A DNA stretch of 37,117 nucleotides from contig JAJRPO010000029.1 in assembly GCA_024280735.1 (NCBI GenBank), forward strand, positions 1 through 37,117, given 5' to 3'. The notes beneath the pieces were generated by a model. That model was not told where the DNA came from. It ran no database searches and worked only from the letters and a program-made list of their open reading frames with translations. This DNA comes from Alphaproteobacteria bacterium. GTDB taxonomy: Bacteria > Pseudomonadota > Alphaproteobacteria > Rhodobacterales > Rhodobacteraceae. A program made the translations under genes and the position numbers. Positions 1-37,117 of this stretch are shown one piece after another; position 1 is the stretch's first letter, and each line of letters begins with the position of its first letter.

Positions 1-139
1 ACGGTATCCCAAAAGCTCAATTCGGGTTATATTTGAAGGAGTGTGAGTGGAGATTTAACAACAGTGACCCTTCAGATCAGTTATTACAGCTAAGACAATG
101 GGTTAGACATCATCTAAGGTAGTTATCTGGGTCAGCCCC
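1..139 (+). mobile_element. right end of an IS1595/ISXO2-like insertion sequence (partial)
   Basis: Frame 3 reads the last 39 codons of a transposase, with the motif YLKECEWRFNN and a TAG stop at 120-122. This is typical of the C-terminus of ISXO2/IS1595-family DDE transposases. The stop runs straight into a terminal-repeat-like sequence whose outer end reads GGGGCTGACC on the minus strand. The rest of the element lies left of the window. The junction with host DNA is placed at about 139/140, because an MFS reading frame is open from there onward. Family assignment rests on recalled motif similarity; the left end and the target duplication cannot be seen. Confidence 0.7.
118..139 (-). repeat. 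putative right terminal inverted repeat of the IS1595-like element
   Basis: Read on the minus strand, this 22-base stretch begins GGGGCTGACCCAGATAAC. It overlaps the end of the transposase frame and abuts host coding DNA, as expected for a compact IS end. Its partner repeat is outside the window, so the call depends on position and on a recalled resemblance to GGGG/CTG-starting IS1595-family ends. Confidence 0.55.
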
Positions 140-407
140 TTTCTTTTTCATCGCGGTGTTTTTTGTCAGTGGCGCGCTGGCGAACGGTTTGACAATTGCT
201 GTCATCGGATTCTTGATGGAAATATCCCCCGACGATCAGCGCCCCGCCTTTAGCGGCTATTTCAATGCGATCACGGCGCCCGCGTTTTTGCTGCCGCTGT
301 TGGCGGGCGGGTTGGCGGCGATGTTTGGCCTGACGATTGTGTTTACCTTGTCGCTGCTCGCCGCCATTGCCCAGTTTATACTGCTTTTGAAAATCAGCCG
401 AGCCTGA
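140..407 (+). pseudogene. MFS transporter, C-terminal remnant truncated by an IS
   Basis: About 88 codons encode the last two or three membrane helices of a transporter, with hydrophobic runs at FFFIAVFFVSGALANGLTIAVIGF and AFLLPLLAGGLAAMFGLTIVF. A short charged loop containing SPDDQRPAFSGY lies between them, as in the C-terminal half of major facilitator permeases. The frame is open leftward to the IS junction and has no proper start; the internal GTG at 156 lies inside a helix. The sequence therefore reads as a gene cut by the insertion rather than a small protein. It overlaps the convergent aminotransferase stop by 14 bases. Substrate unknown. Confidence 0.65.
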
Positions 408-1569
408 AGTCTGCGAGCCGTTCAAAAAGCTGGGCAATGCCGGTGCGATCCACATTGGCAAAGGCAATGCGCAGGTGTTTTTCGCCGGAGGTATTTGGCG
501 GGCAGAACATGGTGCCGGGCAACATCAGGGCGGCGGATTGTTTGACGATTTCTTGCGCGAGTTGGTCGGATGCTATGTCGTAGGGGTGTTCGGCGTAGGC
601 GAAATAGGCACCGCAGCCTTTGAGCTTCCAGCCTTGCAAGGTTTTGAAGGCATCGGTGATGGCGGCGCGCCGGTCAAGAATTTCAAGGCGCTGATCTGCC
701 AGCCAGTCAGACAGGTTTTGCATACCAAACAGGGCGGCGCGCTGGCCCAGTTGATTTGGACAAATCGTCAAAGTGTCGAGGAATTTTTCGGCCTCAACCA
801 TCCAGTCCGTGCCGCCAATCATCGCGCCTATACGGTGGCCCGTCAGGCGATACGCCTTGGAAAAGGAATAAAGCTGGATCAGTGTGTCCCCCCAATCGGG
901 ATCGGTGAACAGGTCATGCGGGGCGCCGGACCGGCTGTCGAAATCGCGGTAGGTTTCGTCGATGATCAGTTTGATGCCGTGACTTTGTGCCAAAGTGTAA
1001 AAGGCGCGCACCAGTGAGCTGGGGTATTCAACGCCGGTGGGATTGTTGGGGGTGACCAGCACGATGGCTTTGATATTCGGGGTTATCAGCGCGGCGGCCT
1101 CGGCCACATCGGGCAGCATATCATCGCCACACATCACCGTGCGGGTTTCGATCCCCGCCATATCCAGCCACATTTTATGGTTGAAATACCACGGCGCGGG
1201 CAGGATCACCGCGTCACCCGCCGCTGCCAGCGTGGCAATGCTGGCACAAAATGCCTGATTGCAGCCAGAGGTGATGGCCACTTGATCGGGGGTGATGGTG
1301 CCACCGTAGCCGCTGGACCATTGGTCTGCGATTTCGTGACGCAGATCGGGCAGGCCAAGCACAGGGCCGTAAAGATGCGCCTCGGGGTCGTTCAGCACAG
1401 TTTGTGCCAGCGCCTTTAACAATGGGGCAGGGGGCGGATCAACGGGGGCGGCTTGGCTGACATTAATAAGGGGACGCTCGGGCGTGAAGGTTGCGCCTTC
1501 CAGCCAACGGCGGGCCTCCATTACAGGGGGGCGAAAGGTGGCGGTGAAATTCGGGTTGAAGCGGGGCAT
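394..1569 (-). CDS. PLP-dependent aminotransferase, class I/II
   Basis: A 391-residue fold-type I aminotransferase, the normal length for the family. Visible landmarks are a substrate-binding YGPVLGLPDLR segment, the SGCNQAF cofactor-phosphate region, the VTPNNPTG motif, the IIDETYRDF aspartate/tyrosine pair that contacts PLP, and SFSKAYRLTGHRIG containing the Schiff-base lysine. It would move an amino group between an amino acid and a 2-oxo acid in the cytoplasm; the substrate cannot be read from sequence. The ATG at 1569 (MPRFNPNF) is preferred over an upstream in-frame start near 1695, which would add 42 unconserved-looking residues and run into the divergent Uup region. The 3' end overlaps the MFS remnant. 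Confidence 0.85.
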   Translation of the reverse strand: MPRFNPNFTATFRPPVMEARRWLEGATFTPERPLINVSQAAPVDPPPAPLLKALAQTVLNDPEAHLYGPVLGLPDLRHEIADQWSSGYGGTITPDQVAITSGCNQAFCASIATLAAAGDAVILPAPWYFNHKMWLDMAGIETRTVMCGDDMLPDVAEAAALITPNIKAIVLVTPNNPTGVEYPSSLVRAFYTLAQSHGIKLIIDETYRDFDSRSGAPHDLFTDPDWGDTLIQLYSFSKAYRLTGHRIGAMIGGTDWMVEAEKFLDTLTICPNQLGQRAALFGMQNLSDWLADQRLEILDRRAAITDAFKTLQGWKLKGCGAYFAYAEHPYDIASDQLAQEIVKQSAALMLPGTMFCPPNTSGEKHLRIAFANVDRTGIAQLFERLADFRLG

Positions 1570-1712
1570 GGGGGGGCGTCCTTTGGCAATTGCCGAAAGG
1601 GTAGTCCGAACCAAGGGTGTTCTGCAATATCCGTTGTCGATCCGAGTGGCTTTCTCAAATCCCAAAGCTTGCACCTCTTGACGTTCTCCGCTCAATCCGC
1701 GATAGCCCCCGC

Positions 1713-3524
1713 ATGGCTAGACCTCCTTTTTTGACCCTCTCCGATGTGATGCTGACTTTTGGCGGCAATCCCCTGTTTAATGGCGTAGGCCTGACGGTGC
1801 ACGGTGGTGCGCGGATTTGTTTGGTGGGGCGTAACGGCTCTGGCAAATCGACCCTGCTCAAGGTGATCGCGGGGGAGATTGAACCGGACAGCGGCAACCG
1901 CTTTGTGCAGCCCGGTGTTTCCGTCGGCTATATGGAACAGCATCCCGATTTGTCGCAATATGCCACGCTGGGTGATTTCACCCTGTCCAACCTCGATGTG
2001 GGGCAGGAATATCTGGTGGATATGGCGGCTGAAGGGTTGAAACTGAACCTTGACCAAGCGCCGAGGGCCGCAAGTGGTGGCGAGCGTCGCCGCGCGGCCT
2101 TGGCGAAAATTCTGGCGGAAAGCCCGGATTTGATGCTGCTGGACGAGCCGACAAACCACATGGATATCGAGGCGATTGGTTGGCTGGAATCGCATTTGGC
2201 GCAGACCCGTGACGCGTTTATCCTGATCTCGCATGATCGGGCATTCCTGCGCAATCTGACCCGCGCGACCATGTGGGTGGATCGCGGCGTTGTGCGCCAA
2301 AATCCTACGGGTTTTGAAGGATTTGAGGAATGGCGCGACAAGACCTTTGAAGACGAGGACATGCAGCGCCACAAGATGGATCGCTTGCTCAAGGCCGAAG
2401 GGCGCTGGGCGGTTGAGGGGATTTCGGCGCGGCGCAAACGCAATCAGGGCCGTGTGCGGCGCTTGCAGGAAATGCGCCAAGACCGTTCCGAGCAGATCAT
2501 ACGCAACGGTGCCGCCAAGATGGCGTTCGAGGCGGGGCCAAAATCGGGCAAACGGGTGATTGAGGCGACAGGGATTTCCAAGAGCTTTGAGGGCCGGGAC
2601 ATTGTCGAGAATTTTGACATGCGGGTGCTGCGCGGTGAACGCATTGCCTTTATCGGGCCTAATGGTGCGGGCAAAACCACGTTGCTGAATATGTTAATTG
2701 GTAAGCTGGCACCGGACACAGGGTCGGTGAAGCTGGGCACCAATCTTATTCCAGCAATTTTTGATCAGAACCGGTCGGATCTCGACCCCAAGGCCTCGCT
2801 TTGGGATACGTTGACCGAGGATAAAGAGCTGGGTGTTTCCGGCAGCAACGACCAGATTATGGTGCGGGGGCGGCCTAAACATGTGGTGGGATACCTCAAG
2901 GAATTCCTGTTCTCTGAGGGGCAGGCACGCGGCCCTGTGGGCGCGCTTTCGGGCGGTGAAAAGGCACGGTTGTTGCTGGCTAAAATCATGGCCAAGGAAA
3001 GCAACCTGCTGGTGATGGATGAGCCGACGAATGATCTGGACATCGAGACCCTCGATCTGTTGCAGGAATTGCTGGATGATTATTCGGGCACAGTGATGCT
3101 GGTCAGCCACGACCGTGATTTTCTGGACCGGGTGGCGCAGCGCTCGATTGTGATGGATGGCGATGGGTCTGCGGTGATTTATGCGGGTGGGTATTCGGAT
3201 TATTTGACCCAGTTGAAAATGGTCGAGGTTGAAGCGGCTGCGGCCCCTGTGAAGGCGGCGAAGTCTGGCAAACCTTCGGAAAAGCCGAAATCAGCGCAGA
3301 AAATGTCGTTCAAACAAGAACACCGCCTAAAAGAACTGCCCGCCGTGATTGCCCGCCTTGAGGCGGAAATTGCCAAGCTGGAGCAGTTCATGGCTGATCC
3401 TGAGTTGTTCACCAAATTTCCCGAGAAATTCGCCAAAGCCAGTGACGGGCTGACGGCGCGCCACATGACGCTGAGCGATGCGGAAGAAGAATGGTTGAAG
3501 CTGGAAGAGCTGGCGGGCTTATAA
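1713..3524 (+). CDS. uup: ABC-F family ATP-binding protein, Uup type
   Basis: A 603-residue protein with two ABC ATPase domains and no membrane segments. Domain 1 has Walker A GRNGSGKST (about residues 39-47), signature SGGERRRAA and Walker B LMLLDEPTNHMD. Domain 2 has GPNGAGKTT, LSGGEKARLL and LLVMDEPTNDLD. A charged coiled-coil tail follows, rich in K/E with KELPAVIARLEAEIAKLEQ. That tail is the feature separating Uup from other ABC-F proteins. Family members act on ribosomes or branched DNA intermediates rather than as transporters. The start at ATG 1713 (MARPPFLTL) is chosen because the 32 codons upstream have no family similarity. Confidence 0.9.
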   Translation: MARPPFLTLSDVMLTFGGNPLFNGVGLTVHGGARICLVGRNGSGKSTLLKVIAGEIEPDSGNRFVQPGVSVGYMEQHPDLSQYATLGDFTLSNLDVGQEYLVDMAAEGLKLNLDQAPRAASGGERRRAALAKILAESPDLMLLDEPTNHMDIEAIGWLESHLAQTRDAFILISHDRAFLRNLTRATMWVDRGVVRQNPTGFEGFEEWRDKTFEDEDMQRHKMDRLLKAEGRWAVEGISARRKRNQGRVRRLQEMRQDRSEQIIRNGAAKMAFEAGPKSGKRVIEATGISKSFEGRDIVENFDMRVLRGERIAFIGPNGAGKTTLLNMLIGKLAPDTGSVKLGTNLIPAIFDQNRSDLDPKASLWDTLTEDKELGVSGSNDQIMVRGRPKHVVGYLKEFLFSEGQARGPVGALSGGEKARLLLAKIMAKESNLLVMDEPTNDLDIETLDLLQELLDDYSGTVMLVSHDRDFLDRVAQRSIVMDGDGSAVIYAGGYSDYLTQLKMVEVEAAAAPVKAAKSGKPSEKPKSAQKMSFKQEHRLKELPAVIARLEAEIAKLEQFMADPELFTKFPEKFAKASDGLTARHMTLSDAEEEWLKLEELAGL

Positions 3525-3547
3525 AACGGAGGCGCTTTCGCGCCGTT
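3525..3547. terminator. weak hairpin after uup
   Basis: Just after the uup stop, GGCGC (3531-3535) can pair with GCGCC (3540-3544) around a four-base loop, with AAC/GTT outside a small bulge. There is no T-run on either strand, so it is at best a weak or factor-assisted stop between the convergent uup and usp genes. Confidence 0.3.
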
Positions 3548-3633
3548 CCTATGAGCGCTTGCGCGCGATTGGCGCTTGTCGCGGGTTTTTGGCACCAAGC
3601 CACGCGGTTTCGCAAACGGATCCTTTTTCTTGC

Positions 3634-4467
3634 TTAATGCGCCATCAGGATTGCGATGTCGCTTTCCTTTAGGATGTCCCGTGTGGCACCGCCGAAAAGA
3701 AATTCGCGCAGGGGCGAGTGGCCATAGCCGCCCATCACAATCAGGCTGGCGTTTAGATTTCGGGCGTGCTCAAGGATCATTTTTGACATGGCGTCCCCGG
3801 TATGGGCAAGGATTGTGATGTCTACGTTAATGCGGTGGCGTGACAAAAAGGTTCCAATGTCTTTGGCGCTGATTTCGCTTTGGGCGGCCGCCTGATCTTT
3901 TGTGATAATCACGACATCTACGGTGTTGGCAGCTTCGAGCAGGGGCAGGGCCATTTTTGCGGCGCGCAGGGATTGTTCGGAGCCATCCCAGGCGATGACG
4001 GCGCGGGTCTGTTCTGCGGGAGCGGGAATTATCAGGATCGGGCATTGATCAGCGCATAGCGCACCCTCGGTGATGCGCTCGTCTGTTTCGTCGCGCTCTA
4101 ACCCATAGGGGCGGGGCAGGACCACGATATCGCTGTATCGGGCGGTGTGGTTCATTAAAGCAGGCAATTCCTCGCGGTTGAGAATTGCTGTTTCAACCGA
4201 ATAGAGGATGGCCTCTTTGGCGAGCATATCGCGGGCTTCTTGTTCCCGTTTTGCGGCTTTTTCAACGACTGCCTCCTGTTCTTGCGGGGTGATGGCGTCG
4301 GGGAATACTGCAAATGGATACCCTACAGCTGACGTCACGGTCATATAGGCAGGGCATAGCACATGCAGATGACCATCAGATTCGCGGATCATTTGTACTG
4401 CGCGCGCAATTGCCGCACGGGAGGTTCGTTTTCCGTCCCAAACGGTAAGTATAGCTTTGTAAGTCAC
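3634..4467 (-). CDS. tandem-domain universal stress protein
   Basis: A 277-residue cytoplasmic protein made of two UspA domains. The second half carries the nucleotide-binding pattern VMGGYGHSPLREFLFGGATRDIL (G-2X-G-9X-G then T). The first half is more diverged, starting YKAILTVWDG. It begins with GTG at 4467, preceded by AAAGGG on the minus strand. It is divergent from ccoN and shares a 132-base intergenic region holding an FnrL box. A UspA gene next to the cbb3 operon and under oxygen control is common in alphaproteobacteria; sharing of this box is inference. No specific ligand or partner can be read from sequence. Confidence 0.88.
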   Translation of the reverse strand: MTYKAILTVWDGKRTSRAAIARAVQMIRESDGHLHVLCPAYMTVTSAVGYPFAVFPDAITPQEQEAVVEKAAKREQEARDMLAKEAILYSVETAILNREELPALMNHTARYSDIVVLPRPYGLERDETDERITEGALCADQCPILIIPAPAEQTRAVIAWDGSEQSLRAAKMALPLLEAANTVDVVIITKDQAAAQSEISAKDIGTFLSRHRINVDITILAHTGDAMSKMILEHARNLNASLIVMGGYGHSPLREFLFGGATRDILKESDIAILMAH

Positions 4468-4482
4468 TATTATAACCCTTTT

Positions 4483-4510
4483 GTTAAAGTGACTGTGAAG
4501 TTAAAGTGAC
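4483..4510. repeat. two 11-bp direct repeats GTTAAAGTGAC upstream of usp and ccoN
   Basis: GTTAAAGTGAC occurs at 4483-4493 and again at 4500-4510, 17 bases start to start, in the divergent usp/ccoN intergenic region. Their identity and spacing of about 1.6 helical turns could reflect a tandem regulator site or a local duplication. They lie only about 16-43 bases upstream of the usp start, near its likely promoter. Confidence 0.5.
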
Positions 4511-4525
4511 ACGCGCCATGCAACT

Positions 4526-4539
4526 TTGATCCAGATCAA
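4526..4539. promoter_or_regulatory. FnrL (FNR-type) binding box
   Basis: TTGATCCAGATCAA matches the FNR consensus TTGAT-N4-ATCAA perfectly. It lies 61 bases upstream of the ccoN ATG at 4600 and 59 bases from the usp GTG. In Rhodobacterales, FnrL senses oxygen through an iron-sulfur cluster and activates ccoNOQP under low oxygen, so this box is expected to drive the operon. Control of the divergent usp gene from the same box is plausible but not shown. Confidence 0.9.
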
Positions 4540-4599
4540 GGTGCTGAACAAGCACTGTGTTGCACAAGGCCACCTGACAGGAACGCATTGGGACAAACA

Positions 4600-6207
4600 A
4601 TGGACTATATAAAACTAGCAATATTCGGATTCATTGCCTTGTTTGCAGCTATGGCTGCAAATTTTGCACATGATCTGGCTTTTCTCGTACACGGCCTTAT
4701 CGTTATGATGGTGGCCGCAATCTTTTTTCTACGCACGCTCTCGAATATCGGAGAGCCGCCAAAACCGATTCAGACAGGATATCAGGATGATGTGATCCGC
4801 GCCGGTGTGATCGCGACGACTTTTTGGGGTGTTGTGGGGTTCCTTGTCGGAACTTTTATTGCGTTTCAATTGGCATTTCCAGAGTTAAACCTCGGGCTGT
4901 CGATGACCAGCTTCGGGCGTTTGCGGCCTTTGCACACCTCGGCGGTGATTTTTGCATTTGGGGGTAACGCCTTGATTGCAACGTCGTTCTATGTGGTGCA
5001 ACGCACCTCTGCGGCACGGCTTTGGGGCGGAAACCTGGGCTGGTTTGTGTTCTGGGGGTATCAGTTGTTCATCGTTCTGGCGGCAAGTGGTTATATGCTG
5101 GGGGCAACCCAGTCTAAAGAATATGCAGAACCGGAGTGGTACACGGATATTTGGCTGACAGTCGTTTGGGTGGCTTATTTGGCTGTGTTCCTCGGGACCA
5201 TTGTCAAACGTAAAGAAAAGCACATTTATGTGGCCAACTGGTTCTACCTGTCGTTCATTGTTACCATTGCCATGCTGCACATCGTCAACAATCTGTCTAT
5301 TCCGGTGTCGATTTTTGGCTCCAAGTCGGTACAGGTCTTTGCGGGTGTACAAGATGCGCTGACCCAGTGGTGGTACGGGCATAACGCAGTAGGCTTTTTC
5401 CTGACGGCGGGTTTCTTGGGCATGATGTACTATTTCGTGCCAAAACAGGCCAACCGTCCGGTTTTCTCGTATAAACTGTCAATCATCCACTTTTGGGCGC
5501 TGATCTTCTTGTACATCTGGGCGGGGCCACACCACTTGCATTACACCGCATTGCCGGATTGGGCGCAGACCCTTGGCATGGTGTTCTCGATTGTTTTGTG
5601 GATGCCTAGCTGGGGCGGTATGATCAACGGTCTGATGACGCTTTCGGGCGCTTGGGACAAGTTGCGCACCGATCCGATCCTGCGGATGATGGTTATCTCG
5701 CTGGCCTTCTACGGCATGTCCACCTTTGAGGGGCCGATGATGGCGATCAAGGTTGTGAACTCGCTGTCGCATTACACCGACTGGACAATCGGGCACGTGC
5801 ATTCCGGTGCATTGGGCTGGAATGGTATGATTACCTTCTCTGCGCTGTACTTCCTGACGCCACGTCTGTGGGGGCGCACCGCGCTTTATTCAACCAAGCT
5901 GGTGAACTATCACTTCTGGTTGGCGACAATCGGCATCGTGTTCTACGCGTCCTCCATGTGGGTGACGGGTATCATGGAAGGCCTGATGTGGCGTGAAGTG
6001 GATGCGCAGGGTTTCCTTGTGAATTCATTCGCAGACACGGTTGCGGCCAAGTTCCCGATGTATGTTGTGCGGGGCCTTGGCGGGGTGATGTACCTCTCTG
6101 GCGGGCTGATCATGGCCTACAACCTCTGGCAAACTGCCAGAGGCAAGGGCGAGGCCGATCCGGCCAGCAATGCAGCAATAGCGGCCCATGCCGCACCAGC
6201 GGAATAG
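4600..6207 (+). CDS. ccoN: cytochrome cbb3 oxidase subunit I
   Basis: Catalytic subunit of the high-affinity C-family haem-copper oxidase, which reduces oxygen to water and pumps protons across the inner membrane. The 535 residues contain about a dozen hydrophobic helices. Conserved histidine segments include [21 protein letters not shown] (copper-site region), [14 protein letters not shown], and [21 protein letters not shown], which carries the haem ligands. The ATG at 4600 is chosen over a TTG at 4588 because GGGAC precedes it at suitable distance. It is the first gene of ccoNOQP, 12 bases from ccoO, behind a perfect FnrL box. Known biology: used in microoxic respiration. Confidence 0.96.
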
Positions 6208-6219
6208 GAGGGGACGACC

Positions 6220-6948
6220 ATGTCACTTTTAGACAAACACAAACATATCGAAACCAATGCTTCCGTATTGCTGGCTCTCAGCTTTGTGGTGGTGGCCATC
6301 GGCGGGGTGGTGGAAATCGCCCCTCTGTTCTATCTGGAAAGCACCATTGAAAAGGTGTCGGGCATGCGTCCCTACACCCCGCTGGAGCTGAAAGGCCGTG
6401 ACATCTATGTGCGTGAGGGTTGTTATGTTTGCCACAGTCAGATGATCCGGCCCCTACGCGACGAGGTGGAGCGTTATGGCCACTATTCGCTGGCGGTTGA
6501 ATCGTCTTATGACCACCCGTTTCAATGGGGATCAAAACGCACAGGGCCGGATTTGGCCCGTGTGGGCGCGCGTTATTCGGATGAATGGCATGTGGACCAC
6601 CTGACAGATCCACGTTCTGTGGTGCCGGTTTCGATCATGCCTACCTATGGCTTCCTCAAGGATGTTAAAATCAAAGAGCAAGACATTGAGGCATTGTTGA
6701 AAACCCACCGTATGGTCGGGGTTCCTTACACCGACGATATGATCGAAAACGCCGCAGCTGACCTGTTCAATCAGGCGGACCCGGACAGCGATTATGACGG
6801 GTTGCAGGAACGCTATTCAGAGAGCGCGCAAGTGCGTAACTTTGATGGTCAAGCCGATGTAACCGAAATGGATGCGCTGGTGGCGTATCTGCAAATGCTG
6901 GGCACGCTGGTTGATTTCTCGACCTTTGAGCCGCTGAAAAGCCGATAG
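6220..6948 (+). CDS. ccoO: cytochrome cbb3 oxidase subunit II (mono-haem)
   Basis: A 242-residue membrane-anchored c-type cytochrome. A single N-terminal helix at about residues 17-40 precedes the periplasmic domain. The haem-binding CYVCH lies at residues 68-72 and the likely axial Met is within SIMPTYGF. It passes electrons from CcoP to the CcoN active site. GGAGGGGACG upstream of ATG 6220 is a strong ribosome site. It sits between ccoN and ccoQ in the standard order, 12 bases after the ccoN stop. Confidence 0.96.
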
Positions 6949-6957
6949 GAGGAAGAT

Positions 6958-7164
6958 ATGGAACTTTATACTTTCTTGCGTGAAATGGCCGATAGCTGGG
7001 GTTTGTTGTTGTTGTTTGGTGTCTTTATCGCTGTTGTGGTGATGTTGTTTCGCCCTGGTGCTGCGGCAATGCACGTGGACGCGGCCAATATCCCCCTGCG
7101 CGATGATCTGATAGATCGCGAAATCTCACAAGCTGCTGCAAACCGGCAGGAGGAGGCAAAATGA
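6958..7164 (+). CDS. ccoQ: cbb3 oxidase small subunit CcoQ
   Basis: A 68-residue single-helix protein (hydrophobic stretch about residues 15-31) with the CcoQ/FixQ pattern MELYTFLREMADSWG and a downstream FRPG segment. CcoQ stabilises the oxidase and affects its response to oxygen in related bacteria. AGGAGGAAGAT precedes the ATG. Its last bases overlap the ccoP start by four, giving translational coupling. Confidence 0.93.
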   Translation: MELYTFLREMADSWGLLLLFGVFIAVVVMLFRPGAAAMHVDAANIPLRDDLIDREISQAAANRQEEAK

Positions 7165-8024
7165 AAAAGAAGCAGAAAAAAACCGACGCGGACTATCCAA
7201 CCACCGGTCACGAGTGGGACGGTATTCGCGAGTATGACAAGCCGATGCCGCGCTGGTGGTTGAATACCATGTATATCACCATCGTCTGGGCCATTGGCTA
7301 TTCAATTGCCTATCCGGCATGGCCCCTGCTGTCGGGGGCAACGCCCGGTCTGCTGGGCTGGTCGAGCCGGGGCGACGTGAAGGCGGAAATCGCCCGTGTG
7401 AACGCACAGAACGCCGAGATCGAGGCAAAACTGCTGGCAACACCGATGGAAAACATTGCCGCGGACGCCGATTTGGCACGGTTTGCAACTGCGGGTGGCA
7501 AGGCTGTGTTCCAGACCTATTGCTCGCAATGTCACGGCCAAGGGGCGCAAGGCTTCAAGGGCTATCCGAACTTGCAGGACGATGATTGGCTTTGGGGCGG
7601 CGATATTGCCACTTTGGAAACCACCATCCGCCACGGCATCCGCTTTGAGGCGGACGAGGATACCCGCTATTCGGAAATGCCAAAATTTGGCGAGTTTCTG
7701 GAGCATGAAGAAATTGCCAGCATCGCCAATTTTGTCCGCTCGCTGTCCAATCAGGAACATGACGCCATGGCGGCAGAGGCTGGTACAGAGTTGTTTGCGG
7801 AAAACTGCTCCAGTTGCCATGGTGATAAAGGCACAGGTGATCGGGAACAAGGCGCGCCGAACCTGACCGATGCCATTTGGCTGTTCGGGGCAGATGAAGG
7901 AACGATTGAAAAAACGATCACCTTCAGCCGCTTTGGCGTGATGCCCGCTTGGCAAGGCCGTATTACTGACGCACAGATTAAGCAGGTAGCCTTTTATGTG
8001 CACCAGCTTGGCGGTGGTGAATAA
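7161..8024 (+). CDS. ccoP: cytochrome cbb3 oxidase subunit III (di-haem)
   Basis: A 287-residue protein with an N-terminal cytoplasmic stretch (GHEWDGIREYDKPMPRWW), one membrane helix at about 34-57 and two periplasmic cytochrome c domains. Haem sites are CSQCH at 121-125 and CSSCH at 216-220; likely axial methionines are in SEMPKFG and GVMPAW. It accepts electrons from the bc1 complex via soluble or membrane cytochromes and feeds CcoO. Length and architecture match the family. It is coupled to ccoQ by a 4-base overlap and is followed by a strong terminator. Confidence 0.96.
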   Translation: MKKKQKKTDADYPTTGHEWDGIREYDKPMPRWWLNTMYITIVWAIGYSIAYPAWPLLSGATPGLLGWSSRGDVKAEIARVNAQNAEIEAKLLATPMENIAADADLARFATAGGKAVFQTYCSQCHGQGAQGFKGYPNLQDDDWLWGGDIATLETTIRHGIRFEADEDTRYSEMPKFGEFLEHEEIASIANFVRSLSNQEHDAMAAEAGTELFAENCSSCHGDKGTGDREQGAPNLTDAIWLFGADEGTIEKTITFSRFGVMPAWQGRITDAQIKQVAFYVHQLGGGE

Positions 8025-8061
8025 TAACAATCGTCCTTCCGGCTCGCCGTCGGAGGGTCCT

Positions 8062-8101
8062 TTCGGTCCTGCATTCCAGTTCGAGTGTAGGACCGAATTT
8101 T
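8062..8101 (+). terminator. Rho-independent terminator after ccoP
   Basis: TTCGGTCCT (8062-8070) pairs perfectly with AGGACCGAA (8089-8097) across an 18-base loop and is followed by TTTT from 8098. A smaller imperfect hairpin (CCTTCCG with CGGAGGG) precedes it. This should separate ccoNOQP transcripts from the ccoGHIS assembly genes. Confidence 0.75.
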
Positions 8102-8168
8102 GATAATTTACCCTTGCACGCTATAAACACATGGCAAAGCCAAGGGCGAACAGAATGTTGGTAATCCC

Positions 8169-9584
8169 ATGAGCAGTGACCAAGAACAAGAACACCGCCT
8201 GTTTGAATATAGCGAACCGGTCTTTCCCCAAAGGGTAAAGGGTTGGTTCCGGTCGCTAAAGTGGTGGCTGATGGCGTTCACCCTGACGGTCTATTACGTC
8301 ACGCCTTGGCTGCGCTGGGATCGGGGCACCAGCCTGCCGGATCAGGCGGTATTGATTGATCTGTCGCACGCGCGCTTGTACTTTTTCTGGATCGAAATCT
8401 GGCCCCACGAGTTTTATTTCATCGCCGGATTGCTGATCATGGCCGGGCTGGGGTTGTTTCTGTTCACCTCGGCGTTGGGTCGGGTGTGGTGTGGGTATGC
8501 CTGCCCGCAAACCGTCTGGACCGACCTGTTCATTCTGGTGGAGCGCTGGGTAGAGGGCGACCGAAATGCCCGCATCCGCCTGCTGCGCGCCAAATGGAGT
8601 TTCACCAAATGGCGCAAACGGATTACCAAGTGGATTCTGTGGATGCTGATTGCCATCGCAACGGGCGGGGCTTGGGTGTTCTATTTCGCCGACGCACCCA
8701 CGTTGCTGGTTGATCTGCTAACGGGCAATGCGGCCTTTGTCGCCTATGGCACCATTGCTGTCATGGCCGTGATTACTTTTGTTTTTGGCGGTTTCATGCG
8801 CGAGCAAATCTGCACCTATATGTGCCCATGGCCCCGTATTCAGGCGGCCATGATGGACGAGCATTCGCTGACGGTTTCCTATCGCGAGTGGCGGGGCGAG
8901 CCGCGCGGCAAACAAGGGCAAGAGACCGGCGATTGCATCGATGGCATGGCTTGTGTGAATGTCTGCCCGCAAGGCATCGACATCCGAGAAGGCCAACAGG
9001 TTGAATGTATCACCTGCGCCCTGTGTATTGATGCTTGCGACACCATCATGGAGAAGATCGGTAAACCACGCGGCTTGATTGATTATTGCGCCCTGAGTGA
9101 TGAAGAAGATGAACGGGGCGGCAAGGCCGTTGTTCCCGTCTGGAAACATGTTTTACGTCTGCGCAACATCATCTATGTATCGCTTTGGTCGATCATCGGC
9201 ATTGCTCTGGTGGTGATGCTGTTTATCCGGTCGGATTTTGGCGTTTCGGTTAATCCTGACAGAAATCCGCGTTTTGTCACCTTGTCAGATGGCACAATTC
9301 GCAATGCTTATGATCTGCGCCTGTCAAATCAAACCGGAGATGCGCGGGTGTTCCACATCTCGATCAAAACAGAGGATCCTTTGCGCCTAGAGCTGCAAGG
9401 CTTGACGGAATTGCTGGTCGAAGTGCCTGCGGATAAAACCATCCACCAGCGGGTTTATCTATTTGCCAAACAGGCCTATCCGACGGCGCATGCTGAAAAC
9501 TCGCCTGTGCGGTTCTGGGTTGAGGAAACCGCCAGCGGCAACCGAACCAGTGTTGATACGATATTTGCAGGAGACACGCGATGA
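8169..9584 (+). CDS. ccoG: cytochrome oxidase accessory protein, ferredoxin-type CcoG (FixG)
   Basis: A 471-residue integral membrane iron-sulfur protein. N-terminal helices (MAFTLTVYYVTPWLRW, FYFIAGLLIMAGLGLFLF) are followed by CGYACPQTVWTD. A cytoplasmic segment holds two cysteine clusters, CIDGMACVNVCPQGID and CITCALCIDACD, typical of [4Fe-4S] centres, and a C-terminal Ig-like periplasmic domain ends the protein. CcoG supports copper reduction and delivery during cbb3 oxidase assembly. ATG 8169 has no strong ribosome site. Its stop overlaps the ccoH start (ATGA). Confidence 0.95.
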   Translation: MSSDQEQEHRLFEYSEPVFPQRVKGWFRSLKWWLMAFTLTVYYVTPWLRWDRGTSLPDQAVLIDLSHARLYFFWIEIWPHEFYFIAGLLIMAGLGLFLFTSALGRVWCGYACPQTVWTDLFILVERWVEGDRNARIRLLRAKWSFTKWRKRITKWILWMLIAIATGGAWVFYFADAPTLLVDLLTGNAAFVAYGTIAVMAVITFVFGGFMREQICTYMCPWPRIQAAMMDEHSLTVSYREWRGEPRGKQGQETGDCIDGMACVNVCPQGIDIREGQQVECITCALCIDACDTIMEKIGKPRGLIDYCALSDEEDERGGKAVVPVWKHVLRLRNIIYVSLWSIIGIALVVMLFIRSDFGVSVNPDRNPRFVTLSDGTIRNAYDLRLSNQTGDARVFHISIKTEDPLRLELQGLTELLVEVPADKTIHQRVYLFAKQAYPTAHAENSPVRFWVEETASGNRTSVDTIFAGDTR

Positions 9585-10048
9585 ACAGTTCTAAATCCGA
9601 AAGCCAGATATGGGGCCGCAAGGTGCTGTTCATGTTTCTTGGCGCGTTTGCGGTGATTGTTGCGGCAAACATGACGTTGCTATACTCGGCGATCGGGTCA
9701 TGGCCGGGACTGGAATCGCGCAATGCCTATGCGGATTCGCTGGGATTTGAGGATCGCCGCAATGCGCAAGTGGCGCTGAATTGGCTGGCTGATGTGCGCT
9801 ATGAGGACGGCGATGTGGTGCTGAATTTGCGCGATGGTGCCGGCAAGGCGGTGGCGTTGCAAGAATTGGTGGTTGTTGTGGGCAAGGCAACCTATGACCG
9901 CGAGGATAGCATTGTCGAATTTGACCAGTATCAAGATGCGTTTCGCGGCACCATTGAACTGGGCGCTGGCAACTGGCAAGTGCGCGTCGCCGCCGTGGGG
10001 TTTGCTGGCGAAAAATTCCGCCAGCGACTGCCTTTGATTGTGAAGTAA
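9581..10048 (+). CDS. ccoH: cbb3 oxidase assembly protein CcoH (FixH)
   Basis: A 155-residue protein with one N-terminal membrane helix (about residues 15-37) and a periplasmic beta-rich domain. The segment SRNAYADSLGFEDRRNAQVALNW resembles the conserved FixH region. CcoH helps assemble or stabilise the cbb3 complex and binds CcoN-containing subcomplexes in related species. It overlaps ccoG by four bases and ends four bases before ccoI, so it is part of the ccoGHIS unit. Confidence 0.92.
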   Translation: MNSSKSESQIWGRKVLFMFLGAFAVIVAANMTLLYSAIGSWPGLESRNAYADSLGFEDRRNAQVALNWLADVRYEDGDVVLNLRDGAGKAVALQELVVVVGKATYDREDSIVEFDQYQDAFRGTIELGAGNWQVRVAAVGFAGEKFRQRLPLIVK

Positions 10049-10052
10049 CGCC

Positions 10053-12212
10053 ATGACTGTCGCCAGCTGTCCGGCCTGCGTGGCCATCCCCGAGGAGCAG
10101 ATCGAAAGGATCGTTGCCGAGCAGGGCCGCAAGCTGGCATTTGCCATGCCGGATGTGCATTGCGCGGGCTGTATCGGTACGGTGGAAAAAGGGGCGATGG
10201 GATTGGCGGGGGTTAAATCTGCCCGCCTGAACCTGACGTTGAAACGGCTGTATGTTGACGCGGACCCGGACCTGTCAGACCAGATCATCGAACAGTTGGC
10301 CAGCGTTGGCCATGTGGCGCTGCCGCTGGACAGTGACACTTTGCAAACGGGCACTGATCCCGAAGGGCGCAAATTGGTTGTGCGCCTCGGCGTGTCCTTT
10401 TTCGCGATGATGAACGTGATGTTGCTGTCGATTTCCGTCTGGGCCGGGGCCGAGGGCGAGACCCGCAATTTCCTGCATTGGGTGTCGGCGTTTATCGCCA
10501 TGCCCACGGTTGCCTTTGCCGCCGTGCCGTTTTTCAGCAGCGGTTGGGCGGCGTTGAGCCATGGCAAATTGAACATGGATGTGCCGATTTCACTGGCGAT
10601 CCTGCTGGCCACGGCCCTGTCGCTGTTTGAAACATGGGTTGGCGGGGCGGAGGCCTATTTTGATGCGGCCCTCAGCCTGACGTTTTTCCTGTTGTTGGGG
10701 CGTTATCTGAATCACCGAACCCGTATGGCGGCGCGCTCGGCCGCGCTGGAACTGGCGGCGCTGGAGGTCAAGACGGCCTTGCTGGTCGGCGCGGAAACCA
10801 AACCGGTGCCGATTGCCGATTTGCGTCAAGGCGATATTGTGCTGGTTCAACCCGGCATGGCGGTGCCTGTGGATGGTGTGGTTGTCAAAGGCAGCAGTGA
10901 TCTGAATAAATCGCTGTTGACGGGCGAGAGCCTGCCGGAAGCGGTTGAGGTTGGTGCGAAGGTTTTCACCGGAACGCTCAATCTGACCGGACCCATTGAA
11001 GTCAGGATTACCGGTGATGCAAATGACAGCGTGTTGCGGCAAATCACCGAGTTGGTCAGCCTGGCAGAGGCGGCAAAATCGCGTTACACCAGTTTGGCTG
11101 AGCGGGCCGCCGCGATCTATGCGCCGGTTGTGCATCTGGTTGCATTTGGCGGGTTTTTGGGCTGGTATCTGGCCACGGGCGACATTCGCCATTCCCTGAA
11201 TATTGCGGTGGCGGTGTTGATTATCACCTGCCCCTGTGCCTTGGGTCTGGCGGTTCCCGCGGTGATGACCGCCGCTGTCAGCCGCCTGTTTCAGGCGGGA
11301 GTGCTGGTCAAAGACGGCACCGCGATTGAACGGCTGGCCGAGGTTGAGGCCGTGGTATTTGACAAGACCGGCACCCTGACCGAAGGGGCGGCACAACTTG
11401 ATCCTGCAACCGATGCCGACAGATTGATGCTGGCGGCAGGGCTGGCGGCTGGCAGCGCGCACCCGTTGTCACGCGCAGTTGTTGCGGCGGCGAACGCACG
11501 CGGAATTCACGGTGTCGAAGTGACAAATATTGTCGAGGTCGCCGGCAAAGGTCTTGAAGGGCGTTATCATGGCTTGAAGCTGCGTCTTGGGCGGGCTGAA
11601 TGGCTGGGGGTCGCGGCGATAGAGGGCAGGGGGGTGCAAAGTTGGATGCAGCTTGGCGAGGCCGCGCCCGAGCCGTTGTTTTTCACGGATCCTCCGCGCG
11701 CAGATGCTGTGGCGGCGGTGATGGATTTACAAGGCGAGGGCCTGCCAGTTTCGATGTTATCGGGGGACCGCGCCGAAGTGGCAGAGCCGCTGGCGAAGAT
11801 GCTGGGCATTGTGAGCGTCGCCTCGGGCGTTTTGCCAGAGGCCAAATTGCGGGTAATCGAGGCCGTGGGGGATAAAACCCTGATGGTGGGCGACGGGCTG
11901 AATGATGCAGCGGCGATGAGCGGGGCCTTTGTATCCATCGCCCCTGCCAGCGCCATTGATGCCACCCGCGCCACGGCGGATTTGATCCTGCTCGGTAATG
12001 ATCTGACGCAAATTCCCCGCGCCATCCGGCTGGCGCGCCAAGCGCGCGCGCGGGTGCTGGAAAATTTCTCGATTGCGGCTATCTATAACCTTGTGGCCAT
12101 TCCACTGGCCTTGCTGGGCTATGCCTCGCCGCTCGCGGCGGCGATTGCCATGTCGAGCAGTTCAATCCTCGTATCGCTGAACGCGCTGCGCCTGTTGCGG
12201 AGTAAAACATGA
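10053..12212 (+). CDS. ccoI: copper-transporting P1B-type ATPase CcoI (FixI)
   Basis: A 719-residue membrane ATPase that exports copper toward the cbb3 active site. Visible parts: an N-terminal CPAC and an HCAGC metal site at about residues 36-40; membrane helices; the LTGESLPEAV actuator motif; the intramembrane CPC in ITCPCALGLAVP; the phosphorylation site VFDKTGTLTEG; HPLSRA in the nucleotide domain; and MVGDGLNDAAAM. The length is normal for CcoI. It lies in the assembly operon and shares ATGA with ccoS. The CcoI rather than CopA role is inferred mainly from context. Confidence 0.95.
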   Translation: MTVASCPACVAIPEEQIERIVAEQGRKLAFAMPDVHCAGCIGTVEKGAMGLAGVKSARLNLTLKRLYVDADPDLSDQIIEQLASVGHVALPLDSDTLQTGTDPEGRKLVVRLGVSFFAMMNVMLLSISVWAGAEGETRNFLHWVSAFIAMPTVAFAAVPFFSSGWAALSHGKLNMDVPISLAILLATALSLFETWVGGAEAYFDAALSLTFFLLLGRYLNHRTRMAARSAALELAALEVKTALLVGAETKPVPIADLRQGDIVLVQPGMAVPVDGVVVKGSSDLNKSLLTGESLPEAVEVGAKVFTGTLNLTGPIEVRITGDANDSVLRQITELVSLAEAAKSRYTSLAERAAAIYAPVVHLVAFGGFLGWYLATGDIRHSLNIAVAVLIITCPCALGLAVPAVMTAAVSRLFQAGVLVKDGTAIERLAEVEAVVFDKTGTLTEGAAQLDPATDADRLMLAAGLAAGSAHPLSRAVVAAANARGIHGVEVTNIVEVAGKGLEGRYHGLKLRLGRAEWLGVAAIEGRGVQSWMQLGEAAPEPLFFTDPPRADAVAAVMDLQGEGLPVSMLSGDRAEVAEPLAKMLGIVSVASGVLPEAKLRVIEAVGDKTLMVGDGLNDAAAMSGAFVSIAPASAIDATRATADLILLGNDLTQIPRAIRLARQARARVLENFSIAAIYNLVAIPLALLGYASPLAAAIAMSSSSILVSLNALRLLRSKT

Positions 12213-12370
12213 CCGCCCTTTTGTATCTGCTGCCAATTTCTCTGGTCCTTGGGGGGCTGGGATTGTTTGCGTTTTTCTGGACGGTCAAGTCGGATCAATA
12301 TGATGATGAAAAAGGCAATGCGATGCGGATATTGTCGGATGAATATGACGATCATCCTAAAGAAGATTAG
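12209..12370 (+). CDS. ccoS: cbb3 oxidase maturation protein CcoS
   Basis: A 53-residue protein starting MTALLYLLPISL and ending HPKED. It has one membrane helix (about residues 4-24, GGLGLFAFFW), followed by KSDQYDDEKGNAMRIL, the hallmark WTV/S-x-QYDD-x-GxAxRIL pattern of CcoS. CcoS is needed to insert haem and copper into CcoN in Rhodobacter. The start overlaps the ccoI stop by four bases (ATGA). It is short enough to be missed by length-filtered gene calling but is well supported by sequence and position. Confidence 0.93.
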   Translation: MTALLYLLPISLVLGGLGLFAFFWTVKSDQYDDEKGNAMRILSDEYDDHPKED

Positions 12371-12461
12371 AGCGTTTCGACTATTGTTGACACGCTTTAA
12401 GAGTTTCGATGCGCTCCGCGCGGGGGATATTTAACAGAACAAAGAAATTGAAAGGGAAGGG

Positions 12462-14927
12462 CTACTGACCTGTCGGTGTTAGGGTTGTGATGCCGACGGC
12501 ACCGCCGCGCGCCAGTTCCGGATCCAACGACATCAAGATATATTCGCCGCGCCGCCACAGGCCGGACATATCGTCATAGTGGCGCGATAAGAAGTGGCCG
12601 GACTGGCCGGTGGCGATGATATAGACCGAGCTGTCCAAATCCGAGAAATCAATCACGGCGCGGAACCCTGCGGCGTGGACATTGGCATAGGGTGTATCGC
12701 CGGTGCCGCTGGTGCGGGCGCGTTGCAAGGTATGATCACCCCCCGATGTGTCTTGGCGGATGTTGGTAAACCAGGCGAGCAGTGGAATTTTGCCCAGCAC
12801 CTCGTGGTCCTGTTGTGATTGATGCGCTTGCCCCCAGCGCCAACTGTCGATGCGGGGGCCGTATTTTTCGGTCAATTCCAGAATAGCCTGATCAAGCGCG
12901 ATGCGGGCGACGTCTTCGCAGGCCTCCACGCGGGTGGATTGGCGGATGTCACACCAAACGGCCGCGCCTTTGACGTTGCGAAATACCCGTTCGATGAAAA
13001 CCGGATCAGCGCGGGGAAAATGGCCGATCAGCGGGCCAAGTTCGTCCTCGGCCAGTTTGCGCTGTAGATTGCGCAGCCACGCCGCATAGATCAACGGTTC
13101 GGGGATATGATGGCTCATCTCGCCGTTCCAATTGGCCAGCATTTCCAAGGCAATCTGGCGCTGGCGGGCAGGGGTGCCTGCGGGGGCAGGATCGCCGGTG
13201 AACCACAGCTCCTTGGCAATCAGCGGCAACAGGGTGCGCGCGGCGATGGAAACCGGGTCAAGCTGCGCCTCGATGAAACTGTCACGGGTGTGGACCTCGC
13301 GGTCGTTCAACAGGCGGGTCAAGCGGTTGATGCGTTGGGTGTCACCCCAGTCAAAACCGATGTGATGCGGGAAAGGTTTGTCGGTGGTTTTGTTGTTGGT
13401 ATTTGCAACAATACCGCTGGCCGGATCACGCACAAACGGGTTGGTTTCAAAATCGAAATAGCCGTCCCAACGGTTTTCTGCAACCCAGCCTTGCGACGGG
13501 ATGCGGCCCTGACTGGCGTGTGCGGGATTACGTTTCGGGTTCTTGCCAGCCACTTGCAACATGACCCCTTGGCGATCCGCCAGCGTGACATTCTGCGAGG
13601 GCGCTTTGGAAAATACCAGTGCGGCGCGGGCGGCAGATATTGTTTTGGAGCGCATCAGGTTGATTGCAGCGGTCATTGATTGGTCGTTTTCATCAAGGGC
13701 TGTCCAGGCGATGCTGGTGACATGGCCAGGCGGGGTGATTGAGCCAAGGTCATATTGCGCGCCCGGAATGACCGGGCCATTATCCGTCCAGCGTAGCAAA
13801 TGCGTTTGCGGCGGGGCGTCTTTGACGCGGATGACGACTGATTTGCTGCGGAAAGATTTGAACCCGTCCGGGGTGCGGTATTGCGTCGGGTCATCGGGGT
13901 TTAGTTGTTCGATATAGACATCTAGATCGTCGAGGTAAGAACTGGTTAACCCCCAACCAAGTGCATCGCTGCGCCCCAGTAAAACGGCGGGAATGCCAGG
14001 GATTGTTGCGCCAATCACCCCACCATCGGGGAATTCCATACGGGCGAGCATCCAGATGCCAGGGGCTGTCAGGCCAAGGTGGGGGTCGGTTGCCAACAGA
14101 GGCGCGCCGGATGCGGAGCGGCTGCCATTTGCGGCCCATGCGTTAGAGGCACCGGCCAGCCCAAGGGGTTTTAGCGGGTCGAGGGGGTGTTGTTGCACCT
14201 GCGCGAATTGGCGTTGCTTTGGCAGGGTCGGGAACAACGTAGCGAAGTCTTTGAGCGCGGTGATCGCTTGGCCGGGTGCGTCTGGCAGGATGTCTTGCAG
14301 ACGTTCGGCGGGGATGGTTAGGGAGAGTTGCGCGCGCAGTACCTCGTTTTTTAGGCTGCTGGACAATTGCAAGGCCATCAGGCGCAGAATGGACAGGCTG
14401 TCGGTCGGGGTCCAGGGTTCTATTTGCGGTGGGAACAGAAAAAACTCCGGTGCGCCGCGTCCCAGCGCGTCTTTTTGAACAATGCGCAGCCATGAATTCA
14501 CCCCGTCGGAATAGGATTTCAAGGCCTGTTTGGTTTCCTCGGTTTGATATTGAAACGAGGCATGGGAAAGTTCCACCAGATCGAGGCGGCGGATGAAATC
14601 GTCGATCTTCAGGGTGCTTTCGCCGAATATTTCGGACAGGCGTCCTTGGGCGGTGCGGCGCAGCATGGTCATTTGCCACAGGCGATCTTGGGCGTGGGTG
14701 AAGCCAAGGCCAAAATAGGCATCCGTGGCCGAGGTTGGGAAAATATGCGGTACATTATTGGTATCGCGCACAATTTCGATCGGCCCGCCGAGGCCCTCTA
14801 TTTCATAGGTGGCATCATAATCGGGGATCGATTGTGTGGCGAAATAATAGGCGAGCAGTAACATAGCCAGTGCAAGCACACTCAGCCCGACAAACCCCCG
14901 CAACAACCACCGGAAAACCTCTACCAT
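12462..14927 (-). CDS. penicillin-acylase-family (Ntn) amidohydrolase
   Basis: An 821-residue secreted or membrane-tethered amidase. An N-terminal hydrophobic stretch (about residues 9-30) acts as signal or anchor. The alpha-chain part contains GGPIEIVRDTNNVPHIF and THAQDRLWQM. The autocatalytic site is GA|SNAWAANGSRSASG, making Ser261 the expected N-terminal nucleophile after cleavage; the LLATDPHLG and NTNNKT segments also fit the family. Homologues cleave acyl side chains from beta-lactams or acyl-homoserine lactones; the substrate here is unknown. ATG 14927 is chosen because AAAGAGG lies just upstream. A start at 15023 would run past the divergent gene's ATG. Confidence 0.9.
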   Translation of the reverse strand: MVEVFRWLLRGFVGLSVLALAMLLLAYYFATQSIPDYDATYEIEGLGGPIEIVRDTNNVPHIFPTSATDAYFGLGFTHAQDRLWQMTMLRRTAQGRLSEIFGESTLKIDDFIRRLDLVELSHASFQYQTEETKQALKSYSDGVNSWLRIVQKDALGRGAPEFFLFPPQIEPWTPTDSLSILRLMALQLSSSLKNEVLRAQLSLTIPAERLQDILPDAPGQAITALKDFATLFPTLPKQRQFAQVQQHPLDPLKPLGLAGASNAWAANGSRSASGAPLLATDPHLGLTAPGIWMLARMEFPDGGVIGATIPGIPAVLLGRSDALGWGLTSSYLDDLDVYIEQLNPDDPTQYRTPDGFKSFRSKSVVIRVKDAPPQTHLLRWTDNGPVIPGAQYDLGSITPPGHVTSIAWTALDENDQSMTAAINLMRSKTISAARAALVFSKAPSQNVTLADRQGVMLQVAGKNPKRNPAHASQGRIPSQGWVAENRWDGYFDFETNPFVRDPASGIVANTNNKTTDKPFPHHIGFDWGDTQRINRLTRLLNDREVHTRDSFIEAQLDPVSIAARTLLPLIAKELWFTGDPAPAGTPARQRQIALEMLANWNGEMSHHIPEPLIYAAWLRNLQRKLAEDELGPLIGHFPRADPVFIERVFRNVKGAAVWCDIRQSTRVEACEDVARIALDQAILELTEKYGPRIDSWRWGQAHQSQQDHEVLGKIPLLAWFTNIRQDTSGGDHTLQRARTSGTGDTPYANVHAAGFRAVIDFSDLDSSVYIIATGQSGHFLSRHYDDMSGLWRRGEYILMSLDPELARGGAVGITTLTPTGQ

Positions 14928-15007
14928 AACCGCCTCTTTACCTTGACGCCCCCGCCTTAGCAGCCCAAAGCTGGGGAAACAATCACAACTGGAAAGACGG
15001 GGACAAC

Positions 15008-15871
15008 ATGGCAAAGATTGCATTTCTGGGCTTGGGCGTAATGGGCTATCCGATGGCGGGGCATTTGGCGGCCAAGGGGCATGATGTAACGGTGTATAAT
15101 CGCACGGCTGCCAAGGCGCTGGCTTGGGTTGCGGAACATGGCGGCAAGGCGGCGGATACGCCAGCGGGCGCGGTTGTTGGTTGCGAGATTGTGTTTGCCT
15201 GCGTGGGCAATGACGATGATTTGCGCGCGATTACCGTGGGTGAAGGGGGCGCGTTTGGCGCAATGCAGACGGGCGCGGTGTTTGTTGATAATACAACTGC
15301 CTCCGCCGATGTGGCGCGGGAATTGGACGCTGTCGCCCGGAAATCCGGTTTTGGTTTTATTGATGCGCCCGTGTCTGGCGGTCAGGCCGGGGCCGAAAAC
15401 GCAGCCCTGACGGTGATGTGTGGCGGGGCGGCGGCGGATTATGCCAAGGCGGAGGCCGCGATCATGTGTTTTGCCCGTGCCAGCCGTTTGATGGGGGGAT
15501 CTGGTTCGGGGCAGCTGACCAAGATGGTCAACCAGATTTGCATTGCCGGACTGGTGCAAGGCTTGTCAGAGGGCATGGCATTTGCGCAAAAGGCAGGGTT
15601 AGACGGGGCCGCAGTAGTGGATGTGATTTCCAAAGGGGCGGCAGGTTCTTGGCAGATGGAAAACCGCGGCTATACCATGTTGAAGGATGAGTTCGAGTTT
15701 GGCTTTGCGGTGGACTGGATGCGCAAGGATTTAGGCATTTGTCTGGATGAGGCGGAAAATAACGGGGCCAGCCTGCCAGTCACAGCACTGGTCGATCAGT
15801 TTTACGGCGACGTGCAACGTATGGGCGGCAAGCGTTGGGATACCTCGAGTTTGATGCGGCGGTTAAAGTAG
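15008..15871 (+). CDS. beta-hydroxyacid dehydrogenase (3-hydroxyisobutyrate dehydrogenase-like)
   Basis: A 287-residue NAD(P)-dependent oxidoreductase. The Rossmann motif GLGVMGYPMAGHL lies at 8-20, with NR at 31-32 suggesting NADP preference. The substrate-binding signature is DAPVSGGQAGAE (119-130) and the catalytic lysine is K172 in TKMVNQI. Members oxidise or reduce small beta-hydroxyacids such as 3-hydroxyisobutyrate, tartronate semialdehyde or glyoxylate; which applies cannot be told here. It is divergent from the acylase, 80 bases away, and stands alone. Confidence 0.88.
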   Translation: MAKIAFLGLGVMGYPMAGHLAAKGHDVTVYNRTAAKALAWVAEHGGKAADTPAGAVVGCEIVFACVGNDDDLRAITVGEGGAFGAMQTGAVFVDNTTASADVARELDAVARKSGFGFIDAPVSGGQAGAENAALTVMCGGAAADYAKAEAAIMCFARASRLMGGSGSGQLTKMVNQICIAGLVQGLSEGMAFAQKAGLDGAAVVDVISKGAAGSWQMENRGYTMLKDEFEFGFAVDWMRKDLGICLDEAENNGASLPVTALVDQFYGDVQRMGGKRWDTSSLMRRLK

Positions 15872-15933
15872 GGTGCATAATGTGAAACGCTGATCGTTCA
15901 GAAGCGGTTTCGCGCGCTTTTGATGGCGGTGAA

Positions 15934-16185
15934 TCAATTTTTGGGCGCGTCCGTTACAAATACATCTGTGCCATCGCTTGCGCGCTGCACCGAAAGACCG
16001 TCTGTATCATTGCCAAAATCTTCGCCTAAACCGGATTGCGTCACCGTAGCAGAGAACCCTGCGTAAGTTGTTGCCGGATTATCAAAGACATCGCCGTTAA
16101 AGGTTGCGGAAATACACAGCCGTTGGGCCGAGAACCGGTTTTCTGTGTCTGGGCCAACTGTAGACAAATAACCACAGTTGGCCGA
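15934..16185 (-). CDS. orphan small reading frame, possibly a truncated secreted-protein gene
   Basis: Between the dehydrogenase and the helicase, the minus strand is open from a TAG near 16209 to the TGA at 15934-15936. It has protein-like composition: CGYLSTVGPDTENRF, SATFNGDVFDNPATTYAGF, GLGEDFGNDTDGLSVQR. There is no ATG. A TTG at 16167 is the only convenient start and lacks a clear ribosome site. It could be a short beta-rich secreted protein or the tail of a decayed gene. I do not recognise the family. The stretch 15872-16315 otherwise shows nothing clear. Confidence 0.3.
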   Translation of the reverse strand, partial: SANCGYLSTVGPDTENRFSAQRLCISATFNGDVFDNPATTYAGFSATVTQSGLGEDFGNDTDGLSVQRASDGTDVFVTDAPKN

Positions 16186-16315
16186 TAACAGGGTTAACCC
16201 CTTGATTTCCTATTGACCTACCCTATCTGTTCAGTGCATTCCGCACCCAAAGGGCCTTATGCCCGCAATCGCGTTGGACTTTCTTTTGATCGCCCCTGCG
16301 CATCACTGAAAGAAT

Positions 16316-17626
16316 ATGAACGTGAGCTTCACTGATCTCGGCCTTTGTGCGCCGATCCTTAAAACCTTGGTCAATAACAAATATGAAACGCCGACGCCTA
16401 TTCAGGCGCAGGCGATACCTGCCGTTCTGGCGGGGCGCGATGTGGTGGGGCTGGCCCAAACCGGCACCGGTAAAACCGCCGCATTTGTGCTGCCAATCTT
16501 GCACCGGCTGAATGATGGTAAATTCGATGGTAAGCATCCGCTACGGGTTCTGATCCTGACGCCAACGCGCGAGTTGGCGACCCAGATCAACGATGCGATC
16601 TGGACCTATTCACGCGGCCTTGGCCTGAAATCTGCTGTGGTTATCGGCGGAGTGCCAATCAAACGCCAGCAACGCCTGATTGCCCAAGGCATTGATATTC
16701 TGGTGGCAACACCGGGCCGCCTGGAAGACCTGATCGCCCAGCGTTCGGTGTCCCTTGGCAAGATTGAAACGGTGGTTTTGGATGAGGCGGACCAGATGCT
16801 CGACATCGGATTTATGCCCGCTATTCGCCGTTTGCTGAAATTATGCCCGAATAATCGCCAGACCTTGCTATTTTCGGCCACCATGCCGAAAGAAATCGCC
16901 TCGCTGTCAAACGATCATTTGACTGATCCGGTTAAAGTGTCCGTGGCGCAGGTTTCCGCCACTGCGGATAAAATTGAACAGACCGTTGTGCATATGGATC
17001 AAGGGTCCAAGCCTACGGCGATTTTCAAGCTGGCAGAGAAACACCCCGGCAAGCGGGTCATCGTTTTCACCCGCACCAAACGCGGTGCAGATAAGGTGGC
17101 CAAGCGATTGAACTCCGAGGGTATTGGCGCGGATGCAATCCACGGCAATAAATCCCAAGGCCAACGCCAGCGCGCGCTTGATGCCTTCCGCAAAGGCACC
17201 AAGATGATCTTGATTGCCACGGATATTGCGGCCCGCGGCATTGATATTCCAAACGTGGCTGTGGTGGTGAATTACGACCTGCCGAATGTGCCGGAATCAT
17301 ACGTGCATCGCATTGGTCGTACTGCGCGGGCCGGGGCCTCTGGCCTTGCGGTGACGTTCTGCTCCCCAGACGAGGTGAAATTGCTGCGCGCCATTGAAAA
17401 AGTAATCAAAATGCCGGTGCCTGCAATGAACGCAGATGGCTCGCCGATGACCGCCGTGATTGCGAACACTCCGAAAAATGTTGGCAAACGCCGCACACCA
17501 ACCCGTGACGGCAAACCCAGCAAACGTCAGTGGCACAAGCCACGCGGTGAGGGGGGCAAACCCTCCGGTGGTTCTCGTCGTCGTGGCGGTGCTGGCGGTG
17601 GCAAGCCGAAAGCTGCTAGCGCCTAA
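16316..17626 (+). CDS. DEAD-box ATP-dependent RNA helicase, RhlE-like
   Basis: A 436-residue RNA helicase. Motifs in order: F..LGL and Q motif (PTPIQAQAIP), I AQTGTGKT, Ia PTRELA, GG, Ib TPGR, II DEAD, III SAT, IV VIFTRT, V ATDIAARGID and VI HRIGRTARAG. A basic, glycine-rich tail follows (RRTPTRDGKPSKRQ, GGSRRRGGAGGGKP), as in RhlE/cold-shock helicases that remodel rRNA and mRNA. ATG 16316 (MNVSFTDLGL) fits the family N-terminus. Monocistronic by position. Confidence 0.92.
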   Translation: MNVSFTDLGLCAPILKTLVNNKYETPTPIQAQAIPAVLAGRDVVGLAQTGTGKTAAFVLPILHRLNDGKFDGKHPLRVLILTPTRELATQINDAIWTYSRGLGLKSAVVIGGVPIKRQQRLIAQGIDILVATPGRLEDLIAQRSVSLGKIETVVLDEADQMLDIGFMPAIRRLLKLCPNNRQTLLFSATMPKEIASLSNDHLTDPVKVSVAQVSATADKIEQTVVHMDQGSKPTAIFKLAEKHPGKRVIVFTRTKRGADKVAKRLNSEGIGADAIHGNKSQGQRQRALDAFRKGTKMILIATDIAARGIDIPNVAVVVNYDLPNVPESYVHRIGRTARAGASGLAVTFCSPDEVKLLRAIEKVIKMPVPAMNADGSPMTAVIANTPKNVGKRRTPTRDGKPSKRQWHKPRGEGGKPSGGSRRRGGAGGGKPKAASA

Positions 17627-17632
17627 ATGCAA

Positions 17633-17650
17633 GGGGGTATAACTGCCCCC
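17633..17650 (+). terminator. short G/C hairpin after the helicase gene
   Basis: GGGGG (17633-17637) can pair with CCCCC (17646-17650) around an eight-base loop just after the helicase stop. No T-run follows, so termination by this hairpin alone is uncertain. Confidence 0.35.
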
Positions 17651-17754
17651 GAATGCCACCCAATGCCTCGAATATCATCCAGAGATCCCCTGTGGCCCAA
17701 CACGGCTATCTGTGGCCGTGCGCCAAACCTATCCAAGCCCTCTATAACGGCAAT

Positions 17755-17871
17755 TCTCGCGCATCGGGCTGATGGCATCTTGAGCCATGCATAAATTCCA
17801 CTCGGTTGGATACGCAAGCAACGGCACATCGCGCGGACCGAAAGTATTGGGCGATATTTGTACAAAAATGA
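17755..17871 (-). pseudogene. IS3-family transposase OrfB, N-terminal fossil
   Basis: About 39 minus-strand codons match the start of IS3-family OrfB. YRPILSVRAMCRCLRIQPSGIYAWLK parallels the common pattern of F/Y-x-SVRxMCRVLxVxPSGFYAWLK that precedes the rve integrase domain. The frame runs on without that domain, into unrelated sequence near 17755 and 17623, and no orfA is seen. The rest of the 17627-17997 interval has no recognisable gene. The relic sits between the helicase and LuxR genes and marks a past insertion or deletion. Confidence 0.6.
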
Positions 17872-17997
17872 CGCTTGATTAAGACAGATACTATTCAGGT
17901 GAGTCCGCCCCCTTTGCCCCATAACTCTGACGGCGCAGGCCGCTTTATTTCTCAGCTTCACGTTGGTGAGATCAAAACAGCAATACAGTTTTGCGTT

Positions 17998-18807
17998 CTA
18001 ATCTGGATTAGCCGACAACGACCCAAGAATTGGTAGCATTAGATTGAACAGCTCTGCCTGCGATGAAATCTTACATTTTCGGTATAGTTGCTTGCGAAAC
18101 ACCTTAACCGTCTGGGAACTGATCCCCAAATTCAATCCGATAGAGACCGAAGAATGACCCTGTAAAACAAGCATGGCGACCTCTGCTTGCCTCGGGCTAA
18201 GCGAAATTCCGTGTGCTTGTTTGGTGGTCTCAATCAAATTGGAAACAAACCCGCCCTTTGTCGTTTCACCTTTGGGTATTATGTCTTTCCAGTGGCCAGA
18301 GGTTAACGCACTAACCAGGGGTGACAACCGGTGAGCAACAGCCAACTCTCGAATTGTGAAGCGTTTGTTGGAATTGCTATCGCGCCCAAGGCATACATGT
18401 AGCGAGATCCCCTGTGCCGGGTAGGAGACAAAGGCAAATTCATCCACCATTGTTGTGTTGCCATAATACTCGATAAAGTATTGGTTTCTGTGAAATTTAT
18501 CCGGTGCAATGTCACTAAGGCGGTAAACTCCGGTCGGGACATTTTTCAGATGAAGATCATGAAACGGATCCAACAAATACGCTCCGGCGAGATAAATTTG
18601 GCTTATATTCTCATGTACCTTGGGTTGGCGGTTTTCAAACATCAACGAGACTGGCGGCTGGTTCTGAAAATAGGCCAGAATAGTAATATTGTCATAGGAT
18701 AGTCGGGACCGCAGCCACGCGCTTAAACTGTTTGGAAAATCATTGGTATTCAGATGGTCAATTGCTGCTGCCAGCAAGTTTTCTTCCGAACGGGCAGAAT
18801 CCGGCAT
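17998..18807 (-). CDS. LuxR-family transcriptional regulator
   Basis: A 269-residue regulator. The last 65 or so residues form a LuxR/GerE helix-turn-helix: LSPRQAEVAMLVLQGHSSVSIGLNLGISSQTVKVFRKQLYRKC. The N-terminal ~190 residues match no receiver or obvious autoinducer domain (key AHL-binding tryptophans are not evident) and may sense a small ligand. A strong AAGGAGG lies upstream of ATG 18807. It is divergent from the potA-led operon with 98 bases between, so it is the likely regulator of polyamine uptake and catabolism (inference). An inverted repeat lies directly upstream. Confidence 0.88.
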   Translation of the reverse strand: MPDSARSEENLLAAAIDHLNTNDFPNSLSAWLRSRLSYDNITILAYFQNQPPVSLMFENRQPKVHENISQIYLAGAYLLDPFHDLHLKNVPTGVYRLSDIAPDKFHRNQYFIEYYGNTTMVDEFAFVSYPAQGISLHVCLGRDSNSNKRFTIRELAVAHRLSPLVSALTSGHWKDIIPKGETTKGGFVSNLIETTKQAHGISLSPRQAEVAMLVLQGHSSVSIGLNLGISSQTVKVFRKQLYRKCKISSQAELFNLMLPILGSLSANPD

Positions 18808-18817
18808 GTGTACCTCC

Positions 18818-18838
18818 TTGGGGGTATATACCTCCCAA
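18818..18838. promoter_or_regulatory. inverted repeat in the luxR/potA divergent region, candidate operator
   Basis: TTGGGGGTATATACCTCCCAA is a near-perfect palindrome with centre GGTATATACC and arms TTGGG/CCCAA, one base bulged. TACCTCC also occurs twice (18811-18817, 18829-18835). It lies 11 bases upstream of the LuxR start and about 70 upstream of potA, overlapping the luxR ribosome-site region. It could be an autoregulatory operator. Confidence 0.45.
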
Positions 18839-18905
18839 CTAGACCATATTACGCTGAATTATGCTATTCAAGGGGTATTGGCCTAGCATTGGGGGTTAGC
18901 TGCGC

Positions 18906-19973
18906 ATGACTGAAATTGCCATCGACATACAAGATATGACCAAGCGTTATGGGGATTTCGTTGCGCTAAAGAATGTATCACTCAGCATCATGGACAACGA
19001 ATTCTTCACTTTGCTGGGGCCGTCGGGTTGTGGCAAGACCACGTTGCTGCGCACCATTGCAGGGTTTGAGGATATTTCAGAGGGGGCAATCAAGCTGTAT
19101 GGCGAAGACATTGCCGATTTGCCCCCCAACAAGCGGCCGGTGAATACTGTATTTCAGCAATACGCCTTGTTTCCGCACATGGATGTGACCGCGAATGTGA
19201 TGTTTGGCCTGTTACAATTGGGACAGGATCAAACCACCGCGCGCAACCGCGCTAATGAGGTGCTTGAAATGGTGCAGTTAACGCAGTTTTCGGATCGGTT
19301 GCCCTCGCAATTGTCAGGCGGGCAGCAACAGCGGGTGGCGCTGGCGCGTGCCTTGGCACCCAAGCCCAAGGTTTTGCTGTTGGATGAACCCCTGTCAGCG
19401 CTGGATCTGAAATTGCGCCAAGCGGTGCGCCGGGAATTGCAGCAAATACAACAGGAAACCGGCATTACCTTTGTCTTTGTGACCCATGATCAAGAAGAAG
19501 CCTTGACGATGTCAGACCGGATAGCGGTGATCGCTGATGGTCATGTGCAGCAGGTTGGCACAGCGCGCGAAATTTACGAGGCCCCGCAAAACAAGTTTGT
19601 GGCCGATTTCATTGGTGAAACCAATCTGATTGATGTGTCGGTTAGCGCTGTATCCGGAGACAGCGCGACCTGCATATTACCGGGCGGCGCGCGCTTTACC
19701 TGCCCTGCTGCCGTGGGCGCGCTTATGGGGCAGGGCCATCTTTCGGTGCGTCCCTAGCGGATTGCGCTGGTCGATCCCGCAGACGGGTTGGTTCAAGGTC
19801 ACGCCATGCGACAGACCTATTTGGGCACGGATATGCACGTTGAAATCAAACTGGCTGACGGCGAGACTGTAACCGTTCGCCTGCAAAATTCCGAAAACAC
19901 GCATATTCCCAAAGCTGGTGAGGCTGTGGGCCTTGATTTTGAGACAGGTGCCGCGCGCCTGCTGGTGGACTAG
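18906..19973 (+). pseudogene. potA: polyamine ABC transporter ATPase PotA, interrupted by in-frame TAG
   Basis: The frame encodes a 355-codon PotA-type ATPase, but codon 284 (19755-19757) is TAG. Before it lie Walker [10 protein letters not shown] (38-46), signature [14 protein letters not shown], Walker [13 protein letters not shown] and the H-loop [10 protein letters not shown]. After it, in the same frame, come RIALVDPADG and the second half of the TOBE-type domain, ending LLVD at 19973. The motif SVRP-stop-RI suggests an original GAG (RPERI). A 283-residue product keeps the ATPase core, so transport may survive, weakened or misregulated; sequencing error is also possible. Four bases upstream of ATG 18906 there is no strong ribosome site. 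The stop abuts the potB ATG. Confidence 0.85.
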
Positions 19974-20894
19974 ATGGCGGGTCTCATCAAGCAAAGCACA
20001 TCAAACACCAGCACATACGCCGGTCTAGGGCCGCTGCTGATGTTGCCGTCCTGGTTGGTTGTCGGGTTTTTTCTGGTGCTGCCGGTCAGCATGATGCTGG
20101 TCTATTCCTTCCTGACCAAAGAATTTCGTGGCGGCGTGATCTGGGAGTTTTCGCTTGCCGCATACGATCAATTCTTCTTTGACCGGGGGTTGTTTGGCGA
20201 CGCGCCGCCAGTGATTGAATGGACCTATATAACGATCTTCTGGCGCTCGATCTGGCAGGCGGCGCTGGCCACTGTTTTCTGTTTGCTGATCGGCTTTCCC
20301 ACCGCATGGTTTATTGCCACCCGCACCGGGCCGAACAAATCTATCTGGCTTTTCCTGATCACTATTCCCTATTGGGTGAACCTGCTGATCCGCACAATTT
20401 CGATGAAATTCCTGATCCGCGACACCGGACCGCTGAATGAATTCCTGATGTGGACAGGGATGATTTCGGATCCCATCCACATGATAAACACCAATTTCGC
20501 GGTGCAACTAGGGTTGTTCTATTCCTATCTACCGTTCATGGTGCTGCCGATTTACGCCAGTGTTGAACGCTATAATTTCACCTTTTCCGAGGCAGCCGCC
20601 GACCTGTATGCCAGCCGTTGGGTCACTTTGACCAAGGTCATCCTGCCATTTGTCAAACCGGGCATTATTGCCGGTTGCATCTTGGTATTTGTGCCCTCAC
20701 TCGGGGCGTTTCTAGCGCCTGATCTATTAGGCGGGGCCAAGAATTTCATGATCGGTTCACTGATTGAGGAACAGTTCAAGGGCAATGCCGGTAACTGGCC
20801 GTTTGGTGCGGCTGTATCCATGATCTTGCTGTCGATGGTGTTGGTGGTGCTGACATATTACGCCCGCCAGCAAAGCAAAGTGGAGGCACGCTAA
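19974..20894 (+). CDS. potB: polyamine ABC transporter permease, PotB-like
   Basis: A 306-residue inner-membrane permease with about six helices, beginning [26 protein letters not shown]. The coupling (EAA) loop [32 protein letters not shown] contacts the ATPase. With the PotC-like protein it forms the membrane channel of a spermidine/putrescine-type importer. It starts immediately after the potA-frame stop and overlaps the next gene by one base (TAATG). Confidence 0.9.
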
Positions 20895-21703
20895 TGGCTC
20901 GTAAACTTGATATTCGTCGGTTCCCGGGCTTTTTGCCGATAACTTATCTTTGTCTGTTCCTGCTTTATGCACCGTTGATCATTGTGATGGTCTATTCTTT
21001 TAACGACAGCAATTCGATCACCAATTGGGGCGGCCTCTCGTTGCGTTGGTACGCGGAAGTTTTTACCGGTGTGGAATCGGCAAAATTCAAGGCGGCGACG
21101 ATAAATTCCATGACCATAGCGGTGATGGCGGCGATCACATCCACCACAATTGCAACGCTGGCGGCCACTGCGATGCTAAAGGCCGGCAGGTTTCGCGGCA
21201 AAGCAATCAGCTTTGCCCTGATAAACATGCCGTTGATGGTGCCGGAAATCGTCACCGCTGTGGCCACGCTGATCTTCTTTTCCGCGATTGGTTTTACCAG
21301 CGGCTACCTGACCATTTTGCTGGCCCATATCGTGTTTTGCATCCCCTTTGCCTACCTGCCAATTGCCGCCCGAATGCAGGGCATCGAGGATACCTATGAA
21401 CAGGCGGCGCTGGATCTTTATGCAACCCGCTTTCAGGCTTTTCGCCTGATCCTGCTGCCGCTGATGACGCCGGGCATTATATCGGGCTTTCTGCTGTCAT
21501 TCATCATATCCCTCGATGATTTTATCATCACAAATTTCGTCAAGGGCGCTGGCATCGAAACCCTGCCAACGGCGATTTTCGGGTCTGTCAAGCAAGGCAT
21601 CAAACCGAACATAATGGCGATTTCGACCCTGCTGCTGCTGGTGTCGGTGATCTTTGTAACCCTGTCCTATCTGGTCGGACGGATGGGGCAGAATAAAAAA
21701 TGA
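20894..21703 (+). CDS. potC: polyamine ABC transporter permease, PotC-like
   Basis: A 269-residue permease with six predicted helices ([19 protein letters not shown] at the N-terminus). The EAA loop is [31 protein letters not shown], followed by [17 protein letters not shown], typical of PotC/PotI. It pairs with PotB in the inner membrane. It is coupled to potB by a TAATG overlap and is followed by potD. Confidence 0.9.
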
Positions 21704-21729
21704 CGACCAATCCAACAAAGGAGACGACA

Positions 21730-22764
21730 ATGAGAAAACTATTAACACTGGGGGTTTCGGCCCTGGCGCTGACCATCGGGGCAAGCACCGCAAACGCCGA
21801 AGGCAAGCTGTCGATTTATCACTGGTTTGAATACATCCCGCAAGAGTTGCTGAATAAATTCGCGGCTGAAAACGACATAGAAGTGACCATGGACACGTTT
21901 GATTCAAACGAATCCATGCTGGCCGCACTAAAAGCAGGCAAACTGGGCAGCTACGATGTTTCTGTGCCCGGCGATTATATGGTCAAAATCATGGCAGGGG
22001 CGGGTCTGCTCGACACGTTCGAGCCTGCGGAGTTGAGCAATTTTGGCAATATTTCCGCCCAGTGGATGGACGTAGATTTTGACAATGGCCGCCACAGCTC
22101 CATTCCCTATCAATGGGGTTCCACCAGCTTTTCCGTGAACCGTGATGTTTACAGTGGTGACATCCAGACTACCGCCATTCTGTTTGATCCCCCCGCAGAA
22201 CTGCGCGGCAAAATCAACGTGCTTGACAGCCAAGGCGAGGTTTTGGCAATGGCCTCGATGCATTTGGGCATCCCGCAATGCACATCCGATCGTGGCCAAC
22301 TGCGTGCTCTCAATGATCTGCTGCAATCGGCCAAACCGCATTGGGCTTCCTTTGGCTCTGACATTGCCAAAGATGTGCTTGTTTCTGGTGACGCGGCGGC
22401 TGGCATGATCTGGAACGGTTTTTCCGCCAAGGCCCGCGCCGAGGGGGCAAATGTTGAATATGCCTTCCCAAAACAAGGCTACGTTGTGTGGATGGATAAT
22501 GTCGTGCTGTTGAAAGACGCGCCAAACCGCGACAACGCGCTGAAGTTCATGAACTTCCTGCTTGATCCAGTGAATGCCGCGGTGGTGACCAACTACGCGC
22601 AATACACCGCTGGCGTTGACGGCGTTGACGGGTTTCTTGACGAAGCCGTGACCAGCGCACCAGAACTGAACCCGCCCGCCGGGGGTGCCGGTCAGTTCAT
22701 CATGGCCTGCTCCGAGGAAGTTCAGACCGTTTATGATAAAATCTGGACTGACCTGAAAAAATAG
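21730..22764 (+). CDS. potD: polyamine ABC transporter periplasmic binding protein, PotD/PotF-like
   Basis: A 344-residue solute-binding protein. MRKLLTLGVSALALTIGASTANAEG is a clear signal peptide, cleaved near ANA-EG. The mature protein starts LSIYHWFEYIPQELLNKF, with polyamine-binding landmarks W/Y-x-Y-I-P, TFDSNESMLAALKAG, YDVSVPGDYMV and IPYQWGSTSF. It delivers putrescine- or spermidine-like ligands to PotBC. ATG 21730, with AAAGGAGACG just upstream, is preferred to the ATG at 21700, which would add ten polar residues before the signal peptide. A 9-bp hairpin follows the stop. Confidence 0.92.
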   Translation: MRKLLTLGVSALALTIGASTANAEGKLSIYHWFEYIPQELLNKFAAENDIEVTMDTFDSNESMLAALKAGKLGSYDVSVPGDYMVKIMAGAGLLDTFEPAELSNFGNISAQWMDVDFDNGRHSSIPYQWGSTSFSVNRDVYSGDIQTTAILFDPPAELRGKINVLDSQGEVLAMASMHLGIPQCTSDRGQLRALNDLLQSAKPHWASFGSDIAKDVLVSGDAAAGMIWNGFSAKARAEGANVEYAFPKQGYVVWMDNVVLLKDAPNRDNALKFMNFLLDPVNAAVVTNYAQYTAGVDGVDGFLDEAVTSAPELNPPAGGAGQFIMACSEEVQTVYDKIWTDLKK

Positions 22765-22771
22765 CAATTTT

Positions 22772-22794
22772 CAGCCCCGCATGGTGCGGGGCTG
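22772..22794 (+). terminator. intercistronic hairpin after potD
   Basis: CAGCCCCGC (22772-22780) pairs perfectly with GCGGGGCTG (22786-22794) around ATGGT. No T-run follows, so it is more likely a partial terminator or an mRNA 3'-end stabiliser. Such a hairpin would keep binding-protein mRNA abundant relative to the downstream catabolic genes. Confidence 0.65.
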
Positions 22795-22861
22795 CCTGAA
22801 GTTTACCAACTGCTGCCAACCACAGGCGGCAGGCCTGAAAACCATCCCTAAGGACCGCACA

Positions 22862-24226
22862 ATGACCCACCTCAGCACCGATGATATTCTGAAAAAAGAC
22901 GACCACCTGATCCAGTCATTTGCTGATCTGGACGGTTTAAAACAACAAGGTGCGCGCACCGCGATTGTGGCTGCCAAAGGGGCCTATGTGACCGATAGCA
23001 ACGGCAATGAGCTGATCGACGGTATTGGTGGTTTATGGTGCGTGAATGTCGGCCATGGGCGCCATGAAATTATTGACGCGATCACCAAGCAGCTGGAAAC
23101 GCTGGATTATTATTCGACATTTTACAATTTCACCCATCCGGCAGCGGCGCAATTGGCCGAAAAACTGGCGCGCCTTGCGCCGGGCAATTTGAACCGCGTA
23201 TATTTCGGCAACTCTGGTTCTGTCGCCAACGACACCGCCATTCGCATGTTGCACCATTATAACAACCGTCTTGGCCGCCCGAATAAGAAGAAAATCCTGT
23301 CGCGGGTCGGAGCCTATCACGGCTCGACACACCTGGCGATGGCAATGACCACACCCGCCTATAGCGAGGGCTGGGACACGGCCGCTGAAGGGTTGGTTCA
23401 CCACCTGCGATCACCCTACGCCTACCGCGAATCCGGTGATATGACCGAAGCTGAGTTCCTTGAGGCACTGGCTGACGACATGCTGACCTCTATCCATAAT
23501 ATCGGGGCCGAAAATATCGCCGCCTTCATCGCCGAGCCTATCATGGGCGCGGGCGGCGTGTTGGTTGCCCCCGACGGGTATCATCAACGGATGCGCCAAA
23601 TAACCACCGATCACGATATAAAATACATTGCCGACGAGGTGGTTACCGCTTTTGGCCGCTTGGGCCATATGTTTGCCTCACAGGATGTATTTGGCATGGT
23701 ACCGGACATCATCAACACCGCCAAAGGCCTGACCTCGGGCTATCAACCGTTGTCGGCGACCATCATTTCTGACGAAATTTACGAAGTGATTTCCGAACCC
23801 GGCGCGATGTTCCTGCATGGCATGACCTATTCGGGCCATCCGGCAGCAGCGGCGGCGGCCTTGGCGAATATCGACATTCTGGAGCGTGATCAGATCCCGC
23901 AAAAGGTGCGCGTGACCGGAAAAGTGTTTGAAAATGCGCTGCGCGGTCTGGCCGACCTCGATATCGTGGGTGAAGTCCGTGGCAGCCATTTCATGATGGG
24001 AATTGAATTTGTGAAGAACAAGGATACCAAAGAACCCTATAGCGATGAAACCAATGTCGGTTTGCGGATTGCAGAAGAAGCCCAGAGGCGCGGCTTGATC
24101 GCCCGTCCGTTGGGTAACATCCTGATCCTGTCGCCAACTCTGATTATGGATGAAACCCAGATTGGACAAATCGAAGGTATCCTGCGCGACAGCATCAAGG
24201 CTGTCACTTCGACACTTCCGGCATAG
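22862..24226 (+). CDS. class III aminotransferase (putrescine/omega-amine type)
   Basis: A 454-residue PLP enzyme likely moving the terminal amino group of a polyamine or omega-amino compound to pyruvate or another oxo acid. Visible: YSTFYNFTHPAAAQLAEKLA, FGNSGSVANDTA (116-126), AYHGSTHLAM (151-160), FIAEPIMGAGG, ADEVVTAFGRLG with the PLP aspartate D258, and K288 in NTAKGLTSGYQPL. The usual GSEAN glutamate is Val at 121, as in some relatives with Thr there. ATG 22862 is used; the longer frame from 22781 starts inside the hairpin. An ALDH follows ten bases later, giving an amine-to-acid pair. Confidence 0.88.
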   Translation: MTHLSTDDILKKDDHLIQSFADLDGLKQQGARTAIVAAKGAYVTDSNGNELIDGIGGLWCVNVGHGRHEIIDAITKQLETLDYYSTFYNFTHPAAAQLAEKLARLAPGNLNRVYFGNSGSVANDTAIRMLHHYNNRLGRPNKKKILSRVGAYHGSTHLAMAMTTPAYSEGWDTAAEGLVHHLRSPYAYRESGDMTEAEFLEALADDMLTSIHNIGAENIAAFIAEPIMGAGGVLVAPDGYHQRMRQITTDHDIKYIADEVVTAFGRLGHMFASQDVFGMVPDIINTAKGLTSGYQPLSATIISDEIYEVISEPGAMFLHGMTYSGHPAAAAAALANIDILERDQIPQKVRVTGKVFENALRGLADLDIVGEVRGSHFMMGIEFVKNKDTKEPYSDETNVGLRIAEEAQRRGLIARPLGNILILSPTLIMDETQIGQIEGILRDSIKAVTSTLPA

Positions 24227-24235
24227 GGGAAAACA

Positions 24236-25723
24236 ATGACCGACCTGTCTTACAAAGATTGGAAATCCAAAGCCGCCGCCTTGAAATTCCGCAATCAGTG
24301 TTTCATCTCGGGCACATTTTGCGATGCCATTTCTGGTGCCAAGTTTGAAACCTTAAACCCTGCAACGGGCGCGGTTTTGACTGCCGTGGCGCGGGGCAAT
24401 GGCGATGATATTGACCGGGCGGTGAAATCTGCGCGCAGTGCCTTTGACAGCGGTGTGTGGTCCGGCAAAACCCCGTCAGAGCGCAAAGAAGTTCTGTTGA
24501 AACTCGCCGCCTTAATCCGCGATAACATCCCTGAATTCGCTCTGCTGGACACCCTGGATATGGGCAAGCTGATCAAAGACAGTTCTACCGTTGACGCGCC
24601 CGGCTCTGCCCATTTCTTTCAGTGGCACGCCGAGGCGATCGATAAGTTGTATGACGAAATCGCGCCAACAGGCGGGCGTGACATCGCCATGATCCGCCGT
24701 GTTCCGCTGGGCGTCGTCGGGGCGGTGGTGCCGTGGAATTTCCCGCTAGATATGGCAACATGGAAACTGGCACCAGCACTGGCAACGGGTAATTCCGTGG
24801 TCTTGAAACCCGCTGAGCAATCGCCGCTTTCCGCGTTGTTTCTGGCTGAACTGGCGGTTGAGGCCGGCCTGCCGGACGGGGTGCTGAATGTGGTTCCAGG
24901 ATATGGTCAAGATGCGGGGCAAGCCTTGGGTCGCCACGATGATGTTGATTGTCTGGTGTTCACAGGCTCTACCGCCGTGGGCAAACTGTTCCAGCGTTAT
25001 GCGGGCGAAAGCAACATGAAACAGGTCTGGCTGGAAACCGGCGGCAAAAGCCCCAACATCATTTTCCCTGACGCTGATCTGGATGCCGCCGCCGATATGG
25101 CCGCTTTCGGGATTTTCTTTAATCAAGGCGAAGTATGCTCTGCCAATTCGCGCCTGCTGGTCCATGCCTCGATAAAGGATGAAATGCTAGAGCGGATGAA
25201 AACCCGCGCCGAGGCAATTACCCCCGGTGATCCACTGGATCCGGCATCGACGCTTGGCGCGATGGTGGATAAATCCCACACCGACACGGTAATGCAGTTT
25301 ATCGAAAGCGGCAGGCAATCCAGCCGTCTGATTACGGGCGGTGAACGTGTGACCCTGAACGGTTCAGACGCATTTGTGACCCCGACGATATTTGACAACG
25401 TGGAAAGCAATCACAAAATAGCCCGCGATGAAATTTTTGGCCCCGTGTTGGCGGTGCAGACGTTCAATTCCGACGATGAAGCAATCGCCATGGCCAATGA
25501 CACGGTTTACGGTCTGGCGGCCTCGGTCTGGACCAAAGATCTGTCCCGCGCCCTTGGGGTTTCGGACGCGTTGAATGCGGGCACGGTGTCGGTCAACACA
25601 GTCGACGCGCTCAGTGCGATGACGCCGTTTGGCGGGATGAAGCAATCGGGCTATGGGCGCGATTTATCAATCCACGCATTTGACAAATACACCGCCTTGA
25701 AAACTACCTGGATACGATATTAA
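24236..25723 (+). CDS. aldehyde dehydrogenase (PuuC-like)
   Basis: A 495-residue NAD(P)-dependent aldehyde dehydrogenase. PWNFP (N168), the LETGGKSPN general base E267, the catalytic C301 in NQGEVCSANSR, and EIFGPVL are all in place. PuuC-type enzymes oxidise gamma-aminobutyraldehyde or its glutamyl form to the acid, which fits an aldehyde made by the preceding aminotransferase. GGGGAAAAC precedes ATG 24236. Substrate choice is inferred from context. Confidence 0.92.
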   Translation: MTDLSYKDWKSKAAALKFRNQCFISGTFCDAISGAKFETLNPATGAVLTAVARGNGDDIDRAVKSARSAFDSGVWSGKTPSERKEVLLKLAALIRDNIPEFALLDTLDMGKLIKDSSTVDAPGSAHFFQWHAEAIDKLYDEIAPTGGRDIAMIRRVPLGVVGAVVPWNFPLDMATWKLAPALATGNSVVLKPAEQSPLSALFLAELAVEAGLPDGVLNVVPGYGQDAGQALGRHDDVDCLVFTGSTAVGKLFQRYAGESNMKQVWLETGGKSPNIIFPDADLDAAADMAAFGIFFNQGEVCSANSRLLVHASIKDEMLERMKTRAEAITPGDPLDPASTLGAMVDKSHTDTVMQFIESGRQSSRLITGGERVTLNGSDAFVTPTIFDNVESNHKIARDEIFGPVLAVQTFNSDDEAIAMANDTVYGLAASVWTKDLSRALGVSDALNAGTVSVNTVDALSAMTPFGGMKQSGYGRDLSIHAFDKYTALKTTWIRY

Positions 25724-25770
25724 CGTGCTAAGCTGACGTTGGCCAAGGCCAAGCCAGCATAAACCAATGA

Positions 25771-27054
25771 ATGGAACACCATATGGCACCTGAAAAAATA
25801 GACACCCTGATTGTTGGCGCAGGCCAAGCTGGCATTGCCATGAGCGAACATCTGACCCTGAACGGTGTATCACACCTCGTTTTGGAACGCAGCCGGATTG
25901 CTGAGCGCTGGCGCTCGGAAAGGTGGGACTCGCTGGTTGCCAATGGCCCCGCATGGCATGATCGTTTTCCAAATAGGGAGTTTTCTGGCGTGGACCCCGA
26001 TGCTTTTGTTGGCAAGGAAGAAGTTGCCGATTATCTCGTGGCTTACGCCAAGCAAAACAATGCCCCCATTCGAACCGGCATTGAGGTGAAATCTGTCCGT
26101 AGAAACGAGGCGCGCGCGGGCTTTCAAATTGAAACATCAGATGGCACGTTTGAGGCCAACAATGTGGTCGCGGCCACTGGTGCATTCCAGCGTGCGGTCA
26201 TCCCTGCGGTTGCCCCAAAAGATCCGAATATCACGCAAATCCATTCCAGCGGCTATCGCAATCCGGATCAGTTACCGGAGGGGGGCGTTCTGGTAATCGG
26301 GGCGGGATCATCGGGTGTGCAGATAGCCGATGAAATCGCGGCCTCAGGCAAAAAGGTTTACCTGTCCGTCGGTTCACACGACCGCCCCTTTCGCAGTTAT
26401 CGCGGGCGAGATTTTGTTTGGTGGCTCGGGGTTCTCGGCATGTGGGATGACGAGGCACTGGAGCCCGGCAAAGAGCATGTCACCATCGCGGTAAGTGGTG
26501 CGCACGGCGGCCACACGGTGGATTTTCGCAAATTGGCGGCGCAAGGGATCACGCTGGTTGGGCTTACGGATTCTTTCAAAGATGGCAAGGTAAAGTTCCA
26601 GCCGAACCTTGTGGAAAACATTGCGCTCGGAGATGCCAGCCTATTGTCCATGATGGACGCTGCCGATGCTTATGCGGCCCGCATGGGGCTTGATCTACCG
26701 CTGGAACCGAGCGCCCGCGATGTGCTGCCCGACCCGGATTGTATGACCAACCCCGTGCTTGAACTGGACATGACTAAAGCTGGCATAACCTCGATCCTAT
26801 GGGCGACAGGCTTTGCCGTGGACTATAGTTGGCTGAAGGTTGATGTGCTTGATGGCGCAGGCAAACCCGTGCATCAACGGGGTGTCACTGCCGAACCGGG
26901 GTTGTATTTTCTGGGCATGCCATGGCAATCACGGCGCGGCTCTCCTTTTATTTGGGGCGTGTGGCATGATGCCAAGCATCTGGCCGGACACATAGAGACA
27001 CAAACTAAATATCTGGCCTATCGCGGCCCCTTGGAAACCACAGTAGAGGACTGA
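25771..27054 (+). CDS. flavin-dependent monooxygenase (short FMO/YUCCA-like)
   Basis: A 427-residue two-dinucleotide-fold flavoprotein. FAD site GAGQAGIAMSEHL lies at 16-28 and NADPH site GAGSSGVQIADEI at 177-189. Between them are ERWDSLVANGPAW and ATGAFQRAVIP, and ILWATGFAVDYSWL lies near the end. Relatives N- or S-oxygenate amines or decarboxylate oxo acids using NADPH and oxygen. In this operon an amine or imine substrate is plausible but unproven. ATG 25771 has a poor ribosome site; ATG 25783 (MAPEK) is an alternative. It is followed five bases later by ridA. Confidence 0.85.
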   Translation: MEHHMAPEKIDTLIVGAGQAGIAMSEHLTLNGVSHLVLERSRIAERWRSERWDSLVANGPAWHDRFPNREFSGVDPDAFVGKEEVADYLVAYAKQNNAPIRTGIEVKSVRRNEARAGFQIETSDGTFEANNVVAATGAFQRAVIPAVAPKDPNITQIHSSGYRNPDQLPEGGVLVIGAGSSGVQIADEIAASGKKVYLSVGSHDRPFRSYRGRDFVWWLGVLGMWDDEALEPGKEHVTIAVSGAHGGHTVDFRKLAAQGITLVGLTDSFKDGKVKFQPNLVENIALGDASLLSMMDAADAYAARMGLDLPLEPSARDVLPDPDCMTNPVLELDMTKAGITSILWATGFAVDYSWLKVDVLDGAGKPVHQRGVTAEPGLYFLGMPWQSRRGSPFIWGVWHDAKHLAGHIETQTKYLAYRGPLETTVED

Positions 27055-27058
27055 ACAA

Positions 27059-27475
27059 TTGGCCCATACACGCATTCGCAAGTTCAATACCAGCGACACC
27101 TATCCCGAGCAAAACCTCGATAATGACCTGTGTCAGGCGGTGGTCACCCAAGGCGGTAAAACCGTTTATCTACGCGGCCAGTGCCCGCAAAACTTGGATG
27201 ACGCCGTCAACATCGGCAGCCATGATCCGGTGGCGCAAACCCATAAAGTAATGCAAAACATCAAGCAATTGATCGAGGAGGCCGGCGGCGACATGCAACA
27301 TCTGGTCAAGGTTGTCGTCTACATCACCGATGTGCGCCACCGCGAGGATGTCTACCGCACCATGGGCGAATACATCAAAGGGGTGTATCCGGTTTCCACA
27401 GGGTTGGTGGTGCAGGCGCTGGCACGCCCCGATTGGTTGGTTGAAATCGACGGTACGGCCGTCATACCGGAGTAA
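27059..27475 (+). CDS. RidA family enamine/imine deaminase
   Basis: A 138-residue YjgF/RidA-family protein. The conserved R123 in ALARPDWLVEIDGTAVI would bind the substrate carboxylate, with E129 nearby. RidA proteins hydrolyse reactive 2-iminoacids or enamines. Placed after an FAD monooxygenase and before DUF1028, it may clear an imine made in the pathway. The start is TTG at 27059, supported by GAGGAC seven bases upstream; no ATG lies nearby in frame. The next gene starts five bases after its stop. Confidence 0.88.
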   Translation: MAHTRIRKFNTSDTYPEQNLDNDLCQAVVTQGGKTVYLRGQCPQNLDDAVNIGSHDPVAQTHKVMQNIKQLIEEAGGDMQHLVKVVVYITDVRHREDVYRTMGEYIKGVYPVSTGLVVQALARPDWLVEIDGTAVIPE

Positions 27476-27479
27476 TACA

Positions 27480-28154
27480 ATGACATTTTCCCTTGTCGCC
27501 CGTTGCGCGCAAACCGGCATGTTTGGGGTGGCGATCGCCTCGTCCTCCCCCGCCGTTGCCGCACGCTGTTCCTATACCCGCACAGGTGTTGGAGCGGTTG
27601 CCTCGCAAAATATTACAGACCCGTCACTAGGGCCACTAACACTTGATCTGATGGGGCAGGGTCTGAGTGCAGAACAAGCAATTGCCGATATCGTTCAAAA
27701 CCAGAAGTTTACCGAATATCGTCAAGTGCTTGCGGTGGATAAGTTGGGCGGCACCGCGATCCATTCCGGCCCAAATTCACTGGGAATCTGGACACAGGCC
27801 ACGGGCGTAAACGTGGCATCGGGGGGCAATCTTTTGGCCAATGACGGGGTGCCACAGGCTATTGTTGACGGATTTCAATCGGCTTCGGGGCATATCGGCG
27901 ACCGGCTGATCGCCGCCATGCGTGCCGGTTTGGCACAGGGCGGCGAGGCTGGCCCGATCCATTCTGCCGGAATGCAAATTTGTGATCACGTGGCCTGGCC
28001 GGTTGCCGATTTGCGGTGCGACTGGACACTTGAGTGCCCGATTGAGAATATCGCAGCGGCATGGGAGATTTATCAGCCGCAACTGCAAGCCTATGTCCAG
28101 CGTGCCTTGGACCCGCGCGTCGCACCATCCTACGGTGTTCCGGGCGATGAATGA
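27480..28154 (+). CDS. DUF1028-domain protein (putative Ntn-type hydrolase)
   Basis: A 224-residue protein of the DUF1028 family. MTFSLVARC at the start exposes Thr2 as a possible N-terminal nucleophile, and GMFGVAIASSSPAVAARC, GAVASQNITDPSLGPL, GLSAEQAI and ASGGNLLAN are family-like. DUF1028 has been grouped with Ntn hydrolases; the reaction is unknown. ATG 27480 is used because the frame upstream runs through ridA. It overlaps the next frame's first ATG, so it is likely co-translated. Confidence 0.85.
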   Translation: MTFSLVARCAQTGMFGVAIASSSPAVAARCSYTRTGVGAVASQNITDPSLGPLTLDLMGQGLSAEQAIADIVQNQKFTEYRQVLAVDKLGGTAIHSGPNSLGIWTQATGVNVASGGNLLANDGVPQAIVDGFQSASGHIGDRLIAAMRAGLAQGGEAGPIHSAGMQICDHVAWPVADLRCDWTLECPIENIAAAWEIYQPQLQAYVQRALDPRVAPSYGVPGDE

Positions 28155-28165
28155 AGGGGGCGTCC

Positions 28166-29332
28166 ATGAAAACCCTTGAGATTCTTGACAAGTTAATCGC
28201 TTTTCCCACGGTCAGTGCCGACAGCAATCTGGCGATTATTGACTACGTTCAAGACTACCTGAAAACACGCGGTTTTGAAACGTACCATATTCCAGACAAT
28301 ACGGGCCTAAAAGCAGGGTTGTTTGCCCGCATTGGCCCCTCGGACAAGGCAGGTGTGATGTTGTCTGGCCATACGGATGTGGTGCCAACAACAGGGCAAA
28401 ACTGGACAACTGACCCCTTCAAGATGACCGTGAGCAACGGCAAAGCCTACGGGCGCGGTGCGACGGATATGAAGGGCTATCTGGCGTCGGTCATGGCACT
28501 GGCAGATCGGGCAAGCCATGCCAATCTGACGGAACCATTGAAAATCGCCTTCTCCTATGATGAGGAAATCGGCTGTGTCGGCATCAAATCCATGATCCAT
28601 CATGTAGAAGATACAATTGGCCTGCCGCGCTGTTGTTTTGTGGGCGAGCCAACTTTGATGCAGGTGGCAATCGGGCATAAAGGCAAGGCTGCATTGCAGG
28701 CGATATGCCATGGCATGAATGGCCATTCCGCCATGGCCCCCGATTTTTTGAATGCGCTACACTTGGCCTGCGACTTTGTAACCGTTCTGCGGGATTTACA
28801 GGGCGACTACGCGTTGAATGGAGCGCAGGACCCTGACTATGGTGTGCCGTATTCAACAATTCATGTTGGTAAAATGTCCGGTGGAATGGCGCTTAATATC
28901 ATCCCCGAAAGGGCAGTCATTGATTTTGAATTTCGCCATCTGGCCACTGATAATCCGGAATCTATTTACGCCCGTATTCTGGCTGCTTCCCGTGAGGTCT
29001 GTGTAGCACAGCAGGCGCAATTCCCCTCTGCCAAAATTGATGTGTTGCAACTGAACGCTTATCCGGCGCTTGATACGGATGTTAACGACAACATCGTGCC
29101 CCATGCCTGTAAATTGGCACAAGTATCTGATATCACTAAAGTATCCTTTGGCACCGAGGCCGGCTATTTCTCCAAGCATTTGGGTATCCCAACAATCGTA
29201 TGTGGACCAGGCTCGATGGATGCGCAAGGCCACAAACCTGATGAGTATATCGAACTTTCGCAATTGGCGGAATGCGATGCGATGCTCGAAAGGCTGCTTG
29301 GAAATATTTCAAGGCAAGTGGACGAGCGGTAA
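28166..29332 (+). CDS. ArgE/DapE-type deacylase (M20 peptidase family)
   Basis: A 388-residue zinc amidohydrolase. Metal ligands and catalytic residues are visible in LSGHTDVVP, YGRGATDMKGYL, FSYDEEIGCVG and CFVGEPTLMQVAIGHKGK. It would remove an acyl group, often acetyl, from an amino acid or amine. As argE it could be biosynthetic, but its place at the end of a polyamine catabolic operon suggests a catabolic deacylase (inference). ATG 28166 with AAGGGGG upstream is preferred to the ATG at 28151, which overlaps DUF1028. Confidence 0.87.
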   Translation: MKTLEILDKLIAFPTVSADSNLAIIDYVQDYLKTRGFETYHIPDNTGLKAGLFARIGPSDKAGVMLSGHTDVVPTTGQNWTTDPFKMTVSNGKAYGRGATDMKGYLASVMALADRASHANLTEPLKIAFSYDEEIGCVGIKSMIHHVEDTIGLPRCCFVGEPTLMQVAIGHKGKAALQAICHGMNGHSAMAPDFLNALHLACDFVTVLRDLQGDYALNGAQDPDYGVPYSTIHVGKMSGGMALNIIPERAVIDFEFRHLATDNPESIYARILAASREVCVAQQAQFPSAKIDVLQLNAYPALDTDVNDNIVPHACKLAQVSDITKVSFGTEAGYFSKHLGIPTIVCGPGSMDAQGHKPDEYIELSQLAECDAMLERLLGNISRQVDER

Positions 29333-29410
29333 ATGTTATTGGGGCTACCCCTTGGGGACCTCTGAACAAGGGCAATCAGTTGATTTCATAGATCGGATTA
29401 TTCAGAGGGT

Positions 29411-29725
29411 TTGTTGATTTTGAAGGTATTTGCGCTAGTGATCCGAAATGTAAATGGTGATCCACGTGAGTTGCACCGCTTATTCGCGCAAGGTGTTAAT
29501 CCATTGCTGGCCATACTTGGCGCCTTTGCAAGTGGGCAGGCGTTCAAAGTGAACCTGTTGGGCGATTTTCTCAAACGTTGGGATTTCCTGTCTGGTAGTT
29601 GTAACACAAGTTCAAGCCATGCTTTGCCATCCACAGGGCTGAAAACACCGGAGGGGAAGGCAAGAATTGCCCAAGTTCAGAAAAAACGCTGGGCTATGTA
29701 CCGTGAACTAAATCAAAAAATCTAA
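29411..29725 (+). pseudogene. remnant of an HGG-STG-KTPEG-type small accessory protein
   Basis: An open frame of about 104 codons has no strong start (TTG 29411 or GTG 29438). Its end, STGLKTPEGKARIAQVQKKRW, matches a motif common in small prophage/island proteins that normally have a CxxHGGxSTG zinc-finger-like stretch. Here the CxxHGG part is garbled (SCNTSSSHALP), so a degenerate copy is likely. The upstream half is not recognisable. It lies just past argE, at the entry to the accessory region. Confidence 0.35.
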
Positions 29726-29809
29726 ATCACTCAAAACTATAATGGTGGATAAAATGGGGGTGAAAGGTAATTTACTGTCATTAAGCCGCTGTTATTGCGC
29801 GAATAACAA

Positions 29810-29832
29810 GAGTGTAGTGGCGGAGACGAAGG
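29810..29832 (-). other. putative attachment core: tRNA 3'-end-like sequence
   Basis: On the minus strand this reads CCTTCGTCTCCGCCACTAC. CTTCGTCTCCGCCA has the form of the 3' acceptor stem of a tRNA (tRNA-Ser-like), but no T-arm or upstream tRNA body is present (TTAGTTCTAAGG replaces it). Such fragments are left at the distal end of islands integrated into tRNA genes. The intact tRNA would be to the right, beyond 37117, on the minus strand, next to the P4-type integrase. The stretch 29726-30458 holds no clear gene. Confidence 0.5.
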
Positions 29833-29872
29833 CCTTAGAACTAATGACGTAAGATTTTGGTTGCATGTAATT

Positions 29873-29912
29873 AAAATACCATCACAAAAATTAATACCAC
29901 ATAAAATACCAC
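29873..29912. repeat. three AATACCA direct repeats, candidate integrase arm sites
   Basis: AAAATACCA (29873-29881), AATACCAC (29893-29900) and AAAATACCAC (29903-29912) repeat in an AT-rich stretch 41-80 bases from the tRNA-like core. On the minus strand they read TGGTATT three times. Tandem short repeats beside an att core are typical arm-type binding sites of tyrosine integrases. Confidence 0.45.
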
Positions 29913-29946
29913 GCTAGGAAAATTCCAAGGACGATTTAAGCGTATT

Positions 29947-30051
29947 TCACCCTATTTGTATAGACAGATTTCTACCAACTGCCTTGGCATAATCGCGCAA
30001 CCTTTCTACGGAAACATTCCGGCCCGCCTCTATAGGGTGGTTGTTCCCCCC
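29947..30051 (-). pseudogene. possible C-terminal relic of an XRE-type HTH protein
   Basis: About 34 minus-strand codons ending in TGA encode NNHPIEAGRNVSVERLRDYAKAVGRNLSIQIG. The segment resembles the last helix of small XRE-family regulators or antitoxins (sxxTLxRYAxAxGxxLxI). Upstream the frame breaks with stops, so if real it is only a fragment. Weakly supported. The remainder to 30450 contains short frames I cannot assign. Confidence 0.25.
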
Positions 30052-30450
30052 GCGCGAGTTCGATTAATTGGGCTAGCATCCTAGAAGCTTGAAAGCCCTG
30101 CCATAGTTTTCAGTTTGTTGCCGGAGTTCAGAGCATATCACCCGCACAAAAACAGAAACACCCGCTGGAAGGTTGCTTATGCGGATTTCGCGCTGGGCTT
30201 CACAAATCATTTGACTAAACTTTGTTTTTCGAACTGCGCATTCAAGAATGCGCCGTGCAATCTGGGGCCATGTGGCCAAACCCATTGCGGCTCGATCTAT
30301 GCCATAGGTGCCTTAGCTTAATTGATAATGGCCCAACCAAATAGGCGAATAAATCGCGGCGGCTGCCCAGCGCCCCAAAACCGAAACCGACATGCTCAAG
30401 CCGCGTTTGCCCTGTAGTATTCAGATTTGCTGACCGAGCCGTATTTCCGG

Positions 30451-30470
30451 GGGGCCGCTTAAGCGGCCCC
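30451..30470. terminator. 20-bp perfect palindrome over the SGNH gene stop
   Basis: GGGGCCGCTTAAGCGGCCCC is a perfect inverted repeat whose centre contains the TAA stop (30459-30461) of the minus-strand SGNH-like gene. It can form a 9-bp G/C stem. No T-run follows on the minus strand, so it may act as an RNA 3'-end barrier rather than a classic terminator. Confidence 0.55.
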
Positions 30471-31271
30471 TTCTGACAGAGTGTCGCTCGGCTGGTTCCT
30501 AAGCTGACGCAAAATGGCGTCGAGCAAAATTTGTGAACCTTCCTGACTGATATGCCTAAAATCTCTTAAAGATAACTGAAAACGCAGCGCGGTACAAAAG
30601 CCGTCGTCGGACAAAAGTTCATCTGGGCAACTTATTAGTTGGGAACGATAGTTTGTCGCAATCAATTGAGCATAGTTTTGCTCGGCCTTGCGAAAAGCAG
30701 ATCCCCCCGTCTCGCCAGAAAGCAGAAGTTTTTTAGGGAAATCGCTTGATTGGCTTCGAGGTGGTGCAGCAACCGAAAATGTGGGGGTCTCAACATTCGC
30801 ATCGCGTAACTGCCCTAGAAGTTTGAAGTGATTCGAGGGGGCTTTTACTTCATTGAGCGAATAGGTTTCGGAGCAATAACGGCGAAATAAACGTTTGGAC
30901 ACTTGCCCTCGTGACCACATCAATGCAGTTTCAGCCCACACTTCCGGAATAAAAATTTGAAACCCGACGATTACTATCGCCGCATAGTCGTTCACATCGA
31001 CGCCATAACGTTGCTCAATATCATCGTAGCGACTTTTTGCTTTTTCGTACCAGGAAATAAAATCAAATTCCGAAGCTTTTCGGCGGCTCCGCAGAAAACT
31101 CATATTCTCCACGAAGCTAAATTGCCCCCCAACAAAGTTGACGAGGTTGTTTAGTGGCCCAGGCGCACAGAAAAACGCCGCATCAAATGGCGGGTTTTCT
31201 CCGTACATTTTTTTGAAGGCAATTTCGATACGAAAAAGGTGGCTATCGCCGACAAATAGAACTTTTTTCAT
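30459..31271 (-). CDS. SGNH/GDSL-like hydrolase partner of GSCFA protein
   Basis: A 270-residue soluble protein starting MKKVLFVGDSHLFRIEIAFKKM. GDSH near the N-terminus is the block I motif of SGNH hydrolases, which remove or transfer acyl groups on glycans or lipids. A matching DxxH block is less clear; LRDFRHISQEGSQILLDAIL near the end (D-x-x-H) could supply it. The start overlaps the stop of the GSCFA gene by four bases (ATGA), so the two are co-translated. Exact substrate unknown; a surface polysaccharide role is inference. Confidence 0.65.
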   Translation of the reverse strand: MKKVLFVGDSHLFRIEIAFKKMYGENPPFDAAFFCAPGPLNNLVNFVGGQFSFVENMSFLRSRRKASEFDFISWYEKAKSRYDDIEQRYGVDVNDYAAIVIVGFQIFIPEVWAETALMWSRGQVSKRLFRRYCSETYSLNEVKAPSNHFKLLGQLRDANVETPTFSVAAPPRSQSSDFPKKLLLSGETGGSAFRKAEQNYAQLIATNYRSQLISCPDELLSDDGFCTALRFQLSLRDFRHISQEGSQILLDAILRQLRNQPSDTLSEGAA

Positions 31272-32332
31272 TTACTGCTTTCGGCATAGGCTTCGAGCAT
31301 GGCTTCTTCGCAACCAACGTCGAGATCGGCATTTGGTTTAACTAGTTCGGCACTAAGCTTTGTTTTTTGTATTTTCTGGGCTGCCCCAATTGCAGAGAAA
31401 AAGGAGTTCATTACAAATTCGACGCCAGAAGGGTGAACATTGCGTTTGTTCGGCTCAAAGAAGATGGCACCAAACGGTGGTCCATTGATGATCTCGTATG
31501 ACGGAAAATAATCTGTATCAGTCCTAGTTCGCGCCAAATAGCCCGCAACAGCGCGGAGGATCGACTTGGATTCCATGGTTGCAGCCAAAACATGGTTTCC
31601 AGAATTTGTTGCCGTTAGCGGCACAGGTGACACGGTTAGGATAAATCGTAAATCCGGGTTCAAACATTTTGCAGCGTCAAGCGCAGTGCTCATTTTATCC
31701 AAAATAAACGAGTAATCCTGATTAAGGAACTGGTGCTGATTTGGGTCAAATGAACCCGCTGCTGTGCCTGGACACATTGGGTACTCGTATCCCGCTTTGT
31801 TGAACCAACTTTCCGTCAAACCCATTGTGAACACGAAAAAATCAGCCTTTACGATGCTATCGCGAAACAATGAAATCGTGTGATTGCGCAAAGATACCAT
31901 TTCCTCTTGGTTTTCAAACCCCCCATTTTCAATGGCGGGCCGAAATGGATCGTAAAAGCGCCCTTCACTTTCCCAAATTTCGTCTGGAGTCTCAGCCTCA
32001 CCGGATGCCCAAGAGATCCATTGAAGAAGTAGAGATGCTGTATAAATATTGGCGGTTCTGCTTGAAAAAATTCCATAATTCAATTCGGCGGCGGATTTCT
32101 CTGACAGATCTTGCGGTGCATTTTCGGTTATAAGCCAGTTGTAGCCCCGTTTACGTAGCGATTTTCCAATATGTTGGGCAAAGCAAGAACCGTATGTGCT
32201 AACTGCTGATTCTGGCGTGATTTTGAATTTAGGTTTCCATAGTTCATCAATCGAGAACATACTGCGATCCGCTATTGCAGTGCGCCAAAAGGCCCGCTTT
32301 TCAAGATTCATATATGGGTTTTTTTCGAGCAT
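31268..32332 (-). CDS. GSCFA-domain protein
   Basis: A 354-residue protein of the GSCFA family, named for the motif seen here in STYGSCFAQHIGKSLRKRG. Other family features: FVFTMGLTESWF, ILTVSPVPLTAT, DYFPSYEIING and HPSGVEFVMN. GSCFA domains are related to SGNH hydrolases and often lie near polysaccharide or sulfated-glycan genes, but the reaction is not established. ATG 32332 is preceded by CAGGAAAATAG. Base composition is more AT-rich than the operons to the left, in line with acquisition. It forms a two-gene unit with the SGNH-like gene. Confidence 0.8.
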   Translation of the reverse strand: MLEKNPYMNLEKRAFWRTAIADRSMFSIDELWKPKFKITPESAVSTYGSCFAQHIGKSLRKRGYNWLITENAPQDLSEKSAAELNYGIFSSRTANIYTASLLLQWISWASGEAETPDEIWESEGRFYDPFRPAIENGGFENQEEMVSLRNHTISLFRDSIVKADFFVFTMGLTESWFNKAGYEYPMCPGTAAGSFDPNQHQFLNQDYSFILDKMSTALDAAKCLNPDLRFILTVSPVPLTATNSGNHVLAATMESKSILRAVAGYLARTRTDTDYFPSYEIINGPPFGAIFFEPNKRNVHPSGVEFVMNSFFSAIGAAQKIQKTKLSAELVKPNADLDVGCEEAMLEAYAESSK

Positions 32333-32463
32333 CTATTTTCCTGAAACAATGTTTTCTATATAGTACTGCACTTAGCGGCGATTACACCTCTCAATGAGCA
32401 ATGGCAACGGAAATTACATCCATAGTTGCGATGACATGGGGTAAAGTCGCGCTGGGAAAGGCC

Positions 32464-32712
32464 CACTTTCTTTCGTAACGATTTGAATTCTGACCCAGGC
32501 ATTTCGGGCTTGCTGGGGATTAACACCGCGATACCGCCAGTCTTTTGGCCTAACTCGTGCCTGTGCTTGATTGCCTTGCGCGACAGGCGGTCAAGTCTGC
32601 CTTCGTGTTTGCTGGCATAATTCAGACCAGGACAAAGGCGGCATTTCACCGGACTGAGTATCGCGCACCGCCGACCACATGCAGGGCATAAAACTGGATA
32701 GCATCGCCATAA
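32464..32712 (-). pseudogene. fragment of a zinc-ribbon island protein
   Basis: In an open minus-strand frame, VLCPACGRRCAILSPVKCRLCPGLNYASKHEGRLDRLSRKAIKHRHELG matches a family of small CPxCGRR...CRxCxGLxYxSQxE...R proteins found in proteobacterial islands. The flanking residues (start MRLCLKLSANG, tail DFTPCHRNYGC) look unrelated, so only the core survives. It abuts the restriction-helicase relic; the two may have been fused by deletion. Confidence 0.45.
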
Positions 32713-32724
32713 CCTTGGCGTTTC

Positions 32725-33486
32725 CGGTTTTTGGCATCCGAGCAAACCGAATAGGCTAGGAAATAGTCCTCGCAATCGTTTTCCATTCGCGGACAGTTTG
32801 AGACATAAGCGCAAGTGAAGGCACCATATAAAGGATCATTTTGCCCTTGCCGCCCAATTCTCCTGCAATCTTAAAGCTGGTGAAGGTTTTTCCCGTACCA
32901 CCGGCCATAATCAGCTTGCCGCGGTCATCATGTGCCAGCCCAGCGCGAACGGCATCCAATGCCTCTTGCTGGTGTTCACGCAGGGTTTTCTTTTCTTTGA
33001 GGAAAATGCTTTTTTCGCGGAAATAAGCGGGCCAATCAAGGCGGCTTTTCTCAAGGTCCGCCAAAGCAATCCGGTGCTACTGTTTCCCCCATTTTCCAGC
33101 ATGGCTTTCAGATAGGCGCTAAAATCTTTGATCGTAGTGTCAACAATAACCAAACTGACAAAATCTTTGGTCGAGGCAGCGGAAACAAAGGAATCTATAT
33201 CCGACTTTTTGATACTATGGTCCGAGGCATAGAATTTGCATTGAATAGCGCAAAACCCTGATCCATCCGAATGGCGCGCCACAAGGTCAATTCCCGCATC
33301 GTTTGCTTTGTAACCTTGTTCTTTGGCCCAGTCTTTGAACAGCCAAACCTTGTCATAGCTTTGGCCCTGCAAAGTGTCATTTTCCAGAAATACTTTAACA
33401 AGTTTCTCGAAATATTCGCCCTTTTCAAATTCCGATTGAGATTTCAGGCGAAGAGATTGCAGAACTTTTGACAATGAATTTTGCAT
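32725..33486 (-). pseudogene. type ISP (LlaGI-like) restriction-helicase, frameshifted N-terminal relic
   Basis: The start MQNSLSKVLQSLRLKSQSEFE leads into an Mrr-type nuclease domain: GYKANDAGIDLVA and CAIQCKFY supply the D...QxK site. After codons around 33085 the frame shifts (GGGGG run) and a TAG lies at 33077-33079. It resumes as LADLEKSRLDWPAYF, then helicase motif I GGTGKTF and ILYMVPSLALMSQTVREW. A second shift in an A-run (32779-32782) restores NDCEDYFLAYSVCSDAK, after which homology stops near 32725. Intact relatives are about 1,500 residues, with ATPase and methylase parts. This copy is dead. Confidence 0.7.
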
Positions 33487-33546
33487 AATAACCCTTTTAG
33501 GTTTTCCTCAAGCCTATCTAAAGTAACCATGCAAAGCAAACGGGTT

Positions 33547-34569
33547 TCACTTTTTTGCCAGAGCTTTCATCAATTCCCCTTGCCGTCTTTCCGGCACGTG
33601 CAAATAGGCGGATTGGGTTGTTATTATGCTCTTGTGGCCCATGTTCTGCGACCAAGCTTTTTGTGCATCCAAAGGCAACTCAAGATCACTCAATTCCTGC
33701 CCCAATGTGCTGCGAATACTGTGCGGTGTGTATTCTGGTAATTGAACCATAGCAAAAGCATTGCGTAGGATTTTGTTGATTGGGCCAGTGCCGGAATAGC
33801 AATCCCGTGATAGCGTATCAAAGACAAACTTTCCCTGCACCAAGCGCCGTTCCGGTTTTGGGAACAAAGCATCCTCTTGGCCAAAAAGCTTGTCACTTCG
33901 TAAGAAATCAACCCACGCAGTGAAGCAATCCAGATAGGCAGGATCAACCGGAAAAAACCATGTGGTGAAAGTCTTGCTAAATTTTGTATCAACTTCACGC
34001 CCATACTGAAACACATTGCCATCAATAAGATTGACGTGTTTGAGTCTGAAAGATGCCACCGCGCCAATTCTTGCCCCCGTTAACAGGAAAAACGCGAATA
34101 TTGCTTTGTCACGTTTTTCCATCTCCGAACCGTTAGGCATTCCTTGAAAAGCATGAAATGCGGCCTTCATAGTGGGGAACTGTATTTGGCGCTGGGCATG
34201 GGCGGCGCGGGCATTTTTTGTGTTGTTATTGAAGTATTCAACATCGGTGTAACTAACAACAGATTTAAAGCCCGGCTGTCCTGCCAGCCAATGGAAAAAC
34301 CCCTTCACCAACCGCAAAGTTGCGTCGATTGTGGACAGGCTAAGAGGCTGGCCCGATTTGAGGTGACGCGCTTTTTCCAGATAGACCTTGAAGCGGCCTG
34401 CCTGATCCCTGTTGAACTTTTTGAATGGTTTGAATTTTGAACTTTCCTCAAACTTCACCAGTGCAGCGGCGGCCTTGTCGAGTGTTTTTTGATCCCGCCC
34501 TTTTGCCTCCTTCAAATAAGCCAGATAGCGGCGTTTAATTCGTTCGTTTTCTGCATGTAATTTGCGCAT
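33547..34569 (-). CDS. tyrosine-type site-specific integrase
   Basis: A 340-residue integrase. The core-binding N-half ends with TLRLVKGFFHWLAGQPGF. The catalytic half shows R in LTGARIGAV, H-x-x-R in PHSIRSTLG, a Gly-His in MGHKSIIT and the tyrosine in TTQSAYLHVP. It rejoins or excises DNA at att sites. ATG 34569 (MRKLHAENERIKRRY) has AAAAGGAC upstream and is preferred over a GTG at 34635 that would overlap the upstream HTH gene. It is the third gene of an overlapping three-gene unit on the minus strand; its target site is unknown. Confidence 0.85.
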   Translation of the reverse strand: MRKLHAENERIKRRYLAYLKEAKGRDQKTLDKAAAALVKFEESSKFKPFKKFNRDQAGRFKVYLEKARHLKSGQPLSLSTIDATLRLVKGFFHWLAGQPGFKSVVSYTDVEYFNNNTKNARAAHAQRQIQFPTMKAAFHAFQGMPNGSEMEKRDKAIFAFFLLTGARIGAVASFRLKHVNLIDGNVFQYGREVDTKFSKTFTTWFFPVDPAYLDCFTAWVDFLRSDKLFGQEDALFPKPERRLVQGKFVFDTLSRDCYSGTGPINKILRNAFAMVQLPEYTPHSIRSTLGQELSDLELPLDAQKAWSQNMGHKSIITTQSAYLHVPERRQGELMKALAKK

Positions 34570-34627
34570 GGTTGCGTGTCCTTTTCCAAGTGGTGGTTCA
34601 AGAGGGGTTCGGGGGGGTCCTATAGGC

Positions 34628-35047
34628 TTATTCACTGCCTCTTACGGCAATATCCAAAACCCTTGAGAAATCAGGCAAATGAGCTGCGTTGATAGTGCGA
34701 TAGCAGGCGCACCCACATTCGCCACACAAGGCCATCAGACGGGGGCCGGACACGGTGTCGGGGTAATAATCAACCATCATGCCGTAAGGCGTTCTAGGGC
34801 ATCTACAACGCAGACAATAAAGCTCGTTGAAGGCCATCGGGCGCTTGGCTTTGGCCTGCCTTTTGTCCAGAAAATCCAGTGCGTAAAACCCCATAATCAA
34901 GGTCGGGCGAATGTCATCAATGACAGGCAAGCCCTCCCTGATCCAGTTTCGCACAGTGGGCTGGGCGGTATGCGTCACATCCGCCAATTCCTCAACCGTA
35001 TAGGTCAGGTTTTTCTTGATGCCGCGAATGGAAATGCGCTTGGCCAT
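34628..35047 (-). CDS. HTH plus zinc-ribbon protein linked to integrase
   Basis: A 139-residue protein. MAKRISIRGIKKNLTYTVEELADVTHTAQPTVRNWIREGLP forms a MerR/excisionase-like helix-turn-helix. It is followed by a two-pair cysteine knuckle, CLRCRCPRTP and CGECGCACY, likely binding zinc. In alphaproteobacteria this family sits just before an integrase of the type seen here. The start overlaps the stop of the next upstream gene by one base (TAATG). It may direct excision or control integrase expression (inference). Confidence 0.75.
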   Translation of the reverse strand: MAKRISIRGIKKNLTYTVEELADVTHTAQPTVRNWIREGLPVIDDIRPTLIMGFYALDFLDKRQAKAKRPMAFNELYCLRCRCPRTPYGMMVDYYPDTVSGPRLMALCGECGCACYRTINAAHLPDFSRVLDIAVRGSE

Positions 35048-35259
35048 TATGCGCCCTCACAACCTGTTTCCACCTTGTTGGCTTGCGCCCATGCGTTCAG
35101 GTCCGCCCCGTGATAGATGATCTTGCGGCCAAGGCGAAAATAACTGGGCGAGCGCTTAAAATGCCGCATTTGTGCTTGTTTGGTTGTGCTGCCCAAGAGG
35201 GCGATAATTTCGGGATCGGTTGGTTGGTAGTGACGGGTTTCGTCAAAGAGGTTTGCCAT
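35047..35259 (-). CDS. small AlpA/HTH_17-like DNA-binding protein
   Basis: A 70-residue protein. The segment MRHFKRSPSYFRLGRKIIYHGADLNAWAQANK fits the C-terminal part of HTH_17/excisionase domains (xxxKIxYxxxDLxAWL). Its first 25 residues look like a linker with a helix at PTDPEIIALLGS. It is the first gene of the HTH-HTH-integrase unit, ahead of the zinc-ribbon gene by a one-base overlap. A role as excisionase or regulator is inferred. Confidence 0.65.
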   Translation of the reverse strand: MANLFDETRHYQPTDPEIIALLGSTTKQAQMRHFKRSPSYFRLGRKIIYHGADLNAWAQANKVETGCEGA

Positions 35260-35393
35260 TTTCCTGCCTTTTTCAAGTTGCTCTGGCTCTCTTTATCGTT
35301 GTTGGAATTGCTCCTGTTAACCTTGGAAACAGCCCGAAATGCCCGCCCAATAAGCCGCCCAAAATGCCCAAAAATACGCCCAACTTATTCCGA

Positions 35394-36410
35394 TTATTGG
35401 GCGTAAATGTTATCCATCGCTTTCCCAAGGTGCCGCTGAACTGAAGTGCGACTTAGCGTTTTGCCCATTTCCCGTTCTGCGTAAGCTATCAATTCGTAGA
35501 TGCAATTTTCTTTGCTTAGAGGGATACGGTTGCCTTGTGCAAGTTCATCCAAATAAATGGCCAGCAAATTCCAATCAACAGTAAAGGGGCGACCACGTTT
35601 TCGGCGCATTCGGGGTAAGCTTGATTCTGAAGTCTGGAAAAACATTCCAAACCTTTCGATTTCAGTTTTCTTACCTCGGTTTAACAGCAATCCACGATTG
35701 TTCAAAATGTCTGAGGTGCGAACACGTATCGCAACATATTCTTCACCATTGACGGCGAGTTCGTTTTGGGACCAGTCAAAACCAAGTTTAAAATTCTCAC
35801 TTTTGAGCGGCGCAAACACTCCTGCCTTTTCATATTCGTCTATTTCTGCCAGTTTATCCCATTGGCGAAAGTTTATCGCTTCTGCGATAATATCTTGGCT
35901 TGCTAACAACTGAAATATTTTGGCCCACGCAATTTCATAAAACCGAGTAAATTGAGCTTCAACCGCATCTACCAAATCCTGAAGCGGTTCCAATTTCTTC
36001 ATTTTTATGCGCATTTCGGCCACAAGATTCTGCATAGGATCAAACGAACTTCCATCGTCATCAACAATAAATGAGGGCTTGCGACCTTCATACTCCGAAA
36101 TCCTTTCAGGCAATTTTCGGACATTTTCCCCGCAACAGGCTTCGGCTGCTGGAAAATATTCCTCATTTACTGGAATGCCCAAATCTTCAAACTCCGCTAG
36201 ATCATACCAAGGGTATTCATAGGCAGCATCAAAATTGTCGGGCATTTCCTGCCAATAAAACCGATAGTCGATTTGTTCATAAGTATCTTTATCGAGCATC
36301 CACTGCGCTTGTGGCACCCTTCCAAGCGCGACCCATTCAATTGCCTCTGATAAAAAACAAAATTCAGGTAGCTCCACTGGCATAAAAAAAACTGGGACAT
36401 TATCTGCCAA
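35394..36410 (-). CDS. hypothetical protein with RGRP motif and C-terminal HTH
   Basis: A 338-residue protein I cannot place in a named family. Its N-terminal ~260 residues are acidic and aromatic (FYWQEMPDNFDAAYEYPWYDLAEFEDLG). The C-terminal ~70 residues resemble island-borne DNA-binding tails: KRGRPFTVDW (AT-hook-like RGRP at 272-275) followed by LIAYAEREMGKTLSRTSVQRHLGKAM, a likely helix-turn-helix. The start is TTG at 36410 with AAGGTGG nearby; ATG 36383 is an alternative. It overlaps the integrase relic stop by 11 bases. Confidence 0.6.
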   Translation of the reverse strand: MADNVPVFFMPVELPEFCFLSEAIEWVALGRVPQAQWMLDKDTYEQIDYRFYWQEMPDNFDAAYEYPWYDLAEFEDLGIPVNEEYFPAAEACCGENVRKLPERISEYEGRKPSFIVDDDGSSFDPMQNLVAEMRIKMKKLEPLQDLVDAVEAQFTRFYEIAWAKIFQLLASQDIIAEAINFRQWDKLAEIDEYEKAGVFAPLKSENFKLGFDWSQNELAVNGEEYVAIRVRTSDILNNRGLLLNRGKKTEIERFGMFFQTSESSLPRMRRKRGRPFTVDWNLLAIYLDELAQGNRIPLSKENCIYELIAYAEREMGKTLSRTSVQRHLGKAMDNIYAQ

Positions 36411-36987
36411 TCTTCACCACCTTTCCCGTTTCCCCATTCACAAACCCCGACCATCGGTCCATCAACAGCCGCCGCCGTTCCAGCAAGTCCGAGCGGGCAT
36501 AGGCGCGTTCTACATCCGAGCCAACTTTATGTGACAGGCTCATTTCTGCGACTTCGCGCGGGGCGTTGGCCACCTCTGACGCCCAATCCCTGAACGTGCT
36601 GCGGAACCCGTGAACTGTAACGCTTTCCACGCCCATCCGGCGCAACAACATCAGCATGGCCATGTTGGACAGCGGGCGGTTGCGTTTCTGGCCTTCAAAC
36701 ACATAATCCGACGCCATCGCCTGCAACGGCTCGACAATGGCCAGCATTTCATCAGTCAGCGGCACGCGGTGTTCTATGCCGCCTTTCATCCGCACGGCGG
36801 GGCAAGTCCACAGGCGGGCCTTGAAATCAATCTCTGGCCACCTCATTTCCAGCACCTCGCTAGTGCGCCCGCCTGTCAGGCAGGTGAAGCGCAAGGCCAG
36901 GGCGGACATAGCATCACGGCCCTGCAAATCGGCATAGAAGGCAGGCGCGTCCTGCCAGTGCATCGCCGCGTGGTGTTTCACTATCAA
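36400..36987 (-). pseudogene. P4-type integrase, C-terminal half, N-terminus lost
   Basis: About 195 codons cover the catalytic domain of a P4-family tyrosine recombinase: LTGGRTSEVLEMRWPEID (Arg), VHGFRSTFRDWASE (His, Arg), AEMSLSHKVGSDVERAYARSD (His, Tyr). The family is normally about 400 residues. The N-terminal DNA-binding half is absent: immediately upstream of 36987 the frame meets TAG and hairpin-rich unrelated DNA begins. This fits an insertion or deletion at about 36985-36992. P4 integrases usually sit beside the tRNA they use, in keeping with the att-like core at 29810. Confidence 0.8.
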
Positions 36988-36989
36988 CT

Positions 36990-37117
36990 AAATGGTTTGA
37001 AGCCACCACTTTCCAAGTGGTCCACATACAAGAGGTTTGCATGCGTAGCATGCTCAATTAAGAAAGGTGGACTTCAGTCCGCCAGCTCTTCAAACCCACC
37101 AGCTTCAGCTGGTGGTG
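36990..37117. mobile_element. end of an IS200/IS605-family element (hairpin-rich, partial)
   Basis: Four hairpins lie within 115 bases: ACCACTT-TCC-AAGTGGT (37005-37021), GCATGC-GTA-GCATGC (37039-37053), GGTGGAC-TTCA-GTCCGCC (37066-37083, one G-T) and CCACCAGC-TTCA-GCTGGTGG (37096-37115). Such G/C stems with small loops, plus GTTTGAAGCC, are the single-stranded ends recognised by IS200/IS605 TnpA. No transposase or TnpB is in view because the window ends here. Whether this is the left or right end, and the orientation, cannot be told. Confidence 0.6.

Follow-up and report, generated by a model that had tools for sequence, protein, structure and literature searches.

A probable histamine import and degradation operon in a Rhodobacteraceae bacterium combines the hin pathway core with a PotABCD-like importer

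The operon described here, from a contig of 37,117 nucleotides of a Rhodobacteraceae bacterium (the window), very probably serves the import of histamine and its degradation to L-aspartate, as judged from homology, gene order, co-occurrence and predicted fold. Its core, encoding a flavin monooxygenase (FMO), a RidA-family protein, a DUF1028 protein and an ArgE-like M20 deacylase, is most likely that of the known hin pathway of Pseudomonas, whereas the importer, the regulator and the first enzyme are unlike those of the version that has been studied. The new element appears to be a module of a LuxR-type regulator, a PotABCD-like importer and a class III aminotransferase (AT), which would stand in for the permease, the regulators and the HinC clade of Pseudomonas.

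The six enzyme genes are confirmed as open reading frames at the coordinates in Table 1, all on the plus strand. Intergenic distances are 9 bases (AT-aldehyde dehydrogenase, ALDH), 47 (ALDH-FMO), 4 (FMO-RidA), 4 (RidA-DUF1028) and -4 (DUF1028-ArgE), so that the tight spacing given in the preliminary description ('overlaps or about 5 bases for most joints') holds with the exception of the 47-base gap. As that description also stated, a polyamine-type importer is present: PotABCD-like genes lie directly 5' of the AT gene, with a gap of 97 bases between potD and AT and a stable hairpin in it. Promoter and terminator scans gave nothing above chance level. The Pfam scores in bits are 295 (AT, Aminotran_3), 549 (ALDH, Aldedh), 99 (FMO, Pyr_redox_3, with 28 for FMO-like), 73 (Ribonuc_L-PSP), 199 (DUF1028) and 119 (Peptidase_M20).

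Table 1. Features of the importer and enzyme gene cluster in the window.
Feature	Position	Strand	Assignment and remarks
LuxR-type regulator	17998..18807	-	GerE domain; divergent from operon; probable regulator of importer-AT module
PotA-like ABC ATPase	18906..19757	+	In-frame TAG stop cuts off C-terminal part (19758-19973)
PotB-like permease	19974..20894	+	
PotC-like permease	20894..21703	+	
PotD-like binding protein	21700..22764	+	Start perhaps 21730; predicted histamine/imidazole-amine binder
Hairpin	22772..22794	+	Perfect, 10 bp; right behind potD, separating importer from enzyme genes
Class III aminotransferase (AT)	22862..24226	+	Predicted histamine:pyruvate aminotransferase (HinC role, different clade)
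Aldehyde dehydrogenase (ALDH)	24236..25723	+	Predicted imidazole-4-acetaldehyde dehydrogenase (HinD role)
Flavin monooxygenase (FMO)	25771..27054	+	Putative HinF counterpart (imidazole-4-acetate monooxygenase), from homology and gene order
RidA-family protein	27059..27475	+	Putative HinL counterpart; Ser113 replaces catalytic Arg
DUF1028 Ntn-like protein	27480..28154	+	Putative HinH counterpart (amidase); invariant Thr2
M20 deacylase annotated ArgE	28151..29332	+	Start perhaps 28166; putative HinG counterpart (predicted N-formyl-L-aspartate deformylase)

The run FMO-RidA-DUF1028-ArgE is uninterrupted by any other mapped gene at 68 of the 80 named loci. These are the best 80 of 574 confirmed, a selection skewed towards relatives of the Pantoea FMO; among them are 41 Pseudomonas loci, of which 34 have the run, two of P. 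putida included. According to PMC8231116 and PMC6467879, hinFLHG in Pseudomonas converts imidazole-4-acetate to aspartate, and the order, function and labels of these genes are published there (PMC8231116; PMC6467879, Table 3). The order found in Pseudomonas fits hinFLHG, and a new route for polyamines is unlikely. In the P. putida locus (L181) the FMO is 69% identical to that of the window and heads the FLHG run, with the RidA (57%) beside it as in the window; DUF1028 is 48% and ArgE 42% identical (over 97%). DUF1028 is the third gene of the Pseudomonas FLHG runs, the Pfam domain being found in both L181 and the P. fulva locus L182, and HinH would thus be the DUF1028 protein by position rather than by alignment to HinH. 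L182 also brings together a class III AT, an amino-acid permease, FMO-RidA-DUF1028-M20, a LysR regulator and an ALDH, as expected of a hin cluster. That HinF, HinL, HinH and HinG correspond to FMO, RidA, DUF1028 and M20 is predicted from the order of the genes, the labels in the literature and Pseudomonas genomes other than those of the tested sequences, which come from P. putida U and from P. aeruginosa PAO1 (PA5393-PA5390); the source paper is de la Torre 2018.

With hinABCDFLHGIJK of P. putida U, and with hinDAC plus hinFLHG (PA5393-PA5390) of P. aeruginosa, the window operon has in common an aminotransferase, an ALDH, a FAD-monooxygenase, a Rid-family (enamine deaminase) protein, an amidase and an M20-type deacylase, and the core order F-L-H-G is kept. 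Unlike Pseudomonas hin, the window has its genes in one operon in the predicted reaction order, with PotABCD in place of the APC permease HinA, LuxR in place of the LysR protein HinK and the regulators HinB/HinJ, and an AT of another clade; it also differs in having no aspartase (the aspartate ammonia-lyase HinI) in the operon, and a 41% match elsewhere in the genome could be either aspartase or fumarase.

Within the family, 66 of 198 genomes carry both FMO and DUF1028, 2 FMO alone, 3 DUF1028 alone and 127 neither, a co-occurrence beyond chance. FMO was scored as present at 56% identity or more (68 genomes including the window, and including G022, in which the gene is in two pieces), while 12 genomes with only 34-42% matches were scored as absent; all co-occurrence p-values below were computed without regard to the relatedness of the genomes. 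Outside the window there are 68 family FMO loci at this threshold (67 genomes, two loci in G073), some at contig ends, so that counts of neighbours among them are lower bounds. RidA and DUF1028 are adjacent in 53 of these 68, and the strict FMO-RidA-DUF1028 run, uninterrupted by other mapped genes, is found in only 27. The lack of a conserved neighbourhood, by which the preliminary description would have been refuted, is not borne out, the core being conserved. The full six-gene set with this AT is rare, though: an AT of at least 60% identity lies near the FMO in one of the 68 loci. No RidA or DUF1028 gene lies near the FMO paralogues (34-42%) in the 12 loci viewed of 22 listed places, and two plasmid records (L112, L215) have no annotated gene within the stretch. 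The MSMEG_0569 (Nit1C) flavoprotein was rejected as an identity for the FMO, which scores 375 of the 498 bits required by TIGR04046.

We infer the uptake of histamine, the AT substrate and the individual RidA and DUF1028 reactions as follows. PotABCD would carry histamine into the cell, the AT would convert it to imidazole-4-acetaldehyde and the ALDH would convert this to imidazole-4-acetate. The FMO would then hydroxylate the imidazole ring, since its counterpart HinF is labelled EC 1.14.13.5, imidazoleacetate monooxygenase, and not act as the amine N-oxygenase proposed earlier. The RidA-family protein (HinL) and DUF1028 (HinH, 'amidase') would open the imidazolone ring so formed, with loss of one nitrogen, to yield N-formyl-L-aspartate, from which the ArgE-like M20 enzyme (HinG, EC 3.5.1.8) would cleave formate to leave L-aspartate. 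With these steps the gene order AT-ALDH-FMO-RidA-DUF1028-ArgE would equal the reaction order. Hydrolysis of an acylated intermediate by DUF1028 and ArgE, as the preliminary description had it, comes close to this scheme, the intermediate here being formylated.

The position of the imine-deaminase arginine in RidA is occupied by Ser in 138 of 147 sequences (window included), by Cys in 8 and Phe in 1, and by Arg in none. Imine deaminases (RidA, Rid1-Rid3) need this catalytic arginine (Arg105/Arg107; PMC4433059), which speaks against imine clearance by the window RidA. The AlphaFold model of DUF1028 (pLDDT 93.7) is closest in Foldseek to 2IMH (TM 0.84, rmsd 2.0), followed weakly by proteasome and Anbu subunits (E-values no better than 5e-5, TM near 0.4). 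The 2IMH entry, the DUF1028 protein SPO2555 of Silicibacter pomeroyi, bears no function name and shares the fold at 25% identity, and so probably belongs to another subfamily. Thr2 is kept in 140 of 140 sequences. From the Pfam match and the model, DUF1028 would have an Ntn-like fold with a candidate N-terminal Thr nucleophile, and Thr2 may be the catalytic residue. Literature searches found nothing for DUF1028 and nothing relevant for this gene combination; the operon does offer a lead to the DUF1028 reaction, as proposed at the outset. One tentative and rather unlikely extension, with two new chemistries and a new importer, is that the arginine-less Rid (Ser113) hydrolyses the C=N bond of imidazolone-acetate to N-formyl-isoasparagine and that DUF1028, as a Thr2 Ntn hydrolase, then deamidates this to N-formyl-aspartate without the formimino-aspartate step of the classical route, in combination with a LuxR-controlled PotABCD-type histamine importer. 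Such an importer was not found in the portions of the literature searched.

The ArgE protein exceeds the NCBI cut-offs for acetylornithine deacetylase (PRK07522 and TIGR01892); despite these scores, gene context points to a formyl-aspartate deformylase (HinG). Across 109 sequences, conservation is 97% or higher at the presumed M20 catalytic and metal residues His69, Asp71, Asp101, Glu133, Glu134, Glu161 and His356 (numbering from 28166). The M20 enzymes of the two Actinobacteria cannot be aligned to ArgE. An aspartate ammonia-lyase gene, the expected exit enzyme and therefore a point in favour of the histamine reading, adjoins the core in Streptomyces (L118), Mycolicibacterium (L117, in two pieces) and Pseudohalocynthiibacter (L217, divergent). 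This arrangement is rare (0/68 family loci and 3/91 other loci, plus L217).

Evidence on the substrate comes from the enzymes that accompany the core. A histamine dehydrogenase close to PDB 6DE6 (1239-1259 bits; see also 3K30), whose expected role is the initial step of histamine breakdown, is encoded next to the same core at 26 of the 68 family loci. At 65% identity or more, all 36 genomes with this enzyme have the FMO (36 both, 0 dehydrogenase only, 32 FMO only, 130 neither; p=6e-21). These are 36 of the 41 genomes with matches at E<=1e-230, the copy in G182 being partial; the five left out (G014, G059, G064, G038 and G168; 53-57%) include one, G038, with the FMO, and 37 of all 41 have it. 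The window's genome (71% complete) shows no copy, the best match being 30%, and there the class III AT appears to replace the dehydrogenase and is likely the histamine-deaminating enzyme. AT relatives of at least 70% occur in 7 of 198 genomes including the window, all with FMO and none with a dehydrogenase of at least 65%; leaving out the window, the counts are 6/6 (p=0.0013) and 0/6 (p=0.007), as expected of alternative first enzymes. Exclusivity weakens to 1/7 (p=0.04) in the 41-genome set, since G038 has the AT and two dehydrogenase copies of 53-54%. The window AT shares its Pfam family with the hin-linked AT of Pseudomonas, at 35-38% identity, and falls into a separate clade (support 91/99, against 100/100 for the Pseudomonas/Enterobacter clade); it scores below all 25 NCBIfam cut-offs shown. 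This separate clade, the replacement of HinA by PotABCD and the in-frame stop in potA weigh against the histamine reading. The ALDH is 57-61% identical to the full-length ALDHs that neighbour hin genes at 12 Pseudomonas loci, the comparison being with these neighbours.

The pathway from imidazole-4-acetate might begin only at the ALDH or FMO, with the LuxR-PotABCD-AT module serving another amine, such as putrescine, and joined to it by chance or shared regulation. We consider this improbable, although the module (Pot 76-86%) lies away from the hin core in G038, G070 and G052, as does the AT of G138, which has no Pot or LuxR genes, so that the AT substrate could differ; in PDB comparisons, moreover, the AT resembles polyamine enzymes and PotD polyamine binders. 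Against it, the six other AT genomes all have the FMO, and the AT borders on hin genes not only in the window but also in G078 (L074), G088 (L206) and Salipiger (L122). At L054, L058, L059, L060, L074, L122 and L203-L206, homologues of the LuxR protein (45-59%) are likewise neighbours of these Pot/AT or hin genes. The binding protein also departs at two positions from E. coli PotD, whose polyamine site includes Trp34, Thr35, Glu36, Tyr37, Asp168, Glu171, Trp229, Trp255 and Asp257. In all 17 linked PotD proteins, window included, the equivalents of Trp34, Glu36, Tyr37, Glu171, Trp255 and Asp257 are kept, while Thr35 is replaced by Phe and Asp168 by Ser or Thr; Trp229 is Tyr in 12 and Trp in 5.

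The preliminary description had proposed a new way of degrading polyamines, with the FMO N-oxygenating an amine, RidA removing an imine, and DUF1028 and ArgE hydrolysing an acyl-polyamine. The importer and the PuuC-like ALDH (629 bits, cut-off 850) are in keeping with this, and importer, AT and ALDH have a family-level likeness to polyamine uptake by PotABCD and SpuC/PuuC-type catabolism; all are, however, below the listed NCBIfam cut-offs (PotD at 197 of 582) and linked to the hin core. With the core matching hinFLHG, a histamine dehydrogenase recurring next to it and the RidA lacking the imine-deaminase Arg, we give that route next to no weight. The description's view that the six genes form one pathway is supported, as is its point that an FMO, RidA, DUF1028 and deacylase would be superfluous in a standard polyamine route; the set fits hinCDFLHG, with histamine rather than a polyamine as the likely substrate.

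It is also highly improbable that a related imidazole compound, such as imidazole ethanol or methylimidazole acetate, is the substrate, with histamine secondary in the organism. GMC and NCS1 genes (the imidazole ethanol variants having GMC, ALDH and NCS1 permease) adjoin the core in Klebsiella, Acetobacter and others, and Rieske oxygenases (methylimidazole acetate variants) do so in 26 of 68 family loci, more rarely together with histamine dehydrogenase (4 loci have both, 22 a Rieske oxygenase alone, 22 the dehydrogenase alone and 20 neither; p=0.0024). The window operon, by contrast, contains neither GMC nor Rieske genes and does contain an AT, which calls for a primary amine and so argues against both compounds. 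We know of no FMO-RidA-DUF1028 set in thiamine-pyrimidine salvage (YlmB-like M20), vitamin B6 degradation or homarine degradation, and set these aside for that reason.

The histamine reading would place DUF1028 members, of unknown function in Pfam, in a defined pathway of four genes whose start and end are known, making their reaction directly testable, and would likewise place a Rid subgroup without the catalytic arginine. Wherever the cluster occurs, annotations as polyamine importer, acetylornithine deacetylase and imine deaminase are likely to be wrong. The histamine reading predicts an ABC importer where Pseudomonas has a permease, and that roughly one in three of the sampled family genomes (68/198 with FMO) belongs to an organism able to use histamine or imidazole-4-acetate.

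The layout proposed in the preliminary description, six tightly spaced enzyme genes behind a Pot importer, was confirmed: the genes for a class III aminotransferase (AT), aldehyde dehydrogenase (ALDH), flavin monooxygenase (FMO), RidA-family protein, DUF1028 protein and ArgE are separated by 9, 47, 4, 4 and -4 bases. The in-frame TAG of the potA-like gene lies at 19755-19757, with the same frame continuing to a stop at 19971-19973, and has arisen by recent nonsense mutation or by an error in sequencing or assembly of the draft genome. A strong hairpin (22772-22794; 10 bp stem, 3 nt loop) lies directly 3' of potD, and folding of 22765-22861 gave z = -2.15 against shuffles; importer expression could perhaps be set apart from that of the enzyme genes. 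Elsewhere in the window, a penicillin amidase family gene (12462-14927, minus strand, 665 bits), of another Ntn-type family, lies ~3 kb from the LuxR gene, and fragments of an Mrr-type restriction nuclease and a helicase in differing frames (32756-33486, minus strand) resemble a broken gene.

Genes of the importer and enzyme cluster in the window
Feature	Position	Strand	Remark
LuxR gene	upstream of pot genes		divergent
potA-like	18906-19757	+	in-frame stop
potB, potC, potD	between potA-like and AT, in that order	+	
Class III aminotransferase (AT)	22862-24226	+	
Aldehyde dehydrogenase (ALDH)	24236-25723	+	
Flavin monooxygenase (FMO)	25771-27054	+	
RidA-family gene	27059-27475	+	TTG start
DUF1028	27480-28154	+	
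M20 gene	28151-29332	+	annotated ArgE

According to a review, HinFLHG (P. putida U; PA5393-PA5390 in P. aeruginosa) convert imidazole-4-acetate to aspartate, HinC and HinD acting before them to convert histamine to imidazole-4-acetate (PMC8231116). Table 3 of a second paper gives HinF as an FAD-monooxygenase (EC 1.14.13.5), HinL as an enamine deaminase, HinH as an amidase, HinG as an amidase (EC 3.5.1.8) and HinI as aspartate ammonia-lyase (PMC6467879). The four families of hinFLHG stand in identical order in the window core, giving a gene-for-gene match in which, by family and gene order, FMO would fit HinF, RidA HinL, DUF1028 HinH and the M20 protein HinG. Of 574 loci confirmed in a scan of named genomes, the best 80 were analysed. 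FMO-RidA-DUF1028-ArgE was ordered and co-directional, with no other mapped gene between, in 68 of these 80; among the 41 Pseudomonas loci of the set, 34 had this four-gene run, including two from P. putida. In P. fulva (L182) a class III AT, an amino-acid permease, LysR and ALDH surround the FMO-RidA-DUF1028-M20 genes. The operon had been read as a new polyamine route; that link is very probably wrong, as the core fits the hin (histamine) pathway instead.

The suggested check of co-occurrence was run on 198 same-family genomes, window included, counting FMO at ≥56% identity and DUF1028 at E≤1e-40. FMO was present in 68 genomes; both genes occurred in 66, FMO only in 2, DUF1028 only in 3 and neither in 127. 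Neighbours were counted at the 68 FMO loci of the other 67 genomes (G073 has two), window excluded. Within the fetched stretch, RidA (≥60%) was near FMO in 58/68, DUF1028 in 53/68, ArgE in 26/68, histamine dehydrogenase in 26/68, Rieske oxygenase types A and B in 25/68 and 10/68, PotA or PotD in 23/68, LysR in 42/68, LuxR in 5/68, ALDH (≥60%) in 8/68 and AT (≥60%) in 1/68. RidA adjoined DUF1028 in 53 of the 68 loci, and 27 held the strict FMO-RidA-DUF1028 run. As a control, FMO paralogues (34-42% identity) had neither RidA nor DUF1028 nearby in the 12 loci covered, out of 22 such places listed. The nearest named plasmid matches to the window DUF1028 were from Leisingera and other Rhodobacterales, at ≤81%, which probably places the family in this order.

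In the family, a protein of ~690 residues is repeatedly found next to the core. Against PDB it scores highest with histamine dehydrogenase 6DE6 (1239 bits for the L072 copy and 1259 bits for that of Leisingera thetidis, L113), followed by histamine dehydrogenase 3K30 (834 and 849 bits) and an unnamed relative, 6L6J (659 and 669 bits); the trimethylamine dehydrogenase match was weaker (526 and 533 bits). At ≥65% identity it occurred in 36/198 genomes, all 36 with FMO (Fisher p=6e-21), and in a looser set (E≤1e-230) FMO accompanied it in 37 of 41. This putative histamine dehydrogenase beside the core is independent evidence for histamine as the substrate. Aspartate ammonia-lyase, which we take to be the expected exit enzyme, is rare near the core (0/68 family loci, 3/91 other loci); Streptomyces sp. 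SAT1 (L118) carries it next to the core, as does Mycolicibacterium arabiense (L117), where it is split into two pieces, and in Pseudohalocynthiibacter aestuariivivens (L217) it adjoins the core in divergent orientation. Just upstream of the L. thetidis hin genes (L113 1-6885) is a second cluster, of alpha/beta hydrolase, flavin reductase, LLM monooxygenase and aldehyde dehydrogenase genes, with hutU farther out.

Entry genes vary by lineage: histamine dehydrogenase, AT, GMC oxidoreductase with ALDH and NCS1 permease (Klebsiella, Acetobacter), or Rieske oxygenases (in Burkholderiaceae and at some loci of the family). On plasmids of Klebsiella and Acetobacter, the GMC and NCS1 genes adjoin the core (L115 4311-7375, minus strand; L114 12411-15421) and perhaps form an entry route for histaminol (imidazole ethanol). 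Two Rieske types, distantly like glycine betaine monooxygenase, were seen near the core (L064 8031-9194 and L095 5776-6882, both minus strand; L112, L116 and others). Rieske and histamine dehydrogenase genes tend to be mutually exclusive (of 68 loci, 4 have both, 22 the dehydrogenase alone, 22 Rieske alone and 20 neither; p=0.0024). This pattern points to another entry compound where Rieske genes are present, possibly a methylated imidazole (for example methylimidazole acetate) on which the oxygenases would act as N-demethylase. At the other end of the pathway, the M20 protein at the HinG position in two Actinobacteria (L117 10410-11582, L118 9591-10790) could not be aligned to the window or Pseudomonas ArgE, an apparent replacement of the last enzyme.

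Histamine dehydrogenase was not found in the window's genome (2.63 Mb, 71% complete, the window being its contig C44), where the best match was 30%. Relatives of its AT (≥70%) occur in 7/198 genomes including the window, with FMO in 7/7 and histamine dehydrogenase (≥65%) in 0/7. Because the window had been chosen for AT and FMO together it was left out of the statistics, giving FMO in 6/6 (p=0.0013) and histamine dehydrogenase in 0/6 (p=0.007); with the looser dehydrogenase set one genome, G038, carries both AT and dehydrogenase, and p is then 0.04. The LuxR-PotA-B-C-D-AT order is kept, apart from the core, in G038, G070 and G052; the interval from potD to AT is ~2 kb in G070, and in G052 it holds a carbon-nitrogen hydrolase gene (Pfam; L205 10920-11687, minus strand). 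A similar-looking protein, grouped by likeness, was seen near FMO in 4 loci (e.g. L066 8520-9380, minus strand). In G088 the LuxR-Pot-AT module leads directly into Rieske-RidA-DUF1028-ArgE, and G138 has AT without Pot or LuxR. Among culturable carriers of the cluster, Salipiger abyssi, which also has the AT, comes closest to the window in layout. Molybdenum aldehyde oxidase-like genes follow AT in G070 (Pfam; L204 11656-15334), as do look-alike reading frames in G052 (L205 5734-9316); ALDH was not matched in the fetched stretches of L204 and L205, and these genes are a possible substitute for it. The window AT clade is distinct from the Pseudomonas hin-linked AT clade, and this, with the distribution across genomes, points to an enzyme probably recruited independently for the HinC step; that it serves another amine is less likely.

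The window PotD is related to spermidine/putrescine-binding proteins (best score 181 bits). Thr35 and Asp168 contact the polyamine in E. coli PotD; every one of the 17 linked PotD proteins (≥60% identity, window included) has Phe at the former position and Ser or Thr at the latter. Equivalents of Trp34, Glu36, Tyr37, Glu171, Trp255 and Asp257 are retained; at the Trp229 position, 12/17 have Tyr. The pattern at the positions compared fits a smaller amine, without constituting proof.

Imine hydrolysis by RidA requires an arginine, a position at which ~10% of RidA proteins carry Ser, according to PMC4433059. This arginine aligns with Ser113 in the window protein, and across 147 sequences including the window the position is Ser in 138, Cys in 8 and Phe in 1, which casts doubt on the proposal that RidA clears an imine in the established way. 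For DUF1028, the model (pLDDT 93.7) had 2IMH as its top structural match (TM 0.84), further matches, to proteasome and Anbu subunits, being weak (TM ~0.4, E no better than 5e-5); the predicted fold is Ntn-type. Thr2 and Ser4 occur in 140/140 DUF1028 sequences, which makes Thr2 the probable nucleophile, uncovered once Met1 is removed. The hunch that the operon would lead to a DUF1028 reaction pointed in the right direction, DUF1028 being the third gene of the hin core and HinH by position. DUF1028 members also occur outside hin clusters (L218, 32% identity, adjoining an oligopeptide transporter), so the family as a whole cannot be equated with HinH.

The classical bacterial route runs from imidazole-4-acetate through imidazolone-acetate, formimino-aspartate and formyl-aspartate to aspartate and formate, and HinL and HinH would perform its two middle steps. 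Either (a) HinH would open the lactam and HinL then remove ammonia from the formimino group, or (b) HinL would hydrolyse the C=N bond to give formyl-isoasparagine, the amide of which HinH would then hydrolyse; gene order leans towards (b). The window operon most likely represents a known pathway, newly arranged, with the hin core joined to a PotABCD-type importer, a LuxR regulator and an aminotransferase different from that of Pseudomonas hin.
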